Source of the DNA: Streptomyces sp. ITFR-16
Lineage (GTDB): Bacteria; Actinomycetota; Actinomycetes; Streptomycetales; Streptomycetaceae
Length of the DNA: 64,000 bases
NCBI RefSeq assembly: GCF_031844705.1
Contig: NZ_CP134609.1
Coordinates: 5,208,001-5,272,000, forward strand
Direction: 5' to 3'
The notes under the pieces are model-generated. The model was not told the DNA's origin and ran no database searches. It saw only the letters and a program-made list of their open reading frames with translations. The stretch's first letter is position 1, and every line of letters starts with the position of its first letter. This document shows, piece after piece, positions 1-64,000 of this stretch. Made by a program: the position numbers and the translations under genes.

Positions 1-360
1 GTGGAGTGCGGCTGCGGCGGACGCGGCTGCCTCGAAGCCCTGTGCCTCGCCGCCGTGGGCCGGGGCGACGCCGCCGAGGCCGCCCGGGTGCTCGGCACCG
101 GCGCCGCCAACCTGGTCGGCCTGCTCGACATCGACCGGGTGGTGCTCGGCGGACGTACCGTCGCCGCCGACCCCGAGGCGTACGTCCGGGGGGTGCGGGC
201 CGTGCTCGACGAGCGGGCCCGCCGCGACGGCGCCGGCGGGGTGCCGGTCCCGGTGCTCGCCGCCGGGGGAGGGGACCACGCGGTCGCCGAGGGCGCGGCC
301 CAGCTGATCCTCGCCCCGCTGTTCGGCCGCGTGGGCGGCGCGGACCCGGACCCGTCCTAG
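1..360 (+). CDS. ROK family protein, C-terminal part (5' cut by window edge)
   Basis: The first codons encode CGCGGRGCLE, the zinc-binding cysteine motif of ROK sugar kinases and ROK repressors (C-x-C-G-x-x-G-C-x-E). It is followed by a glycine-rich stretch (LLDIDRVVLGG) and a C-terminal helix, as in the last third of this family. The GTG at base 1 is not the true start because the conserved kinase fold lies upstream of the window. Whether it is a kinase (glucokinase or N-acetylglucosamine kinase type) or a repressor with an N-terminal HTH cannot be decided. The TAG stop shares its last base with the first base of the inverted repeat that follows. Confidence 0.85.
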   Translation: MECGCGGRGCLEALCLAAVGRGDAAEAARVLGTGAANLVGLLDIDRVVLGGRTVAADPEAYVRGVRAVLDERARRDGAGGVPVPVLAAGGGDHAVAEGAAQLILAPLFGRVGGADPDPS

Positions 361-571
361 GGCGTGTCGTCGAACTGGCGTCTGCCGGGCGGCGCCATGC
401 ACGCACTCTCGCCGCACCGGCCCCAGGCCCCTGTACTGGACGTACCGGGGTCTGGGGCCGGCATGCCGAGGCGTGGGGTCTCCCCTGGTCGAGCGAAGCC
501 GGGAGCCCAGGGAAGCACCTGACGCCGCGAGGCCGCCCTTCGGGCGACGACGCCAGTTCGACGACACGCCC
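360..571. repeat. MITE-like element with 23-bp perfect terminal inverted repeats
   Basis: Bases 360-382 and 549-571 are perfect reverse complements (23 of 23), enclosing about 165 bp with no convincing ORF. The arm begins gggcgtgtcgtcgaactggc. Size, perfect ends and lack of coding fit a miniature inverted-repeat element. No clear target-site duplication is visible. The left end coincides with the last base of the ROK stop codon. From 572 to 811 I see only GC-rich non-coding sequence leading to the next gene. Confidence 0.8.
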
Positions 572-811
572 CAGGCCCGGAGCCGGGCGGCGACGGGGCG
601 GGAGCGGGAGCCGGCAGGGCGGTCGCGCCGACGGGTTTCCCGACCGTACGGAAATGGGCTGATCGGGCGTTTCCCGGCGGCCGGACGAGGGGTCCTGCGG
701 CACGCCTGCCGCAGGCGTCCCGCGCGCGCGTGGGAGTCTCGCGGCCCAGCCGGTGAACTCCGGGTCCGGGGCGAGCCGACCGTTTCCGCGAGAAGTGAAG
801 GCTGCCCCGCC

Positions 812-1963
812 ATGTCCCCGACACCGCCCCCGGCACCCCCGTCCCCCGAGCACCCCGGCGAACCCGCCCCGTCGCGTCCCCCCTCGCCGCCACCCCCTGC
901 CGCAGGCCGGCCGCGGCACGGGCACGGGCTCGCGCTCGGGCTGGCCGCCGCCAGCGTCATGCCCGCCGTCGTGCTCGGCGGGGCGACGACCGCGTCCGCC
1001 GCGCCGCAGCGCAATGCGGCGGCCAGTCTGACCCCGGCGGCCGTGCCCGGGTCCGTCACCGCCGATCAGCAGCCCGCCTGCGGTGAGCCCGGGGCCACCG
1101 AGTTCCCGATCGACACCCGCATCCACGGCGGCCCGGACACCTACGCCTCCGGCGGCGGATACGGCACCTGGTTCCTCGACCTGACGAACAGGACCTCAGA
1201 GTCCTGCCGTTCGATCCATCCGGTCCTGGTCCTCACCGACGAGGACCGGGCGCTGACCGCCGACCAGATCCAGCTGGAGTTCTCCGAGCGGTCCCACCCC
1301 GGCGTCGAACACCGCGTCAGCTGGGAGACCACCGACCGCGACGAGCACATCGGGGTCTTCGGCGGCGACGGCGACGACTCCTTCGGCGGCTTCACCGTGC
1401 CCGCCGGACGGACCGTCACCGTCCAGGTCCGGCTGGCGTTCACCTCCGACACCAGCCCCGGCCGGATCACCGCCAACGCCGCGATCGTCCAGCGGCAGCA
1501 CCCCGGCGGCGGGAAGGGCGACGGCGATGCCGCGCGCAGGGACGGCGACGGGCAGTGGGTCGGGGAGTCCGAGGACTATCCGTTCACGGTGGTCGAGGAC
1601 CACGGCGAGGACAGCGGCGACGAGGACGGGACGGACAGCGGCGTGACGGATGAACCGGGTGAGCCCTGGGTGACCGGCGAGGTGGGCGGTACGGGCAAGG
1701 AGGGCAAGGAGATGCCGGGCAGGGAGAACGAGGGGGGCCGCCTCACCGGCCAGGCCCCCGGCAGGCCCGACTTCCGCCCCACCCGCCCCGGCGGCGCCGC
1801 CCGCCCGGTCGCGCCCGGCCGCGATCCGGCCAGGGTTCCGCAGCTCGCCGGCACCGGGCTCTCCGTCCCCGTGAAGCTGCCCGCGCTCGCCTTCACCACG
1901 TTCCTCATCGGCGGCGGCGCGGTCGTGGTGGCGACCCGCCGGACGCGCCGCGACCCCCGCTGA
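812..1963 (+). CDS. Secreted cell-wall protein with LAXTG-type sorting signal
   Basis: A 383-residue protein of unknown function. A proline-rich N-terminus leads into a hydrophobic signal segment ending ASA near residue 50. A beta-rich middle part follows (about residues 75-230), then a low-complexity Gly/Asp/Glu/Pro region. The C-terminus has the order LAGTG, a hydrophobic segment (LPALAFTTFLIGGGAVVVA) and RRTRR, which is the layout of a sortase substrate; LAXTG is the motif known for actinobacterial class E sortases. The ATG at 812 is the in-frame start just before the secretion signal. The nearby sortase at 7500 is of class F type, so the anchoring enzyme may lie elsewhere. Confidence 0.75.
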   Translation: MSPTPPPAPPSPEHPGEPAPSRPPSPPPPAAGRPRHGHGLALGLAAASVMPAVVLGGATTASAAPQRNAAASLTPAAVPGSVTADQQPACGEPGATEFPIDTRIHGGPDTYASGGGYGTWFLDLTNRTSESCRSIHPVLVLTDEDRALTADQIQLEFSERSHPGVEHRVSWETTDRDEHIGVFGGDGDDSFGGFTVPAGRTVTVQVRLAFTSDTSPGRITANAAIVQRQHPGGGKGDGDAARRDGDGQWVGESEDYPFTVVEDHGEDSGDEDGTDSGVTDEPGEPWVTGEVGGTGKEGKEMPGRENEGGRLTGQAPGRPDFRPTRPGGAARPVAPGRDPARVPQLAGTGLSVPVKLPALAFTTFLIGGGAVVVATRRTRRDPR

Positions 1964-2026
1964 CCGCGCGGCCCCCGCACACCGTCGCCTTTCGGCCGTC
2001 GCGCACCGCCGTGACCACCGGAGTTC

Positions 2027-2815
2027 ATGTCCGTCTGCCACGATCGGGACGTGGACTACCCGCACGGCCAGGCACCTGGCGCACCGATCCGCTCCGGCAT
2101 CCCGGAGCACGGCCGCATTCCGAAGTACTACGCGGTCAAGGCCCAAGTCTCCCTTCTCGTCGACGAGCTGGGCGAGGGCGGCATGCTGCCGCCGGAGCGC
2201 GATCTCGCCGTGCGCTACGAGGTGTCGCGCGAGACCGTGCGCCAGGCGCTGCGCGAACTGCTCCTGGAGGGACGGCTTGCCCGGCAGGGCCGGGGCACCG
2301 TCGTCGCGGGGCCGAAGCTGGAACAGCCGCTCTCGCTGGCGAGCTACACGGAGGGCGTACGCCGGCAGGGCCGCACCCCGGGCCGTCACCTCATCGGGCT
2401 CGAACAGTTCCCCTGCCCTGAGGCGCTGGCCGCCGAGACCGGGGTGGCGCGCGGGGAGCCGGTCTGGCACCTGGAGCGCGTGCTGCTCGCCGACGACGAC
2501 CGGGTCGGCCTGGAGAGCACGTACGTGAGTGTCGCCCGGGTGCCCGACCTGGCGGAGAAGTTCGACCCCGACTCGTCGTTCTACGCGTATCTGCACGACC
2601 GGCTCGGGATCGCCTTCGGCGACGCGGACGAGCGCATCGAGACCGTGCTCGCCACCCCGCGCGAGGCGCTGCTCATCGGCACCCCGCCCGCCCTGCCCAT
2701 GCTGCTGATCCACCGGATCTCCCGGGACACGGACGGGCGGCCGCTGGAGCGCGTACGGACGCTGTTCCGGGGCGACCGGTTCTCCTTCACCACTCACCTG
2801 AGCGGACGCGGCTGA
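2027..2815 (+). CDS. GntR/HutC-family regulator (DasR-like)
   Basis: About 262 residues. An N-terminal winged HTH (RIPKYYAVKAQV, PPERDLAVRYEVSRETVRQALREL) is followed by a UTRA effector domain ending FRGDRFSFTTHL, the architecture of HutC, DasR and PhnF. The HTH resembles DasR but is followed by phosphonate-type genes rather than a chitobiose importer. A GTG at 2051 is an alternative start, because the GGAG before the ATG is only 3 nt away. Its most likely targets are the oxidoreductase-hydrolase-ABC operon 135 bp downstream, whose promoter region carries GGTCTAGTCC. The effector is unknown; a phosphonate or amino-sugar phosphate would fit the family. Confidence 0.85.
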   Translation: MSVCHDRDVDYPHGQAPGAPIRSGIPEHGRIPKYYAVKAQVSLLVDELGEGGMLPPERDLAVRYEVSRETVRQALRELLLEGRLARQGRGTVVAGPKLEQPLSLASYTEGVRRQGRTPGRHLIGLEQFPCPEALAAETGVARGEPVWHLERVLLADDDRVGLESTYVSVARVPDLAEKFDPDSSFYAYLHDRLGIAFGDADERIETVLATPREALLIGTPPALPMLLIHRISRDTDGRPLERVRTLFRGDRFSFTTHLSGRG

Positions 2816-2864
2816 GCGGTCCGCAGGCGCATCGGCCGCCGTTTCTCATCACGGAAAGATAACG

Positions 2865-2874
2865 GGTCTAGTCC
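2865..2874. promoter_or_regulatory. Probable GntR/HutC operator upstream of the phosphonate operon
   Basis: GGTCTAGTCC is one base away from the perfect palindrome GGTCTAGACC, the core of DasR-type (dre) and PhnF-like operators. It lies between the GntR gene and the FAD oxidoreductase, 77 bp before the latter's start. The adjacent regulator is the obvious binder, but DasR itself could also bind. Confidence 0.6.
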
Positions 2875-2950
2875 AGGTTTGGGGTCCGGTTCACCTTCCC
2901 GTTGCCGTCCCGATCCGCGCGGGCCATCCGCCCCGAGGAGCGTGGCCGTC

Positions 2951-4075
2951 GTGAGAGTCATCGTCGTAGGAGCCGGCGTGGTGGGAACCATGCACGCCTG
3001 GCACGCAGTGAACCGCGGCCACGAGGTCGTACAGATCGAGCGCGAGAGCGAGGCACGCGGGGCATCCCTCCGCAATTTCGGACAGATTTGGGTCAGCGGC
3101 CGGGCCGGCGGCGAGGAGCTGGAGACCGCGCTCCGGGCGCGTGAGCTGTGGGAGTCGCTCGGTGAGCGGGTCCCCGGTCTGGGCTTCCGGGCCTGCGGCT
3201 CGCTCACCCCGGTGCGCACCGCGCGGGAGCTCGCCGTCGCCGAGGCTGCCGTCACCCGCCCCGACGCGGCGGCCCGCGGCTACAAGCTGCTCACCCCCGG
3301 CGAGGCCCGCGCCCTCAACCCCGCCCTGCGCGGCGAGTTCGCCGCCGCCCTGTGGTGCGAGCGGGACGCGGCCGTCGAGCCGCGCACCGCCCAGCTCGCC
3401 CTCAAGCAGGAGCTGCTGGCCTCCGGCCGGTACACCTACCTCGGCGGACGCGAGGTGCGCGAGGTGGCCGGCACGGCGTCCGTCCGCGACGACCACGGCG
3501 ACGTGCACACGGGCGACGCCGTCGTCCTCGCCACCGGCGCCTGGCTCGGCGGCCTCGTCCGCGAACTGGCCGGTCCGGACCTGCCGGTGCGGCGCGTCCG
3601 CCTCCAGATGATGCAGACCGCCCCGCTCGGCGAACCGCTCACCACCTCCGTCGCCGACGCCGACAGCTTCCGCTACTACCCGGCCTACCGGGGCGAGGCG
3701 CTCGACGAGCTGAACGCCGGACAGGCCCAGGCGCCCACCGCCGCCGAGCACCGCATGCAGCTCCTGATGGTGCAGCGCCGCGACGGCGGACTGACCATCG
3801 GCGACACCCACGAGTACGAGCACCCCTTCTCCTTCGACACCGTCGAGGAGCCGTACGAACACCTCACCGCGGTCGTCGAGTCCTTCCTCGGCCGCCCGCT
3901 GCCGCGCATCCGCCGCCGCTGGGCCGGGGTCTACGCCCAGTGCACCGACACCTCCCGCGTCGTCCACCGCCAGCAGGTGCGCGACGGCGTCTGGCTGGTC
4001 ACGGGACCGGGCGGACGCGGCATGACCTGCTCTCCCGCCATAGCCGAAACGACCGCCGACGAACTGGGCTGGTGA
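2951..4075 (+). CDS. FAD-dependent oxidoreductase, phosphonate-associated (TIGR03364 type)
   Basis: A 374-residue DAO-superfamily flavoenzyme. The Rossmann dinucleotide motif VIVVGAGVVGTMHA is at the extreme N-terminus, ATGAWLGGL in the middle and GPGGRGMTCSPAIAE at the end. This clade is known for sitting beside phosphonatase-like hydrolases, as here, and members have been reported to oxidise 2-aminoethylphosphonate or its N-methyl form to phosphonoacetaldehyde. GAGGAG at 2935-2940 gives good spacing to GTG 2951; GTG 2942 is too close. The next gene overlaps by 4 bp (GTGA), implying translational coupling. The exact substrate is inferred. Confidence 0.8.
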   Translation: MRVIVVGAGVVGTMHAWHAVNRGHEVVQIERESEARGASLRNFGQIWVSGRAGGEELETALRARELWESLGERVPGLGFRACGSLTPVRTARELAVAEAAVTRPDAAARGYKLLTPGEARALNPALRGEFAAALWCERDAAVEPRTAQLALKQELLASGRYTYLGGREVREVAGTASVRDDHGDVHTGDAVVLATGAWLGGLVRELAGPDLPVRRVRLQMMQTAPLGEPLTTSVADADSFRYYPAYRGEALDELNAGQAQAPTAAEHRMQLLMVQRRDGGLTIGDTHEYEHPFSFDTVEEPYEHLTAVVESFLGRPLPRIRRRWAGVYAQCTDTSRVVHRQQVRDGVWLVTGPGGRGMTCSPAIAETTADELGW

Positions 4076-4809
4076 AGACGTTGAACCACGACGCGACGAC
4101 CCGACACGACATGCTGAATCTGATCGTCCTCGACATGGCCGGCACCACCGTCGCCGACGGCGGCCTCGTCGAGCAGGCCTTCGCCGCCGCGGCCGGCCGC
4201 CTCGGCGTGGAGCCGGGCTCCGCCGACCACGCGGAGAAGCTCGCCCACGTCCGCGCCACCATGGGCGAATCCAAGATCACCGTCTTCCGTCATCTGTTCG
4301 GCGAGGAGACCCTCGCCCAGCGGGCCAACACCGCCTTCGAGGAGGCGTACGGAGAACTGGTCGACGGCGGCCGCATCGCCCCGGTCCCGGGCGCCCGCGA
4401 GGCCATCGAACACCTCACGGCCCAGGGCCGGACCGTCGTCCTGTCCACCGGATTCGCCCGCACCACCCAGGACGCGATCCTCGCCGCGCTCGGCTGGCAG
4501 GACCTGGTCACGCTGACCCTCTGCCCCGCCGACGCGGGCGGGCGCGGGCGCCCCTACCCCGACATGGTCCTCGCCGCGCTCCTGCGCACCGGGGCGGTGG
4601 ACGACGTCCGCCGGACCGTCGTCGCGGGGGACACCTCGTACGACATGCTCAGCGGGGTGCGCGCCGGGGCCGGCATCGTCGCGGGCGTCCTCACCGGCGC
4701 CCATGACAGGGACCGGCTGACCCGCAGCGGCGCCACCCATGTCCTCGGCTCCGTCGCCGAACTGCCCGGTCTGATCGAGCGGGCCGAGACCGCGCGGGCC
4801 GGGGCATGA
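4072..4809 (+). CDS. Phosphonatase-like HAD hydrolase (TIGR03351 type)
   Basis: A HAD-superfamily protein of about 245 residues. Motif I is VLDMAGTTVADGG, with the AGT signature of phosphonoacetaldehyde hydrolases. Motif II is near VVLSTGF and motif IV is VVAGDTSYDMLSG. The reaction expected from family and context is C-P cleavage of phosphonoacetaldehyde or a close analogue. GTG 4072 overlaps the previous stop and is preferred; ATG 4111 would give a form 13 residues shorter but has no Shine-Dalgarno. Its stop overlaps the ATP-binding gene by ATGA. A role in 2-aminoethylphosphonate breakdown is inference. Confidence 0.8.
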   Translation: MKTLNHDATTRHDMLNLIVLDMAGTTVADGGLVEQAFAAAAGRLGVEPGSADHAEKLAHVRATMGESKITVFRHLFGEETLAQRANTAFEEAYGELVDGGRIAPVPGAREAIEHLTAQGRTVVLSTGFARTTQDAILAALGWQDLVTLTLCPADAGGRGRPYPDMVLAALLRTGAVDDVRRTVVAGDTSYDMLSGVRAGAGIVAGVLTGAHDRDRLTRSGATHVLGSVAELPGLIERAETARAGA

Positions 4810-5891
4810 CGGGCGGGGCCGAAGCCGTCCGCGGCGGGATCCGGTTCGACCGGGTCAGCGTCGCCTACGGCGGCAGCATCGTGCTCGACGGGCTCGACCT
4901 GACCGTCGAACCCGGCGAGGTCATGGCCCTGCTCGGGCCCTCCGGCTCCGGCAAGACGACCGCCCTGCGCGCCGTCGCCGGATTCGTCCGGCCCGCGTCC
5001 GGGCGGGTGTTCATCGGAGGCCGCGACGTCACCGCCCTGCCGCCGCACAGGCGCGGCATCGGCATGGTCGTCCAGCAGTACGCCCTCTTCCCGCATCTGC
5101 GGGTCCAGGACAACGTCGCCTTCGGGCTGGGGGCGCGGAAGGCCGACAAGGCGGAGATCCCGGCGCGGGTCACGGAGGCGCTCGAACTCGTCGGCATGGC
5201 CGCGTACGCCAGGCGCTACCCGCGCGAACTCTCCGGCGGCCAGCAGCAGCGCGTCGCCATCGCCCGCGCGCTCGCCATCCGGCCGGGCGTCCTGCTGCTC
5301 GACGAACCGCTCTCCGCGCTCGACGCCCAGCTGCGCTCCGGGATGCTCACCGAACTGGCCCGGCTGCACCGGGAACTGCCCGACGTCTCCATCCTGTACG
5401 TCACCCACGACCAGGTCGAGGCGCTGACCCTGGCCGACCGGATCGCCGTCATGGACCGGGCCCGGCTCCGGGACTGCGGCACCCCGCAGGAGCTGTACCG
5501 GCGGCCGCGCACGGAGTTCACCGCGTCGTTCGTCGGCAACGCGAACCTGCTGCCGGTCACCGTCGCGGAGCCCGCCGGCACCGTGGAGTTCGCGGGCCGC
5601 GCGCTCGCGGTGCCGACGGGGTCGGTGGCCGGCGGGGCCACCGCGACGCTGTGCGTCCGGCCGCATCTGGTGGGGCTCGGCGACGGGCCCAACGCGCTGG
5701 CCGGCACGGTCGCGGAGGTCCAGTGGCGCGGGTCCACGCACCGGCTGTACGTCGATGTCGACGGGCACCGGGTGAAGGCGGATGTCCGGGAACTGCGGGT
5801 CACGCCCGCGCTGGGCGACGCGGACTGGTCGGACATCGGCGCCCACCTCGACACGTACGTGGACGCCTGGAAGTCCGCCACCGGCAGCTGA
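4806..5891 (+). CDS. ABC transporter ATP-binding protein (PotA/PhnT type)
   Basis: A 361-residue ATPase: Walker A GPSGSGKTT (44-52), signature LSGGQQQR (142-149), Walker B LLLDEP (163-168), H-loop THDQ, and a C-terminal TOBE-like domain (about 240-350). It resembles importers for polyamines, iron or 2-aminoethylphosphonate. It is translationally coupled to the hydrolase (ATGA overlap) and ends the operon. No permease or binding protein lies within the window on either side, although relatives of this cluster usually include them, so it must partner with membrane subunits encoded elsewhere. Confidence 0.85.
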   Translation: MTGGAEAVRGGIRFDRVSVAYGGSIVLDGLDLTVEPGEVMALLGPSGSGKTTALRAVAGFVRPASGRVFIGGRDVTALPPHRRGIGMVVQQYALFPHLRVQDNVAFGLGARKADKAEIPARVTEALELVGMAAYARRYPRELSGGQQQRVAIARALAIRPGVLLLDEPLSALDAQLRSGMLTELARLHRELPDVSILYVTHDQVEALTLADRIAVMDRARLRDCGTPQELYRRPRTEFTASFVGNANLLPVTVAEPAGTVEFAGRALAVPTGSVAGGATATLCVRPHLVGLGDGPNALAGTVAEVQWRGSTHRLYVDVDGHRVKADVRELRVTPALGDADWSDIGAHLDTYVDAWKSATGS

Positions 5892-6028
5892 TCACCGGCG
5901 GATGCCGTCCGTCGAGCTCAGGCGGTATCTGCCGGAGGGGCGAGCAGCCTAAAATCGGGGACGTCGGCGCTGCACAGCGCGGTGCCGCCGGCGTCCCCGC
6001 ACCCGGCGTACGGCAACTGGAGTCCCAC

Positions 6029-6817
6029 ATGGCAGAGCGCAAGCCGATCTCGTCCTGGCTCACCGACATGGACGGCGTCCTCATCCACGAGGGGACCCCC
6101 ATCCCCGGCGCCGACGCCTTCATCAAGCGGCTGCGGGACTCGGGCCTGCCGTTCCTGGTCCTCACCAACAACTCGATCTACACCGCGCGCGACCTGCACG
6201 CCCGGCTCAAGCGCATGGGCCTGGACGTGCCCGTCGAGAACATCTGGACCTCCGCGCTCGCCACCGCCCAGTTCCTGGACGACCAGCGGCCCGGCGGCAC
6301 GGCCTACGTCATCGGCGAGGCCGGGCTCACCACCGCGCTGCACGACATCGGCTACGTCCTCACGGACCACGAGCCGGACTACGTGGTGCTCGGCGAGACG
6401 CGTACGTACTCCTTCGAGGCGCTCACCAAGGCGATCCGGCTGATCAACGGCGGGGCCCGCTTCATCTGCACCAACCCCGACGAGACCGGCCCCTCCGCCG
6501 AGGGCCCGCTGCCCGCCACCGGGTCCGTCGCCGCGCTGATCACCAAGGCGACCGGCAAGGCCCCGTACTTCGCGGGCAAGCCCAACCCGCTGATGATGCG
6601 CACCGGCCTCAACGCGATCGGCGCCCACTCCGAGTCCAGTGCCATGATCGGCGACCGGATGGACACCGATGTGCTGGCCGGTCTGGAGGCGGGCATGCAG
6701 ACCTTCCTGGTGCTCACCGGGCTCACCACGGTGGCCGACATCGACAAGTACCCCTTCCGGCCGTCCACGGTGGTGGAGTCCATCGCGGACCTGGTCGACC
6801 TCATCGACCTGAGCTGA
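6029..6817 (+). CDS. HAD-IIA family phosphatase (NagD-like)
   Basis: A 262-residue HAD protein. Motif I is WLTDMDGVL, motif II is VLTNNS, the capping region lies near 90-180, the motif III lysine is in FAGKPNP, and motif IV is IGDRMDTD. This is the NagD/AraL subfamily, which dephosphorylates nucleotides or sugar phosphates with broad specificity. GGAG ends 6 nt before ATG 6029. A 137-bp gap separates it from the ABC ATPase, so it is probably its own unit. The true substrate cannot be told from sequence. Confidence 0.88.
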   Translation: MAERKPISSWLTDMDGVLIHEGTPIPGADAFIKRLRDSGLPFLVLTNNSIYTARDLHARLKRMGLDVPVENIWTSALATAQFLDDQRPGGTAYVIGEAGLTTALHDIGYVLTDHEPDYVVLGETRTYSFEALTKAIRLINGGARFICTNPDETGPSAEGPLPATGSVAALITKATGKAPYFAGKPNPLMMRTGLNAIGAHSESSAMIGDRMDTDVLAGLEAGMQTFLVLTGLTTVADIDKYPFRPSTVVESIADLVDLIDLS

Positions 6818-6940
6818 TCCGGGGGGCCCTCGCCGGGGCCCGGGGCCGGGGAGCGGCGCACACTCCACCGGCCCAGCGCCCCGGCCCCTGCGGATGCGGA
6901 AACGTCCCGGACGGGTGAACCTGCCATAAGGAGGTTCACG

Positions 6941-7498
6941 ATGCGTTCAATACCCCTTACGTTCTGTGCCGCCGCGGTGGTCGCGGCGACCCTGGTGCCC
7001 GCGTCCGTCGCACTGGCCGAATCCGGCTCCGGCCACGGGGACTCCCGGTCCCGGGCCACCCTCTCCGTCTCCCCGTCGTCCGTCGCCCCCGGTGGTGAGG
7101 TCGACCTGGAGGTCGACGGCTGCAAGGGCAAGGAGGCCAAGGGGAACTCCGACGCCTTCGTCTCCGAGGCACGGTTCTCGCCCGGCGACGGCAGGACGCT
7201 CTTCGCCGAGGCCCGGATCCGCTCGGACGCCGAGCCCGGCGACTACGACGTGCAGGCCATCTGCAAGGACGACAAGCACACCAAGGTGTCGGCCGTCCTC
7301 ACCGTCGCCCACCGCAGCCGGCCCATGCCGATCGCCCCGGTCCGCGCGGGCGGCGGCGGCACCGCCGTGCTCGCGGGACAGGCCCAGCAGGACGGACCCG
7401 GCACCGTGCACGCGGTGACCGGCCTCGCCCTGGCCGCCGTCGCGGCCGTCGCCGTCGCGTTCCGCAGCGCGCGCCGTCGCCGCCCGGCCACCGACTGA
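6941..7498 (+). CDS. Secreted membrane-anchored protein upstream of sortase
   Basis: A 185-residue protein. The signal peptide (LTFCAAAVVAATLVPASVALA) is cleaved near residue 26. An Ig-like beta domain follows (SVSPSSVAPGGEVDLEVDGC, two cysteines about 45 residues apart), then a Gly-rich spacer, a C-terminal membrane helix and an RRRR tail. I see no LPXTG or LAXTG motif. A strong AAGGAGG (6928-6934) precedes ATG 6941. Its stop is one base before the sortase start, so the two are co-translated. It may be the sortase partner, but this is inferred only from position. Function is unknown. Confidence 0.8.
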   Translation: MRSIPLTFCAAAVVAATLVPASVALAESGSGHGDSRSRATLSVSPSSVAPGGEVDLEVDGCKGKEAKGNSDAFVSEARFSPGDGRTLFAEARIRSDAEPGDYDVQAICKDDKHTKVSAVLTVAHRSRPMPIAPVRAGGGGTAVLAGQAQQDGPGTVHAVTGLALAAVAAVAVAFRSARRRRPATD

Positions 7499-7499
7499 C

Positions 7500-8231
7500 A
7501 TGTCCGCCTCGGACCGCTCGGCGGGGCACGGCAGGCTGCTCACCGGAGTGGCCTGGGCCGTACTCCTGCTGGGCCTGTGGCTCTGGGGCCGCGGCATCAC
7601 CGACGGCTCCGGCATCGGATCGGCCCCGACCACCGGCGATGTCGCCGCGGTCGGGCGCCCGCTCGGCGTGCCGCTGCCCCCCGCCCACGACCCGATCGAG
7701 GGCGCGGCACCGCAAAGCGTCGAGATCCCGTCGATCGGCATCCGGGCCCCCGTCGTCTCCCGGGGCCTGGACAAGGACGGGGCGATCGAGCCGCCGCCCT
7801 TCGAGACGCCGCAGACGGTCGGCTGGTTCGGCAGCGGCACCCAGCCCGGCGCCAAGGGCCCCGCCCTCTTCGTCGGCCATGTCGACACCGAGACCAAGCC
7901 CGCCGTCTTCTACGGGCTCAGCGCGGCCCGCCCCGGCGCCAAGGTCGAGGTCACCCGGGACGACGGCACGGTCGCCGAGTTCACCATCGACGACGTCCAG
8001 GTCTTCACCCGGGCGCGGTTCGACGCCCAGAAGGCGTACGGCCCCCGCAAGGACGGCCGGGCGGAGCTGCGGCTGATCACCTGCGGCGGCACCTACGACC
8101 GCGCCTCGCAGTCGTACACCGCGAACGTCGTCGTCTCGGCCTATCTGACCGGGGAGAAGTCCCGCGAGAAGGTGCGGGCCGAGGCGAAGGAGAAGGCGAG
8201 CGCGGCAGCCGGTGCGCGGAGCGACGGCTGA
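7500..8231 (+). CDS. Class F sortase
   Basis: A 243-residue transpeptidase with an N-terminal membrane anchor (about 14-30). The sortase barrel carries the catalytic His in FVGHVDTE, the Cys in LITCGG and a following Arg (TYDRAS), the class F pattern. It starts one base after the preceding stop. Class F enzymes in Streptomyces usually occur beside small secreted proteins, as here, and their substrates are poorly known. A low-complexity Lys/Glu/Ala tail of about 25 residues follows the domain. Confidence 0.88.
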   Translation: MSASDRSAGHGRLLTGVAWAVLLLGLWLWGRGITDGSGIGSAPTTGDVAAVGRPLGVPLPPAHDPIEGAAPQSVEIPSIGIRAPVVSRGLDKDGAIEPPPFETPQTVGWFGSGTQPGAKGPALFVGHVDTETKPAVFYGLSAARPGAKVEVTRDDGTVAEFTIDDVQVFTRARFDAQKAYGPRKDGRAELRLITCGGTYDRASQSYTANVVVSAYLTGEKSREKVRAEAKEKASAAAGARSDG

Positions 8232-8582
8232 TCCGCGGTACACGGCCCGGCCGGCCGCCCGGTTTCCCGGGCGCCGTCCGGGCCGGTCCTCGACCGCGGG
8301 GCGCGGGCCGCGGGAGTGGCCCGGCGCGGACACGGGAGGTCGGTGGCGGCCGGGTCCGCCGCACGCCCCACTGTAGGGGCACGAAGTCCTCCGGCCCACC
8401 CGGTTTCTGACGGTACGTCGATAACCGGTCACCCTCCGCAGGCGAGGGGTGCGGGCAGAGCGTGGTGAACCACCCGTAACGGCTCGGCGGCGAAGCCGGG
8501 AGGGACCGGGCCGGTCCCGGGCGCTGTGCCAGGATGGACGGCGATGCGACAGTGCACCGCCGTCGCAGCCGAGGGGGAGTGG
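8232..8582. other. Intergenic region between sortase and GH6 gene
   Basis: About 350 bp without a supported gene. It begins with GC-rich imperfect inverted repeats (around 8245-8290) that could terminate the sortase unit. I cannot pick a confident promoter for the GH6 gene. An in-frame ATG at 8544 with AGGA upstream could extend that gene by 13 codons. Confidence 0.4.
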
Positions 8583-9608
8583 ATGTACGGCAGTCACAAC
8601 GGCCGGTTCGGCATGCGAGGGGCCACGGCCGTGGCGGGGGCCGCGCTGCTGCTCGCCGGATGCACCTCGTCCGGCGACGGCTCCGGCGACGGCGGGGACG
8701 GCAAGAACCCGGCGGCCATCGGCCAGCGGCCCGCGGGCAGCGATCCGTACTGGGTCAACCCCGACGGGAACGCCGCCCGGCAGGTCGCCCGGTACACCGA
8801 GGACGGCAAGAAGAAGGAGGCCGCCCTGATCCGCCGCATCGCGGAGCAGCCGGTCGGGGAGTGGATCGGCACGGACAACCCCGAGGCCGAGGCGAAGGGC
8901 TTCACCGAGGCGGCGAAGAAGGCCCACCGGGAAGCGGTGCTGGTCCTCTACAACATCCCGCACCGCGACTGCGGGCAGTTCTCCAAGGGCGGCGCCGCCG
9001 ACGGGGACGCGTACCGCGCCTGGGTGGAGAGCGTGGCCCAGGGCATCGGCGACCGGGGTGCGACGGTGATCCTGGAGCCGGACGCGGTGCTGCACCTGGT
9101 CGACGGGTGCACCCCGCAGGAGTTCCACGAGGAGCGCTACGACCTGCTCAAGGGTGCGGTGGAGCGGCTCGAGGAGCTGCCGGGCACCAAGGTCTACCTG
9201 GACGCGGGCAACGCGGGCTGGCACACCCCGGATGCGCTCTTCCAGCCGCTGGCACGGGCGGGCATCGGCGCGGCCGACGGCTTCGCGGTGAACGTGTCCA
9301 ACTTCCAGACCACCGAGGTCAGCAAGGAGTTCGGCAAGCAGCTGTCGGCGAAGGTCGGCGGCAAGCCGTTCGTCATCGACACCAGCCGCAACGGCAACGG
9401 CCCGTACACCGCCGGCGCCCCCGAGGAGAACTGGTGCAACCCGCCGGGCCGGGCCCTCGGCGAGGCGCCGACGACGTCCACAGGCGACGACCTGGTCGAC
9501 GCCTACCTCTGGATCAAGCGCCCCGGCGAGTCGGACGGCGACTGCCGGGGCGGCCCGAAGGCGGGCGACTGGTGGCCCGCGTACGCCCTGGGTCTGGCAC
9601 GCGGCTAG
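8583..9608 (+). CDS. cslZ: GH6 family glycan hydrolase lipoprotein (CslZ-like)
   Basis: A 341-residue GH6 protein. A short signal with lipobox LLAGC indicates a membrane-linked exported lipoprotein. Family marks are YNIPHRDC, the acid-containing ILEPDA, YLDAGNAGW, FVIDTSRNGNG and NPPGRALG. GH6 enzymes cleave beta-1,4-glucan by inversion. Its last 4 bases overlap the convergent glxA gene, as in the Streptomyces cslA-glxA-cslZ locus, where it is thought to process the glucan made by CslA at hyphal tips. A GAGG-rich sequence precedes ATG 8583; ATG 8544 is an alternative. CslZ assignment rests on motif and synteny. Confidence 0.85.
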   Translation: MYGSHNGRFGMRGATAVAGAALLLAGCTSSGDGSGDGGDGKNPAAIGQRPAGSDPYWVNPDGNAARQVARYTEDGKKKEAALIRRIAEQPVGEWIGTDNPEAEAKGFTEAAKKAHREAVLVLYNIPHRDCGQFSKGGAADGDAYRAWVESVAQGIGDRGATVILEPDAVLHLVDGCTPQEFHEERYDLLKGAVERLEELPGTKVYLDAGNAGWHTPDALFQPLARAGIGAADGFAVNVSNFQTTEVSKEFGKQLSAKVGGKPFVIDTSRNGNGPYTAGAPEENWCNPPGRALGEAPTTSTGDDLVDAYLWIKRPGESDGDCRGGPKAGDWWPAYALGLARG

Positions 9609-11539
9609 GGCACCTCCACCCAGGTCCCCTCGGACGGGGTGCCCTTGTCGTCGGTGACGAAGAGCATGTACCAGCCGGACGGCACCAGCGCCCGGTTCTT
9701 CGGCACCGTCACCGAGATCCCGCCGTCGGTCTTCTTCAGGTCCAGCGCCACCGAGCGCTGGTCGGTGTCGGTGACATGCGTGACCGCGCTCGGCCGCATC
9801 AGCTTCGCCGACCTGATCGACGCGGCCTGGTTGGTGGTGAACATGGCCGTGCCGCCGCGCTTGATCCTTTTCGGTCCTGCGGTCAGCTCGGGCCGGGAGT
9901 CGCGGTAGAGGTACGGCGGGGTGTAGATCTCGATGCGCTGCTCGAAGACGCCGGGCCGGGTGTTGGCCTTGTCGGAGTAGAGCGAGTCGGAGCCGAAGAT
10001 CATGACCCGGCCGTCCGGCAGGAGCACCGACCCGGAGTGGTAGTTGCGCCCCACCCCGGGGTCCGCGACCCGCTTGTAGGTGTCCGACTTCGCGTCGTAC
10101 AACCGCGCCTGGAGGACGTCGGAGCCGCCGCGGCCCCGGTAGTCGTTGGATCCGCCGGTGACCAGCAGGGAGTCGTCGGGGAGCAGGGAGGCGCTCGGGT
10201 AGCGGGTGCCCTCGTCGAGGGACGCGCCGTCCTTGAACCGGGGGTCGGGGTCCTTGAGGTCGACCAGCCGGGACTTCTCGCTGGACTTGTCGGACTCGCC
10301 GACCCCGCCGCCGCCGATCACCATGAACTTCTCGTCCTGGGCCGGGGGCAGCCGTACGGTCGCCGAGGTCTCCATCTTGTCCGGGTCGCTCAGGCCGGGG
10401 ATCTTGGTGAACCTGTTGGTCGCCAGGTCCCAGACGCCGGGGGCGCGGCCGACGGTGGCCGGGCCGTAGCCGGCGTTGGACCCGGAGTAGAAGAGCTTGC
10501 CGTCGTTGAGCAGGAAGACCGCCGGATAGGTGGGGAACTTCCGGACGATGCCGGTGTACGTCCACTTCTTGGTCTTCGGGTCGTAGATCTCGTCCTTGCC
10601 GGGGACGATCTGCCCGATCTCGTCCAGCCCGGAGAGCGCGAGGACCTTGCCGTCCTTCAGCGTGGTGAGCGTCGGGTACCAGCGCGCCTCGTTCATCGGG
10701 TCGACGGTGATGTACTTCTCCGCCACCGGATCGAACTCGTAGGCCTCCCGGATGCCCTGGAAGTCCTTCTTGTCGAGGGCGAGCTTCTGGGCGATCCCGT
10801 AGACGTTGCGGGTGTCGGAGCCCGACAGCCCGGCTATCCGGTAGTTGTCCTCGGCGCCCGTCTCGTACGCCGTGCCGGACTTCTGCGCCTCGACGTAGAT
10901 CCGGCCGAGTCCGGGGTCGTTGCGCAGGAAGGCCCCGGTGTTCTTGTCGAAGACCTTGGTGGCCTTCTCCACCAGCACGGGGTCCTTGGTGACGAAGGTC
11001 TTGCCGTTGGCCTTGCCGGTGAATCTGGTGCCCGCGGGCAGCGTGATCGGCTTGTCCGGGTCCTCGTTGTGGACGACCATCAGGCCGCCGGCCTTGGTGA
11101 CGTCGCCCTTGAGCTTCTCGTAGCGCTTGGTGCCGCCGGCTATGAGCAGTTTGCCGTCGGGCAGTTGGGTGTGGCCGGAACAGAACATGTCCTTGGGCGT
11201 GGGTATGTTCTTGAAGGTGTTGGACTTCGGGTCCCACAGCACCGACCGGAAGGACTTGGCGTCGAAGTTCTTCTGGTTGTTGCCCGAACCGGCGACGAGC
11301 AGCACCTTGCCGGTGTGCAGCAGCGCCGCGTGGATCGTGTTGATCCGGAACTCGGAGGGGATGTCCAGGAAGTCCCAGTGGCCGTTGGCCGCCTTGTACT
11401 CCGGCTTGTTGATCTTGTAATCGTGGTAGCGCTCGGTGCTGAAGCGGTACAGCCACGGCCCGTTCGCTCCCGCGAGCGCGAGAACCACCGCCGTACTGAT
11501 CGCCATGCGGCGGGTACGGCGGCTCGGACGGTACTTCAT
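9605..11539 (-). CDS. glxA: Radical copper oxidase GlxA (galactose-oxidase-like)
   Basis: 644 residues. An Arg-rich N-terminus and membrane anchor (about 12-30) are followed by a seven-bladed Kelch-type propeller and a C-terminal Ig-like domain. The likely thioether-forming pair is Cys120 (DMFCSGH) and Tyr288 (EARWYPT), with Trp287 beside it. Further copper ligands probably come from FPTYP and NYHSG. GlxA oxidises glycans and is required with CslA for tip glucan deposition and Streptomyces development. Its ATG overlaps the cslA stop by 4 bp, so translation is coupled. Confidence 0.93.
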   Translation of the reverse strand: MKYRPSRRTRRMAISTAVVLALAGANGPWLYRFSTERYHDYKINKPEYKAANGHWDFLDIPSEFRINTIHAALLHTGKVLLVAGSGNNQKNFDAKSFRSVLWDPKSNTFKNIPTPKDMFCSGHTQLPDGKLLIAGGTKRYEKLKGDVTKAGGLMVVHNEDPDKPITLPAGTRFTGKANGKTFVTKDPVLVEKATKVFDKNTGAFLRNDPGLGRIYVEAQKSGTAYETGAEDNYRIAGLSGSDTRNVYGIAQKLALDKKDFQGIREAYEFDPVAEKYITVDPMNEARWYPTLTTLKDGKVLALSGLDEIGQIVPGKDEIYDPKTKKWTYTGIVRKFPTYPAVFLLNDGKLFYSGSNAGYGPATVGRAPGVWDLATNRFTKIPGLSDPDKMETSATVRLPPAQDEKFMVIGGGGVGESDKSSEKSRLVDLKDPDPRFKDGASLDEGTRYPSASLLPDDSLLVTGGSNDYRGRGGSDVLQARLYDAKSDTYKRVADPGVGRNYHSGSVLLPDGRVMIFGSDSLYSDKANTRPGVFEQRIEIYTPPYLYRDSRPELTAGPKRIKRGGTAMFTTNQAASIRSAKLMRPSAVTHVTDTDQRSVALDLKKTDGGISVTVPKNRALVPSGWYMLFVTDDKGTPSEGTWVEVP

Positions 11540-13449
11540 GGTTTACGTCCCCCAAGGGCGATCTGCATGGTCTCTTCGTTGCCGGGCCAGTGGGCCCCGG
11601 CCTGCGGGGCGCCGGCCGGTGGGCCGCTCGCGGGCGGCGGGCCCGCCCGGCGCTTCTTCTTCTCCGCGCGCACGGTGGACTGCCAGCCGAGGATCGGAGC
11701 CGCGGTGATCAGCAGCGCCAGCGCGGCCCAGGTGAGCATCGCCGGGTGGCTGTGGCCGAGGACGAACGACGCCACGATGGAGCCGCCGAAGACCAGGATG
11801 AAGAAGAGGTGGATGCGGAAGGTGCCGAAGAGGGTGTCCGGGCTGGACGAGTCGCCCTTGGGCGTCACCACGAAGGAGCTCTTGCGGCGCAGCACGGCGT
11901 CCATCAGCGAGCGGGCGTAGAGCGGGGCGGAGAGCGCGGACATCACCATGCCGGCCAGGCCGCCGGAGCCCTCGGGCTCGTGCGGCGAGACGTTGTGCCG
12001 GCGGTTCCAGATGTACAGCCCGATCTGGAGCGCGGAGGCGTTGCCGTACAGCATCATCCAGACCGTGGGGTCGATCTGCACACCCGAGGCGCCCATGCCC
12101 AGGAACAGCGCGCAACTGAGGGCGGCGAGGATCCAGTTCATGGCGGACATCGGATAGAAGATGATCATCATCGTGTAGTTGAAGAGCTTGCCCGCGGGCA
12201 GCGAGAAGAAGCCCTTCCAGTACTGCTTGAGGATCGTCTCGTACGTCCCGCGCGACCAGCGCAGCTGCTGGGTGAAGAAGTCCGTCCACGCGGTCGGGCC
12301 CTCGCCCACGGCCAGCACGTCCGGGGTGTAGACCGAGCGCCACTTGCGGCCGGTGTGCGGATTGCGGGCGCGGTGCATCTCGAAGCCGGTGGCCATGTCC
12401 TCGGTGATCGAGTCGTACAGCCCGCCGATCTGCTTCAGCGCCGTGATCCGTACCGCGTTGCTGGTGCCGACGAACATCGGCGCGCCGTACCGGTTGCCCG
12501 CACGCTGGATCAGCGCGTGGAAGAGGAACTGCTGGGACTCGGCGGCCTTGGTGACGAAGGTGTCGTAGTTGCCGTAGACCTGCGGACCGATGACGAAGCC
12601 GACGTCCGGGTCGCGGAAGTAGCCGAGCATCCGCTCCAGATAGTTGGGCATCGGTACGTGATCGGTGTCGACGGAGGCGAAGAAGTCGTACGCGTCGCCG
12701 TGCGCGTCGAGCCAGGCGTTGTAGTTGCCGTGCTTGGTCTTCGCCCGGTGCGGGCCCTTGGCCTGGTTCCAGTGCGCCACGCCCTTGCGGGAGAAGTGGT
12801 GCACCCCGAGCCGCCGGCAGACCTCCTTCACCGCCGGGTCGTCGCCCTCGTCGAGCAGCCAGACGTGCATCAGCCCGCGGTGGCGGATGCGGACGGCGGC
12901 CTCCAGGGTCTTCGTCACCATCTCCAGGGGTTCCTTGCCCGGGACGAAGGAGGTGAGGAAGGCGACCCGGGTGCCGGTCTCCGGCACGACCGGGACCGGG
13001 TCGCGCGCCACCAGCGTGGCGTGCGCGTTGGAGAGGACGTTCATGGTGCGGAAGAGCTCGATCAGACCGATCGAGACCAGCATCACGACGTCGAGGACCA
13101 GCAGCGTGTCGTTCTTGAGGTTCGGGTCGCGCTGGGTCCAGTGCTCGGGCTGCATCAGCCAGGCGAAGAGGCCGAGCGAGACGAGCGGGGCGGCGCCGAG
13201 CAGGAGCGTCGCACGGATGCGGTGCGGCTCCTGGGAGAGGAGCGAGCGGTACTTCACGGTGTACGGCTTGGCCGGATCGGGCTGGGTCAGTGGCCCGGCG
13301 AGCCGGCTGTAGTGCTCGTAGTCGTACCGTGGCAGCGCTTTCTTCTGCCGCCGCCGGTGGCCCCCGGTCCGCGGCTGCGGGGGTATCCGAAGCTGGGCGG
13401 TCCGGGAAGGGTCGTTGTCCTGCCGGGCGCCTGGCGGCGTCGACGTCAT
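11536..13449 (-). CDS. cslA: Cellulose synthase-like glycosyltransferase CslA (GT2)
   Basis: 637 residues. A basic disordered N-terminus is followed by two membrane helices (about 80-98, 115-132). The GT2 catalytic domain carries DEGDD (200-204), DTD (261-263), the catalytic base in ITED (348-351) and QQLRW (394-398). Several C-terminal membrane helices follow, then a Pro/Ala-rich tail. It is expected to polymerise a beta-glucan from UDP-sugar at hyphal tips. A G-rich SD lies about 7 nt before the ATG. It is first of a two-gene unit with glxA. Confidence 0.93.
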   Translation of the reverse strand: MTSTPPGARQDNDPSRTAQLRIPPQPRTGGHRRRQKKALPRYDYEHYSRLAGPLTQPDPAKPYTVKYRSLLSQEPHRIRATLLLGAAPLVSLGLFAWLMQPEHWTQRDPNLKNDTLLVLDVVMLVSIGLIELFRTMNVLSNAHATLVARDPVPVVPETGTRVAFLTSFVPGKEPLEMVTKTLEAAVRIRHRGLMHVWLLDEGDDPAVKEVCRRLGVHHFSRKGVAHWNQAKGPHRAKTKHGNYNAWLDAHGDAYDFFASVDTDHVPMPNYLERMLGYFRDPDVGFVIGPQVYGNYDTFVTKAAESQQFLFHALIQRAGNRYGAPMFVGTSNAVRITALKQIGGLYDSITEDMATGFEMHRARNPHTGRKWRSVYTPDVLAVGEGPTAWTDFFTQQLRWSRGTYETILKQYWKGFFSLPAGKLFNYTMMIIFYPMSAMNWILAALSCALFLGMGASGVQIDPTVWMMLYGNASALQIGLYIWNRRHNVSPHEPEGSGGLAGMVMSALSAPLYARSLMDAVLRRKSSFVVTPKGDSSSPDTLFGTFRIHLFFILVFGGSIVASFVLGHSHPAMLTWAALALLITAAPILGWQSTVRAEKKKRRAGPPPASGPPAGAPQAGAHWPGNEETMQIALGGRKP

Positions 13450-13890
13450 GGGTCATCCCCCTGCACGCAGGAGACTGCGTGGTCGCTCGGTCGTTTCGTC
13501 CGCCGTGTCTCCCCCTGAAACGCGGCCGACGGCTCAGTGGCGGGTCGCCTTTCCTGAGACATGGAATGCCGACCTTCCGGTTGCATGATGCCTGTTCGGC
13601 ATCCGGTCGCGAACGAGGCCCCCACCTCGTGCCGGACACAACCGGAATATCCCCCTCTTCCACCCCCCAACTGCACCGGTCGCCGGACCGGTTGGCGCCG
13701 ACGACTCCCAGACAGGTTGGCCGAACCCGGGCGTCTCCGCAAGGGGGGAAACAGACTGTTAACCGCTCATACGCACGATTTGAGGGGCTCTTGCGCAGGG
13801 GCGGCGCGGGGGCGTAGGGCGGGGCCCGTGCGCCGCCGGGGGAGCCGGGGGAGGGTCGGGAGGAGAGGTGGGAAAGGGGCCGGAAACGAA
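13450..13890. other. Intergenic region upstream of cslA
   Basis: About 440 bp between cslA (leftward) and the tRNA-Lys terminator. It must hold the cslA promoter, but I see no confident -10/-35 pair. An AT-richer patch around 13755-13780 is the only compositional break. ORFs crossing it lack SD sequences and coding bias. Confidence 0.4.
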
Positions 13891-13923
13891 CAACGCCCCC
13901 TCACGCGTGGTGAGGGGGCGTTG
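13891..13923 (-). terminator. Hairpin terminator downstream of tRNA-Lys copy 1
   Basis: A perfect 13-bp stem (13891-13903 with 13911-13923) and 7-nt loop lie 8 bp beyond the 3' end of the leftward tRNA. The stem holds CGCCCCCTCA / TGAGGGGGCG. Confidence 0.85.
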
Positions 13924-13931
13924 ACTCTGCG

Positions 13932-14005
13932 TGCGCCGCCAGGGACTCGAACCCCGGACCCGCTGATTAAGAGTCAGCTGCTCTAACCAACTGAGCTAGC
14001 GGCGC
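13932..14005 (-). tRNA. tRNA-Lys (CTT), copy 1
   Basis: A 74-nt cloverleaf on the minus strand: acceptor GCGCCGC/GCGGCGC, D-arm GCTC..GAGC, anticodon loop CTCTTAA (anticodon CTT, reads AAG), T-loop TTCGAGT, discriminator A, CCA not encoded. It is identical in sequence to the copies at 21599 and 41379, and all three share the 8 nt GTCAGCAG immediately upstream. A TAGAGT hexamer at the right distance upstream is a possible -10. Confidence 0.97.
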
Positions 14006-14188
14006 CTGCTGACCTGGAGAACTCTACCCGATCCGGGACGGTGCTCCTGACCATTTCACCTTCGTCCCGGCCTGTCGGATGGTAGTTTTTTCTCTTCTAT
14101 CCGTCAAAATGCGATATGTCAGGAGAGTTGAAACACTGACGCCCGTGCAGATGCGCCCAAAGATCTTGACGAGTGCGGAGGGAATCGC

Positions 14189-15490
14189 ATGACTGTGCCG
14201 GCCTTCGAGGAGTACGTACCCGCCGTCGACTGCACCTGTGCGGGGTGCGCCGTCCAACGGCGGACCGCGGCGACGGGACTGCCGACGCGGTACGGAGGGC
14301 ATCCGGCCGCGCACGGCGCGCGGCGCGCGATGGTGCTGGTCACCGCCGCCGGCGTGGTGCTGAGCGGCGGGGTGGCGGCGGCCGGCCCCGCCCCGGTGCC
14401 GGGCGCGGGACCGGTGAGCGATCCCTCGCCGGGGCCCGACAGCCCCCAGGGCGGGCCCGGCCCGCTGCGCGGCTCGGGGGCCTCGGGGCCGCCCGCCGCC
14501 CAGTCGGTACCGGTGCTGCGCGAGACCACCCGGGCCGACATCATCAACCGGGCCAAGAAGTGGGTCACCGCGCAGGTCCCGTACAGCATGGACAAGTACT
14601 GGTCCGACGGATACCGGCAGGACTGCTCCGGCTATGTGTCCATGGCCTGGAACCTGGCGGGCAACGAGTGGACCGGCAGCCTCGCCACATACGGCACGCG
14701 GATCGCGCGGGAGGAGCTGCAGCCCGGCGACATCCTGCTCTTCCACAACCCGGCCGACCCCACGAAGGGCTCCCACGTCACGATCTTCGGGGGCTGGACG
14801 GACTACACCCATACCCACTACACGGCGTACGAGCAGACCAAGCCGCACACCCGCAAGCAGACGACGCCCATGGCGTACTGGACCAACTCCGGCAACTACG
14901 TCGCCTACCGCTACAAGGGGCTGACGACCGGCAGCGGCGGCAGCACGGCGACGACGACCCCGTTCCCCGGCGCCGGGAGCTTCGGTGCCGGAGCGAACAA
15001 CGCCTATGTCACCCAGCTCGGCAAGATGCTGGTCGACCGGGGCGGCAAGCGCTTCTACAAGGTCGGGCCCGGGCCCGCCTGGAGCAGCGCCGACCGGCTG
15101 GCCACCGAGGCGTTCCAGAAGGCGCAGGGCTGGAAGGGTGCGGAGGCCGACGGCATCCCCGGCCCCGACACCTGGAGCCTCCTGGTGACCGGGAAGGGCC
15201 ATGACATCCCCGCCGCGACGGGGACGGCCGGCCAGAGCGGTTCGACCGGGGTGCCCGCGTTCCCCGGACGGGGCTATTTCCGGCCGGGTCAGTCCAACAG
15301 CCATGTCGACAGGCTCGGCAAACAGTTGGTGAAGAAGGGATACGGCAAGTACTACCTGGTGGGCCCCGGACCCGTGTGGACCGAGGCGGACCGGCGCAAT
15401 GTCGAGGCCTTCCAGAAGGCACAGGGCTGGAAGGGCACGGAGGCCGACGGCTATCCGGGCCCGGAGACCTGGCGGCGACTCTTCGCGTGA
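14189..15490 (+). CDS. Secreted amidase-type hydrolase with two peptidoglycan-binding repeats
   Basis: 433 residues. An unusually long N-terminus with a C-x-C-x-x-C motif precedes the hydrophobic signal (about 47-65). A disordered Pro/Gly linker follows, then an NlpC/P60-like cysteine-peptidase fold with DCSGYVSMAW (catalytic Cys) and HVTIFGGW (catalytic His). Two similar C-terminal modules of about 75 residues each contain FQKAQGWKG.EADG.PGP.TW, the pattern of peptidoglycan-binding domains. It likely cuts or remodels the cell wall. GGAGGGA (14177-14183) supports ATG 14189. The 25-bp gap to the next gene suggests co-transcription. Confidence 0.82.
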   Translation: MTVPAFEEYVPAVDCTCAGCAVQRRTAATGLPTRYGGHPAAHGARRAMVLVTAAGVVLSGGVAAAGPAPVPGAGPVSDPSPGPDSPQGGPGPLRGSGASGPPAAQSVPVLRETTRADIINRAKKWVTAQVPYSMDKYWSDGYRQDCSGYVSMAWNLAGNEWTGSLATYGTRIAREELQPGDILLFHNPADPTKGSHVTIFGGWTDYTHTHYTAYEQTKPHTRKQTTPMAYWTNSGNYVAYRYKGLTTGSGGSTATTTPFPGAGSFGAGANNAYVTQLGKMLVDRGGKRFYKVGPGPAWSSADRLATEAFQKAQGWKGAEADGIPGPDTWSLLVTGKGHDIPAATGTAGQSGSTGVPAFPGRGYFRPGQSNSHVDRLGKQLVKKGYGKYYLVGPGPVWTEADRRNVEAFQKAQGWKGTEADGYPGPETWRRLFA

Positions 15491-15515
15491 CACGACGCAC
15501 ATGACGGAGGCGGTA

Positions 15516-17420
15516 ATGCGATCCACGGTGTCGGACAGCTCCGGGAACCCGGAGAACGGGCAGGACCCGGCGTACGGGGAGGAGAGATACGGGGCGGTCC
15601 CGGTGCGGGAGTGGGTGGGGCCGGGCGGCGCGGGCAGCGTCACGGACGCGTGGGCCGCCGCGGCCGACGACCGGGCGGTGGCCGCCGACGGCCGGCGGCC
15701 GGCAAAGAGCCGTACGCCCGCGCCGGGCCCGGACCCGGTGGCCGGCCTGGACCCGGAGCCGGCCCCCTTTGCGGTGGCGGCCCCGGCCCCAGCCGCCGAC
15801 GAGGCCGGGCGCGTGGCCGAACACGCGTCCGGCGACGGCGGTCCGGCGCACTCCGGTCCGGCGCACTCCGGTCCTGACTCCGTCGTCGATCTGGTGCTCG
15901 ACCTGGTGCCGGCCGAGGACGACCGCAAGGGTTCCGCCTTCGGCGCCACCTCGGCGTCGGTGTCCGTGCCCCCGACGAGCCACGCGGTGCCGGAGGAGGC
16001 GGAGCCGGAAGCGGTGGCTCCCGCCCCCGTCGTTCCCGATCCGGCGACTCCGGCGGTTCCGGCGGTTCCGGCGACTCCGGTGACTCCGGTGACTCCGGTG
16101 ACTCCGGTGGCCGAGGCCGACCCGCTGCCCGAGCCCGAGCCGGAGCCGGAGGCGGACCCCGAGCCGGCCCTCGCCCCCGAGCCCGTCCTCGTCCTGTCCG
16201 GCGCGGGAAGCGGAAGCGGAACCGCAGCCGAGACGGAAGCCGGGACCGCCGCCCGCGTGCCCGGCCCCGACGCCGGGCCCCGTACCGACTCCCGCTGGGA
16301 CACCGGCCGGCACCAGGCGGTCATCGCCAACGAGCGCACCGCCTCCATCCCCGTGCACCTGCTCTTCCGCGACGACCCCGAGACCGGTGCGGACGCGGCG
16401 GCGCTGCCCGCCGCCGTCGTGCGGCCGGCCGCCGGGAGCGAGACCGCGCCCGGTGTCCGGCGTCCGCCGGTGCCGAGGTCACCGCAGGTGCGGCCCTCCA
16501 CCCGGCCCTCGCCCGACGCAGACCCCCGGCTCCACGAGCGGCCCGGACCGGCGCTGCCCGGCTGGGTCGCGCTGCTCACCGGTCTCGTCGGGACCGCCGC
16601 CGCCGGCGGGGTGCTCTGGTGGGCCGGGGCGGTGCCGGCGCGGGTGCTCGCCCGGCTCGGGCTCGGCCCGCGTCCGTACGACGGACTCGGCGCGGGTGCC
16701 TGGGCGGCGCTGGCGGTGCTGACGACCGTGGTGCTCCTCGCGCTCGGCGGGCTGAGCCGGGGACGGGTCGGATACGCGTGGGTGCTCACGCTGTTCGGCC
16801 AGTACCGGGGCACCGTGCGGCGGACCGGTCTGATGTGGGTCAGCCCGCTGCTGCTGCGCCGCCGGGTCGACGTGCGGCTGCGGCACTGGCGCAGCGAGCC
16901 GCTGCCCGCGATGGATGCGAACGGTACGGCGCTGCGGGTGGTCGTCCTGGTCGTGTGGCGGGTCAAGGACACCGTGCGCGCGACGCTGGGCATCGAGGAC
17001 CACGAGGAGTATCTGCGCGAGCAGGTCGAGTCGGCGATGGCGCGGGTCCTCTCCCAGCTCCCCGCCGACGCCTTCCACGAGGACGCGCACACCCTGCGCA
17101 ACGCGGAGGCGGTCGGCGACGCGCTGACCCGGATGCTCAAGGCGGACTGCGAACCGGTCGGGATCGAGGTCTACTCCGCGCAGCCGACCGGGATCGAGTA
17201 CGCGCCGGAGGTGGCGGCGGCCATGCAGCGGCGCCGGATCGCGGCCATCGACGCCAAGCACCGGGACAGTGTGCTGACGTCCGTGGTGGACGCCGTGGAC
17301 GACACCGTCAACCGGCTGACCGCCCGGGGCCTCGTGGCGCTGGACGACTACGAACGCAAGGCGCTGGTCAAGGACTTGACGGTGGCCTTCTACACCGGCC
17401 GCACCGGTGACAGCGCCTGA
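15516..17420 (+). CDS. SPFH/band-7 membrane protein with long disordered N-terminus
   Basis: 634 residues. The first 330 or so are low-complexity and acidic/proline-rich, including VTP and PEPEPE repeats. Two membrane helices follow (LPGWVALLTGLVGTAAAGGVLWW and WAALAVLTTVVLLALGGL). An SPFH (stomatin/flotillin-like) domain comes next (YAWVLTLFGQYRGTVRRTGL onward), ending in a helical part with LVALDDYERKALVKDL. SPFH proteins form membrane-microdomain scaffolds. GGAGG at 15506-15510, 5 nt before ATG 15516, fixes the start; the upstream ATG 15501 has none. Its client proteins are unknown. It shares an apparent operon with the upstream cell-wall hydrolase. Confidence 0.8.
   Translation: MRSTVSDSSGNPENGQDPAYGEERYGAVPVREWVGPGGAGSVTDAWAAAADDRAVAADGRRPAKSRTPAPGPDPVAGLDPEPAPFAVAAPAPAADEAGRVAEHASGDGGPAHSGPAHSGPDSVVDLVLDLVPAEDDRKGSAFGATSASVSVPPTSHAVPEEAEPEAVAPAPVVPDPATPAVPAVPATPVTPVTPVTPVAEADPLPEPEPEPEADPEPALAPEPVLVLSGAGSGSGTAAETEAGTAARVPGPDAGPRTDSRWDTGRHQAVIANERTASIPVHLLFRDDPETGADAAALPAAVVRPAAGSETAPGVRRPPVPRSPQVRPSTRPSPDADPRLHERPGPALPGWVALLTGLVGTAAAGGVLWWAGAVPARVLARLGLGPRPYDGLGAGAWAALAVLTTVVLLALGGLSRGRVGYAWVLTLFGQYRGTVRRTGLMWVSPLLLRRRVDVRLRHWRSEPLPAMDANGTALRVVVLVVWRVKDTVRATLGIEDHEEYLREQVESAMARVLSQLPADAFHEDAHTLRNAEAVGDALTRMLKADCEPVGIEVYSAQPTGIEYAPEVAAAMQRRRIAAIDAKHRDSVLTSVVDAVDDTVNRLTARGLVALDDYERKALVKDLTVAFYTGRTGDSA
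16041..16110 (+). repeat. 9-bp coding tandem repeats (VTP/AVP units)
   Basis: About eight consecutive 9-bp units based on actccggtg encode the series ATP AVP AVP ATP VTP VTP VTP in the disordered part of the SPFH protein. The last units are identical, so length variation by slippage is plausible. Confidence 0.75.
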
Positions 17421-17475
17421 TCCTTCTCGGGGATGTCTCGTGGGGAGCTTTTGGGCAACCGGAATCCCGCTCCCA

Positions 17476-17527
17476 TTGGTCTGGACATGTTCATGCCGCG
17501 TCAATAATCTATGACTTGGTCTAGACC
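17476..17527. promoter_or_regulatory. DasR-responsive-like elements upstream of the LPMO gene
   Basis: TTGGTCTAGACC at 17516-17527 contains the perfect 10-bp palindrome GGTCTAGACC, the core of the known DasR site (consensus ACTGGTCTAGACCACT). A second, imperfect copy TTGGTCTGGACA starts at 17476, exactly 40 bp upstream. Control of a chitin-active gene by DasR is established in Streptomyces. Which copy is bound here is inference. Confidence 0.8.
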
Positions 17528-17588
17528 GCACGACACGCGCGCAGCAGTGCTCATGGAACCTCCCCCACGAATCCGAGGAGCGACAGCA

Positions 17589-18179
17589 ATGCGTAAGAAG
17601 ACAGGTGCGGCCCTGGTGGGCCTCGCGGTGGCGGGCGTCTCGATGTTCGCCACCAGCAGCGCCAGCAGCCACGGCTACACCGACAACCCCATCAGCCGTC
17701 AGAAGCTGTGTGCCAACGGCACGGTGACGGGCTGCGGCAACATCCAGTGGGAGCCGCAGAGCGTCGAGGGCCCCAAGGGCTTCCCGGCGGCCGGCCCCGC
17801 CGACGGGGCGATCTGCTCCGGCGGTCACGGCGAGTTCGCGCAGCTCGACGACCCGCGCGGCGGCAACTGGCCCGCCACCCACGTCACCGCGGGCCAGGGC
17901 TTCAGCTTCCGCTGGCAGTTCACCGCCCGGCACGCCACGACGGACTTCCGCTACTACATCACCAAGAACGGCTGGGACCCCACCAAGCCGCTCAAGCGCT
18001 CCGACCTGGAGCCGCAGCCGTTCATGACGGTTCCGTACAACAACCAGCAGCCCCCGGCGACCCTGACCCAGCAGGGCACCATCCCCACCCAGAAGACCGG
18101 GAAGCACATCATCCTCAGCGTCTGGACGATCGCGGACACCGCCAACGCGTTCTACGCGTGCTCGGACGTTCAGTTCTGA
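17589..18179 (+). CDS. AA10 lytic polysaccharide monooxygenase (chitin/cellulose-binding)
   Basis: 196 residues, a single AA10 domain. The signal peptide ends SAS-S before HGYTDNP, so the mature N-terminus is His28, the first copper ligand; the second is His115 in TARHATTDF. Other family marks are GGHGEFAQLD, YYITKNGWDP and ILSVWTIADTANAFYACSDV. It oxidatively cleaves chitin or cellulose. GAGGAG (17575-17580) lies 8 nt before ATG 17589. DasR-type operators upstream point to chitin as the physiological substrate. There is no extra carbohydrate-binding module. Confidence 0.93.
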   Translation: MRKKTGAALVGLAVAGVSMFATSSASSHGYTDNPISRQKLCANGTVTGCGNIQWEPQSVEGPKGFPAAGPADGAICSGGHGEFAQLDDPRGGNWPATHVTAGQGFSFRWQFTARHATTDFRYYITKNGWDPTKPLKRSDLEPQPFMTVPYNNQQPPATLTQQGTIPTQKTGKHIILSVWTIADTANAFYACSDVQF

Positions 18180-18205
18180 CGCTGTGTCAGTTACCGTGCG
18201 GCGCC

Positions 18206-19900
18206 ATGGGAAGCGCAGGCACCGTCGCGGAGCTCGTACAGCGCCAGTGGGGTGACCACCGGCCCGGTCTGAGACATGAGGGCACCGTCCTCACTCACCA
18301 CCAGGTCGCCTCCGGCGCTGCCGCCCGGGCCGCGCTCCTGGCGGATCTGCTGCCGGCGGGCAGCGCACCGCATGTCGGGGTGCTGTTGGACAACACCCCT
18401 GAGTTTCCGCTGTGGTTGAGCGCGGCGGCCCTGGCCGGGGCCGCCGTTGCGGGCATCAATCCGACCCGCCGCGGTGCCGAGCCGGCCCGCGACATCCTGC
18501 ACACCGAGTGCCGGGTGCTGGTCACCGAGCGCGCCCATCTGCCGCTGCTCGACGGCCTGGCACTGCCGGACGTACGGGTGCTGGTCACCGACACCGACGC
18601 GTACGCCGCGCTCCTCGCCCCGTACGCCGGGGCCGGCCCGGCCGACACCGTACTGACCCGCGCGGTCCCCGGTACCCGGATGCTGCTCTACTTCACCTCG
18701 GGATCGACCGGCGCGCCCAAGGCGGCGATCTGCACCCAGGGCCGGCTGGCGGCGGCCGGGCACTCCCTCGTCGGCCACTTCGGGCTCGGACAGGACGACG
18801 TCCACTACATCTGCATGCCGATGTTCCACGGCAACGCGGTGATCGCCGACTGGGCCCCGGCCCTGTCCTCGGGCGCCGCCGTCGCCCTGCGGCGCCGCTT
18901 CTCGGCCTCCGCCTTCCTGCCGGACGTCCGCGCGCACGGCGCCACGTACTTCACCTATGTCGGCCGTGCCGTGCAGTACCTGCTGGCCACGCCGGAGCGC
19001 CCGGACGACCGGGAGCACCCGCTGCGGCTCGGCTTCGGCACCGAGGCGGGCGCCGCTGACGCGGCCCGCTTCCGGGAGCGCTTCGGGGTGCGGCTGGTCG
19101 AGGGGTACGGATCGTCGGAGGGCGGCGCGGCGATCCGGCGGACCCCGGACACCCCGGCGGGCGCGATCGGCAGGGCGGCCGACCGGGACGACCTCGCGGT
19201 GGTCGATCCGGAGACGGGCCGGGAGCGTGCGGCGGCGGTGTTCGGTGCGGGCGGCGAACTCGTCAACGGGGCCGAGGCGATAGGGGAGCTGGTCAACCGG
19301 GGCCGTACGCCCTTCGAGGGCTACTGGCGCAACGAGGCCGCGGACGCCGCCCGGGTGCGGGACGGCTGGTACTGGACCGGGGACCTGTTCTTCCGCGACA
19401 CCGAAGGCTTCCTGTACTTCGCGGGCCGTACGGAGGACCGGCTGCGGGTCGACAGCGAGAACCTGGCCGCCGCCATGATCGAGAACATCCTCGCCCGCTG
19501 GGCGGACGCGGCGGCCGCGGCGGTCCACGCGGTGCCCGACCCGGTGGCGGGGGACCAGGTGATGGCGGCGCTGGCGCTGCGGGACGGGGTCCGGTTCGAC
19601 CCGGAGGCGTTCGCCGCGTTCCTGCGGGACCAGCCGGACCTGGGGACGAAGATGGCCCCCCGGTTCGTCCGGATCGTGCCCGCCCTGCCGGTCACCGCCA
19701 CGAACAAGGTGCACCGGGCGCGGCTGCGCGACGAGGGGTTCTGGTCCGGGGGAGCGGTGTGGTGGAGCCCGGAGGGCTCCTCGTACACCCCGTTCGGGGA
19801 CGCGGAGCGGGCCGCTCTGGTCCGCGAGTACGAGGCCCACGGGCGGGCCGGTCTGCTGACGCCGATGACCGGCCGGGCCATCGGCCCGGCCGGTCGCTGA
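18206..19900 (+). CDS. Fatty-acyl-CoA synthetase / AMP-dependent ligase
   Basis: 564 residues of the ANL superfamily. The P-loop is YFTSGSTGAPKAA, followed by MPMFHGNA, the A5-type motif GYGSSEGG, and the hinge region around YWTGDLFFRDTEGFLYFAGRTEDRLRVDSENL. The C-terminal Lys region is NKVHRARL. It is similar to long-chain acyl-CoA synthetases of the FadD17 type. It would activate a carboxylic acid to acyl-CoA via acyl-AMP. The SD before ATG 18206 is weak. It stands alone after the LPMO gene, with no pathway partners nearby. Confidence 0.85.
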   Translation: MGSAGTVAELVQRQWGDHRPGLRHEGTVLTHHQVASGAAARAALLADLLPAGSAPHVGVLLDNTPEFPLWLSAAALAGAAVAGINPTRRGAEPARDILHTECRVLVTERAHLPLLDGLALPDVRVLVTDTDAYAALLAPYAGAGPADTVLTRAVPGTRMLLYFTSGSTGAPKAAICTQGRLAAAGHSLVGHFGLGQDDVHYICMPMFHGNAVIADWAPALSSGAAVALRRRFSASAFLPDVRAHGATYFTYVGRAVQYLLATPERPDDREHPLRLGFGTEAGAADAARFRERFGVRLVEGYGSSEGGAAIRRTPDTPAGAIGRAADRDDLAVVDPETGRERAAAVFGAGGELVNGAEAIGELVNRGRTPFEGYWRNEAADAARVRDGWYWTGDLFFRDTEGFLYFAGRTEDRLRVDSENLAAAMIENILARWADAAAAAVHAVPDPVAGDQVMAALALRDGVRFDPEAFAAFLRDQPDLGTKMAPRFVRIVPALPVTATNKVHRARLRDEGFWSGGAVWWSPEGSSYTPFGDAERAALVREYEAHGRAGLLTPMTGRAIGPAGR

Positions 19901-19908
19901 GGACACGC

Positions 19909-21468
19909 TCACACCTTCGCGGGGACCGGGGGCGCCAGGACCTCGGCGGGCTCGGTGGCCTCGGCGGTCCCGGTGGCGGCCGCCGGGCGGGTCGCCCGGC
20001 GCAGCAGGGTCGCGGCCAGCACCGCGCCCGCCAGCAGGATCGCGGCTCCGGCCACCGAGGCGAACTGCATGCTGTGCACGAAGGCCTCCCGGCCGGTCTC
20101 GATCAGCGAGCCGTCACCGGTGGACAGCGCACCCGGCAGCGTCTTGCGGGCCACCTCGGGCGCCGAGTCCGGCATGTCCGCCCCGTAGACCGCGGTCGCC
20201 ACGGCACCGAGGAGCGCCATGCCCAGCGCGCCGCCGAACTCCTGGCCGGTCTCCAGCAGCGAGGCCGCCGAACCCGCCTTCTCCGGGGGGCTGGTGGACA
20301 GCGCCAGGTCCGAGACCAGCGCCATCACGGTCACGATGCCGCAGCTCATCACGCCCGAACCGACGAGGAGCAGCCACAGGGAGTCCGTACCGGACAGGGC
20401 GAGGATGCCGAAGCCGGCAGCGGCGATGACGAAGCCGCCGCAGATGACGAAGGTGCGCTCGGTCCGCTGGGCGATCGCGGTGGCCGCCGGTGCGGCGGCG
20501 CCGACCGCCAGGGACGGGGCCAGGCTCCACAGCGCGGCCTCCATCGTGCTCATGCCGAGCACCGACTGCAGGTACTGGGTGGTGAAGAAGGCCGAGCCCA
20601 TCATCGCGAAGGCGGCCAGCGCGTTCAGACCGATTCCGACGCCGAAGCCTCGGCCCCGGAAGAGCTCCCGGCTGATCATCGCGTCGGTACGGCTGCGCTG
20701 GCGGCGGACGAAGAGCCAGCCGATGACCAGTCCGGCGGCGATGATCAGCGCCCGCTCGGTGTCCAGGCCCTGGGCGGCGCTCTCCTTGACCCCGTAGACG
20801 ACCGGCAGGACGGCGCCCATCGACAGCGGCACGCTCAGGAAGTCGAACCGGCCCGGGTTCGGGTCCTTGTACTCCGGCACCAGCAGCGGCACCAGGACCA
20901 GCAGCAGCACCATCGCGGGCACGTTGATCAGGAAGACCGAACCCCACCAGAAGTGCTCCAGCATCGCCCCGCTGAGCACGGAGCCCAGCGCGATGCCGCC
21001 CGCCATCGCGCCCGACCACATGCCGATGGCCTTCGCGCGCTGCTGCTCGTTGCGGAACATGTTGCGCACCAGGCCCATGGTCGAGGGCATCAGGGTCGCC
21101 CCGCCGACCCCGAGCAGGGCGCGGGCCGCGATCAGCATCTCCGGGCTGGAGGCGTAGGCGGCGCCGACCGACGCGGTGCTGAAGGCGAGGGCCCCGATCA
21201 GCAGCAGCCTCCGGCGGCCGATCCGGTCACCGAGCGAGCCCATCGTGATGAGGAGGCCGGCCAGGGCGAACGCGTACACGTCGAAGATCCAGAGCTGCTG
21301 GGTGGCGCTGGGGGCGAGGTCCCGGTCGATGGACGGGATCGCGAAGAAGAGGACGGACACGTCCATGGAGACCAGGAGGAGAGGGAGGAGCAGGACCACG
21401 AAGGCGGTCCACTCCCGACGGCCGGCGAGTTCGCCGGTGCTGGCGGTGGTGCTCGGAGGAGTCGTCAT
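19909..21468 (-). CDS. MFS drug exporter, 14-helix (EmrB/QacA type)
   Basis: 519 residues with about 14 hydrophobic segments. It has the DHA2 hallmarks: SMDVSVLFFAIPSIDRDL in helix 1, the GSLGDRIGRRR loop 2-3 motif, and a GxxxGxxLGG-like stretch (GGIALGSVLSG). The family exports cationic or lipophilic drugs using proton motive force. No SD is visible before the ATG, so it may be leaderless. Its upstream region carries paired CTGTTTTA-type repeats typical of a TetR operator, but no TetR gene is adjacent. It is convergent with the acyl-CoA synthetase, 8 bp between stops. Confidence 0.9.
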   Translation of the reverse strand: MTTPPSTTASTGELAGRREWTAFVVLLLPLLLVSMDVSVLFFAIPSIDRDLAPSATQQLWIFDVYAFALAGLLITMGSLGDRIGRRRLLLIGALAFSTASVGAAYASSPEMLIAARALLGVGGATLMPSTMGLVRNMFRNEQQRAKAIGMWSGAMAGGIALGSVLSGAMLEHFWWGSVFLINVPAMVLLLVLVPLLVPEYKDPNPGRFDFLSVPLSMGAVLPVVYGVKESAAQGLDTERALIIAAGLVIGWLFVRRQRSRTDAMISRELFRGRGFGVGIGLNALAAFAMMGSAFFTTQYLQSVLGMSTMEAALWSLAPSLAVGAAAPAATAIAQRTERTFVICGGFVIAAAGFGILALSGTDSLWLLLVGSGVMSCGIVTVMALVSDLALSTSPPEKAGSAASLLETGQEFGGALGMALLGAVATAVYGADMPDSAPEVARKTLPGALSTGDGSLIETGREAFVHSMQFASVAGAAILLAGAVLAATLLRRATRPAAATGTAEATEPAEVLAPPVPAKV

Positions 21469-21478
21469 GCCAAGGAAT

Positions 21479-21529
21479 ATACGGACGTATAAAACAGTTG
21501 TCTAGTACGTCTGTGTAAAACAGATGTAC
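21479..21529 (-). promoter_or_regulatory. Probable TetR-type operator of the MFS gene
   Basis: Read on the minus strand, two CTGTTTTA(C/T)AC repeats occur within 45 bp. The distal one forms an inverted repeat TACATCTGT..ACAGACGTA (about 21505-21528). The proximal copy sits about 12 bp before the MFS start. Layout fits autorepressor or drug-induced control; the regulator is not next door. Confidence 0.55.
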
Positions 21530-21550
21530 ATCTTCGCGGGCAGCACAAAA

Positions 21551-21591
21551 CACACGAGGCGGTCTCCGTTGAACGGAGACCGCCTCGTGTG
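21551..21591 (-). terminator. Hairpin terminator downstream of tRNA-Lys copy 2
   Basis: A perfect 18-bp stem (21551-21568 with 21574-21591) and 5-nt loop lie 7 bp beyond the 3' end of the leftward tRNA. Its stem sequence is unrelated to the terminators of copies 1 and 3. Confidence 0.88.
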
Positions 21592-21598
21592 GTGTCTG

Positions 21599-21672
21599 TG
21601 CGCCGCCAGGGACTCGAACCCCGGACCCGCTGATTAAGAGTCAGCTGCTCTAACCAACTGAGCTAGCGGCGC
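21599..21672 (-). tRNA. tRNA-Lys (CTT), copy 2
   Basis: Identical over all 74 nt to the copy at 13932, with the same anticodon loop CTCTTAA. The same GTCAGCAG octamer precedes it. TATTAT at 21687-21692 (minus strand) is a good -10 candidate about 15 bp upstream. Confidence 0.97.
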
Positions 21673-21763
21673 CTGCTGACTCGAAAATAATACCTGGTCC
21701 TCAGGGGTGCCGATGACACGTGCCCCGGGCCGCCGCGACACCCTCTCCCTCGAAGAAAGTCAG

Positions 21764-21796
21764 TTTCTTTCGTAAGTGATCTTCATTTTTGCGTAG
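21764..21796 (+). promoter_or_regulatory. Paired LacI-type operator motifs upstream of the regulator gene
   Basis: TTTCTTTCGTAAG (21764-21776) and TTTTTGCGTAG (21786-21796) share TTnTTkCGTA, with their CG steps exactly 21 bp apart. The first is a near-palindrome CTTtCGtAAG. The same pair with the same 21-bp spacing recurs upstream of the binding-protein gene at 22861, so the adjacent LacI-family protein probably binds both promoters. Confidence 0.65.
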
Positions 21797-21815
21797 ACCT
21801 TTGTAGGCTGAGCTC

Positions 21816-22826
21816 GTGACGAAACGACGACTCTCCGAGGTGGCCGAGTTCGCGGGTGTCAGCGAGGCGACGGTCAGCCGTGTCCTCAACGGCAGTCCGG
21901 ACGTGGCGAGCGCGACCCGCGACGCGGTGCTGAGCGCGCTGGACGTGAGCGGCATCGAGCGGCCGCTGCGCTACCGCGCCCCGCGCGCCGCGCTGATCGG
22001 GCTCGTGGTGCCCGATCTGCAGAACCCGATCTTCTCCGCGTTCACGGAGGCCCTCTGCGGGCTCCTCAACAAGCGCGGACTGATACCCGTGCTGTGCACC
22101 CGGACCGCCGACGGGGTCTCCGAGGCGCACTACATCGAGATGCTGCTCGACCAGAACATCGGCGGCATCGTCTTCATCGGCTCCAGCTACGCCGACGCCG
22201 GCCCCGCGCACGGCCGGGCGCTGCGGGAGCGCAAGGTGCCGATGGTGCTGCTCAACGCCGCCGACGAGAACCTGGGTGTGGCCCAGGTGCGGGTGGACGA
22301 CGCCCTGGCCGCCGAGCAGGCGCTGACGCATCTGGCCTCGCTGGGGCATGAGCGGATCGGGATGATCCTGGGGCCGCTGGGGCATGTGCCGTCGGCCCGG
22401 AAGCTGGCCGGTTTCGCGGGCTTCTGCCGTCGGCGCGGCCTCGCCCCGGACGACTGGCGCAGGCTCGTGGAGCATGCGCTGTTCACCATGGAGGGCGGCG
22501 CCACCGCGCTGCCCCGGCTGCTCGCCGAGGGGGTCACCGGCATTGTTTGCGCCAGTGACGCGCTCGCGCTCGGGGCGGTCCGCGGCGCCCGCCGGCAAGG
22601 GGTCTCGGTGCCCAAGGACCTTTCGGTCGTCGGCTTCGACGACTCCCCGTTCATGGTGGCCACCGAGCCCCCGCTGACCACGGCCAGGCAGCCCATCCAG
22701 GCCATGGCGACGGCGGCGGTGGCCGCGCTGACGGCGCAGATCGACGGCCACGCCACTGCAAACGAACTGATGATGTTCGACACCGAGCTGATCGTCCGGG
22801 GCTCGACCGCCGCACGCCCCCGCTGA
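21816..22826 (+). CDS. LacI-family regulator of the alpha-glucan locus
   Basis: 336 residues. The N-terminal HTH and hinge are VTKRRLSEVAEFAGVSEATVSRVLNGSPDV. The periplasmic-binding-like core has LIGLVVPDLQNPIFSAF, the effector-domain motif CASDALALGAVRGA, VVGFDDSPF and TTARQP. It starts at GTG 21816. It is transcribed in the same direction as the ABC-GH87-GH13 genes that follow after 143 bp, and both promoters carry the same paired motif, so it most likely represses itself and that operon until an imported oligosaccharide binds. Confidence 0.9.
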   Translation: MTKRRLSEVAEFAGVSEATVSRVLNGSPDVASATRDAVLSALDVSGIERPLRYRAPRAALIGLVVPDLQNPIFSAFTEALCGLLNKRGLIPVLCTRTADGVSEAHYIEMLLDQNIGGIVFIGSSYADAGPAHGRALRERKVPMVLLNAADENLGVAQVRVDDALAAEQALTHLASLGHERIGMILGPLGHVPSARKLAGFAGFCRRRGLAPDDWRRLVEHALFTMEGGATALPRLLAEGVTGIVCASDALALGAVRGARRQGVSVPKDLSVVGFDDSPFMVATEPPLTTARQPIQAMATAAVAALTAQIDGHATANELMMFDTELIVRGSTAARPR

Positions 22827-22860
22827 GCACGGGGGTGTTACCGCCCAAGGTCAAGAACAT

Positions 22861-22897
22861 TACTTTCTTGCGTTGATGCATTGACTTCTTGCGTAAC
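22861..22897 (+). promoter_or_regulatory. Paired LacI-type operator motifs upstream of the ABC operon
   Basis: TTTCTTGCGTTGA and TTCTTGCGTAAC have their CG steps at 22871 and 22892, 21 bp apart, matching the pair before the regulator gene. They lie about 75-110 bp before the lipoprotein start, a sensible position for repression. Confidence 0.68.
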
Positions 22898-22969
22898 GGC
22901 CTTCTACCTTCAGCGCAGCTCGAAGCGCCCGGGGTCCGACAGCCCCGAACCCAGGAAGGCACGATTCGT

Positions 22970-24343
22970 ATGGATGGCTCGCCCGGCATCAGCAGACGTC
23001 AGCTTCTCGTCCCGGCGACGGCCGTCGCCCTGTCCCTCGCCCTCACGGCCTGCGGCGGTTCCACCTCCCCGTCCTCCGGCGTGGACAAGAACGGCGTGGT
23101 GACGATCAGCGTCAACGGCATGCCCGCCAAGACCCAGCCGGTGGACCGCAAGAACTTCCTGGAGGACGTCAAGGCCTTCGAGAAGAGCCACCCGAAGATC
23201 AGGATCGACGCCCGCGAGGGCCAGATGGACCCCAAGACCTTCGCCGCGAAGCTCGCGGGCGGCCAGCTGGAGGACGTCTACTACGTCTACTTCACCGACC
23301 CGGCGGGGCTGATCCAGCGCCGCCAGGCCGCCGACATCAGCAAGTACATCGGCGACGTGCCGTACGCCGAGGACATCGACCCGGCCCTGCTCAAGGTCTT
23401 CAAGGACGCCGACGGCAAGACGTACGGCCTGCCCACCGGGAACTACTCGCTCGGCCTGCTCTACAACCGCGCCCTGTTCGAGAAGGCCGGACTCGACCCC
23501 GACAAGCCGCCGGCCACCTGGGAGGAGGTCCGCACCGCCGCCAAGCGCATCAGCGCGCTGGGCAACGGCACCGTCGGCTACGCCGACTACAGCAAGAACA
23601 ACCAGGGCGGCTGGCACCTCACCTCGTGGATCTACTCCATGGGCGGGGACGTCGCCACCCGGCAGAACGGCAGCTGGAAGGCGGCGTTCGACAGCGAGGC
23701 CGGCCACCAGGCCCTCCAGGCGCTGCACGACATGCGCTGGACCGACAACAGCATGGGCACCCGCCAGCTCCTGGAGATAGCCGACGTCCAGAAGATGATG
23801 GGCTCAGGCAAGCTCGGGATGTACATGGCGGGGCCCGACAACATCCCCACCATCGTCAAGCAGTTCGAGCGCGGCTACGAGGACTACGGGCTGGCCGCGC
23901 TGCCCGGCACCGCGACCCTCGGCGGCGGCGACGGCTTCATGTTCAACCCCAAGGCCTCCCCGGAGAAGATCAGGGCCGGCCTCACCTGGGTGCAGTGGAA
24001 GTACCTGCGCAGCCCCGAGCGCGAGGCGGTCGACAGCAAGCGGGCCAAGCGGGACGGCGTGCCGATCGGGCTCCCGCAGCCCCGGCTGTTCGCCGGTGAC
24101 ACCCAGGCCGAGATCGACCGCATCCACGCGCGGTACGCCAACACCCCGGTCGGCAACTACCGGCCGTTCGTCGAGCGCAACGCCCAGGTCGCGACCAAGG
24201 TCGAGCCGCCCAACGCCCAGCAGCTCTACACGATCCTCGACGGCGTCATGCAGTCCGTGCTGACCAAGAAGGACGCGGACATCGACACCCTTCTCAAGGA
24301 CGCGGCGAAGAAGGCCGACGCCGTCCTCGCCACGGTGAAGTGA
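22970..24343 (+). CDS. Sugar ABC transporter substrate-binding lipoprotein (Tat type)
   Basis: 457 residues, family 1 extracellular solute-binding protein. The N-terminus SRRQLLVPATAV is a twin-arginine signal followed by lipobox LTAC, so export is probably by Tat with lipid anchoring. AGGAAGG at 22953-22959 supports ATG 22970. The mature fold shows the usual sugar-binder features (YGLPTGNYSLGLLYNRALFEKAGL, NPKASPEKI). It is the first gene of the operon. The ligand predicted from the downstream GH87 enzyme is an alpha-1,3-gluco-oligosaccharide, which is inference. Confidence 0.88.
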   Translation: MDGSPGISRRQLLVPATAVALSLALTACGGSTSPSSGVDKNGVVTISVNGMPAKTQPVDRKNFLEDVKAFEKSHPKIRIDAREGQMDPKTFAAKLAGGQLEDVYYVYFTDPAGLIQRRQAADISKYIGDVPYAEDIDPALLKVFKDADGKTYGLPTGNYSLGLLYNRALFEKAGLDPDKPPATWEEVRTAAKRISALGNGTVGYADYSKNNQGGWHLTSWIYSMGGDVATRQNGSWKAAFDSEAGHQALQALHDMRWTDNSMGTRQLLEIADVQKMMGSGKLGMYMAGPDNIPTIVKQFERGYEDYGLAALPGTATLGGGDGFMFNPKASPEKIRAGLTWVQWKYLRSPEREAVDSKRAKRDGVPIGLPQPRLFAGDTQAEIDRIHARYANTPVGNYRPFVERNAQVATKVEPPNAQQLYTILDGVMQSVLTKKDADIDTLLKDAAKKADAVLATVK

Positions 24344-25239
24344 CGATGCCCGTGCCGCCGCTCGGCTCCCGGCTGCGCCGGACGGTCCGCGAGAACCTCG
24401 TCGCGTACCTCTTCCTCGCCGCAGGCGTGATCTGCTTCGCCCTGTTCTCCTGGTACCCGATCGTGCGCGGGGCGCTCCTCGGCTTCCAGCAGGTGACCTT
24501 CGCCCAGCCCGCCCAGTGGGTCGGACTGGACAACTTCCACCGGCTGTTCGACGACCCGCTCTTCCTCACCGCCTGGAAGAACACCGGCTACTTCACCCTG
24601 CTCGCCCTGGTCTTCGGCTTCGCGGCCCCGTTCGCCACCGCCGTCGTCCTGAACGAGCTGCGGCACGGCCGCTCGTACCTGCGGATGACCGTCTACCTCC
24701 CGGTCATGCTCCCGCCGATCGTCACCATGCTGCTCTGGCGCTGGTTCTACGACCCGGGCCCCGGGCTCTTCAACCACGTCCTGGGGGTCCTCCACCTCCC
24801 CGCCCAGCAGTGGCTGGAGTCGGAGAACCTCGCGATGGTCTCCCTGGTCCTCGTCTCCACCTGGGCCAACATGGGCACTACCACCCTGATCTACCTCGCC
24901 GCCCTGGGCGGCATCCCCGGCGAGCTCTACGAGGCGGCCGAGCTGGACGGCGCGTCCATCCGGCAGCGGCTGTGGCACGTCACGGTCCCGCAGATGCGCT
25001 TCATCCTGATGATCACGCTGCTGCTCCAGATCATCGGCACCATGCAGGTCTTCGTCGAACCCTTCGTCCTCACCGGCGGCGGACCCGACGACGCCACCGT
25101 CACCGTGCTCCTGCTGCTCTACCGCTACGCCTTCGTCTACAACGACTTCGGCATGGCCAGCGCCATGAGCACCCTGCTCTTCGTGGTGCTCGGACTCTTC
25201 GCGGGCGTCTATCTGCGCCTGACCCGGACCAAGGGCTGA
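24340..25239 (+). CDS. Sugar ABC transporter permease (MalF-like)
   Basis: 299 residues, six predicted membrane helices. The cytoplasmic EAA loop is YEAAELDGASIRQRLWHVTVP. GTG 24340 overlaps the lipoprotein stop (GTGA); ATG 24346 is an alternative two codons in. With the next gene it forms the membrane channel of a CUT1-type importer. No ATPase gene is in the operon, as is usual for Streptomyces CUT1 systems energised by MsiK. Confidence 0.9.
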   Translation: MTMPVPPLGSRLRRTVRENLVAYLFLAAGVICFALFSWYPIVRGALLGFQQVTFAQPAQWVGLDNFHRLFDDPLFLTAWKNTGYFTLLALVFGFAAPFATAVVLNELRHGRSYLRMTVYLPVMLPPIVTMLLWRWFYDPGPGLFNHVLGVLHLPAQQWLESENLAMVSLVLVSTWANMGTTTLIYLAALGGIPGELYEAAELDGASIRQRLWHVTVPQMRFILMITLLLQIIGTMQVFVEPFVLTGGGPDDATVTVLLLLYRYAFVYNDFGMASAMSTLLFVVLGLFAGVYLRLTRTKG

Positions 25240-25250
25240 GAGGAACCGCC

Positions 25251-26138
25251 ATGGCCGCCGAAACCCCCGTACGCACCCTGATCGCACCCGCCGAGATGAA
25301 CCGCCGCACCGGCCGGTTCCTCTACCGCTTCGTCCTCGTCCTCACCCTGACCGGCTTCACCCTCACCTTCGTCTTCCCGCTGTACTGGATGACGACCGGC
25401 GCGATGAAGTCGTCCGCCGAACTCGCCGACCCCAACCCCACGCTGGTCCCGCACAGCTGGCACCCCGGGAGCTACGCGGACGCCTGGACCAACGTGGGAC
25501 TCGGGCACTACTTCCTCAACACGCTGATCCTCGCCCTCGGCGCCTGGCTCACCCAGCTGCTCGTCGACGTCTCCGCCGCCTACGCGCTCTCCAAGCTGCG
25601 GCCGCTGCTGGGCAACGTGGTCCTCGGCATGATGCTGGCCACCCTGATGCTGCCGGTGTCAGCGCTGCTCGTGCCGACGTATCTGACCGTCGTCGACGTG
25701 CCGTTGTTGCACGTCAACCTGATCAACACGCCGTTCGCGATCTGGCTGCCCGCCGCCGCCAACGCCTTCAACATCTTCATCCTGAAACGGTTCTTCGACC
25801 AGATCCCCGCCGAACTCCTCGACTCCGCCCGGATCGACGGCGCCGGCACGCTCCGGATCCTGGTCTCGGTCGTGCTGCCGCTGTCCCGGCCGGTGCTCGC
25901 CGTCGTCTCGATCTTCGCGATCGTCGGCGTCTGGAAGGACTTCCTCTGGCCGATGCTCGTCCTGCCCGACGAGAACCGGCAGCCCATCACCGTCGCCCTC
26001 AACCGGCTGTCGGAGTTCATGCCCGCCAACCAGCTGCTGGCCGGCATGGCCATGGCCGCCGTTCCCCTGCTCGTCCTCTTCCTGATCTTCCAGCGCCACA
26101 TCATCGCGGGCCTCACCGCGGGCAGCCTCAAGGGCTGA
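25251..26138 (+). CDS. Sugar ABC transporter permease (MalG-like)
   Basis: 295 residues, six predicted helices. The EAA-type loop ELLDSARIDGAGTLRILVSVVLP is present, as is the C-terminal AGLTAGSLKG typical of MalG-type permeases. GAGAGGA sits about 6 nt before ATG 25251, 11 bp after the first permease. It pairs with that permease and with the Tat lipoprotein. Confidence 0.9.
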   Translation: MAAETPVRTLIAPAEMNRRTGRFLYRFVLVLTLTGFTLTFVFPLYWMTTGAMKSSAELADPNPTLVPHSWHPGSYADAWTNVGLGHYFLNTLILALGAWLTQLLVDVSAAYALSKLRPLLGNVVLGMMLATLMLPVSALLVPTYLTVVDVPLLHVNLINTPFAIWLPAAANAFNIFILKRFFDQIPAELLDSARIDGAGTLRILVSVVLPLSRPVLAVVSIFAIVGVWKDFLWPMLVLPDENRQPITVALNRLSEFMPANQLLAGMAMAAVPLLVLFLIFQRHIIAGLTAGSLKG

Positions 26139-26170
26139 ACTCCCCCCCCCCACAGGAAGGACACACTGCC

Positions 26171-28723
26171 GTGTCTCCTGCACCAGGAAAGCGCTCCCAC
26201 ACCCACGCCCACACCTCGTCCCGTCCCCTGCGGACCGTCCTGCCCCTGCTCCTGGCGATGCTCGGAGCCCTGCTGTACGGGGCCACGGCGGCGACCGCCG
26301 CACAGGCCGCCGGCACCGTGCTCGAAGCGGAGAGCGCCCAGCTGTCCGGCGGCGCCGCCGTCTCCACCGAACACCCCGGCTACACCGGCAGCGGCTTCGT
26401 CGGCGGCTTCACCGACGCCAACAAGGGCACCGCATCCGTCGCCTTCACCGTGCACTCCGAGGCGGCCGGCGCCGGGTCCCTCGCCCTCCGGTACGCCAAC
26501 GGCACCACCGCCGCCATGACGCTCAGCCTGTACGTCAACGGCGACCGCGTCCGGCAGGTGAGCCTCCCCGCCACCGCGAACTGGGACACCTGGGCCACCC
26601 ACGAGGAGGCGGTCACCTACCGGGCGGGCGACAACACCGTCGCCTGGACGTTCACCGCGTCCGACAGCGGCAACGTCAACCTCGACAACGCCACCCCGGA
26701 CACCCCCGCCCCGACCGGCCCGGGGGATCCCGCCACCCTGACCCACCAGGCCGAGGACGCCTTCTTCTCCGGCGGCGCCGCGAAGGCCACCACCGCGAGC
26801 GGCTACGAGGGCAGCGCCTATCTCTCCGGCTTCACCACCACCGGGGCCCGCACGGTCTTCTCCGTCGACACCCCCGGGGCGGACACCTATCCGCTGACCG
26901 TCCGCTACCGCACCCCGGACAGCGCCGCCGCCACCGTCACCCTGCTCGCCGACAACACCACCGTCCGCCGGCTCACCCTGCCCGGCACCGACGGCGCCTG
27001 GGCCACCGCCGCCACCGACGTCCCCCTGCACGCCGCGCTCAACACCCTCACCCTGCGCACGGCCTCCGGCGACAACGGGAACTACCAGCTCGACGGCATC
27101 GCCGTCACCGGCTCCACCCCGTCCGCGACCCGTGGCGCCACCCTCCCGTACACCGCGTACGAGGCCGAGAGCGGCACCACCAACGCCTCTGTCACCGGCC
27201 CCGACCGCACCTACCTCACCGTTCCGTCCGAGGCCTCCGGCCGCAGGGCCGTCGTCCTCGACGAGACCGGCGACTACGTCCGCCTCACCCTGACGAAGCC
27301 CGCCAACGCGCTGACCCTGCGCTACTCCCTGCCGGACAACGCGGCCGGCACCGGCACCGACGCCACGCTCAGCGTCTACGCCGACGGCAGCGAGCTCGAA
27401 GACCTGGCGCTCAGCTCCAAGTACAGCTGGGTCTACGGCGGTTACCCCTACACCAACGACCCCTCCCAGGGCTCCGGACACCACTTCTTCGACGAGACCC
27501 ACGCGCTGCTGCCCCGGGAACTGCCCGCCGGCACCGTCCTCACGTTCCAGAAGGACGCCGGCGACACCGCCGCCTCCTACACCCTGGACCTCGTCGAGAC
27601 CGAGACCGCCCCGGCCGCGCTCACCATGCCCGCCACCGGCTTCGTCTCCGCCACCACCCTCGGCGTCACCCCGGACGACGGGACCGACGACACCTCCGCC
27701 CTCAACGCCGCCGTGGCCACCGCCACCGCCCAGGGCAAGGGGCTCTGGCTGCCCTCCGGTACGTACGACATCTCCGGGCACATCGACCTCGCCGGGGCAG
27801 ACCTGCGCGGCGCCGGCCCCTGGCACACCGTGCTGCGCGGCAGGAACGGCAAGGGCGGGCTCTTCGGCCGGGGCGGCACCAGCACCGTCCAGGACCTGAT
27901 GATCGCCGGGGACGCCACCTACCGCGACGACGCGAACTTCGACGCGGCGGTCGAGGGCGACTTCGGCAACGGCTCGACCCTGCAGAACCTCTGGATCGAG
28001 CACACCAAGGTCGGCCTCTGGACCGACGCCCCGACCACCGGCCTCCTTGCCACCGGGCTGCGCATCCGCGACACCTTCGCGGACGGCGTCAACCTCCACA
28101 AGGGCACCGCGGGCAGCGAGGTGACGCAGTCCAGCATCCGCAACACCGGGGATGACGGACTCGCGATGTTCTCCGAGGCCCAGGCCGTCACGGACTGCGC
28201 GTTCCGCTTCAACACCGTGCAGCTCCCGCTGCTGGCCAACACGGCCGCCGTCTACGGCGGCCACGCCAACCGGGTCGAGGACAACCTCCTCGCCGACACC
28301 GTCACCGGCTCCGCCGGCATCGCGATCAGCAGCCGGTTCGCGCCCGTGCCCTTCAGCGGCACCACCTCCGTGCAGCGCAACACCCTGACCCGCACGGGCG
28401 GCTACGAGCCCAACTGGCAGAGCAGGCTCGGCGCGCTCTGGATCTACGCCGACTCCTCCGACATCACCGCACCCGTCCTGCTGAAGGACAACGACGTACT
28501 CGACAGCACCTACAGCGGCCTCCTCGTCAGCTGGCAGAAGAACGTCGCCGCCCTCACCGTCGACGGACTGAGGATCGACGGCGCCGGCGCCTACGGCATC
28601 GAGATCGACTCGGAGGGCGCCGGCACCTTCTCCGGCGTCACCGTCAGCGGCGCCACCGACGGCGGGCTCTCCGCCGCGGGCGGCTTCGCGATCACCCGAG
28701 GCACCGGCAACACCGGCTGGTAG
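26171..28723 (+). CDS. Secreted GH87 alpha-1,3-glucanase / mycodextranase with two CBM35-like modules
   Basis: 850 residues. A signal peptide of about 45 residues ends near AQAA. Two CBM6/35-like modules follow (about 46-170 and 190-315, each opening with an AE[S/D] motif), then a beta-sandwich domain (about 325-475) and a right-handed beta-helix (about 480-850). In the helix, Asp638 (ADGVN) is followed 23 and 24 residues later by Asp661-Asp662 (GDDG), matching the spacing of the catalytic aspartates in characterised GH87 alpha-1,3-glucanases. GTG 26171 has AGGAAGGA upstream. Expected role: outside the cell, cutting alpha-1,3-glucan (fungal wall, nigeran, dental mutan). Substrate is family-based. 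Confidence 0.8.
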   Translation: MSPAPGKRSHTHAHTSSRPLRTVLPLLLAMLGALLYGATAATAAQAAGTVLEAESAQLSGGAAVSTEHPGYTGSGFVGGFTDANKGTASVAFTVHSEAAGAGSLALRYANGTTAAMTLSLYVNGDRVRQVSLPATANWDTWATHEEAVTYRAGDNTVAWTFTASDSGNVNLDNATPDTPAPTGPGDPATLTHQAEDAFFSGGAAKATTASGYEGSAYLSGFTTTGARTVFSVDTPGADTYPLTVRYRTPDSAAATVTLLADNTTVRRLTLPGTDGAWATAATDVPLHAALNTLTLRTASGDNGNYQLDGIAVTGSTPSATRGATLPYTAYEAESGTTNASVTGPDRTYLTVPSEASGRRAVVLDETGDYVRLTLTKPANALTLRYSLPDNAAGTGTDATLSVYADGSELEDLALSSKYSWVYGGYPYTNDPSQGSGHHFFDETHALLPRELPAGTVLTFQKDAGDTAASYTLDLVETETAPAALTMPATGFVSATTLGVTPDDGTDDTSALNAAVATATAQGKGLWLPSGTYDISGHIDLAGADLRGAGPWHTVLRGRNGKGGLFGRGGTSTVQDLMIAGDATYRDDANFDAAVEGDFGNGSTLQNLWIEHTKVGLWTDAPTTGLLATGLRIRDTFADGVNLHKGTAGSEVTQSSIRNTGDDGLAMFSEAQAVTDCAFRFNTVQLPLLANTAAVYGGHANRVEDNLLADTVTGSAGIAISSRFAPVPFSGTTSVQRNTLTRTGGYEPNWQSRLGALWIYADSSDITAPVLLKDNDVLDSTYSGLLVSWQKNVAALTVDGLRIDGAGAYGIEIDSEGAGTFSGVTVSGATDGGLSAAGGFAITRGTGNTGW

Positions 28724-28731
28724 CCCCGACC

Positions 28732-28770
28732 GGTGCGGGCGGGCCGCCCCGACGGCGGCCCGCCCGCACC
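28732..28770 (+). terminator. Strong hairpin between GH87 and GH13 genes
   Basis: A perfect 17-bp GC-rich stem (28732-28748 with 28754-28770) and 5-nt loop begin 9 bp after the GH87 stop. It may terminate most transcripts, or protect the upstream mRNA while allowing read-through into GH13. Confidence 0.8.
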
Positions 28771-28796
28771 ACCCCCTTACCGAGCAAGGAGTCTCA

Positions 28797-30410
28797 GTGA
28801 CCCACTGGTGGCGGCACGCCGCGATCTACCAGATCTACGTACGCAGCTTCGCGGACGGCGACGGGGACGGCACCGGCGACCTCGCCGGGGTCCGCAGCCG
28901 GCTGCCGTATCTGCGGGAACTCGGCGTGGACGCCCTGTGGTTCAACCCCTGGTACGCGTCCCCGATGGCCGACGGCGGCTATGACGTTGCCGACTACCGC
29001 GCCATCGACCCGCTCTTCGGCACCCTCGACGAGGCCGAGCGGCTGATCACCGAGGCGCACGGACACGGGCTGCGGGTGCTCGTCGACCTCGTCCCCAACC
29101 ACTGCTCCGACCGGCACCCCTGGTTCCGGGACGCGCTCGCCGCAGGTCCCGGCTCGCCCGAACGGGCCCGCTTCTGGTTCGTCCCCGGCCGGGGGGAGAG
29201 CGGCGAACTGCCGCCCAACGACTGGACCTCGTACTTCGGCGGCAGCGCCTGGACACGGATCACCGAGGCGGACGGCAGCGCGGGCCCCTGGTACCTGCAC
29301 ATGTTCGCGCCCGAGCAGCCCGATCTGAACTGGGAACACCCCGAGGTGCGCGCCGAGTTCGAGGACATCCTGCGGTTCTGGCTGGACCGGGGCGTGGACG
29401 GCTTCCGGATCGACGTCGCGCACGGGCTGGCCAAGAAGCCCGGACTGCCCGACGTCGGCCCCGACCCCGACCTCACCGACCTCCCCTACCAGGACTGCGA
29501 CGCCGTCCACGACATCTACCGCTCCTGGCGCAAGATCCTCGACAGCTACGAGGGCGACCGGACGTTCGTCGGCGAGGTCTGGCTGCCGTCCGCCGAGCAG
29601 ACGGCCCGCTATCTGCGCCCGGACGAGCTGCACTCCGCGTTCAACTTCGACTTCCTGTGCTGCGCGTGGGACGCGGAGGCGCTGCGGGCCGTCATCGATT
29701 CCACGTTCGCCGGGCACGCGCCGGTGGGGGCGCCCGCGACCTGGGTGCTGTCCAACCACGACACGATCCGCCATGTCACGCGGTACGGGCGGGCGGACAC
29801 CTCGTTCGACATGGGCGACAAGCGGCTGCTCGACCCGAGCGACACCGCACTCGGCCGCCGCCGGGCGCGGGCCGCGGCGCTGCTGACGCTGGCCCTGCCG
29901 GGCGGGGTGTACGTGTACCAGGGCGACGAACTCGGGCTGCCGGAGGTGCGGGACCTGCCGGACGCGCTCCTCCAGGACCCCACGTTCGTCCGCTCCGGCG
30001 GGACGGACCGGGGCCGTGACGGCTGCCGTATCCCGCTGCCGTGGGAGGCGGGCGGCCCGTCGCTCGGCTTCTCCCCGGCGGGCGCGGACGCGCCGTGGCT
30101 GCCGCAGCCGGCGGACTGGGCGGCGCTGAGCGTGTCGGCGCAGGAGGGTGCGCCGGACTCCTTCCTCACGCTCTACCGCACCGCGCTGGCTCTGCGCCGG
30201 GCCCGGCTGACCGCGCTCCCGGAGGAGCTGGCCTGGGTGGACGCGGGTCCTGACACGGTGTGCTTCGACCGGGGCGAGGCGTTTCGCTGCGTGGTGAACC
30301 TGGGCGGTCCGGTACCGCTTCCGCGGGATGCGCGGGTGCTGCTGGCGAGTTCACCGCTGGACGAGCCGGGGGTGCTGCCGCGCGACACGGCGGTGTGGCT
30401 GGAGCGGTAG
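28797..30410 (+). CDS. GH13 alpha-glucosidase (cytoplasmic)
   Basis: 537 residues without signal peptide. GH13 motifs: VDLVPNH (region I), GFRIDVAHG with nucleophile Asp206 (II), FVGEVW with acid/base Glu260 (III), and LSNHD with Asp322 (IV). QIYVRSFADGDGDGTGDLAG at the N-terminus is typical of oligo-1,6-glucosidase/alpha-glucosidase subfamilies. AAGGAG (28785-28790) lies 6 nt before GTG 28797. As the last gene of the locus it should hydrolyse imported oligosaccharides to glucose. Preference for alpha-1,3 links is inferred from the partner GH87. Confidence 0.9.
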   Translation: MTHWWRHAAIYQIYVRSFADGDGDGTGDLAGVRSRLPYLRELGVDALWFNPWYASPMADGGYDVADYRAIDPLFGTLDEAERLITEAHGHGLRVLVDLVPNHCSDRHPWFRDALAAGPGSPERARFWFVPGRGESGELPPNDWTSYFGGSAWTRITEADGSAGPWYLHMFAPEQPDLNWEHPEVRAEFEDILRFWLDRGVDGFRIDVAHGLAKKPGLPDVGPDPDLTDLPYQDCDAVHDIYRSWRKILDSYEGDRTFVGEVWLPSAEQTARYLRPDELHSAFNFDFLCCAWDAEALRAVIDSTFAGHAPVGAPATWVLSNHDTIRHVTRYGRADTSFDMGDKRLLDPSDTALGRRRARAAALLTLALPGGVYVYQGDELGLPEVRDLPDALLQDPTFVRSGGTDRGRDGCRIPLPWEAGGPSLGFSPAGADAPWLPQPADWAALSVSAQEGAPDSFLTLYRTALALRRARLTALPEELAWVDAGPDTVCFDRGEAFRCVVNLGGPVPLPRDARVLLASSPLDEPGVLPRDTAVWLER

Positions 30411-30438
30411 GCGCCGCCGGCGCCGGACGGGCTGAAAG

Positions 30439-30514
30439 ATATCCTCAATCGCCGGACGGGCTTGATTTTGCCGCCTGTCCGGCCACATCAAGCCTGTCCG
30501 GCGATTGAGGACAT
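30439..30514. terminator. Bidirectional terminator made of Streptomyces intergenic repeat
   Basis: The arms 30439-30466 and 30487-30514 pair at 26 of 28 positions around a 20-nt loop. The arms contain the repeat unit CCTGTCCGGCGATTGAGGAC. It lies between the convergent GH13 and IclR genes. Related units recur at 49393 and 57030, also at convergent gene ends. Confidence 0.8.
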
Positions 30515-30528
30515 CGCCGTCCCCGGGG

Positions 30529-31287
30529 CTACAGCGCCAGCGACAGGAGCACGGGGGCGGCACGCCGGTTCAGCGTGTCCGCCGCCTCGCGCAAGCGGTG
30601 TGCGTCCTCGACCGGCATCGACAGGGCCAGGCAGCCCGCCGACGCCCCGGCGGTCAGCGGCACCGCCGCGCACACCGTGCCGACCGCGTACTCCTGGAGA
30701 TCGAGCACCGGGACCGTCGCCGGCTGGCTGTCCAGCTTGGAGAAGAGGACCTTCTCACTGGTGATGGTCCGCGAGGTCAGCCGGGCCGGCTTGTGCCGCG
30801 CGATGTGGTCGCGCCGCCCGTTCTGGTCGAGCTGGGTGAGCAGGCACTTGCCGATCGCCGAGGCGTGTGCCGCCGACCGGAAGTCCACCCACTCGTTGAC
30901 CGCGGGCGTCCGGGGTCCGTCGGCGTACTGCGTGACGCGGATCTCGCCGTCCACGTACCGGCTGATGTAGACCGCCGCGCCGACCGAGTCCCGCAGCTGC
31001 ACCAGGGTCTGCTGGAGCTTGGTCTCCAGGGCCTGTCTGCGGGCCGCGCCGGAGCCGAGCAGCAGCAGCGAGGAGCCGATCACATAGGCGCCGTCGGTGA
31101 TCTGCTCGACGTACCCCTCGCGCCGCAGCGTCAGGAGCAGAGAGGCGAGATGCCCGACGGGCAGCCCCGTCTCCCGGGAGATCTGCGTGTCCGTCACACC
31201 GCTGCCGTGCTTCGAGACCGTCTCGAGCACCCGCAGGGCGTACTGCACCGACAGGAACGGTGCCGTCGGTTCCGGCTTCAACGCCAC
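30529..31287 (-). CDS. IclR-family transcriptional regulator
   Basis: 252 residues. The winged HTH is ALRVLETVSKHGSGVTDTQISRETGLPVGHLASLLLTLRREGYV. The effector domain has the family pattern ASAIGKCLL and YAVGTVCAAVPL. AGGGGG about 7 nt upstream supports GTG 31287 over the longer frame. It lies 168 bp downstream of ehuA in the same direction, so it may be co-transcribed with and control the importer. The ligand is unknown. Confidence 0.85.
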   Translation of the reverse strand: MALKPEPTAPFLSVQYALRVLETVSKHGSGVTDTQISRETGLPVGHLASLLLTLRREGYVEQITDGAYVIGSSLLLLGSGAARRQALETKLQQTLVQLRDSVGAAVYISRYVDGEIRVTQYADGPRTPAVNEWVDFRSAAHASAIGKCLLTQLDQNGRRDHIARHKPARLTSRTITSEKVLFSKLDSQPATVPVLDLQEYAVGTVCAAVPLTAGASAGCLALSMPVEDAHRLREAADTLNRRAAPVLLSLAL

Positions 31288-31454
31288 GGTTTTCCCCCTA
31301 CCAGGTCGTAACCGCAAGCTCTGCACCCACGATAACCGCCAAGGGGCGCTTCAGGGGCGGCTGTTGAGGACTCGTCGGAGCGCCCCGGCCCCGTCAGCTG
31401 GGGCGCATGCCGACGGCATATGCCAGCGGCACGGGCGAAGGGTGGATGCCGAGG

Positions 31455-32306
31455 TCACAGCACCGCGTTGAGGAATTCGCGCGTGCGTTCGTGCGCGGGA
31501 TCGGTGAAGATTTTCTCCGGCGGACCGGACTCCACGACCCTGCCCGCGTCGAACATCAGCACCTTCTCCGACACGTCCCGGGCGAAATTCATCTCATGGG
31601 TCACACAGAGCATGGTGATGTCGGTGTTCCGGGCGATGTCGCCCAGCAGCTCCAGCACCCCCGCCACCAGCTCCGGGTCCAGCGCGGACGTCACCTCGTC
31701 CAGGAGCAGGATCTCCGGCTCCATCGCCAGCGCCCGCGCGATGGCGACCCGCTGCTGCTGGCCGCCGGAGAGCTGGGAGGGGTGCGCGTCGACCTTGCCG
31801 GAGAGGCCCACGAGGTCCAGCAGCTCCCGGGCCCGGGTCTCGGCCTTGTCGCGGTCCATGCCGAGCACGTTGACCGGCGCCTCGGTGATGTTCTGGAGCA
31901 CCTTCATGTTCGGGAACAGGTTGAACTGCTGGAAGACCATGCCGATCTTCTTCCGCGCCTCGCGCAGATGCTTCTCGGACGCCGGCTTCAGCGAGCCGTC
32001 CGCCGCCCGCATGTGCGTCAGCGGGTCGCCGTTGATCCGGATCACACCGTCGCTGACCTTCTCCAGCGTCATCAGCAGCCGCAGGATCGTGGTCTTGCCG
32101 GAGCCGCTGGGCCCGATCAGTGTGACGTGCTCGCCGCGCTCGACGGTGAAGTCCAGCTGGTCCAGGACGACATGGTCGCCGTACCGCTTGACGACCTTGT
32201 CGAAGCGGACCAGCGGCTCGCCGTTGTCCTGCGCGGCGGGGACCGGCACGACGTCCTCGGGGGCCGCGGCCGCGTTCTTCTGCAGGGGGAGAGGTTCAGT
32301 GGCCAA
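31455..32306 (-). CDS. ehuA: Ectoine/amino-acid ABC importer ATP-binding protein (EhuA-like)
   Basis: 283 residues. Walker A GPSGSGKTT, Q-loop FQQFNLFPNM, signature LSGGQQQR, Walker B ILLLDE, and THEMNFAR after the H-loop are typical of polar amino-acid importers. A 30-residue N-terminal extension precedes the fold. The order ehuB-ehuC-ehuD-ehuA and the sequence style match ectoine/hydroxyectoine uptake systems. The start overlaps ehuD by 11 bp. A general polar amino-acid ligand is the main alternative. Confidence 0.75.
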   Translation of the reverse strand: MATEPLPLQKNAAAAPEDVVPVPAAQDNGEPLVRFDKVVKRYGDHVVLDQLDFTVERGEHVTLIGPSGSGKTTILRLLMTLEKVSDGVIRINGDPLTHMRAADGSLKPASEKHLREARKKIGMVFQQFNLFPNMKVLQNITEAPVNVLGMDRDKAETRARELLDLVGLSGKVDAHPSQLSGGQQQRVAIARALAMEPEILLLDEVTSALDPELVAGVLELLGDIARNTDITMLCVTHEMNFARDVSEKVLMFDAGRVVESGPPEKIFTDPAHERTREFLNAVL

Positions 32307-32940
32307 GGCGCTTCTCCAGCTTTCTCATCAACAGCGAGGTGGGGTAGCTCGCCACCAGGAAGATCAGGCCGGCGAGGGTGAACACCTCCGTGTACCTGAA
32401 GTGCTCGGTCCCGTAGGCGCGGGCCTCGAAGACCATTTCGTGCACCGTGATCACGGCGAGGAACGGCGTCTCCTTGAACATCGAGATCGCGTAGTTGCCG
32501 AGTGCGGGCAGCACATTGCGCACCGCCTGCGGCAGGATCACGGCCTGCCAGGTCCGCCGGGGCGACATCGAGAGCGCCCGGCAGGCCTCCCACTGGCCCT
32601 TCGGCACCCCGTCGATCCCGGCGCGGTACACCTCGGAGGTGTACGAGGCGTAGTGGATGCCCAGCACCACGATGCCGACGGTCAGCGGCTCCACGGAGGT
32701 GAACAACGCTGCAGCGCCCACCAGTTGGACCAGTAGCGGGGTGGAGCGGATGAACTCCATCACCGCCCTCACCGGCACCGTCACCAGCCGGCTCGGGGCC
32801 TGCCCGGCGACCGCGATGGCCAGCCCGAGCACTGCGGCGACCAGGATGCCGAGCACTGTCGCCAGCAGGGTCGTCCGGAACCCGTCGAGGAGCCGGGGGA
32901 ATGCTTCACCGACGGCGCCCCAGTCGAAATCGCTCTTCAC
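32296..32940 (-). CDS. ehuD: Ectoine/amino-acid ABC importer permease (EhuD-like)
   Basis: 214 residues, four to five helices. The HisMQ-type motif is GVPKGQWEACRALSMSPRRTWQAVILPQAVRNVLPALGN. It overlaps ehuC by 4 bp (ATGA) and ehuA by 11 bp, so the three are translationally coupled. It forms a heterodimeric channel with EhuC. Confidence 0.75.
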   Translation of the reverse strand: MKSDFDWGAVGEAFPRLLDGFRTTLLATVLGILVAAVLGLAIAVAGQAPSRLVTVPVRAVMEFIRSTPLLVQLVGAAALFTSVEPLTVGIVVLGIHYASYTSEVYRAGIDGVPKGQWEACRALSMSPRRTWQAVILPQAVRNVLPALGNYAISMFKETPFLAVITVHEMVFEARAYGTEHFRYTEVFTLAGLIFLVASYPTSLLMRKLEKRLGH

Positions 32941-33674
32941 CTGGCACCTCCGGTGGTCTGGGCGGCGGGGACGGCGCTGCGGGACTTCAGCAGGCTCTTC
33001 CCGCCGGTGGCCAGACCGAGCCGCCGCTTGGCGGACCGCTCCAGCAGGTTCATCAGCAGGGTCAGCGCGTACGCCAGGACGAAGTAGCAGGCCAGCAGCG
33101 TGACGTAGGCGGTGAGTGTCTCACCCGTGCGCGTGCGCAGCTTCTCGATGGCGGTCATCAGGTCCGCCACCGAGAGCAGCCACAGCAGCGGGGTCGCCTT
33201 CAGCAGCTGGATCAGCAGATTGGTGAAGGACGGGATCATCTGCACCCACGCCTGCGGCAGGATCACCTTGCGCATGCGGTGCAGCGGCGTCATGTTCAGC
33301 GCGACCGCCGCCTCGTACTGGGCGCGGGGCACGGAGTTGATCGCGCCGCGCACCACCTCGGCGCCGTACGCCCCGTAGTTGAGGCCGAAGGCCAGCACAC
33401 CGCAGACCAGCGGCGTCAGTTCGTACCCCGTCAGCGGGGGCATCGCGTAGTAGAGCCAGAACAGCTGCACGTACAGCGAGGTGCCGCGGAAGAACTCCAC
33501 GACCACGCGGGAGACCCCGCGCGACAGCAGCAGCCGGCTGATCGACATCAGCCCGAGGACGAACGACAGGAGCAGCGCCAGCAGCGCGCCCAGGACGGTG
33601 GCCTCCAGGGTCACCCACAGGCCCGAGCGCAGTTGCGGCAGATCGTCGGCGAAGGCGGAGAAGAAGTCATTCAT
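32937..33674 (-). CDS. ehuC: Ectoine/amino-acid ABC importer permease (EhuC-like)
   Basis: 245 residues with HisMQ-type helices and the motif SVPRAQYEAAVALNMTPLHRMRKVILPQAWVQMIPSFTN. GGAG lies 8 nt before the ATG. The C-terminal 25 residues are basic and cytoplasmic. It is 19 bp from the binding-protein gene. Confidence 0.75.
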   Translation of the reverse strand: MNDFFSAFADDLPQLRSGLWVTLEATVLGALLALLLSFVLGLMSISRLLLSRGVSRVVVEFFRGTSLYVQLFWLYYAMPPLTGYELTPLVCGVLAFGLNYGAYGAEVVRGAINSVPRAQYEAAVALNMTPLHRMRKVILPQAWVQMIPSFTNLLIQLLKATPLLWLLSVADLMTAIEKLRTRTGETLTAYVTLLACYFVLAYALTLLMNLLERSAKRRLGLATGGKSLLKSRSAVPAAQTTGGAR

Positions 33675-33693
33675 GCGACGGGCTCCGTCCCGG

Positions 33694-34596
33694 TCAGCCC
33701 TTGCACAGATCGGCCGTCTTCAGCGTGGCCGGCGGGAGCTCGGTCGCCCCGAAGCCGTAGTCCCTGAGCAGCTCCACATAGCGCGACTTGTCGGAGACGA
33801 TCTTCTTCAGCTCGCGGTTGAAGGCGTCCCGCAGCTCCTCGTTGCCCTTGCGGAAGACGGCGCCGCCGGGGCTGTACTGCTTCGCACCGTCCAGCTCGGG
33901 CAGGAAGGCCTCGGTGACCTCGGTCCCCTCGTTGGTCCTGGCCAGCCAGCGCAGCGAGATGCCGGTCAGCAGGAACGCGTCGACCCGGCCGCCCTTGACC
34001 GCGTCCGCCCCGTCCTGCGGCTTCTGGAGCGTCTTGATCCTGCCCTCGGGTATGCCGGCGCCCTTGGCGTACGAGCCCTCGACCGCGCCCGCCATCACCC
34101 CGATGGTGATCCCGGCCTCCTTCGCGGAGGCGAGGTCGGTGACCTTCTTGGGGTTGCCCTTCTTCACCATCAGCGCGGTCGGCGAGATGAACTCGGGCTC
34201 CGAGAAGAGGGCGTTGGCGCAGCGCTCGGGCGTGATCGCCATGCCGGCGCTGACCACGTCGTACTTGCCGGCCTGCAGCCCCGGGATCAGCCCGTCCCAC
34301 TCGGAGAGGGTGGGCTTCAGCTCGTCGACCCCCAGCGCCTTGAAGATCTCCCGGTGCAGGGTGGGCGCCTCGCCCTTGAGCTGCTTGCCCTCCATGTAGC
34401 CGTACGGGGCCTCGTCCGCGTACGCGACCCGGACGAAGCCCTGCTTGCGGAGCTTGTCGAGCGCCCCCTCACCGTCCGCGGAGTCCGCGCCGGTCTTGCT
34501 GCACGCGGAGAGCAGGCCCGGGACGACGAGCAGACCGCCCACCGCTGCCGATCGGTTGAGAAAGCCCCGGCGGGACAGGTTCGGGAAGTCAGCCAT
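33694..34596 (-). CDS. ehuB: Ectoine/hydroxyectoine-type substrate-binding lipoprotein (EhuB-like)
   Basis: 300 residues. The twin-arginine signal LSRRGFLNRSAAVGG is followed by lipobox LLSAC. The family 3 binding fold has YADEAPYGYMEGKQLKGEAPTL, WDGLIPGLQAGKYDVVSAGMAITPERC and FSEPEFISPTALMVKKGNP, close in pattern to EhuB. It is the first gene of the four-gene importer. Uptake of the compatible solutes ectoine or hydroxyectoine would serve osmoprotection or nutrition. No ectoine-degradation genes other than a possible racemase-like partner are adjacent. Confidence 0.75.
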   Translation of the reverse strand: MADFPNLSRRGFLNRSAAVGGLLVVPGLLSACSKTGADSADGEGALDKLRKQGFVRVAYADEAPYGYMEGKQLKGEAPTLHREIFKALGVDELKPTLSEWDGLIPGLQAGKYDVVSAGMAITPERCANALFSEPEFISPTALMVKKGNPKKVTDLASAKEAGITIGVMAGAVEGSYAKGAGIPEGRIKTLQKPQDGADAVKGGRVDAFLLTGISLRWLARTNEGTEVTEAFLPELDGAKQYSPGGAVFRKGNEELRDAFNRELKKIVSDKSRYVELLRDYGFGATELPPATLKTADLCKG

Positions 34597-34761
34597 GGTT
34601 CGCGGTCTCCAAAAGGGGTCGAACAGTCCGGACAGGCTTGGCGCCTGCCCGATCCCGACCGTCTATGCAGAACCGGGGTCCATGTAACCGAACGGTGGCC
34701 GGAGGGTGACCTTCCCGTGTCCTGGGATGGTGAAATCGGTACGGTTCGGCCCGGGTTGGGG

Positions 34762-35721
34762 TCATGCGCCCGGATCGGTGCCCGGGATGTACCCGAGCCG
34801 CTTGTCCACCACGTTCGGCAACGGCTGCCCGGCCGCCCACCGTTCGTACATCGCGACGAACTGCTCGCCCAGCCGGTCGCGCCTGCCCACAGTGTCCCCG
34901 CTCATGTGCGGCGACACGATCAGCCCGGGCACGTCCCGGAGCGGGCTGTGCGGGGCCGGCGGCTCCTGCCCGAAGACATCGAGCGCCGCCCCCGCGATCC
35001 ACCGCTTGCGCAGCGCGTCCAGGAGGGCGTCCTCGACGACCAACGGGCCGCGCCCCACGTTGATGAACCGCGCCGAGGGCTGCATCAGCCCGAAGAACCG
35101 GGTGTCGAACATGCCGTACGTCCGCGGGGTCAGCGGCGCCGCGCAGATCACCCAGTCCGCCCGGGCGGTCAGCCGGTCCAGGTCCTCGGTGCCGTGGATG
35201 GTGCGCCGGCCCGTGCGGCCCACCAGCGCCACCTCGATCCCCAGGGCCATCAGCAGCCGGGTGATCTCGCGTCCGATCGGCCCGGCGCCGACCACCACCG
35301 CGCGCGTTCCGGCGACCAGGGTGCTCTCGCGGTGCCGCCACCGCCGCTGCCGCTGGAGTTCCAGCGTGCCGGGAAGGTCCTTGGCGAACGCGAGCACCAG
35401 TCCCGCCACGTACTCCGCGACCGGCTTCTCGAAGACGCCCCGCGCGTTGGTCACCACGGTCTCCGAGGCCACCAGCTCCGGACAGAGCAGCCGGTCCACG
35501 CCCGCGCTCGCCGTGTGCACCCAGGAGGGACGCGGGCCCTCGCCCGGCCAGGCGGCCCGTACCGCGTCCGAGGCGAAGTCCCAGACCAGCAGGACATCGG
35601 CACGGGGGAGGGCGTCGGCGAGGCCGGCGGCACCGGTGCGGCGGATCCGGGCCCGGCCGGTCAGCGCGCCGAGCCGGGGCGGTGGATCGGCGTCCAGGAC
35701 GAGCAGGACGGGCTCCGGCAT
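34762..35721 (-). CDS. D-2-hydroxyacid dehydrogenase (NAD-dependent)
   Basis: 319 residues. The NAD-binding motif VVVGAGPIGREITRLL precedes the active-site region FINVGRGPLV (Arg of RGP), and the His of the catalytic pair is in VSPHMSGDT. Asp/Glu is in ALDVFGQEPP. The family reduces 2-keto acids to D-hydroxyacids or the reverse. GGAGG is only 1 nt before the ATG, so the start may need review. It is transcribed toward ehuB with a 165-bp gap and divergently from the racemase-like gene. Confidence 0.85.
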   Translation of the reverse strand: MPEPVLLVLDADPPPRLGALTGRARIRRTGAAGLADALPRADVLLVWDFASDAVRAAWPGEGPRPSWVHTASAGVDRLLCPELVASETVVTNARGVFEKPVAEYVAGLVLAFAKDLPGTLELQRQRRWRHRESTLVAGTRAVVVGAGPIGREITRLLMALGIEVALVGRTGRRTIHGTEDLDRLTARADWVICAAPLTPRTYGMFDTRFFGLMQPSARFINVGRGPLVVEDALLDALRKRWIAGAALDVFGQEPPAPHSPLRDVPGLIVSPHMSGDTVGRRDRLGEQFVAMYERWAAGQPLPNVVDKRLGYIPGTDPGA

Positions 35722-35844
35722 GCCTCCACGCTGGCAGCCGCGCCCCGGCCCGTCAACAGGGGGAATACTGGAACAGGGGCGGGGAAACCGGGCAGTGACG
35801 CACCAGCCCGCTCGCCGTACAGACGCAGGACAGAAAGGGTGGAC

Positions 35845-36642
35845 ATGACGACCGTCGGATTCCTCTACCCGGGCCACTTCGCGGAGGACGACTACCCGCG
35901 CATGGAGATCCTGCTCGACAGCACCATCAGACTCGTCGTCCACCACACCGAGAGCCCCGACAGCGCCTACCGCGAGGAGGCCCTGCGCGAGCTGGGCACC
36001 CCCGGCCGGCTCGCCGCGGGCACCGAGGAGCTCCAGCGGGCCGGGGTGCAGGCCATCGTCTGGGCCTGCGACGCCGGGAGTTTCCTGTACGGACCCGAGG
36101 GCGCCCATGACCAGGTCGCCGCCCTGGCCCGCGCCACGGGCGTGCCCGCGTCCAGCACCTCCATCGGCTTCCTGCACGCCGCGCGGAAGCTGGGCGCCAA
36201 CCGGGTCGCGGTCGCCGCGAGCTACCCCGAGGACATCGCCGCCCGCTTCACCGGCTTCGTCGAGTCCGCCGGTCTGGAGGTGGCCGCCACGCACGCGGCG
36301 GGCGCCGCCGACGCCGCCGAGGTCGCGGCCTGGACCCCGGAGCGGGTGCGGGAGCTGGCCCTGGCGGCGGACCACCCCGACGCGGACGCGGTGCTGCTCC
36401 CCGACACCGCCCTGCACACCGTCGCCCAGCTCTCCGGCCTGGAGGAGGCGCTCGGCAAGCCGGTCCTCACCGCGAACCAGGTGACCGTCCGCGAGGCCCT
36501 GCGGCTCGCCGACCGCCCCGCCTTCTCGCCGGGGCTCGGCGCGCTCTTCGAGTCCCGCGAGTCGCCCCCGGCCCCGGTGACCTGGGGCAGCGGCCGGTCG
36601 TACGCCCACGGCAACCGGGGTGCGGGGCACGGCCCGGAATAA
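35845..36642 (+). CDS. Asp/Glu racemase superfamily enzyme (maleate isomerase/EutA-like)
   Basis: 265 residues. The first catalytic Cys region is IVWACDAGSF. The second half has LLPDTALHTV, where related maleate isomerases and arylmalonate decarboxylases carry Cys-Thr; here the Cys position is Asp. A single-Cys enzyme would act like a decarboxylase or another non-racemising enzyme. EutA proteins of ectoine utilisation belong to this superfamily, and an Ehu-type importer lies 1.2 kb away, so a link is plausible but unproven. It starts at ATG 35845, divergent from the dehydrogenase. Confidence 0.72.
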   Translation: MTTVGFLYPGHFAEDDYPRMEILLDSTIRLVVHHTESPDSAYREEALRELGTPGRLAAGTEELQRAGVQAIVWACDAGSFLYGPEGAHDQVAALARATGVPASSTSIGFLHAARKLGANRVAVAASYPEDIAARFTGFVESAGLEVAATHAAGAADAAEVAAWTPERVRELALAADHPDADAVLLPDTALHTVAQLSGLEEALGKPVLTANQVTVREALRLADRPAFSPGLGALFESRESPPAPVTWGSGRSYAHGNRGAGHGPE

Positions 36643-36714
36643 ACGGAGACAGCCTCCTGTTTGTCTGGTCCGGACACCCAAAGGTTTGACGCGCACCACC
36701 GGAGAGGCCAGGAC

Positions 36715-37812
36715 GTGGACGAGATTCGAGGCGACGAGATCCGTGGCAAGGCGGAGGGAACGGCGCCCGTACCCCTTTCCGTGCTGGACCTGGTGACCGT
36801 GGGGCAGGGCCGCACCGCGACCCAGGCCCTGCGCACCGGCGTGGAGATCGCCCAGCTGGCCGAGCGCCGGGGCTTCCACCGCTACTGGGTGGCCGAGCAC
36901 CACTCCATGCCCGGCGTCGCCTCGTCCTCGCCGGCCGTGATCCTGGCCCACACCGCCGCCCGCACCGAGCGCATCCGCCTCGGCTCGGGCGGCGTCATGC
37001 TGCCCAACCACGCCCCGCTCGTCATCGCCGAGCAGTTCGGCACCCTGGAGGCCATGGCCCCGGGCCGCATCGACCTCGGCCTCGGCCGGGCGCCCGGCAC
37101 CGACGGCGCCACCGCCGCCGCCCTGCGCCGCACGGACCGGCTCAACGAGGGGGCGGACGACTTCCCCCAGCAGCTCATGGAGCTGACCCGGTTCCTGGAC
37201 GACGACTTCCCCGACGGCCACCCCTACGCCCGCATCCACGCGGTCCCCGGACCCGTCCAGGCCACCTCCGAGGGCGGCGTCCAGTCCCCGGCCCGCCCGC
37301 CCCTGTGGCTTCTCGGCTCCTCCGGCTTCAGCGCCCGGCTGGCCGGGATGCTCGGGCTGCCCTTCGCCTTCGCCCACCACTTCTCGGCCCAGAACACCAT
37401 CCCGGCCCTGGAGCTGTACCGGGAGTCCTTCAAGCCGTCCGCGGTGCTGGACGCCCCGTACGCCCTGATCGGCGTCGCCGCGCTGGCCGCCGACGACGAG
37501 CGCGAGGCCCGCCGCCAGGTGCTGACCGGCGCCCTGTCGATGCTCCGGCTGCGCTCGGGCCGCCCCGGTCTCGTCCCCACGCCCGAGGAGGCGGAGGCGT
37601 ACGCCTTCTCCCCGATGGAGCGCGAGTTCGTCGACAGCTGGCTCGTCAACATCGTCCACGGCACCGCCGACGAGGTCCGTGTCGGCCTCGACGACCTGGC
37701 CAAGCGCACCGGCGCCGACGAGCTGATGATCACCGCCAACGCCCACGGCGGCGAGGCCCGCCTGCGCAGCTACGGCCTCATCGCCGACGCGTACGGCCTG
37801 CCGGGGGCGTGA
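36715..37812 (+). CDS. Luciferase-like flavin monooxygenase (MsnO8-type LLM)
   Basis: 365 residues of the bacterial luciferase-like TIM-barrel family: [75 protein letters not shown], and [23 protein letters not shown]. It uses reduced flavin (FMNH2 or F420) for oxygenation; the substrate cannot be told. GGAGAGG (36701-36707) supports GTG 36715. It lies 72 bp after the racemase-like gene, possibly as one operon, and is convergent with cdgA (4 bp between stops). Confidence 0.87.
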
Positions 37813-37816
37813 GCCC

Positions 37817-39673
37817 TCAGGCCTCCAGGGCGCGGGTGCCGATCAGTTCCGCGATGCGCTCCGGGGCGACCGCGCGCGAGTAGAGCCAGCCCTGTCCGGT
37901 GTCGCAGCCGATCCTGCGCAGCCGTTCCGCCTGGCCGGCCGTCTCCACGCACTCCGCGGTGACGGTCAGGCCCAGGCGGTGGGCCAGCTGGACCATCGCC
38001 TCGACGATCGTCTCGTCGGCGGGGCTGGGGTGCGTCCCGTCCTCGTAGCGGAAACCGCGTACGAAGGCGCCGTCCAGCTTCAGTACGGAGACCGGCAGCC
38101 GGCTGAGATAGGCGAGGTTGGAGTAGCCGGTGCCGAAGTCGTCGATGGCGATGCGGACGCCCATGTCGCTGAGTGCCTGGAGCGCCTGGAGCGGCCGGCC
38201 CGCCGACCCCATCACCGCGGACTCGGTCAGCTCCAGCTGGAGCAGCGCCGGGTCGAGACCGGTCTCCGCGAGGATCTCCGCGACATCGGTCACCAGGTCG
38301 GAGTCCCAGACCTGGCGCACCGCGACGTTGACGCTGATGAACAGCGGCGGCTCCGCCGGATGGTCGAGCTGCCAGCGCCGGGCCTGCCGGCACGCCGACC
38401 GCAGCACCCACCGCCCGAGCTGCACGATCGAACCGTCCTCCTCGGCGATCGCGACGAACCGATTCGGCGAGAGCATGCCGAACTGCGGGTGGTTCCAGCG
38501 CACCAGCGCCTCCACCCCCCGCACGACCCCGTCGGCCATGCCGACCAGCGGCTGGTACTCGATGGTGAACTCGCCGCGCTCCACGGCCGGGCGGAGATTG
38601 GACGACAGGGCCTGACGGGTCATCCGGTGGGCGTTGCGCTCCGGGTCGAAGAGCGTCCAGCGGGCCTTGCCGTCGGCCTTCGCCCAGTACAGCGTCGTGT
38701 CGGCGGCCTGCATCAGGCCCGTGGCCGAGGTGCCCGCGACGGGCCGCTCCACCACGCCGATCGACGCGGAGACCGAGAGCCGCTGCCCGGCCAGGTCGAA
38801 GGGCTGCTGCACCGCGCTCAGCACCGCGCGGGCGAGATCGGTCAGCTGCTGCGTACCGGTGGACGACTCCACGAGGATCGCGAACTCGTCGCCGCCCAGG
38901 CGCGCCACCAGATGGGCCCCGGTCGGGTGCGGGGCCTCCTGCTCGGCGCAGTCCGTGAGCCGGGCCGCGACGGCGGCCAGCAGCCGGTCGCCGACACGGT
39001 GGCCCAGGGTGTCGTTGACGGCCTTGAAGCCGTCCAGGTCGAGGTAGACGAGCCCGATCCGGCCCCGCCCGGGAAGGCTGTCGTCGTGGTACGGAGCCGT
39101 CTCCAGGACGGCCGAGAGCCGCTCGAAGAACAGCGTCCGGTTGGGCAGCCGGGTCACCGGGTCGTGCATCTGGAGATGGCGCAGCCGCTTCTGGAGCTCG
39201 CGCCGGTCGCTGACGTCCGCGACGGAGAGCAGCACCTGACCGGGCGCGGTTCCCTCGGCCGGCTCCTGTGCCCCCGGCATCGGGACGACGGTGATCTCGG
39301 CCCACAGCGAACGCCCGTCGGGGTGCTTGAGCCGGCGGGTGCAGCGGAAGCGGGAGCGCCGGCCGTGCAGCACCTCGCGGTACGCGTGCCAGGTGCGGCC
39401 GTCCGCCGCGAGGTCGACCAGATCGGATGCGGACTGCGCGGTCAGCGCCGCAGCGCCGACGCCGGTCAGTGCCGCGAGCGCCTCGTTGGCGGTGACGATC
39501 AGCCCTTCGTGGTCCACGACGGCCATCGGGAGCGTGGCGGCCCGGAACGCCGCCCGGTAGTCGTGCGCCTCGGAGCCGGGCGGCCACGTCTCGTGACGCT
39601 CCGTGTCCGCAGGGGGCGGGGCAGAGGGTGCTGTGCCTTCCGGGGGCCTGCGCCCTTCGGAGGTTTCGCTCAC
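37817..39673 (-). CDS. cdgA: PAS-GGDEF-EAL cyclic-di-GMP protein (CdgA-like)
   Basis: 618 residues. A PAS domain (about 38-165; VVDHEGLIVTANEAL) is followed by GGDEF (about 170-330, with intact RLGGDEF) and EAL (about 345-610, with EALVRW, ELTES and DDFGTGYSN). Both catalytic signatures look intact. It would make and/or degrade c-di-GMP, which in Streptomyces controls development through BldD. Its order and the neighbouring genes suggest CdgA, a known BldD target, but I found no convincing BldD box upstream. GGGAG lies about 7 nt before GTG 39673. No membrane helices are seen. Confidence 0.88.
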   Translation of the reverse strand: MSETSEGRRPPEGTAPSAPPPADTERHETWPPGSEAHDYRAAFRAATLPMAVVDHEGLIVTANEALAALTGVGAAALTAQSASDLVDLAADGRTWHAYREVLHGRRSRFRCTRRLKHPDGRSLWAEITVVPMPGAQEPAEGTAPGQVLLSVADVSDRRELQKRLRHLQMHDPVTRLPNRTLFFERLSAVLETAPYHDDSLPGRGRIGLVYLDLDGFKAVNDTLGHRVGDRLLAAVAARLTDCAEQEAPHPTGAHLVARLGGDEFAILVESSTGTQQLTDLARAVLSAVQQPFDLAGQRLSVSASIGVVERPVAGTSATGLMQAADTTLYWAKADGKARWTLFDPERNAHRMTRQALSSNLRPAVERGEFTIEYQPLVGMADGVVRGVEALVRWNHPQFGMLSPNRFVAIAEEDGSIVQLGRWVLRSACRQARRWQLDHPAEPPLFISVNVAVRQVWDSDLVTDVAEILAETGLDPALLQLELTESAVMGSAGRPLQALQALSDMGVRIAIDDFGTGYSNLAYLSRLPVSVLKLDGAFVRGFRYEDGTHPSPADETIVEAMVQLAHRLGLTVTAECVETAGQAERLRRIGCDTGQGWLYSRAVAPERIAELIGTRALEA

Positions 39674-40065
39674 CGTTCGCTCCCGCCCTGCAGTTCTGTC
39701 CCGGACACCTCTGGTCGGACTGGCCCGCCGCGTGGAGCGCCGTCGTCAGAGGCGGAAACCGCGCAGGAAAGCGAGGTGAAGCATAGAGGCTGGCACCTCG
39801 GCCGTTCCAGCGCCCCGAGCTTTCCGGACCCCGCGTCCGCCGCGCATGGGCCATTCGCGCACCGATCCGGTTTGCCCATGCCTGATTGTTTCTGCGCGGC
39901 TCTGTCCTCTCTCGTCCCTCTCACGTTGCGTCGGTGATCGATTGTGACTGTCCGTGAAAACGGTGCCGGTCGCGGCCGCTGACCCGCCTGGGCCAGCTCA
40001 ACAGGACGAACCTCGCGAAACATCACAGAGTGGTGAGGTGTCCGCACCCCGCACCGGAGGTAGAT
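39674..40065. other. Divergent intergenic region between cdgA and the M6-type peptidase gene
   Basis: About 390 bp holding the promoters of both genes. An AT-richer stretch around 39860-39965 is the likely regulatory core. I see GTGATCGATTGTGAC-like sequence near 39935 but no site that clearly matches a known Streptomyces regulator. Confidence 0.4.
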
Positions 40066-41307
40066 GTGCCGCGTCAGCACGGACCCGGAGGAGTGGAGAG
40101 ACCGCGTCCGCGCGCCGTGGCGGCCGGACTGATCTCCCTGCTGGCGCTCGCCGCCACCTCGCTCGTCGCGGGGCCGGCCGTGGCCGCCACCGGTGACGCG
40201 GCTCCCTGCGCGCTGCCCCGGACCGAGGCCCACCACTCCCTCGGCGTCGACCGCTGGAACGGCGCCTACCCGCGCCCCGACCACCCCCTCGACGCGGTCA
40301 TGGTCTTCCTGTCCTTCCCCGACGCGAAGCCCGTCACCACGCCCGCCGAACTGACCTCCGACTACTTCCCGGCCACCACGCAGTTCTTCCAGCGCGCCTC
40401 GTACGGGAAGTTCGTCCTACGCCCGCACCTGCAGCAGCGGTGGATCCGGATGCCCAAACCGTCCACCTGGTACGGGATACAGCGTGACTGGGACAACGAC
40501 CGGCGCGGCGCCTACCTGCGCGACGCGATCGACGCGGCGGACCCCGAGGTCGACTTCTCGCAGTACGACATCGTCTATCTCGTCGCGGATCCGGACGCTC
40601 CGGGCGTCGACTCCGACGCCACCAAGGTCGTCAACTTCGACCGGCCGCTGCACGCCGACGGCACGGACATCCGGCGCGTCGTCACCGTCTTCGAACAGCA
40701 CCCCCCGGACCACAACGTCCTGGCCCACGAGACCGGACACGTCTTCGACCTGCCCGACCTCTACCACCGCCCCTCCGACGGCAAGGGCGACTGGGACACC
40801 TATGTCGGCGACTGGGACGTCATGGGCAGCCAGTTCGGCCTCTCGCCCGATCTCTTCGGCTGGCACAAGTGGAAGCTGGGCTGGCTGGACGACCGGCAGG
40901 TGACCTGTATCCAGAGCGACCGGCTCGTCACCCTCGAACCGATGGCGGCCGTCCCCGTGGCCGGTGCGTCCCTCGGGACCCGGCTCGCCGTGATCAGGAC
41001 CGGCGAGGGCAGCGCCGTGGCCGTCGAGGCCCGCAGCTCCACCGGCAACGACCGCTCGGGCTGCACCGAGGGCGTCCTGCTCTACCGGGTCCGCAACGAG
41101 ACCGCGTCGGGCGGCGGGCCGGTCGACGTGCTGGACACCCACCCCGACACCGACGCCTGCTGGGACCGGTCGGTCTATCCGCCGCTCGCGGACGCCCCGC
41201 TGCGTGTCGGCGAGACCTACTCCGTGCCCGGCGGACACACCACGATCGAGGTCGCCGACCGCACGCCGTCGGGCGCCTGGACGGTCCGGATCACCACCGG
41301 GACGTGA
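40066..41307 (+). CDS. Secreted M6-type metallopeptidase
   Basis: 413 residues. The signal peptide (AVAAGLISLLALAATSLVAGPAVA) is cleaved near 41. The catalytic domain has the zinc motif HETGH at 221-225 followed by VFDLPDLY, the immune-inhibitor-A-like (M6) pattern. A beta-rich C-terminal part contains several cysteines. GGAGG (40056-40060) lies 5 nt before GTG 40066, favouring it over GTG 40030. It would act outside the cell on unknown proteins. It stands alone before tRNA-Lys copy 3. Confidence 0.85.
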   Translation: MPRQHGPGGVERPRPRAVAAGLISLLALAATSLVAGPAVAATGDAAPCALPRTEAHHSLGVDRWNGAYPRPDHPLDAVMVFLSFPDAKPVTTPAELTSDYFPATTQFFQRASYGKFVLRPHLQQRWIRMPKPSTWYGIQRDWDNDRRGAYLRDAIDAADPEVDFSQYDIVYLVADPDAPGVDSDATKVVNFDRPLHADGTDIRRVVTVFEQHPPDHNVLAHETGHVFDLPDLYHRPSDGKGDWDTYVGDWDVMGSQFGLSPDLFGWHKWKLGWLDDRQVTCIQSDRLVTLEPMAAVPVAGASLGTRLAVIRTGEGSAVAVEARSSTGNDRSGCTEGVLLYRVRNETASGGGPVDVLDTHPDTDACWDRSVYPPLADAPLRVGETYSVPGGHTTIEVADRTPSGAWTVRITTGT

Positions 41308-41339
41308 GCCTCGCCGGCCACCACGCCGACGACAACGAA

Positions 41340-41369
41340 GAAGCCCCCTCGCTCTCGCGAGGGGGCTTC
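41340..41369. terminator. Hairpin terminator between M6 gene and tRNA-Lys copy 3
   Basis: A perfect 13-bp stem (41340-41352 with 41357-41369) and 4-nt loop lie 9 bp beyond the leftward tRNA 3' end and 32 bp after the rightward peptidase stop. It can serve both. Confidence 0.85.
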
Positions 41370-41378
41370 CTCCGTCTG

Positions 41379-41452
41379 TGCGCCGCCAGGGACTCGAACC
41401 CCGGACCCGCTGATTAAGAGTCAGCTGCTCTAACCAACTGAGCTAGCGGCGC
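41379..41452 (-). tRNA. tRNA-Lys (CTT), copy 3
   Basis: 74 nt, identical to the copies at 13932 and 21599, again preceded by GTCAGCAG. Its first 10 nt overlap the 3' end of the leftward prim-pol-like CDS, whose TAG stop lies inside the tRNA acceptor/D-arm junction. Transcription could therefore come partly from that gene; a TAAGGT hexamer within the CDS end is a possible -10. Confidence 0.97.
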
Positions 41453-42162
41453 CTGCTGACGTCGTAGACCTTAGCACCCTGATCGGCGGGAGGAAAAATC
41501 GAAATACGAGGAGTCCGGGCGGGTGCCGAACGGGCCACCCGGACGCAGGCCCAGAGCAGGACGTCGGGCCCCGGGAGCCAGGGGCTGCGGGTGTCCGGCG
41601 CGACCAGCCAGCGCGGCCCGGAGAAGCTCGCATCGCAGGTCAGCGGCGGCACCGTCACCGCGTCACCCGTGCCGTGGCAGAGCAGCGGGGGCACCTTCGC
41701 ACCGCCGCCTTCGCGTCCCTCGGCGGGCCGCCCGGAGCCCGCTCCCGGGCCGCCGCCCCACTCCTCCCAGTCCAGCAGCGAGGGCAGCCGCTGGGCGGTG
41801 CCGGGGGAGGCGAACAGCAGCATCCGGCCGCGGTGCGTGGCGACCGGTCCCGAGCCCGGGCCGTCGGCCCACAGGTGCTCCAGCATCCGGCGCCCGAACA
41901 GCGTGGGCACATTCACCACGTCGAACGCCGCACCGCACGGCAGCACTCCGGGCGCGGTCGGGTGCGACTCCCACTGGGCCAGGGTGCTGCGCGGATACGC
42001 CGTCGCCCCGGCCAGCCACGCGGCACCGGCCGCGGTGACCTGAGCCGTCTGGTTCCCCGCCTGCTCGCGCAGGACGGAGAAGATGTCGGCTTCGTGACCG
42101 GCGCGGTGGTGGGGTCCGTCGCCGTGGTGCAGGGTCGTTTCGTCGGGCAGCCATGCGGTCAT
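41443..42162 (-). CDS. Prim-pol-like conserved Streptomyces protein
   Basis: 239 residues. It resembles the N-terminal part of proteins annotated as bifunctional DNA primase/polymerase in Streptomyces: VLPCGAAFDVVNVPTLFGRRMLEHL, GRMLLFASPGTAQRLPSLLDWEEWGG, and a C-terminal WLVAPDTRSPWLPGP plus KVYDVSRRR. I do not see a complete catalytic Asp/His set, so enzymatic activity is doubtful. ATG 42162 lacks a clear SD; GTG 42168 is an alternative. The last codons run into tRNA-Lys copy 3. Confidence 0.6.
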   Translation of the reverse strand: MTAWLPDETTLHHGDGPHHRAGHEADIFSVLREQAGNQTAQVTAAGAAWLAGATAYPRSTLAQWESHPTAPGVLPCGAAFDVVNVPTLFGRRMLEHLWADGPGSGPVATHRGRMLLFASPGTAQRLPSLLDWEEWGGGPGAGSGRPAEGREGGGAKVPPLLCHGTGDAVTVPPLTCDASFSGPRWLVAPDTRSPWLPGPDVLLWACVRVARSAPARTPRISIFPPADQGAKVYDVSRRR

Positions 42163-42419
42163 GTGCACAGGTCTACCGGGAGTGATCAAGCGGATTCCGA
42201 GAGTTGCGGAAAAATGGTGCACGGTAACCGCGCGAGGAGTATGGTTCGCGCGGGCATATGCCGGTGGTGCTACCCGGCTCGACGGCGAGGCGGTCGGCGG
42301 TGCCGATCCCTGGCCGGCTGTCAGAGGTCGGGTTCGGGCGGCTCGGACCCGGCCGATGTCCCGGAACCCAATCCTTTTCGGAATAAGGAATTCCGATGGT
42401 GACCGATTGGGGAACTCCC

Positions 42420-42448
42420 TTGAACGGGTGATCCGGCCTTGTTAGTTT
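42420..42448 (+). promoter_or_regulatory. SigA/HrdB-type promoter of the small secreted protein gene
   Basis: TTGAAC (42420-42425), 17-bp spacer and TAGTTT (42443-42448) lie about 55 bp before the TTG start. The 340-bp region 42163-42503 is clearly AT-richer than its surroundings and also has the small inverted repeat CGGAAT..ATTCCG near 42380. Confidence 0.7.
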
Positions 42449-42503
42449 TGGGCCGTCGAGTTCCATGCCAAGAAATTCACTCGAAGCCTGAAAGGGGTTT
42501 GTC

Positions 42504-42947
42504 TTGAAGATGCGCAAGGCTGTCAGGTCGCTCTTCGTCGCTGCTGTGGCGATAGGCACGACTGTGGCATTCCAAGGGGTGGCTTCCGCAGCAAGCTATA
42601 CGTACCGGGCCACCAATGTCAGCGGTGGCCCCGACTGGGGCCAGTTGAAGGCGTGCTCGAACGTCAATTACAACGGAGAAGCGGGGAGGGCGTGCTTCCA
42701 GCCGAACGGTGACAAATTCTGGGTCCAGGACCTCAAGGACGACGGGCATCACGTCGAGATGAACGCCCAGGTCAACATCAACGGCAATTGGTATCACTGC
42801 CTGGATTATCACGGCGCCGCAGCGGGCTGGACATACTGCTCTTTCGCGTCGGTCGTACCTGAGAATGCGAGAATTGCGTACAACTCCTCCGTCTGGGAGG
42901 GGAGCAAGCTGCTGAGCACAGGCACCCTGCTGGCCACTGACACATAG
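42504..42947 (+). CDS. Small secreted four-cysteine protein, unknown function
   Basis: 147 residues. The signal peptide (VRSLFVAAVAIGTTVAFQGVASA) is cleaved near residue 29. The mature part of about 118 residues is Asn/Tyr/Trp-rich with four cysteines (KACSN, RACFQ, YHCLDY, TYCSF), enough for two disulphides. AAGGGG is 6 nt from TTG 42504 and 12 nt from ATG 42510, so TTG is preferred. Codon use is unlike the neighbours (ata, aga, caa, att, aca occur), and GC is low for the window, suggesting recent acquisition or a short fast-evolving gene. No family recognised. Confidence 0.8.
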   Translation: MKMRKAVRSLFVAAVAIGTTVAFQGVASAASYTYRATNVSGGPDWGQLKACSNVNYNGEAGRACFQPNGDKFWVQDLKDDGHHVEMNAQVNINGNWYHCLDYHGAAAGWTYCSFASVVPENARIAYNSSVWEGSKLLSTGTLLATDT

Positions 42948-43134
42948 AACATGCCTCGCGTGGTGGGTTTCGCGACATCCCGCAGGCCGGTGAAGGCGGC
43001 AGGGCCTCGGTCTTCCAGCGGTCGCGGAGGAGTGCGGCAAGCTGTGCCGCGCCCGCCTGCTCGGTGGTCGGGCCGGCCGGCAGCCGCACACGAGCCGGCG
43101 GGCGCCCTTCGCCGTGGCCGGCACCGGAATCCGT

Positions 43135-43473
43135 CTATGACCGCGGTTGGTTCAGCAGACTGCGGCCGAACTCGACCATCTTGCGCGCGTAGTCCTCGGT
43201 CCACTCCGCCCGCTCCGCGATGTCCGCGGTCGTGAGCCGGTCGAACCGGCGCGGATCCGCCAGCTGGGCGGCGGCGACCGCCTGGAACTCGACCGCGCGG
43301 TCGGTCGCCGCACGGAACGCCAGCGCGAGTTCGGTCGCCCGGCCGAGCAGCTCCTTGGGATCGTCCATCGACTCCAGGTCGAAGAAGTGCTCGGGGTCCG
43401 CGACCGCCGCGGACGGCTCGAAGAGCAGGGGTGCCGGGCGCAGCCGCTGCTCGTTCCGCTCGGGTTGTGGCAT
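43135..43473 (-). CDS. Small conserved protein with HTH-like C-terminus
   Basis: 112 residues. A strong GGAGGAGG about 9 nt before the ATG supports the start at 43473. The N-terminus is proline-rich. A predicted helical part follows (PKELLGRATELALAFRAATDRAVEFQAVAA), then RFDRLTTADIAERAEWTEDYARKMVEFGR, which looks like a helix-turn-helix. It is last of the leftward nuclease-helicase operon, 105 bp after the helicase stop. It may bind DNA or partner proteins; no family is recognised. Confidence 0.7.
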   Translation of the reverse strand: MPQPERNEQRLRPAPLLFEPSAAVADPEHFFDLESMDDPKELLGRATELALAFRAATDRAVEFQAVAAAQLADPRRFDRLTTADIAERAEWTEDYARKMVEFGRSLLNQPRS

Positions 43474-43578
43474 GTGGTTGTTCCTCCTCCGGTGGGCCCG
43501 ACGGCCACCCTCCATTGTCCAGCCCTCCGCAAGGGCGCTCACGAGGGAGTGCGACGCCCCCGCCGCGCCCCCGCGCAC

Positions 43579-44913
43579 TCAACACGCCCACCGCACCCGG
43601 TGTTCCGCGAGATGCGCCAGCACCGCGTGGTTCGCCTCCCAGCCGTCCGGGAACTTCACCGTCACGCCCAGCTGGACCGGCTCCGTCGAGGGATGCTCGT
43701 CCAGCAGTTCGGCGACCCCCTCGCGGCAGACCACAATGCAGGCGTGCCGGTGCCGGGACGCCAGCACGCACAGCCGGCCCGTCTCCAGATGGAACGCGGT
43801 CGCGTCCGGGCGGCCGGAGAGCGGATGCAGCACCACCGTCACGTCGAACTCCCGGCCCTGGAGCCGGTTCGCGGTGTCGACCGCCACCCCCGTCACCCCC
43901 AGCTCCGCGAGCGCCGCGCGCACCGCCGCCGCCTGGTCGCGGTGCGCCGTGCCGACCGCGATCCGGTCCGCCGTCACCGGCGCCGCGTCCGGCGACCGCT
44001 CACTGGTGGCCGCCCCGCCCCGGTCCAGGAGCCGGCGCACCACCAGGGCCACCGCCCGGACCGCCTCCGGGTCCGTGCGCGGGGTGTGCCGGGCCGGCAG
44101 CTCCAGCAGCCCCCAGCCCGACTCCGCCGCCTCGTCCAGCACCCGGTCCGCCGCCGACCCGTCCGACGCGACGCCGAAGGACAGCTTCCGGTCGCCGTGG
44201 TCCGTACCGCTGCGGAACGGGGTGTACGGGTAGAACGCGTCCGACACCAGCGGCGCGGCCGAGGCCGGCAGCCGCCAGGAGACCGGCAGCCGGTGCTGCG
44301 GCAGCTCCGGATTGTGCGCGAGCAGCGTGCTCACCGCACTGGCCGACGGGTCGTAGCTCAGCCCCGCCCACTGGTCCGCGCCGACGATCGAGAACGGGTC
44401 CAGCTGCCCCGGGTCCCCGACGAACAGCGCCCGCTCGAAGAGCCCGGCGACGGCCAGCAGCGCGTCCGAACGCATCTGGTACGCCTCGTCCACGATCGCA
44501 TGGCCCCACGGCTCCACGTTCTTCACATGGGCCCACTTGGCCGCCGTCGAGATGACGATGTCGAGCCCCGCCAGATCCGCCGCCTTCGCCGACTTGCGTA
44601 CGTTGTCCAGCCCGTCGAGCACCTTGTCGTACGGGTCGGAGTCGCTGCTGTGCAGCCGGCCGACCGGCAGCCCGGGGTCCTTCTCGGCGAGCCGGACCAC
44701 CAGGTCGTCCACCTGGGCGTTCGTCTGCGCGACCACCATCAGGGGGCGCCCCGCCGCGGCCAGCTCCAGCGCGGCGCGCACCACCAGCGTCGACTTCCCC
44801 GCGCCCGGCGGGGAGTCCACCACGATGCCGCGCGCCGTGCCGTTCAGCGTGTCGTCCAGGATCCGCGCGGTGGCCAGGCCCGCCGCCGCGCCGGGGTCGA
44901 ATACGGCCGTCAC
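43579..44913 (-). CDS. UPF1/Dna2-like superfamily 1 helicase
   Basis: 444 residues with the SF1B motif set: Walker A SPPGAGKST (34-42), motif II VDEAYQ (141-146), motif III VGDPGQLDPF (165-174), motif IV-like WRLPASAAPLVSDAFYP, motif V VAVDTANRLQGREFDVTVV, and motif VI region LCVLASRHRHACIVV. The DEA(x)Q and FYP/VDxxQG-like motifs place it with UPF1/Dna2/AAA_11-AAA_12 proteins rather than UvrD. GTG 44913 overlaps the upstream stop (GTGA), so translation is coupled to the unknown protein before it. Likely an ATP-driven nucleic-acid translocase acting with the nuclease two genes upstream. Confidence 0.85.
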   Translation of the reverse strand: MTAVFDPGAAAGLATARILDDTLNGTARGIVVDSPPGAGKSTLVVRAALELAAAGRPLMVVAQTNAQVDDLVVRLAEKDPGLPVGRLHSSDSDPYDKVLDGLDNVRKSAKAADLAGLDIVISTAAKWAHVKNVEPWGHAIVDEAYQMRSDALLAVAGLFERALFVGDPGQLDPFSIVGADQWAGLSYDPSASAVSTLLAHNPELPQHRLPVSWRLPASAAPLVSDAFYPYTPFRSGTDHGDRKLSFGVASDGSAADRVLDEAAESGWGLLELPARHTPRTDPEAVRAVALVVRRLLDRGGAATSERSPDAAPVTADRIAVGTAHRDQAAAVRAALAELGVTGVAVDTANRLQGREFDVTVVLHPLSGRPDATAFHLETGRLCVLASRHRHACIVVCREGVAELLDEHPSTEPVQLGVTVKFPDGWEANHAVLAHLAEHRVRWAC

Positions 44914-46526
44914 AGCAGGTCCTCCGGGGTCACGGGGTCGGGGCGCTCCGCCGTCGCACCGGCGCCCGGCGGGCCGCCGTGGGTCCACGGGGTCTCCTCC
45001 GCCTCCGGCAGCTGCGGGCCGCCGCGCTGGTCGTGTTCGAACAGGGTCCAGGCGATCCGGTCGCCCGGCTCAGGGACGGACCCCGGCGCCGGCTCCTTGC
45101 CCCGGCCCATCCGGTCCATGATCCGCAGCACCAGCGCGGGCGCGGCACCCGCCGCCTCCCCGTCCGCCGGGACGTACCCCGCGAACTCGGCGGTCTGCGG
45201 CTTCCCGTCCAGCGAGCGGTAGACCTTGACCCGCTCGCCCAGCTGCGGCCGCTCGTCGGTCCGGACGGTGACCAGCGGGCGCGGCGAGGGGCGCTTGGAC
45301 TCGCTGTACGCCATCTCCACCGCCACCACCTCGCCGAGGAACGCCTCGCCCGCCAGCCGGCGGCCGGCCAGCACCAGCGGATCGTCCAGCGCCTCCTGGG
45401 CCTCCAGCTGGGCCTGCGCCGTCTCCCGCGCGGCCAGCTTGCGGGCCGCCGTCACCGCGTCGTCCCGGCGCGGCTGGGGCGGCTCCCCGGCGCGCACCCG
45501 GTCGCGGTGGCCGGTGAACGACCAGCGGTCGCGGGTCCAGCGGTCCTCGGTCCTGCTCCCCTCGGGCAGCTCCCGCAGCAGGTCGAGCCCCCGCCACACC
45601 GCGTCCCAGGTCGGCCGCAGCACCCCGGCCAGCAGCGCCCTGATCTCCCGCTCGGCCGCCGTCAGCGCGGCCAGCCGGGCATCGGCCGCCAGCCCGTCCT
45701 CGGCGGCGGCGAGCGAGCCGCGCGCCCGGTCGTACCGCTCGATCGCCGGGGCCAGCAGCCGGTTGTCGAAGTCCGGGTCGGTGGCCGGGCCGGCCGGCGG
45801 GCACAGCAGCTGACCGGCGGCGTCCCGGGCCAGCTCGGCGCGGAGCGCGGCCTCGGCGCCGGACTCGCCGGCCGGCGGGTCGATCCAGGCGAGCAGGGCG
45901 CCCAGATGCTGGTCCTCCAGCGTGGACTGGCCGCTCGCCCAGTGCCGGTTGAGCAGATCCGTGCAGGCCAGCAGCAGCGAGGAGCCCGGCACCCGGGCGC
46001 GCTCGCCGTAGTGCGTCAGCCAGCGGCCCAGCAGCGGGACCCGGGCCGGCGCCGGGTACGGGGTGTCGGGGTCGTCCTCGGCGGTGCGCCGGAACCGCAT
46101 CGAGCGGCCGAGCAGCCGGACGAACTCGATGCCCGCCCGGCTCGGCACGATCAGCTGGGCCGCGTCCGTGCACAGCTCGGTCTCGACCTTGGCCTTCTTG
46201 CCGGTCGCGGGGTCCGTCTCGTTGCGCTCGGCCGGTTCGATCACGTCCGTGTACGCCTCGATGTGCGGCAGGACCGCCTCGGCCAGCTCGGCGAGGAACG
46301 CGGAGCGCAGGTCCCGGTCGCGCGGCTGGGCCACCACCAGCAGCCGGGGCGCGTCCCGGTCGGTGCCGACGAGGGCGCCGAGCGGGGCTCCCGCCTCGCC
46401 CGCGGTGGTGAGCGGCACCAGGACGAGCGGCCGGTCGGTGAGCCGGCGGTGGCGGACGGTGGCCGTGGGCCGGGCCCGGCCGCTCTCCACGGCCTCCAGC
46501 CGGGCCAGGGTGCTGATCAGTGACAT
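44910..46526 (-). CDS. Unknown 538-residue protein of the nuclease-helicase operon
   Basis: 538 residues, no signal peptide or membrane helix. Features: an N-terminal beta-rich part (TVRHRRLTDRPLVLVPLTTAGEAGAPLGALVGTD), a helical middle with LLACTDLLNRHWASGQSTLEDQHLGALLAWIDPP, an Arg-rich DRWTRDRWSFTGHRDRVRAG, and a C-terminal part with VAVEMAYSESKRPSPRPLVTVRTD. I recognise no catalytic motif. It starts within the nuclease 3' end (10-bp overlap) and ends inside the helicase start (4-bp overlap). Constant coupling to both suggests a structural or loading subunit of one complex. Confidence 0.8.
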   Translation of the reverse strand: MSLISTLARLEAVESGRARPTATVRHRRLTDRPLVLVPLTTAGEAGAPLGALVGTDRDAPRLLVVAQPRDRDLRSAFLAELAEAVLPHIEAYTDVIEPAERNETDPATGKKAKVETELCTDAAQLIVPSRAGIEFVRLLGRSMRFRRTAEDDPDTPYPAPARVPLLGRWLTHYGERARVPGSSLLLACTDLLNRHWASGQSTLEDQHLGALLAWIDPPAGESGAEAALRAELARDAAGQLLCPPAGPATDPDFDNRLLAPAIERYDRARGSLAAAEDGLAADARLAALTAAEREIRALLAGVLRPTWDAVWRGLDLLRELPEGSRTEDRWTRDRWSFTGHRDRVRAGEPPQPRRDDAVTAARKLAARETAQAQLEAQEALDDPLVLAGRRLAGEAFLGEVVAVEMAYSESKRPSPRPLVTVRTDERPQLGERVKVYRSLDGKPQTAEFAGYVPADGEAAGAAPALVLRIMDRMGRGKEPAPGSVPEPGDRIAWTLFEHDQRGGPQLPEAEETPWTHGGPPGAGATAERPDPVTPEDLL

Positions 46527-47728
46527 GCGGTGCGGCCCTCCAGAGCCTCGGCGCGCAGGGCCGCCGCGCGGCGCAGGGCGGCGACCGCGGGATCCGCCGG
46601 ATCGCCCTCCTTGCCCGCGGCCGCCGCGAGCACCTCGCCGACCGTGGTCAGCCCGCCCAGCTCGCCGCGCACGCCGCGTCCGAGCGCCTCGACGGCCCCG
46701 GCCGCGCGTGCCTTGCCCCGGCAGTGGAACGCCAGCTCGCAGGCGGCCAGGCACTCCGGCGCGTACGCCGCGGCGACGGACTCGACCGCGCTGTCCAGCT
46801 CCTCGGGCGAGCGCTCCGGGTCGAACGTGGTGCCCTCGGGCAGGGCGGCCGCGATCTCGTCGATCCGGGTGAGCCTGGTCAGCTGGCGGCGGGTGACCGC
46901 GCGCTGCTTGCGCACGTCGACGACGGAGGCGGCCGGCAGGTTGGAGAAGTCCTTGGGGCAGACCAGCAGCACCCGGTGGCCGACCCCGGCGCCCTCGGTC
47001 ACCTCGGCGACCCGCTCCAGCGCCAGGACGTACACGGCGGACTGGCGGGCCGCCGCGCCGACCTTCGCGGCGTCGGCGGAGCTGTCGATCATGGGGAAGG
47101 ACTTGATCTCCACGACGGTCCAGGTGCCGTCGGGGTGGACCACCACCGCGTCCGGCTCCAGATAGGCGGGGGAGCCCGCCACGTCCAGGGCCAGCATCGG
47201 GTGGTCCAGCAGCGACCAGCCGCCGGCCCCGGTGGCCTCCCGCAGGGCGAGCGCGGTGCGCGCGGCCCGGCCCTCGGGCCCGGCCGCCGTCAGATCCGGC
47301 ACCCGGACGTCCCGGGGCGGCTCGCCCCGGCCGCCGAGCCGCTCGTGCAGCAGGCGCATCAGCTCCGTACCGCCGTCGGCCTTGACCCTGGCCTCGAAGG
47401 CGTTGCCCCGCATGAAGGCGAACTGGGACTGGCCGAAGGGGGCCGGAGAGCCGAGGGCGGTGGCGAGCGCGGCCTTGTCGACCCCCGCCCCGTCGAGCAG
47501 GGCGCGCCGCTTGCAGCCGGGGTTGGCGGCGAGGGCGGCGAGCGCGCGGGCGTCCAGCGGGCGCGGGGCGACCGCCGGGCCCCTCAGCTCAGCGAGCCGC
47601 CGTCGCAGCGTCACCGCCCCCGGCTCGCCCTGCGGAGGCGGGGACGTCGGCCGGGGCAGGTGGGCCGGCCGGCGCCGCTGCGTCGGTGGGGTCTGCGGAG
47701 GAGGTCCGCTGGCCGGGGATTCGCTCAC
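46517..47728 (-). CDS. RecB-type PD-(D/E)XK nuclease with predicted 4Fe-4S cluster
   Basis: 403 residues from GTG 47728. Nuclease motifs: GNAFEARV (Glu112), EPDAVVV (Asp193), VEIKSF (Glu208, Lys210) and RQSAVY (Gln229, Tyr233), the RecB/Cas4 arrangement. One Cys before the domain (Cys72, NPGCKRR) and three after it (Cys326, Cys330, Cys336 in ECLAACELAFHC) match the split iron-sulphur clusters of Cas4, AddB and Dna2, with C-x3-C-x5-C spacing. The start is uncertain: ATG 47758, GTG 47728 and GTG 47614 are possible, and the frame overlaps the PAP2 3' end. First gene of the operon. Confidence 0.8.
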   Translation of the reverse strand: MSESPASGPPPQTPPTQRRRPAHLPRPTSPPPQGEPGAVTLRRRLAELRGPAVAPRPLDARALAALAANPGCKRRALLDGAGVDKAALATALGSPAPFGQSQFAFMRGNAFEARVKADGGTELMRLLHERLGGRGEPPRDVRVPDLTAAGPEGRAARTALALREATGAGGWSLLDHPMLALDVAGSPAYLEPDAVVVHPDGTWTVVEIKSFPMIDSSADAAKVGAAARQSAVYVLALERVAEVTEGAGVGHRVLLVCPKDFSNLPAASVVDVRKQRAVTRRQLTRLTRIDEIAAALPEGTTFDPERSPEELDSAVESVAAAYAPECLAACELAFHCRGKARAAGAVEALGRGVRGELGGLTTVGEVLAAAAGKEGDPADPAVAALRRAAALRAEALEGRTACH

Positions 47729-48560
47729 CCGCGGAAGTCTTGCATCCGGCACTGACATCCGGGGACTTCGTGGTCGCGGACACCCGTGCGAAGCGGGTCA
47801 CGGCGGCCTGCTTGGCCCGGTCGGCGAGGCGCATCACGGGCCGGGCGAGCAGGGCCCCGACGCCCATGACGGCGGCGCCGGCGACGGCGTCGAGGAAGTA
47901 GTGGTTGGCGGTGCCCATCACGACGAAGGTGGTGAGCAGCGGGTAGGCGATGCCGGCGGCCCGGACGAGCGGGTGCTTGCCGTGGCGCCACAGGAGGATG
48001 CCGCACCACAGGGACCAGCCGACGTGCAGGCTGGGCATCGCCGCGTACTGGTTGGTCATGCCGCCCATGCCGCGCGGCGCGCTCGCCTCGGCGCCCCACC
48101 AGCCGTACGAGCTGTACTGGGCCATCGTGTCGACGAAGCCGTGTCCGGCGGACAGCAGCCGGGGCGGGCAGGTCGGCATCAGCGTGAAGCCGATCAGGCC
48201 GAGCATGGTCGAGGTCATCAGCCAGGTGCGGGCCCTGCGGTAGGCCGCCGAGTGGCGCCGGAAGATCCAGATCAGGACGGCCGGGGTGACCAGGTAGTGC
48301 AGGGAGGCGTAGGCGAAGTCGGCGGGTATGCCTATGGAGGCGTGCGCCGTGAACAGCCGGTTGAGCGGGTGTTCGGCGTTGAGGAACAGGGTCTGTTCCA
48401 GATGAAGGATGCGCAGACCGTGGTCGACGGCCGTGGACACGTCCCCGCGGACCAGGAGTCTGCCGCCGGAGTATGCCGCGTACACCAGGGCCAGGAGCGG
48501 CAGCTCGGTCCACCAACGAGGCCGTTGGTGCGGCGCGGGCGCGGTGGTGGCATGCGGCAT
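47589..48560 (-). CDS. PAP2-superfamily membrane phosphatase/transferase (Ipt1/Aur1-like)
   Basis: 323 residues with six predicted membrane helices. The PAP2_3 signatures are [21 protein letters not shown] (catalytic His) and [13 protein letters not shown] (His and Asp). Relatives act on lipid phosphates or transfer inositol phosphate. The C-terminal 60 residues are low-complexity and cytoplasmic. GGAG 9 nt before ATG 48560 supports that start. The 3' end overlaps the predicted nuclease 5' end by up to 140 bp in another frame, so one of the two boundaries may be misplaced. Confidence 0.85.
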
Positions 48561-48786
48561 CCGGAAGTTCTCCATCATGTGTTCATGCGGCCGACGGCGG
48601 GCGTTCAACCGTACGGTGCACGTCGGCCTTGATTCCCCCGGGGGTGCCGGTCCGCACCCCACAGGTGCGAGGACGCTGGTGCGGCCCCCCGGGTTGCCTC
48701 GCGGGCAGGTGCGGGATGATGGAAATCCGGACGATGATCTCAGATCCAGCATCCTGAGGTCACAGTTTTCGAGGGAGAGCCGTCAC

Positions 48787-49383
48787 ATGGCACCGCGCAT
48801 CCTGCTGGCCCGCCACGGGCAGACGGAATGGTCCGTCAAGGGCAATCACACCGGCAGGACGGACATTCCGCTGCTCGACGCCGGGCGGGCCGGGGCCAAG
48901 CTGCTGGGCGAGCGGCTGCACCGGGGGCCGTGGGCGGACCTGCCCGGCCTGGAGGTCCGCACGAGTCCGCTGCTGCGGGCCGCCGAGACCTGCGAGCTGG
49001 CGGGCTTCGGCGGGCGCGCGGAGCGGTGGGACGCGCTGATGGAGTACGACTACGGGGCGTACGAGGGCCTGACCCCGGCCCAGATCAAGGCGGGCCGCCC
49101 CGACTGGTTCATCTGGCGCGACGGGGTCCCGGAGGGGGAGACCCTGGCCGAGCTGTCCGCCCGGGCCGACGAGATCGTGGCGTGGGCGCGCTCGGCGGAC
49201 CGCGACGTCCTGGTCTTCGCGCACGGGCACATCCTGCGGGCGCTGGGGGCGCGGTGGCTGGGCGAGGACGTGTCCTTCGCCGCCCGCATCCGCCTGGACC
49301 CGACGTCCCTGTCGGTGCTGGGCTGGGCGTACGACGCGCCGGCGCTGGAACGCTGGAACGACACGGGGCACCTGGAGCGGTGA
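48787..49383 (+). CDS. Histidine phosphatase (phosphoglycerate mutase-like)
   Basis: 198 residues. The catalytic [10 protein letters not shown] is at the N-terminus, with the second Arg in RTSPLLRA, the acid in [17 protein letters not shown], and the second His in [12 protein letters not shown]. The broad family includes acid phosphatases and phosphoglycerate mutases; this resembles the small phosphatases. GGGAGAG precedes ATG 48787. It ends at a strong bidirectional terminator. Confidence 0.9.
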
Positions 49384-49392
49384 GCCGTCCCG

Positions 49393-49454
49393 GCCTGTCC
49401 GGCGTTTGAGGACGGAACCCTTCGCCCCGGTCCGTCCTCAAACGCCGGACAGGC
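49393..49454. terminator. Bidirectional terminator, Streptomyces intergenic repeat
   Basis: A perfect 24-bp stem (49393-49416 with 49431-49454) and 14-nt loop. The arm contains GCCTGTCCGGCGTTTGAGGA. It lies between convergent genes and overlaps the last codons of the XRE-TPR gene. Confidence 0.9.
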
Positions 49455-50805
49455 TGAAAGGCGCATGGCGGTCCAGGAAGGACCTCACCTCCGGGGTGCC
49501 CCCGGCCCGGGGGGTCAGGACGGTCACCGCGTCGGCCAGCATGGTGCGGATGCGGGAGGAGTGGACCTGGTCCAGCAGGTCCAGCACCTGGTGGCCCGTC
49601 TCCGCCGCCTCCTCCACCAGCCCCGCCCGCGCCAGGTCCGTCGTCAGCTCCGCCCGGTACAGCGCCAGGTTCCGCGTGAAGTGCGGGTCCTGGAGCCGCG
49701 TCGCCCGCCGCGCGTGCCGGGCCGCCCGCGACCAGTCGCCCAGCGCCGACCAGCACTGCGCCTCCAGCATCTCCAGCTCCGCCTCCCGGAAGAAGGTCAT
49801 CCACTCCGGGTCCGCACCGGACGGGCCCCGCCCGAACGCGGTGTGCGCCCGCCCGAGCGCCCGTTCGCAGCCGGTGCGGTCGCCGAGCCCCGCCCGGCCG
49901 CCCGCCTCCCGCAGGGCCAGCAGCGCCAGCAGCCGGGACGAGCCCAGCGGCTTGGCGGCCCGCTGCCCCGCCTCGGCCGCCCGTACCGACTCGCGCGCCC
50001 TGCCCGTGTCCCGCGCCAGGAACGACGCGTTGCAGAACGCGTGCGCCTCCAGGGCCGCGTCCCCGGCCACCCGGGCCGTCGCCAGCGCCTCCGCGTAGTG
50101 CGAGCGGGCGTCCTCGAAGCGGCCCGAGTCATGGGCCAGCCAGCCCACCGAGATGGCCAGCTCACCGGCCCCGCTGTGCAGCCGGTCCGTGGTGGAGCGC
50201 CGGGCCGCCGTTCCGGAGTCGAGCAGCGCGTATGCCGCCCGCAGCGGCCGTGAGGCCCGCCGGTACAGTCCGTCGCCGCCGTGCCGGTCGTCCAGCAGCC
50301 GGATCTGCCGTACCGCCTTCTCGACGGCACTCACCTCCGCCTCGCCGACCCGGCGCTGCGCGGGCAGGGAGACGGCGGACGTGCCGCCGATGCCCAGGCC
50401 CAGGGAGGTGGCGGCCACCGCGGTGGTGCCGCTCGTCATGAATACGCGACGCAGCACGTCGCTCTCCTCGTCGGTGTCGCCGCCGGGCACCAGCAGCGGG
50501 GAAGTCGGGGGTGGCGGGGCGGCCGCCCCGGGCCTGGCCGCCCGGCCGCGTACCGTCTCGCGCGGCGAGAAGCCCAGGTCCGCCAGGGTCGCCCCGGGGA
50601 ACATGTGCAGGAAGACCCGCTCGTACGCGTAGTTGGGACAGCGGATCTCGCCGGACTCCACGCGTCCGATGTACCGGGCGTCGCACGCGACCTGCTCACC
50701 GATCTCGCGAGCGGACCTGCGTACCGCGGCAGCGAACTCCCCGGCGGAGCGCTGTCCGCGCAGCCGCCGGAAGGCGAGGTTGGGAACTGCCCGTGTCGAC
50801 ACCAT
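49438..50805 (-). CDS. XRE-type regulator with TPR-like repeats
   Basis: 455 residues. An HTH near the N-terminus (FAAAVRRSAREIGEQVACDARYIGRVESGEIRCPNYAYERVFLHMF) is followed by a Pro/Ala linker and about 270 residues of helical repeats with TPR periodicity (GWLAHDSGRFEDARSHYAEALATARVAGDAALEAHAFCNAS and similar). Streptomyces carry many such proteins with roles in development and antibiotic control. ATG 50805 has GAGAGGG upstream. It is divergent from the small gene at 51046 with a 240-bp gap that probably holds its operator. Confidence 0.85.
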   Translation of the reverse strand: MVSTRAVPNLAFRRLRGQRSAGEFAAAVRRSAREIGEQVACDARYIGRVESGEIRCPNYAYERVFLHMFPGATLADLGFSPRETVRGRAARPGAAAPPPPTSPLLVPGGDTDEESDVLRRVFMTSGTTAVAATSLGLGIGGTSAVSLPAQRRVGEAEVSAVEKAVRQIRLLDDRHGGDGLYRRASRPLRAAYALLDSGTAARRSTTDRLHSGAGELAISVGWLAHDSGRFEDARSHYAEALATARVAGDAALEAHAFCNASFLARDTGRARESVRAAEAGQRAAKPLGSSRLLALLALREAGGRAGLGDRTGCERALGRAHTAFGRGPSGADPEWMTFFREAELEMLEAQCWSALGDWSRAARHARRATRLQDPHFTRNLALYRAELTTDLARAGLVEEAAETGHQVLDLLDQVHSSRIRTMLADAVTVLTPRAGGTPEVRSFLDRHAPFSLSGV

Positions 50806-51045
50806 GGCGGGGCCCTCTCTGGTGCGAGCCGGGCGCTGTTTCCGGTGTCCCGGCGGAGCAAGAACGTACCTGCTGTGACAGGTCGCACACGCAGAGTTTC
50901 CTGACAAAGCGGGCATCTCGCCCGTGATCCGCCATGAACTGCCACCCTTTGCGGCGGTGCTGCACCGTAGCCCTTGACGTGGTCCGGGCGTTGGTCCATG
51001 TGGAGACGGAGTCCGGCTCCGCCCGGCGATGAGAGGAGAGGTCCC

Positions 51046-51483
51046 TTGTTGCATCCCGTGTTGCATCTCGACATGGCGACCGGCACCACGGCCCCCGCGG
51101 AGGAGACCGGTGCGCCGGCCACGGCGCCGGAGCCCGAGCCCTGCGACCTGGTGACCGTCCCGGCCCGGCAGGGCCTGGAGGCGGTCGACATCCTGCGCCG
51201 GGGCGCGGACCAGGAGGCCGTCGGCCCGGTCCTGCACGACGGCGCCTGCGCCACCCTCGGCTTCCTGGTGCCGCCCGGCACCGCGCAGGGCTGGGACGTA
51301 CCGGGCAGCGCCTGTACGCAGACCGACGGCCGAGGGCTGCGCATCCCCGCCGAGCCGCCGGTCTCCGGCAGCGGCTGGCTGCTGCCGCCCGCCGTGGACA
51401 TCCCGGTCACCGACCCGGCCGTGCTGCGGGCCGCGCTCGACCAGGCGGCCCGGCTCATCGAGGCGGCCGACAACTGCCGCTGA
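51046..51483 (+). CDS. Conserved small protein of unknown function
   Basis: About 145 residues, acidic and Pro/Ala-rich at the N-terminus, with no signal peptide. GAGAGGAGAG at 51031-51040 suits a TTG start at 51046; GTG 51058 and ATG 51073 are alternatives. It is divergent from the XRE-TPR gene, an arrangement often seen in Streptomyces for regulator and small partner pairs, so a functional link is possible. No motif recognised. Confidence 0.6.
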   Translation: MLHPVLHLDMATGTTAPAEETGAPATAPEPEPCDLVTVPARQGLEAVDILRRGADQEAVGPVLHDGACATLGFLVPPGTAQGWDVPGSACTQTDGRGLRIPAEPPVSGSGWLLPPAVDIPVTDPAVLRAALDQAARLIEAADNCR

Positions 51484-51580
51484 GCCCATAATGGCCGGAC
51501 GGCGGGCGCCCCGATCAGCCCGTCGCGGCCGGTCCCGTACCGGCCCCGGACCCGATGAGCAGTGAGCAGGGACGAGAGCA

Positions 51581-52498
51581 GTGGCACGTCGAGGAGCGGC
51601 CGGCGGCGCGGGCGGAAAGCGCGCGGACCGCAGGGCCGACCGCAAGGCCGCGCGCGGCGCCGGAGAGCCGGGCAACGTCCGCGAACCGGTGGACGGCGGC
51701 CTCGCCGAACTCGTCCCCGACCGGGAGCGCCGGCGCGCCTGGACCCTGACGATCGACGGCGCCCCGCAGTCCCATGTGGACCTCGACGACCCGACGTACC
51801 TCTCCTTCGAGTACCAGCGCCGCATCGGGCACATCGCCGACCTCGCCGCGCCCGCGGGACAGCCGCTGCACGTCGTCCACCTCGGCGGCGGCGCCTTCAC
51901 CCTCGCCCGCTACATCGCCGCGACCCGCCCCCGCTCCACCCAGCAGATCGTCGAGGTGGACGCCGCCCTCGTCCAGCTGGTGCGCCGCGAACTGCCGCTG
52001 GACCCGCAGGCCAGGATCAGGGTCCGCGCCACCGACGCCCGCGCCGGGCTCGGGAAGATCCAGGACGGCTGGGCCGACCTCGTCATCGCCGACGTCTTCA
52101 GCGGGGCCCGTACCCCCGCCCACCTGACCAGCACCGAATTCCTCGCCGAGGTCCGCCGCGTCCTGAAACCCGGCGGGACCTACGCGGCCAACCTCGCCGA
52201 CGGGCCACCGCTGGCCCATCTGCGCGGCCAGATCGCCACCGCCGCCACCGTCTTCCCCGAACTGACGCTCGCCGCCGACCCGGCCGTCTGGCGCGGCCGC
52301 CGCTTCGGCAACGCCGTGCTGCTCGCCTCCGACGTGGCGCCGAGGACCGCGGAGCTGACCCGCCGGGTGGCGACCGACCCGCACCCCGGACGCGTCGAAC
52401 ACGGCCGGGCGCTCGCCGACTTCACCGGCGGCGCCGCCCCGGTGCACGACGCGGACGCCAGGCCCTCACCGCCGCCGCCCGCCTCCGCGTTCGACTGA
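51581..52498 (+). CDS. Spermidine synthase-like methyltransferase-fold protein
   Basis: 305 residues. A basic disordered N-terminus (about 40) is followed by the aminopropyltransferase fold: DLDDPTYLSFEYQRRIGHI, the SAM/dcSAM-binding VVHLGGGAFTLARYI, EVDAALVQLVRREL, ATDARAGL and DLVIADVFSGA. It lacks the N-terminal tetramerisation domain of true spermidine synthases, and in many actinobacteria these stand-alone versions have unknown roles. It starts at GTG 51581, with no partner gene for decarboxylated SAM production nearby. Confidence 0.85.
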   Translation: MARRGAAGGAGGKRADRRADRKAARGAGEPGNVREPVDGGLAELVPDRERRRAWTLTIDGAPQSHVDLDDPTYLSFEYQRRIGHIADLAAPAGQPLHVVHLGGGAFTLARYIAATRPRSTQQIVEVDAALVQLVRRELPLDPQARIRVRATDARAGLGKIQDGWADLVIADVFSGARTPAHLTSTEFLAEVRRVLKPGGTYAANLADGPPLAHLRGQIATAATVFPELTLAADPAVWRGRRFGNAVLLASDVAPRTAELTRRVATDPHPGRVEHGRALADFTGGAAPVHDADARPSPPPPASAFD

Positions 52499-52514
52499 GC
52501 CGGGGCGCGCCGGA

Positions 52515-53072
52515 CTACGCGGGGACGATCTCCACCATGGGCGGATGGTCGTTCCAGGTGCAGAAGACCGAGACCGTCCGGCCGTCGTCCTGGGTGAAGT
52601 CGACCCGGATCCAGGTCGTCTGCGTCCAGACCTGCATCGACCAGCTCTGCTCCGGGGTCGCCGACACCAGCTTCGCCGAGTCGGCGCCCATCTCGAACAC
52701 CACCCGGCCGCCGTCCGTCCGGTAGCTCTTCGCCGTACCCGCCGGCGTGGCCGGGGCGGACGGGGACGCCGGCCGGGACGGTGTGCCCGCCGGGGTCCGC
52801 GAGGGCGCGGGGGAGCGGCTCGCGGACGGCTTCGTGGTGGTGGTCCGGGGCGTCGGCCGGGGCGACTTCGACGGAGAGGGCTCCGGGCGGTGCGTCGAGG
52901 ACGACAGGTTCTCCGAGGCCTGCCCGTCCCGGCCGCCCGCCGCGATCGGCACCGCGCGCGGCGGGTCGTAGACCGTCCCCGCCAGCACGGTGTGCACGCC
53001 CCACCACGACAGCGTGACCGCCGCGCCGGTGGCGAGCGACCACGCGAGCGCGTGTACGAGTCCTCGTTGCAT
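52515..53072 (-). CDS. Membrane-anchored protein with Ser/Thr/Pro linker
   Basis: 185 residues. An N-terminal signal anchor (LVHALAWSLATGAAVTLSWWGVHTVLAG) leads to a strongly Pro/Thr/Ser/Lys-rich linker (about 55-115) and then a compact C-terminal domain with RVVFEMGADSAKLVSATPEQSWSMQVWTQTTWIRVDF. AGGA at 8 nt supports ATG 53072; ATG 53081 is three codons longer. The gene is divergent from the response regulator (91 bp), so it might be a target or accessory of that system. Function unknown. Confidence 0.75.
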   Translation of the reverse strand: MQRGLVHALAWSLATGAAVTLSWWGVHTVLAGTVYDPPRAVPIAAGGRDGQASENLSSSTHRPEPSPSKSPRPTPRTTTTKPSASRSPAPSRTPAGTPSRPASPSAPATPAGTAKSYRTDGGRVVFEMGADSAKLVSATPEQSWSMQVWTQTTWIRVDFTQDDGRTVSVFCTWNDHPPMVEIVPA

Positions 53073-53163
53073 CGGGCACATCCTGCACCACGGCCCCCCC
53101 GCGGTGTCCCCACTACCGCCACCGGCCGGACCGCGACGGGTCCGATGGCGTACGGTGCCGCCC

Positions 53164-53874
53164 ATGCCCAGTGTGCTCGTGGTCGAGGACGACCAGTTCG
53201 TACGTTCCGCCCTCATCCGGCACCTCACCGAGGCCTCCCACACGGTACGGAGTGTCGGCACCGCGCTCGAAGCGCTGCGCGAGGTCGCCCACTTCCGGTT
53301 CGACGTGGTCATCCTCGATCTCGGACTGCCCGATCTCGACGGCTCCGAGGCGCTGAAGATGCTGCGCGGCATCACCGACGTACCCGTCATCATCGCCACC
53401 GCCCGCGACGACGAGAGCGAGATCGTCCGGCTGCTGAACGACGGCGCCGACGACTACCTCACCAAGCCGTTCTCCGTGGAACACCTCTCGGCCCGGATGG
53501 CCGCCGTGCTGCGCCGCTCCCGGGCCACCGGCGGCGAGGCACCGCCCCCGCGCGTCATCCAGGTCGGGGGACTCTCCATAGACCCGCTGCGCCGGCAGGC
53601 CGCACTCGGCGGCACCGCACTCGACCTCACCCGCCGCGAGTTCGACCTGCTGACCTTCCTGGCCGGCCGCCCCGGCGTCGTCGTCCCGCGCAAGCAACTC
53701 CTCGCCGAGGTCTGGCAGCAGTCCTACGGAGACGACCAGACCATCGACGTCCACCTCTCGTGGCTCCGCCGCAAGCTCGGTGAGACGGCCGCCCGGCCGC
53801 GCTATCTGCACACCCTGCGCGGCGTCGGCGTGAAGCTCCAGCCGCCCGCCGAGGCGCCGGAGCCGCGCGCATGA
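53164..53874 (+). CDS. OmpR-family response regulator
   Basis: 236 residues. The receiver domain has acidic Asp9/Asp10, phospho-acceptor Asp52 (ILDLGLP) and Lys101 (TKPF). The C-terminal winged HTH shows TRREFDLLTFLAGRPGVVVPRKQLLAEVWQ and TIDVHLSWLRRKLGE. Its stop overlaps the kinase start by ATGA. The GH18 chitinase gene follows the kinase, and direct repeats 11 bp apart lie in that promoter region, consistent with an OmpR-type target. Confidence 0.93.
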   Translation: MPSVLVVEDDQFVRSALIRHLTEASHTVRSVGTALEALREVAHFRFDVVILDLGLPDLDGSEALKMLRGITDVPVIIATARDDESEIVRLLNDGADDYLTKPFSVEHLSARMAAVLRRSRATGGEAPPPRVIQVGGLSIDPLRRQAALGGTALDLTRREFDLLTFLAGRPGVVVPRKQLLAEVWQQSYGDDQTIDVHLSWLRRKLGETAARPRYLHTLRGVGVKLQPPAEAPEPRA

Positions 53875-55307
53875 GATGGGCCCTGGTCAAGGTCTGCCTG
53901 GCGGTCACCGCGATGGTCGTGGTCGCCTTCGCCGTACCGCTCGGCCTCGTCGTCAAGGAGATGGCGCGCGACCGCGCCTTCTCCGACGCCGAACGCCAGG
54001 CCGCGACGATCGGCCCCACGCTCTCCATCACCACCGACCGGGCCCAGCTGGAGACGGCCGTGATGACCACCGAACCCGGGGCCGCCAACCGGATGGCCGT
54101 CCACATCCCGGCCACCGGCGAGGCCGACGGCGTCCCCGTGGAGATCGGCCGCCGCCGCGCCACCCGCAAGGACCTGGAGACCGTGCGGGAGACCGGCCGC
54201 GCCTCCATCACCGAGGTGCCCGGCGGCTCCGCGCTGCTCCAGCCGACCGCGCTCGGCCCCGACAACACCGCCGTCGTCGAGGTGTTCGTCCCCGAGGACG
54301 AGGTCTCCAACGGGGTCGCCACCGCCTGGCTGATGCTCGCGGCCGTCGGCGTCGCGCTGATCGTCGGCTCGGTGGCGGTCGCCGACCGGCTCGGCGTGCG
54401 CATGGTGGAACCGGCCCGGCGCCTCGCCCGCGCCGCCCACGACCTGGGGGAGGGGCGGCTCGGGACCCGCGTCCCGGAGGAGGGGCCGACCGAACTCCGG
54501 TCCGCCGCGACGGCGTTCAACTCCATGGCCGACCAGGTCGTCCAGCTCCTGGCCAACGAGCGCGAACTCGCCGCCGACCTCTCGCACCGGCTGCGCACCC
54601 CGCTCACCGTCCTGCGCCTCAACGCCGCCTCGCTCGGTGAGGGACCCGCCGCCGAGCAGACCCGGGCGGCCGTCCAGCAACTGGAGCGCGAGGTCGACAC
54701 GATCATCAGGACCGCCCGCGAACAGCGCCCGCAGACCCAGGGCCAGAGCGCGGGACCCGGGGCCGGCTGCGACGTCAGCGAGGTGATCCGCGAGCGGATG
54801 GACTTCTGGTCGGCGCTGGCCGAGGACGAGGGCCGCGAGGTGCGCCTCGCCGGAGTGGACCGTACGGTACGCATCCCGGTGGCCCGGCCCGAACTGGCCG
54901 CCGCACTCGACGCGTTGCTCGGCAACGTCTTCCGGCACACCCCCGAGGGCACCGCCTTCGCCGTCGACGTCCACCACAGCGGCGACGCGGTGATCGTGCT
55001 GGTCTCGGACGCGGGCGGGGGCATCGCGGACCCCAAGGCGGCCCTGGCGCGCGGCTCGGCGAAGGGCGCGGTGGGCTCGACCGGGCTCGGCCTCGACATC
55101 GTGCGCCGGGTCGCCGAGTCCACCGGCGGCGACGTGCGCATCGGCCGCTCCGTGCTCGGCGGCACCGAGGTGCGCCTCTGGATCGGGCTCGACGCACAGC
55201 GGCCCGAGCGGCGCGGGCGCGGCCACCGGGTGGGGCGGCAGCGGCGCGGAGCGAAGCGCCGCACCGACGGCCCCCGGTTCCGGTCCGGAGCGGGCCCCAA
55301 CCTTTAG
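53871..55307 (+). CDS. Sensor histidine kinase
   Basis: 478 residues. TM1 is about 7-27, an extracytoplasmic sensor about 28-145, TM2 about 150-172, then HAMP. The DHp domain carries the His in DLSHRLRTPL, and the ATPase domain has the N-box LLGNVFRHTPEGT, VSDAGGGI and STGLGLDIV. The C-terminal tail is Arg-rich. Start and stop are coupled to the response regulator. The signal is unknown; chitin-derived molecules are a reasonable guess because the next gene is a chitinase. Confidence 0.93.
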   Translation: MRWALVKVCLAVTAMVVVAFAVPLGLVVKEMARDRAFSDAERQAATIGPTLSITTDRAQLETAVMTTEPGAANRMAVHIPATGEADGVPVEIGRRRATRKDLETVRETGRASITEVPGGSALLQPTALGPDNTAVVEVFVPEDEVSNGVATAWLMLAAVGVALIVGSVAVADRLGVRMVEPARRLARAAHDLGEGRLGTRVPEEGPTELRSAATAFNSMADQVVQLLANERELAADLSHRLRTPLTVLRLNAASLGEGPAAEQTRAAVQQLEREVDTIIRTAREQRPQTQGQSAGPGAGCDVSEVIRERMDFWSALAEDEGREVRLAGVDRTVRIPVARPELAAALDALLGNVFRHTPEGTAFAVDVHHSGDAVIVLVSDAGGGIADPKAALARGSAKGAVGSTGLGLDIVRRVAESTGGDVRIGRSVLGGTEVRLWIGLDAQRPERRGRGHRVGRQRRGAKRRTDGPRFRSGAGPNL

Positions 55308-55324
55308 GGCGGCCGATGGGCTCC

Positions 55325-55340
55325 TTAAGCCAACCCTAAG
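55325..55340 (+). promoter_or_regulatory. Direct repeat, possible response-regulator site upstream of GH18
   Basis: TTAAG (55325-55329) and CTAAG (55336-55340) are spaced exactly 11 bp start to start, on one helical face, as in OmpR/PhoP-type sites. They lie about 100 bp before the chitinase ATG, immediately after the kinase stop. Confidence 0.5.
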
Positions 55341-55435
55341 AACATCAACTCGGGCCCGATCCAGGGCTTTTGCCCGTTTCCCTGCCGCTAGCGTGCTGCC
55401 GCACCCCCACTTCCGTATGACGAGGCAGGAACGCG

Positions 55436-56929
55436 ATGGGCACCAGCACGCACCGGCGCACGGCGAGCACCACCACCAAGGCGATCGGCGCGGTCGTCGC
55501 CGCGGCCGCGATCGGCACAGCGGTATTCGCCTTCACCGGCACGGCCCAGGCGGCGGCGGTCGGCGCCGCGTACACCAGGACCAGTGGCTGGACCGGCGGC
55601 TACACCGGGCAGTACGTCGTCACCAACGACACCTCCACCGCCAAGTCCGGCTGGACGCTCGAATTCGACCTGCCGGCGGGCACAAAGCTCAGCTCGCTGT
55701 GGAACGGCGAGCACACCGTCAGCGGCAGCCACGTCACCGTCCGCCCCGCCAGCTGGGACAAGGAGCTGGCCCCCGGAAAGTCCGTCACCATCGGCTTCGT
55801 CACCAGTTCCGAGGGCACGGCGGCCGACCCCACCGGCTGCCTCATCGACGACAACAAGTGCTCCGTCGACACCGGCGCGACGCCCGAGCCCAGCGGCCGC
55901 CCCACCGAGACCGCGACCCCCACGCCGACCGCCACGGCCACCCCCACCGGGAAGCCGACCCCCACGGAGAAGCCCACCGAGGAGCCCACGCCCACCCCGA
56001 CGCCGACCAGGACCGACGGCAGCACGGGCACGGCGGCGGGCGCGGGCTTCGCCCCGTACGTCGACACCTCGCTCTACCCCGCGTTCGACCTGGTGGACAC
56101 CGCCTCCAAGACCGGCGTGAAGGAGTTCAACCTCGCCTTCATCACCTCCGGCGGCAGCTGCGCCCCGCTCTGGGGCGGCGTCACCGGCCTCGGTGACGAC
56201 CAGGTCGCCTCCCAGATCGGCGCCCTGCGCGCGGCCGGCGGCGACGTCCGGGTCTCCTTCGGCGGCGCCGCCGGGTCCGAGCTGGCGCTGAACTGCACCT
56301 CGGCCGCCGATCTGGCCACCGCCTACGGCAAGGTCGTCGACACCTACAAGCTGACCAAGGTCGACTTCGACATCGAGGGCGGCGCGCTGCCCGACACGGC
56401 GGCCAACTCCCGCCGCGCCCAGGCCATCGCCCAGCTCCAGAAGTCCCACCCCGGCCTGGACGTCTCCTTCACCCTGCCGGTGATGCCCGAGGGACTGACC
56501 CAGCCCGGTGTGGACCTGGTCGCCGACGCCAAGAAGAACGGCGTGGACGTCGGGGCCGTCAACATCATGGCGATGGACTACGGCGCCTCCTACAGCGGTG
56601 ACATGGGCACGTACGCGATCCAGGCGGCCACCGCCACGCAGGCCCAGATCAAGGGCGTGCTCGGGCTGTCCGACGCCGACGCGTGGAAGGCCGTCGCCGT
56701 CACCCCGATGATCGGGGTGAACGACGTCAGCACGGAGATCTTCAAGGTCGAGGACGCCACCCAGCTGGTGGCCTTCGCCAAGGAGAAGGGCCTCGGCCGG
56801 CTCGCCATGTGGTCGGGCACCCGGGACAAGCAGTGCGCCGGCGGTGCGCAGCCCACCGCGGACGCGTCGTGCAGCTCGATCGTGCAGGAGCCGCTGGCCT
56901 TCACGAAGGCGTTCGGCGCCTACAAGTAA
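55436..56929 (+). CDS. Secreted GH18 chitinase with CBM2
   Basis: 497 residues. The signal peptide (about 1-40) is followed by CBM2 (about 41-146; WTGGYTGQYVVTNDTS, SGWTLEFDLP, one Cys pair), a PT/PE-rich linker (about 147-202) and GH18 (about 203-497). The catalytic motif DFDIE (310-314) has acid Glu314. The final part carries a Cys pair. It cleaves chitin with retention and binds chitin or cellulose through CBM2. AGGA lies 5 nt before ATG 55436. The two-component pair just upstream probably regulates it, as in other Streptomyces chiS-chiR-chi loci. Confidence 0.92.
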   Translation: MGTSTHRRTASTTTKAIGAVVAAAAIGTAVFAFTGTAQAAAVGAAYTRTSGWTGGYTGQYVVTNDTSTAKSGWTLEFDLPAGTKLSSLWNGEHTVSGSHVTVRPASWDKELAPGKSVTIGFVTSSEGTAADPTGCLIDDNKCSVDTGATPEPSGRPTETATPTPTATATPTGKPTPTEKPTEEPTPTPTPTRTDGSTGTAAGAGFAPYVDTSLYPAFDLVDTASKTGVKEFNLAFITSGGSCAPLWGGVTGLGDDQVASQIGALRAAGGDVRVSFGGAAGSELALNCTSAADLATAYGKVVDTYKLTKVDFDIEGGALPDTAANSRRAQAIAQLQKSHPGLDVSFTLPVMPEGLTQPGVDLVADAKKNGVDVGAVNIMAMDYGASYSGDMGTYAIQAATATQAQIKGVLGLSDADAWKAVAVTPMIGVNDVSTEIFKVEDATQLVAFAKEKGLGRLAMWSGTRDKQCAGGAQPTADASCSSIVQEPLAFTKAFGAYK

Positions 56930-57006
56930 CCACCCCCCGCCCGTGCATCCCGGCCGGTCCCCACACTCCCCCCACCCGGCCGGGGTGCGCGCCCCATTTC
57001 CCGCGC

Positions 57007-57071
57007 GGCCCGTCCGGGGGCCCTCACCCGCCGGACAGGCTCACAAGAGGTCCTCAACCGCCGGACGGGCC
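57007..57071. repeat. Streptomyces intergenic repeat units between convergent genes
   Basis: Two direct copies of the (r)CCGCCGGAC(A/G)GG unit (about 57029-57040 and 57059-57071). An upstream GGCCCGTCCGG (57007-57017) pairs perfectly (11 bp) with 57061-57071. It lies between the GH18 and leuA stops and could terminate both. It belongs to the same repeat family as at 30439 and 49393, but is less regular. Confidence 0.6.
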
Positions 57072-57105
57072 TGATTCCTCCGCCCGGGCGGACCCGGTTC
57101 CGGGC

Positions 57106-58887
57106 TCAGCCCTCTACTCGGTTCACCGCCGACAGGACCGCTGCCACCGAGGCCGCCACGGAGGACGTGGCCCGGCCCGCGCCCCAGCGCACCGCGTCGC
57201 CGACCCGGCACCGCGCGTACGCCGTCACCGCGCCCGCCACCCCGTGCTCCGCGAAGTCCAGGACCGCGACCTTGACCCCGGCCCCCTCCAGCGCATGGGT
57301 GAACGCCCCCACCGGACCGCTGCCGGTGCCCTCGTGGTCGCCCTCGCGGCCGTCCACCCGCAGGGTGCAGACGAACCGGTGCTCCCCGCCCGGAGCCCGC
57401 TCCGTCGTCCAGGAGCTCAGCGCGACGGACCCGTCCCGGCCGGGGACCAGATACGCGGCTTCGAACAGGTCCCACAGGTCCTTCGGCGTCGCCTCCCGGC
57501 CGCTGTCGTCCGTCGCCTCCTGCACGGTGCGCGAGAAGTCCGCCCGCATCCCGGCCGGCAGCTCCACCCCGTGGTGGTCGCGCAGCAGATGCGCGATCCC
57601 GCCCTTGCCCGACTGGCTGTTGACCCGGATCACCGCCTCGTACGTCCGCCCCACGTCCGCCGGGTCGATCGGCAGGTACGGCACCGACCACAGCTCCGAG
57701 CCGCCCGCCTCCCGGTGCGCGAAGCCCTTGCTGATCGCGTCCTGGTGGGTGCCGGAGAACGCGGTGTACACCAGGTCCCCGCCGTACGGATGGCGCGGCG
57801 GCACCGCCAGCCGGTTGCAGTGCTCGACCGTGCGGCGGATCTCGTCGATGTCCGAGAAGTCGATCATCGGGTCGACGCCCTGGGCGTGCAGATTGAGCGC
57901 CAGGGTGACCAGGTCGACGTTGCCGGTGCGCTCCCCGTTGCCGAACAGGCAGCCCTCCACCCGCTGGGCCCCCGCCAGCACGGCGAGTTCGGCGCAGGCC
58001 ACGCCCGTACCCCGGTCGTTGTGCGGGTGGACGGAGAGGATCACCGCGTCGCGGCGGGCCAGATGGCGGTGCATGTACTCGATCTGGTCCGCGTACACAT
58101 TGGGCGTGGCGATCTCCACCGTGGCCGGGAGGTTGTGGATGACGGGCCGGTCCGGCGAGGCGTCCCACAGCTCGGTCAGGCTGTCGCAGACCTCCAGGAC
58201 GAAGTCCGGCTCGGTCAGGACGAAAACCTCCGGCGAGAACTCGAACCGGATGTCCGCCCCCGGCCGGGCCCGCGCCAGCCGGTCCATCCGCCGGGCGGCG
58301 TCCAGCACCACGCCGTGCACCTCGGCCCGGTCGCGGCCGAGGACGACGTCGCGCCAGACGGGCGCGGTCGGGATGTAGAGGTGGACGACCACCCGGTCCA
58401 GGCCCGCGACGGACTCGAAGGTCCGGTCGATCAGCTCCGGCCTGGCGGGGGTGAAGACGACCACCGTCACGTCGTCCGGCACGGCCCCGCTCTCAGCCAG
58501 ATGCCGGACGAAGCCGAAGTCGGTGCGGCTCGCTGACGGGTAGCCGACCTCGATCTCCTTGAAGCCCATCGCGACCAGCAGATCGAACATGCGCCGCTTG
58601 CGCGGGGTGTCCATCGGCTCGGCGAGCGCCTGGTTGCCGTCCCGCAGGTCGACCGGGACCCAGAGCGGTGCGTGGCCGATACGGGCCTGCGGCCAGCTCC
58701 GGCCGGTCAGCGGGATCTCGACGCGGTCGAACGCGGACCGGTAGCGGTGCGACGGCATGGAGCTGGAGCGTTGCGGATTCCAGCGGGGCGCGGTCTCGGG
58801 TACGGGGCCGCGGGGCGTGCAGAGGGTGGGGAAGCTGTGCATCGGTGACAGAACGTCGGACGTCGCCGCTGAGGTGGACTCGGGCAT
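57106..58887 (-). CDS. leuA: 2-isopropylmalate synthase (LeuA, long form)
   Basis: 593 residues. The DRE-TIM barrel has [25 protein letters not shown] and HPHNDRGTG, with [10 protein letters not shown] following. The C-terminal LeuA regulatory domain (about 455-593) confers leucine feedback in this family. It condenses acetyl-CoA with 2-ketoisovalerate, the first leucine step. ATG 58887 follows a leader peptide and hairpins; ATG 58908 is an alternative inside a small hairpin. Transcription is leftward and attenuated by the leuL leader. Confidence 0.95.
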
Positions 58888-58932
58888 GAACGGTGTCTCT
58901 TCTCGCATCGCCGGATGCGACCGGCACAGCAC

Positions 58933-58953
58933 GGCACCCCGCGGCGGGGTGCC
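58933..58953 (-). terminator. Attenuator hairpin in the leuA leader
   Basis: A perfect 8-bp stem (58933-58940 with 58946-58953) and 5-nt loop lie between the leader peptide stop and the leuA start. A second hairpin of 7 bp (58903-58920) overlaps the upstream candidate ATG. Together they fit leucine-responsive attenuation; there is no U-run, so termination or translation control could apply. Confidence 0.65.
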
Positions 58954-58960
58954 GATCGCT

Positions 58961-59008
58961 TCAGGCCCCGCCGCGGCAGCCGAGAAGAAGGAGACCGCGG
59001 TACGTCAT
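58961..59008 (-). CDS. leuL: leuA leader peptide with four consecutive Leu codons
   Basis: A 15-residue [18 protein letters not shown], with codons CTC CTT CTT CTC in a row. It sits directly downstream of a good promoter and upstream of the attenuator hairpin, the classic leucine leader arrangement known for Streptomyces leuA. The ATG is at or within a base or two of the expected transcript start and has no SD, so the leader is probably translated from a leaderless mRNA. Confidence 0.85.
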
Positions 59009-59015
59009 GACCGGT

Positions 59016-59044
59016 ACCGTAGCCACAACCAAGTCCTCAGACAA
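59016..59044 (-). promoter_or_regulatory. Promoter of the leuL-leuA unit
   Basis: On the minus strand TTGTCT (59039-59044), 17-bp spacer and TACGGT (59016-59021). The predicted start point is about 59008-59010, at the leuL ATG. The -35 end is only 18 bp from the divergent GntR start, so the two promoters overlap. Confidence 0.7.
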
Positions 59045-59061
59045 CCTGATAGGTGAACTCC

Positions 59062-59754
59062 GTGTCGTCGCTCGGTCCCCTCCGCCCCAGCCCCCTGGTC
59101 GAACAGGCCGCCGGCCATCTGCGCGCGCGGATCACCGAGGGCCACTGGCCGGTGGGCACGAAGCTCCCCGGCGAGACCACCCTCGCCAGGGAGCTGGGCG
59201 TGGGCCGCTCCACGGTCCGCGAGGCCGTCCGTACGCTCGCCACCCTCGGCCTGCTCCGCTCCCGCCAGGGCGCCGGCGTCTTCGTCATCGCCGACCACGC
59301 GGCGCAGGAGTGGCCGGTCCGGCTGCGGCGGGCCGCGGTCACCGACGTCTACGAGGTGCGCATGCTCGTCGAGGTCGAGGCCGCCCGGCTGGCCGCGCGG
59401 CGCCGCACCGACGAGGACCTGACCGCGCTGTCCGAGGCGCTCGACGCGCGGCGGGCGGCGGGCGCGGGGCCGGACGCCGGCTTCGTCGACGCGGACATCG
59501 CCCTGCACCGGGCGGTCGTGGCGGCCGCCCACAACCCCGTGCTCACCGACCTCTTCGGGGAGTTCGCGCCCGCCCTGCGCCAGGCGCTCATCGATCTGGT
59601 CGAGCTGCTGGGGCTGCGCCGGGAGAACCCGCACCACGGCGAGGCGGGCCACCGGGCGCTGGTCGCGGCGGTGGTGGCGGGCGACGCGGAGTCGGCGGCG
59701 CGGGCCGCCCGTACGGAGCTGGAAGCCACCCTGGCCCGCCTGCGCGCGGCCTGA
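59062..59754 (+). CDS. GntR/FadR (FCD)-family regulator
   Basis: 230 residues. The winged HTH is HLRARITEGHWPVGTKLPGETTLARELGVGRSTVREAVRTLATLGLLRSRQGAGVFV. An all-helical FCD effector domain follows, with VDADIALHRAVVAAAHNPVL and the metal-binding His near HHGEAGHRALV. AGGTGA 5 nt before GTG 59062 favours that start over GTG 59053. It is divergent from leuL-leuA with a very short shared promoter region, so it may influence leuA. It ends at a hairpin. Ligand unknown. Confidence 0.87.
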   Translation: MSSLGPLRPSPLVEQAAGHLRARITEGHWPVGTKLPGETTLARELGVGRSTVREAVRTLATLGLLRSRQGAGVFVIADHAAQEWPVRLRRAAVTDVYEVRMLVEVEAARLAARRRTDEDLTALSEALDARRAAGAGPDAGFVDADIALHRAVVAAAHNPVLTDLFGEFAPALRQALIDLVELLGLRRENPHHGEAGHRALVAAVVAGDAESAARAARTELEATLARLRAA

Positions 59755-59804
59755 GGGGCGGCTCCAGGGCCCCGCCCGGGGCGGCCCTCGTTCGGGCAAA
59801 GAAC

Positions 59805-59830
59805 GCGGGGGTGCCCCTGAGCACCCCCGC
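59805..59830 (+). terminator. Hairpin terminator after the GntR/FCD gene
   Basis: A perfect 10-bp stem (59805-59814 with 59821-59830) and 6-nt loop lie 50 bp after the stop. The rest of the 530-bp gap to cebE holds AT-richer sequence (59950-60110) and the CebR box; no gene is seen. Confidence 0.8.
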
Positions 59831-60144
59831 AGCGCACTGCCCCGTTCACCTTCCGGCGGGCCCGGCCGCCGGGATCGAGGGCGGCGGCGACTGTTTCCGG
59901 GGGATTCCGCGAAAGCCGCGCGCCCCCGGCCGCTTGCCGGGAAAGGCCGCTTGATCGACTCTCAACACGCCTTCCACCTGCGGCAATTCGGGAATCACGC
60001 ATTCCGAATCCCTCGTACGCGCGCTTTGGCAAGCCTTCGGCCGGACACGGTCTCGTGACTTGCAGGACACGCTCGCGCAACGGAAGCGTCTTCAAGTCTT
60101 GACACCCACCCCTCCCAGGCAGGAACCTTCCGACATCGAACGCA

Positions 60145-60158
60145 TGGGAGCGCTCCCA
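60145..60158. promoter_or_regulatory. CebR box upstream of cebE
   Basis: TGGGAGCGCTCCCA is the perfect 14-bp palindrome known as the binding site of the cellobiose/cellotriose sensor CebR in Streptomyces. It lies 130 bp before the cebE start. Confidence 0.95.
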
Positions 60159-60287
60159 CATTGCGCGGGGATTTCCCGCGTGAACGGCACCGCCCGTGCC
60201 CTCCCACCTGAACCCACCGGCACCCGCACTCACCAGCGCGTATGCCACGCAGTGAGCCAGTCCCACCCTGGAACAAGGAGTAGTGGA

Positions 60288-61616
60288 ATGCGTATCACCC
60301 GCACCGTCGCCGGCCGGAGCCGCAGAGTCGCGGTTCTGGCCACCACGGGCCTGACCGCTTCGGCCCTGCTGCTGACCGGCTGCAGCAGCGACTCCGACTC
60401 ATCGGACAATTCGGCCTCGGATGCGAACGGGAAGATCACGCTGACCGTCGCCGACTTCGGGCAGTTCGGCTACAAGGAAGCCGGCCTGTTCGCCAAGTAC
60501 CACGAGCTGCACCCGAACATCACGGTGAAGGAAGACACCACCGCCGATGAGAAGGTCTACTACCCCAAGCTGCTCCAGCAGCTGAACTCCGGCAGCGGTC
60601 TGGCCGACGTCCAGGGCCTCGAGGTCGGCCGTATCAAGGAGCTCGTCGACACCAAGGCGGACCAGTTCGCCGACCTGAGCAAGGTCATCGACGTCAACGA
60701 GTGGGTGTCCTGGAAGGAGAAGCAGGCCACCACCCCCGACGGCAAGGTGATCGGCGCGGGGACCGACATCGGCCCGATGTCGCTCTGCTACAACACCGAG
60801 CTCTTCAAGAAGGCCGGGCTGCCGACCGACCGCAAGGAAGTCGCCGCCAAGATCGCCGGTGGCTGGGAGGACTACCTCAAGCTCGGCGAGGAGTACAAGA
60901 AGAACGCCCCCTCGGGCACGTTCTACATGGACTCCGCCAGCGCCATGTACAACGCCGTCGTCAGCTCGAACGCGAAGCAGTACTACGACGAGAGCGGCAA
61001 GGCGATCTACAAGGACAGCCCCAGTGTCAAGCAGGGCTGGAACCTCGCGGCCGAGGCCGCGGACAAGAAGCTGACCCAGGGCCTGGCCCAGTTCAGCGAC
61101 CCGTGGGCGGCCGCCCTGCGCAAGGGCACCATCGCCACCGTCGCCTGCCCCGCCTGGATGGCCGGCCAGATCTCGGTGAACGCCGGTGAGGGCAACAAGG
61201 GCAAGTGGAACATCACCACCGCCCCCGGCTCGACGGCCGCCAACTGGGGCGGCTCCTTCCTCGGTGTGCCCAAGGCCGGCAAGAACGTCGACGAGGCCAC
61301 CAAGCTGGTCAAGTGGCTGACCGCCCCCGAGCAGCAGGCCGCCGTCTTCAAGGCGATCGGCAGCTTCCCGTCCAACAAGGGCGCGTACGAGCTGCCCGAC
61401 GTGAAGAACGCGAAGCTCCCGTACTTCAACGACGCGCCCATCGGCCAGATCTACGCGGACGAGGCGAAGTCCATCCCGGAGACCGTCCTCGGCCCGAAGG
61501 ACGCGGCCATCAAGGACACCATCTCCACCCAGATCAACAACATGGAGCAGCGCGGGACCGAGCCCGACGCGGCGTGGGAGGCGGCGACCAAGGCGATCGA
61601 CAAGGTGATCGGCTGA
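60288..61616 (+). CDS. cebE: Cello-oligosaccharide-binding lipoprotein CebE
   Basis: 442 residues. An Arg-rich signal is followed by lipobox LLTGC. The family 1 sugar-binding fold has ITLTVADFGQFGYKEAGLFAKYHELHPNI, GPMSLCYNTELFKKAGLPTD and GSFLGVPKAGKNVDEATKLVKWLTAP. AAGGAG (60275-60280) lies 7 nt before ATG 60288. CebR boxes here and before the GH1 gene, plus the gene order, identify it as CebE, which captures cellobiose and cellotriose. It is the first gene of cebEFG-bglC. Confidence 0.93.
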   Translation: MRITRTVAGRSRRVAVLATTGLTASALLLTGCSSDSDSSDNSASDANGKITLTVADFGQFGYKEAGLFAKYHELHPNITVKEDTTADEKVYYPKLLQQLNSGSGLADVQGLEVGRIKELVDTKADQFADLSKVIDVNEWVSWKEKQATTPDGKVIGAGTDIGPMSLCYNTELFKKAGLPTDRKEVAAKIAGGWEDYLKLGEEYKKNAPSGTFYMDSASAMYNAVVSSNAKQYYDESGKAIYKDSPSVKQGWNLAAEAADKKLTQGLAQFSDPWAAALRKGTIATVACPAWMAGQISVNAGEGNKGKWNITTAPGSTAANWGGSFLGVPKAGKNVDEATKLVKWLTAPEQQAAVFKAIGSFPSNKGAYELPDVKNAKLPYFNDAPIGQIYADEAKSIPETVLGPKDAAIKDTISTQINNMEQRGTEPDAAWEAATKAIDKVIG

Positions 61617-61626
61617 CCGTCGCGGA

Positions 61627-61650
61627 GCGGGCGGCCACCGGGCCGCCCGC
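61627..61650 (+). terminator. Intercistronic hairpin after cebE
   Basis: A perfect 10-bp stem (61627-61636 with 61641-61650) and 4-nt loop lie 10 bp after the cebE stop. Such structures after binding-protein genes often give excess binding protein over permeases by attenuation or mRNA protection. Confidence 0.7.
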
Positions 61651-61757
61651 ACCTGCGTGTCCCCGTCCCGCGGGGTGGCCCGGGCCGACCGCCGCCGGCT
61701 TCGGCCCGTGCCCCCGTACCCGGGCAACTCAAGCAATCCAGGGAAGGACTCCCGCTC

Positions 61758-62756
61758 GTGGCCACCTCGACTCCCACCCGGGACGCATACGCGCCGCCAC
61801 CCCGAGGCTCCCAGCAGACACCGGCGAGCACCCGCCGGCAGACGTGGCGGAGCCGGCTCTGGAGGTTCGACGACAAGGCGTCGCCGTACGCCTACATCGC
61901 CCCGTTCTTCCTCGTCTTCGGTGCCTTCGGGCTCTACCCCCTCCTCTACACCGGCTGGATCGCCCTGCACCGGGTCGAGATGACCGGCATGGACCGGATG
62001 GAGTGGGTGGGCTGGGAGAACTTCGACCGGATCCTGCACGACTCCGAGTTCTGGACGGCCGTCACCAACACCTTCCTCATCGGTGTCATGTCGACGGTCC
62101 CGCAGCTGCTCGTCGCGCTGGGCCTGGCCCATCTGCTGAACTACAAGCTGCGCGCCAGCACCTTCTGGCGCACGGTCATCCTCACCCCGTACGCCACCTC
62201 GGTGGCCTCCGCGGCCCTCGTCTTCGCCCTGGTCTTCCGGGCCGACGGCGGTCTGCTGAACTGGGCGCTGCACTTCGTCGGCCTCGGTGACACCAACTGG
62301 GGCAACGGCCACTGGACGTCCAAGATAGCCATCTCGATCATCGTGATCTGGCGCTGGACCGGCTACAACACCCTGATCTACCTGGCCGCGATGCAGGCCG
62401 TGCCGACCGATCTGTACGAGGCGGCCTCGCTCGACGGCGCCTCGCGCTGGCAGCAGTTCCGCAAGGTGACCATCCCCTCGCTGCGGCCCACGATCCTCTT
62501 CACGATCGTCATCTCGACCATCGGCTCCATGCAGCTGTTCGGTGAGCCCCTGCTGCTGGAGGGCGGCACGCTCGGCGCGACCGGCGGCAACGAGAATCAG
62601 TACGAGACCCTCAGCGTCTACCTCTACAACTACGGTTGGAACCTGGGACATCTCGGTCCGGCCGCCGCAGTGGCCTGGGCGATGCTCGCCCTCCTGCTGA
62701 TCATCGCCGCGGTCAACTGGCTCATCGGCCGCTTCGTACGCAAATCCGCGGTCTGA
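61758..62756 (+). CDS. cebF: Cello-oligosaccharide ABC permease CebF
   Basis: 332 residues, six membrane helices after a 50-residue basic N-terminus. The EAA loop is LYEAASLDGASRWQQFRKVTIPSLRP. GGAAGGA precedes GTG 61758. It pairs with CebG; the ATPase is not in the operon and MsiK is the expected partner. Confidence 0.92.
   Translation: MATSTPTRDAYAPPPRGSQQTPASTRRQTWRSRLWRFDDKASPYAYIAPFFLVFGAFGLYPLLYTGWIALHRVEMTGMDRMEWVGWENFDRILHDSEFWTAVTNTFLIGVMSTVPQLLVALGLAHLLNYKLRASTFWRTVILTPYATSVASAALVFALVFRADGGLLNWALHFVGLGDTNWGNGHWTSKIAISIIVIWRWTGYNTLIYLAAMQAVPTDLYEAASLDGASRWQQFRKVTIPSLRPTILFTIVISTIGSMQLFGEPLLLEGGTLGATGGNENQYETLSVYLYNYGWNLGHLGPAAAVAWAMLALLLIIAAVNWLIGRFVRKSAV

Positions 62757-64000
<1,244 letters not shown>

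Follow-up and report, generated by a model that had tools for sequence, protein, structure and literature searches.

The window studied here, a 64,000-nucleotide stretch of the Streptomyces sp. ITFR-16 chromosome, contains three overlapping genes for a RecB-type nuclease (NUC), a 538-residue protein (MID) and a UPF1-like helicase (HEL), which on balance probably form one complex working like Dna2. Judged from sequence and structural models, its likeliest role would be to thread and degrade DNA ends, either for repair or against foreign DNA.

The three genes and the domains of their products

The three genes are called as open reading frames on the minus strand. Both overlaps claimed in the original prediction were found: 10 bp (46517-46526) are common to the NUC stop and the MID start, and 4 bp (44910-44913) to the MID stop and the HEL start. 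With matching reading frames and overlaps and with motifs conserved across relatives, the three-gene operon proved real overall. Its features are as follows.

47589-48752, minus strand: gene which we take from its sequence to be PAP2-like; upstream border of the empty site described below
46517-47728, minus strand: NUC, Fe-S-type PD-(D/E)XK (RecB/AddB/Cas4-like) nuclease, 403 aa
47513-47515: codon of NUC C72, with C326, C330 and C336 the presumed 4Fe-4S site
47030-47395, minus strand: NUC active-site region, residues 112-233 (E112, D193, E207-x-K209, Q229, Y233)
46721-46753, minus strand: NUC C-terminal cysteines C326-x3-C330-x5-C336
44910-46526, minus strand: MID, 538 aa, modelled as a helical stalk and a UPF1-type beta-barrel behind an RNase H/DnaQ-like domain that lacks catalytic acids
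45777-46439, minus strand: predicted RNase H-like domain of MID, roughly residues 30-250 (limits set by us; structure comparison)
45384-45776, minus strand: predicted MID stalk helices, about residues 251-381 (DSSP of the model)
45036-45362, minus strand: predicted MID beta-barrel (1B-like), residues 389-497 (structure comparison)
43579-44913, minus strand: HEL, UPF1/Dna2-type SF1B helicase core (RecA 1A and 2A), 444 aa
43135-43473, minus strand: SML, a small conserved Streptomyces neighbour outside the system

NUC could start at either GTG 47728 or GTG 47614, since relatives from outside Streptomyces begin near residue 39; SML probably starts at ATG 43473. Redundancy in the alignments A2-A5 was reduced at 82% identity (80, 74, 59 and 71 extracted sequences became 37, 33, 43 and 24), and two MID rows with overlong starts as well as ten H281 rows were removed by hand.

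The RecB motifs ascribed to NUC are conserved among 34 aligned sequences (E112 33/34, D193 31/34, Q229 33/34, Y233 34/34). The ExK motif is likewise present (E207 33/34, K209 34/34), at residues 207-209 and not at 208-210 as first numbered. All 34 rows have C72, C326, C330 and C336, as predicted, but the C-terminal C-x3-C-x5-C is one residue longer than the C-x2-C-x5-C of Dna2, AddB and Cas4, with which it had been equated. From these residues we infer a 4Fe-4S cluster in NUC. The predicted structure (pLDDT 88.7, pTM 0.83) has the fold of a Cas4/AddB/Exo5/Dna2-type nuclease: among PDB structures it matches the Cas4-containing 7mi4 (Z 10.5), Exo5 (Z 8.8), AddB (Z 7.9 over model residues 37-353), AdnA (Z 7.8) and Dna2 (Z 6.7 over 28-343). 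About 35 unstructured residues come first in the model and the nuclease helices next, which leaves no room there for an OB domain. A PDB profile search with the NUC alignment gave nothing meaningful (two designed helical proteins over 31 positions, E 5e-5 and 5e-4), and no NCBIfam model, TIGR03491 included, matched NUC at E <= 1.

HEL carries the SF1 motifs that had been read from its sequence. In 25 rows PPGAGKS and GDPGQLDPF are invariant, and VDEAYQ is invariant at D, E, Y and Q. The protein scores above the Pfam gathering thresholds of AAA_11 and AAA_12 (43.6 versus 27 and 31.7 versus 27 bits), SMUBP2, DNA2 and UPF1 are among its PDB sequence matches, and its profile finds DNA2 and SMUBP2 in the PDB with E values of 4e-9 and 2e-10. 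Only about 33 residues precede motif I, too few for a barrel domain of its own. The best PADLOC/NCBIfam matches of HEL are Mokosh (MkoA/MkoC) and PLuB_AAA (29 and 59 bits). Membership in Mokosh was rejected, as there is no full-length MkoA or MkoC match and only parts of the HEL core are covered at 29 bits; with Mokosh and PLuB_AAA only the helicase core is common, while NUC and MID match nothing there. No relevant paper on PLuB was found in the open-licence PMC literature.

MID had been described as a protein with no recognised motif. As far as profiles are concerned this still stands: neither MID nor NUC reaches the cut-off or the threshold used for any Pfam, NCBIfam, PADLOC or PHROGs model, no NCBIfam model matches MID at E <= 1, and the PDB profile search with the MID alignment gave nothing meaningful. 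A GPAT_C assignment was rejected (E 0.019, under the cut-off). The predicted structure (pLDDT 89.8, pTM 0.87), in contrast, suggests a stalk and a beta-barrel like that of the UPF1 family. Compared with PDB structures, the barrel matches Senataxin (8ftm, Z 8.5 over 89 residues, 3.0 A) and Sen1 (8rao, Z 8.3; 5mzn, Z 8.2), and the model matches exonuclease regions of family-B polymerases with Z up to 9.2 (first to last aligned residue 30-393), where Z values of 8-9 lie only slightly above the 7-8 that the comparison tool gives as usual for models lacking a clear match. DNA polymerases make up 47 of the 50 PDB structure matches listed for MID; its Foldseek E values are not significant. In the model the N-terminal half resembles an RNase H-type (DnaQ-like) domain that lacks catalytic acids; residues 34-41 contain no D or E in 36 aligned rows. 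RNase_H_2 (PF13482) itself has no MID match in Pfam at E <= 1, and none was found in the window's genome. For the whole MID model no Foldseek E value is below 0.014, and the most probable matches (probability 1.00 over about 100 columns) are to subunits of F1/G1-type ATPases; EF-Tu comes lower down, so a barrel of this shape is also widespread. In the models MID appears to provide the barrel that HEL lacks.

Distribution of the trio and its H281-linked relatives

MID is present in 233 of 246 Streptomyces genomes, and 11 of the 13 without it have neither NUC nor HEL, several of these 11 being fragmented or under 90% complete. In all four trio-less genomes whose flanks could be read, the three genes are gone from one fixed site with conserved flanks, where SML stays. 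The small HTH-like gene proposed as a further component is therefore set aside: SML occurs in 8 of the 11 trio-less genomes and was seen in none of the H281 loci examined. In the window the SOS-box pattern occurs, with 2 mismatches, at 6 sites versus 2.0 expected, none of them near the operon.

Among 80 loci found through MID, NUC adjoins MID in every one; HEL adjoins it in 66 and lies within the locus in 72. Ten genomes with a missing or distant HEL were probed, covering the 8 loci without it, and all ten encode it. In a distant trio from another family the gene order is the same (82, 62 and 225 bits), with the MID match limited to the first 292 profile positions and excluding the barrel half. 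The association of NUC, MID and HEL is not a chance arrangement. One could still suppose that the three are separate enzymes sharing an operon, with HEL acting on RNA like UPF1. HEL is separable: in 14 of the 80 loci it does not follow MID directly but is displaced, inverted or encoded at another place in the genome. UPF1-subfamily helicases are described as RNA/DNA helicases in PMC4716839. Yet the genes are missing together and are kept together even in the distant family, and the barrel absent from HEL is apparently present in MID, so we regard separate action as very improbable and a complex of the three as the better reading.

In other actinomycetes a gene that we call H281 precedes NUC in 59 of the 80 loci. 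The PDB profile search with the H281 alignment gave nothing meaningful (rabenosyn, E 0.027), and H281 as a UVR protein was rejected (E 0.08, under the cut-off). No H281 match at E <= 1 was obtained in the window's genome, a search which had no positive control and is thus uninformative. SbcD with SbcC next door occurs in 8 of 99 loci, and several H281-type loci adjoin SbcCD (Mre11-Rad50). Two plasmids, one of them NZ_CP108489, carry H281, NUC, MID, HEL, JetA, JetB, JetC and JetD as one consecutive series, next to which SbcCD is encoded divergently. The Micromonospora locus L094 has a GmrSD_N gene separating MID from HEL and, upstream, a gene for a DUF4011/MTES_1575 helicase-nuclease. A second Streptomyces copy (L060) has SNF2-NOV_C and DUF1156 genes as neighbours, and an nSTAND3 gene is near an Amycolatopsis copy (L099). 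A PADLOC scan (E <= 1e-8) of 110 proteins encoded around 29 H281-type loci matched 224 models, versus 7 for 78 neighbours from 13 H281-less loci, counts which are inflated because one methyltransferase matches many models. These sets rest on crude gene calls and were trimmed by hand to 29 of 30 chosen H281-type and 13 of 16 chosen other loci; the H281-less loci L081, L103, L106, L107, L113, L117, L125 and L127 are in neither. The neighbours of the H281-type loci favour a possible role in phage defence or DNA-end processing.

These neighbours, the two Wadjet-bearing plasmids and the dispensability of the trio, absent as a whole from 11 of 246 genomes, would also fit a system directed mainly against phages and plasmids, the Streptomyces copy included, which attacks incoming DNA and has an H281 or SbcCD/Wadjet partner in its island forms. 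We consider this rather unlikely. Many H281-type neighbours are ordinary by Pfam, and the Streptomyces copies, near-core in the genus, form one clade (SH-aLRT 100; 73 of 100 rows kept in the tree, 27 near-copies removed by hand) at one site among ordinary genes, an uncommon pattern for defence. The lack of any match in 50,697 phage records or in the IMG/VR scan is uninformative either way.

Comparison with Dna2 and fused TM0106-type proteins

According to PMC4716839, Dna2 has the order nuclease, stalk/barrel, 1A and 2A. The prediction of a split Dna2-like system is not only supported but strengthened, since MID models as bearing a stalk and a barrel, which in that paper stand between the Dna2 nuclease and motor. 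With MID as the likely barrel supplier, the operon therefore looks like the parts of Dna2 (Fe-S nuclease, stalk-barrel, motor) in Dna2 order over three chains, plus one extra domain. The likeness comprises the fold and residues of a RecB-type nuclease with Fe-S cysteines in NUC (the cluster presumed, the spacing one residue longer), the modelled stalk and barrel in the C-terminal half of MID at moderate Z, and the UPF1-like SF1B motor of HEL. For strict membership in the Dna2 family there is no support: Dna2 is one chain with an N-terminal OB domain, whereas here there are three chains, no OB room and an additional RNase H-like domain in MID, besides the C-x3-C spacing and a NUC-to-Dna2 Z of only 6.7.

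The AddAB/AdnAB enzymes also combine a bacterial RecB-type nuclease with an SF1 motor for DNA ends, and the fold of NUC matches AddB and AdnA. Their motors are of the SF1A UvrD-like type, whereas HEL is UPF1-like SF1B. We found no description of the trio in the open-licence PMC literature.

The operon might also be the dissected descendant, with the same job, of a fused TM0106-type protein (TIGR03491), whose single chain joins a RecB-like nuclease to an RNase H domain and then to a UPF1-like helicase. Fused reading frames of 1091-1209 aa exist in 9 of 10 stretches, and the only one scanned (L175) has TIGR03491 at 15-496 with an IGHMBP2-type helicase match behind it. The order of nuclease, RNase H-like domain, pre-motor region and helicase is alike, and the predicted RNase H-like fold of MID occupies the position of RNase_H_2. 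HEL is homologous to the C-terminal part of the fused proteins (363 columns, E 1e-21). The alignment of the fused proteins comprises 8 of the 10 stretches; a near-duplicate and a stretch lacking a complete fused frame were omitted. In the phylum sample the window's genus is represented by 12 genomes, none of which has the fused family above the cut-off, and the window's genome gave no match. Against descent, profiles of NUC and MID gave no significant match to the fused proteins, NUC has no TIGR03491 match, and two genomes (G050 and G252) carry both forms. A DxE (D320 and E322 of L175) is invariant in the 8 aligned fused rows; MID has none. We regard such descent as a serious possibility, though a doubtful one.

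Proposed mechanism and implications

In the Dna2-like complex that we prefer, MID would clamp HEL and dock it onto NUC, and HEL would draw single-stranded DNA 5'-to-3' along the barrel into the NUC tunnel. NUC would cut the threaded strand and thereby degrade or resect DNA ends that are broken, flapped or foreign, and the RNase H-like part of MID may have turned into a scaffold or end sensor. H281 would be a fourth partner, probably regulatory or DNA-binding, in most of the non-Streptomyces operons examined, and SbcCD could provide opened ends. In Streptomyces the form without H281 would occupy a fixed place in the chromosome, as a dispensable enzyme for genome maintenance or against foreign DNA. 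Only tentatively do we extend this to an undescribed four-subunit Dna2-like anti-foreign-DNA machine of H281, NUC, MID and HEL, taking ends from SbcCD and able to extend Wadjet, of which Streptomyces would have domesticated a three-subunit, genus-core form for DNA ends.

End processing in Streptomyces is usually credited to enzymes of the AddAB/AdnAB type. If our reading is true, this genus has in addition a Dna2-like nuclease-helicase unnamed in the profile libraries searched here, and the split into motor, barrel/scaffold and nuclease could allow Dna2 threading to be dissected gene by gene. Eukaryotes possess a partnership of Mre11-Rad50 with Dna2; judging by the links to SbcCD and Wadjet, bacteria may have a counterpart of this pairing, for repair or for defence.

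Anatomy of the three proteins

The Fe-S-type RecB-like nuclease (NUC), the 538-residue middle protein (MID) and the UPF1/Dna2-type helicase (HEL) are encoded in the window as follows:

46517-47728, minus strand, NUC
44910-46526, minus strand, MID
43579-44913, minus strand, HEL

The overlaps are 10 bp (NUC/MID) and 4 bp (MID/HEL). HEL matches the Pfam families AAA_11 and AAA_12 above cut-off, and the sole Pfam matches of NUC (PDDEXK_1, E 0.017) and MID (GPAT_C) are sub-threshold. NUC and MID found no match in NCBIfam and PADLOC (E <= 1) or PHROGs (E <= 0.01).

The NUC model (pLDDT 88.7, pTM 0.83; 34 sequences) was matched by Foldseek to RecE, an Argonaute-associated Cas4-family protein and a putative exonuclease (E 3.5e-4 to 6.6e-4). 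Among PDB structures it aligned with Cas4 (Z 10.5), Exo5 (8.8), AddB (7.9), AdnA (7.8) and Dna2 (6.7), and both cysteine-bearing stretches fall inside the aligned spans. Both the catalytic residues and all four cysteines are conserved across the NUC alignment. A second-copy NUC in Streptomyces genome G246 (L060:10720-11835, minus strand) has lost its active site (E112 to H, ExK to LxR) and is adjoined by SNF2-NOV_C and DUF1156 genes.

HEL is an SF1B core in which the motif residues examined are invariant in 25 of 25 rows. Its sequence relatives in the PDB are SMUBP2, DNA2 and UPF1. Motif I of HEL begins near residue 34, which leaves no space for the barrel that lies ahead of motif I in these proteins. 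In two Streptomyces genomes a tandem repeat lies just 3' of HEL (169 bp, L049:12218-12740; about 269 bp, L051, minus strand, about 7300-7850), each repeat containing the HEL 3' end and a GC-rich hairpin; in L053 and L056 the HEL C-terminus differs.

The MID model (pLDDT 89.8, pTM 0.87; 36 sequences) shows long helices at 251-381 followed by strands at 395-494. Residues 389-497 align with the barrels of Senataxin and Sen1 (Z 8.5, 8.3 and 8.2; 87-89 residues; about 3 Å), and the assignment as a barrel rests also on the position ahead of a UPF1-type motor without a barrel of its own. The remaining 47 of the 50 PDB matches listed are DNA polymerases, mostly of family B, aligned via their exonuclease region to model residues that start at 30 and reach no further than 393 (178-207 residues; highest Z 9.2). 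The N-terminal part may thus be RNase H-like, an assignment that is only moderate because Foldseek gave no match below E 0.014 for this model and its highest-probability rows were F1/G1-type ATPases over about 100 columns. Such a domain is probably not an enzyme, since none of the 36 rows has an acid at residues 34-41, the expected catalytic DxE stretch of such exonucleases as read from the aligned ranges. MID is invariant elsewhere, in H195-W-A-x-G-Q-S-x-x-E-D205 and, close to the C-terminus, over much of TPWTHGGPP, which marks a different conserved role.

Distribution and unity of the trio

Of 396 Actinomycetota genomes sampled across the phylum, 15 gave a MID match, in one case at no better than E 3.5e-4; among Streptomyces genomes the figure is 233 of 246. 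The Streptomyces loci L126, L128, L137 and L143 fall with the window into one clade of 16 rows (SH-aLRT 100). MID had no match in phage records (tblastn) or in an IMG/VR scan; three plasmid-collection records matched by tblastn, one being an 11.9-Mb Nonomuraea replicon.

A profile search of genome contigs, whose query alignment had a Nonomuraea sequence at its head, supplied the best 80 of 530 relatives, a sample biased towards kin of that sequence, from Streptosporangiales, Micromonosporales, Pseudonocardiales, Frankia, Nocardia and Streptomyces. Within these 80 loci NUC adjoins MID (same strand, <700 bp) in all, and HEL does so in 66 and is present anywhere in 72. All ten genomes probed for a missing or distant HEL, including those of all eight loci without it, do possess one: it lies about 36 kb off in G204, an inverted copy is already inside L138, and L143 stops at a contig edge.

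Eleven of the 13 Streptomyces genomes without MID also show neither NUC nor HEL, an upper bound as several (e.g. G444, G537, G583) are fragmented or incomplete. The other two are fragmented: G491 has NUC and HEL pieces at contig edges, and in G500 a HEL gene that is almost whole lies 271 bases from the start of a contig while NUC gave no match. SML, the small conserved gene 3' of HEL, is present in 8 of the 11 trio-less genomes. Five of these SML regions were fetched, one of which (L195) runs into a contig edge; in all four readable ones the matched flanking genes (PAP2, PGM, XRE, MTase and Pept are our own labels) are ordered as in trio-bearing genomes and the trio is absent ahead of SML, either through loss or as an older state. 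Three of them also gave a match for PAP2, the upstream border gene.

The distant locus L062, from another family, has NUC, MID and HEL in order (82, 62 and 225 bits against the main-group profiles), the MID match spanning only the first 292 of 494 profile positions. There (L062:5400-11604, minus strand, G252) a TM0106-like protein that has no helicase comes after the trio.

Genetic neighbourhood

H281, an extra gene mostly of 255-300 codons, precedes NUC in 59 of the same best 80 of 530 relatives; the H281 sequences scanned had no meaningful hit in Pfam, NCBIfam or PHROGs. SbcD, with SbcC adjacent, adjoins the trio in 8 of the 99 loci inspected. These are two Streptomyces plasmids and a second Streptomyces copy, three loci from Amycolatopsis, and one each from Kibdelosporangium and Micromonospora; all but one of the eight have H281, and in both plasmids JetA-D stand on the opposite side from SbcCD. 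Further neighbours of H281-type loci include genes for GmrSD_N, DUF4011/MTES_1575, SNF2-NOV_C with DUF1156, nSTAND3, Schlafen-type helicase and type I methyltransferase, together with many ordinary genes. In the sampled H281-less loci (Streptomyces chromosomal, Micromonospora, Actinoplanes) the neighbours are mostly ordinary by PADLOC, with one PD-Lambda-2_C match. Read as indicative only, PADLOC gave 224 models from 110 H281-type neighbours versus 7 from 78 H281-less ones.

Among the neighbours at H281-less loci, a GGDEF/EAL-type gene (37817-39673, minus strand, in the window) is conserved beside the trio and common to Streptomyces and Micromonospora. In Micromonospora L094 a GmrSD-type restriction gene (10579-12915) sits between MID and HEL, and the gene at the same place in L096 (10622-12919) has an almost identical start. 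Inside the window, a 28-kb span holds three identical tRNA-Lys(CUU) genes (13931-14005, 21598-21672 and 41378-41452, minus strand), which may be duplicated attachment sites or mere copies of the gene.

Relation to fused proteins and to Dna2

TM0106-type proteins (TIGR03491) exceed the cut-off in 48 of the 396 phylum-sample genomes. The 12 Streptomyces genomes among the 396 are not part of these 48, though two of the 12 have weak sub-cut-off matches. The window's genome has no match to TIGR03491 or RNase_H_2 (controls positive in 7/14 and 11/14 genomes). Nine of ten fused-type stretches fetched gave ORFs of 1091-1209 aa; the one scanned shows TIGR03491 and then a UPF1-like helicase, with a middle part which we take to be RNase_H_2. 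The helicase part of the fused proteins is a homologue of HEL (hhalign E 1e-21), whereas NUC and MID gave no significant alignment with them. Both forms coexist in G050 and G252. A shared origin through gene splitting is attractive but unproven.

The Dna2 structure paper describes an OB domain, an Fe-S nuclease, a beta-barrel carried by a stalk that two long helices form, and motor domains 1A and 2A, with a tunnel that threads ssDNA; barrel, stalk and motor correspond to the Upf1 subfamily (PMC4716839). NUC, the C-terminal half of MID and HEL mirror this order of nuclease, stalk/barrel and motor on three chains; the three proteins likely form one complex. Support is good for the nuclease and motor and moderate for MID's barrel and RNase H-like parts. 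The trio is a real, conserved unit without a name, whose parts sum to a Dna2-like nuclease-helicase that may serve either repair or defence; judged by its anatomy it would work like Dna2, without being classed as Dna2.
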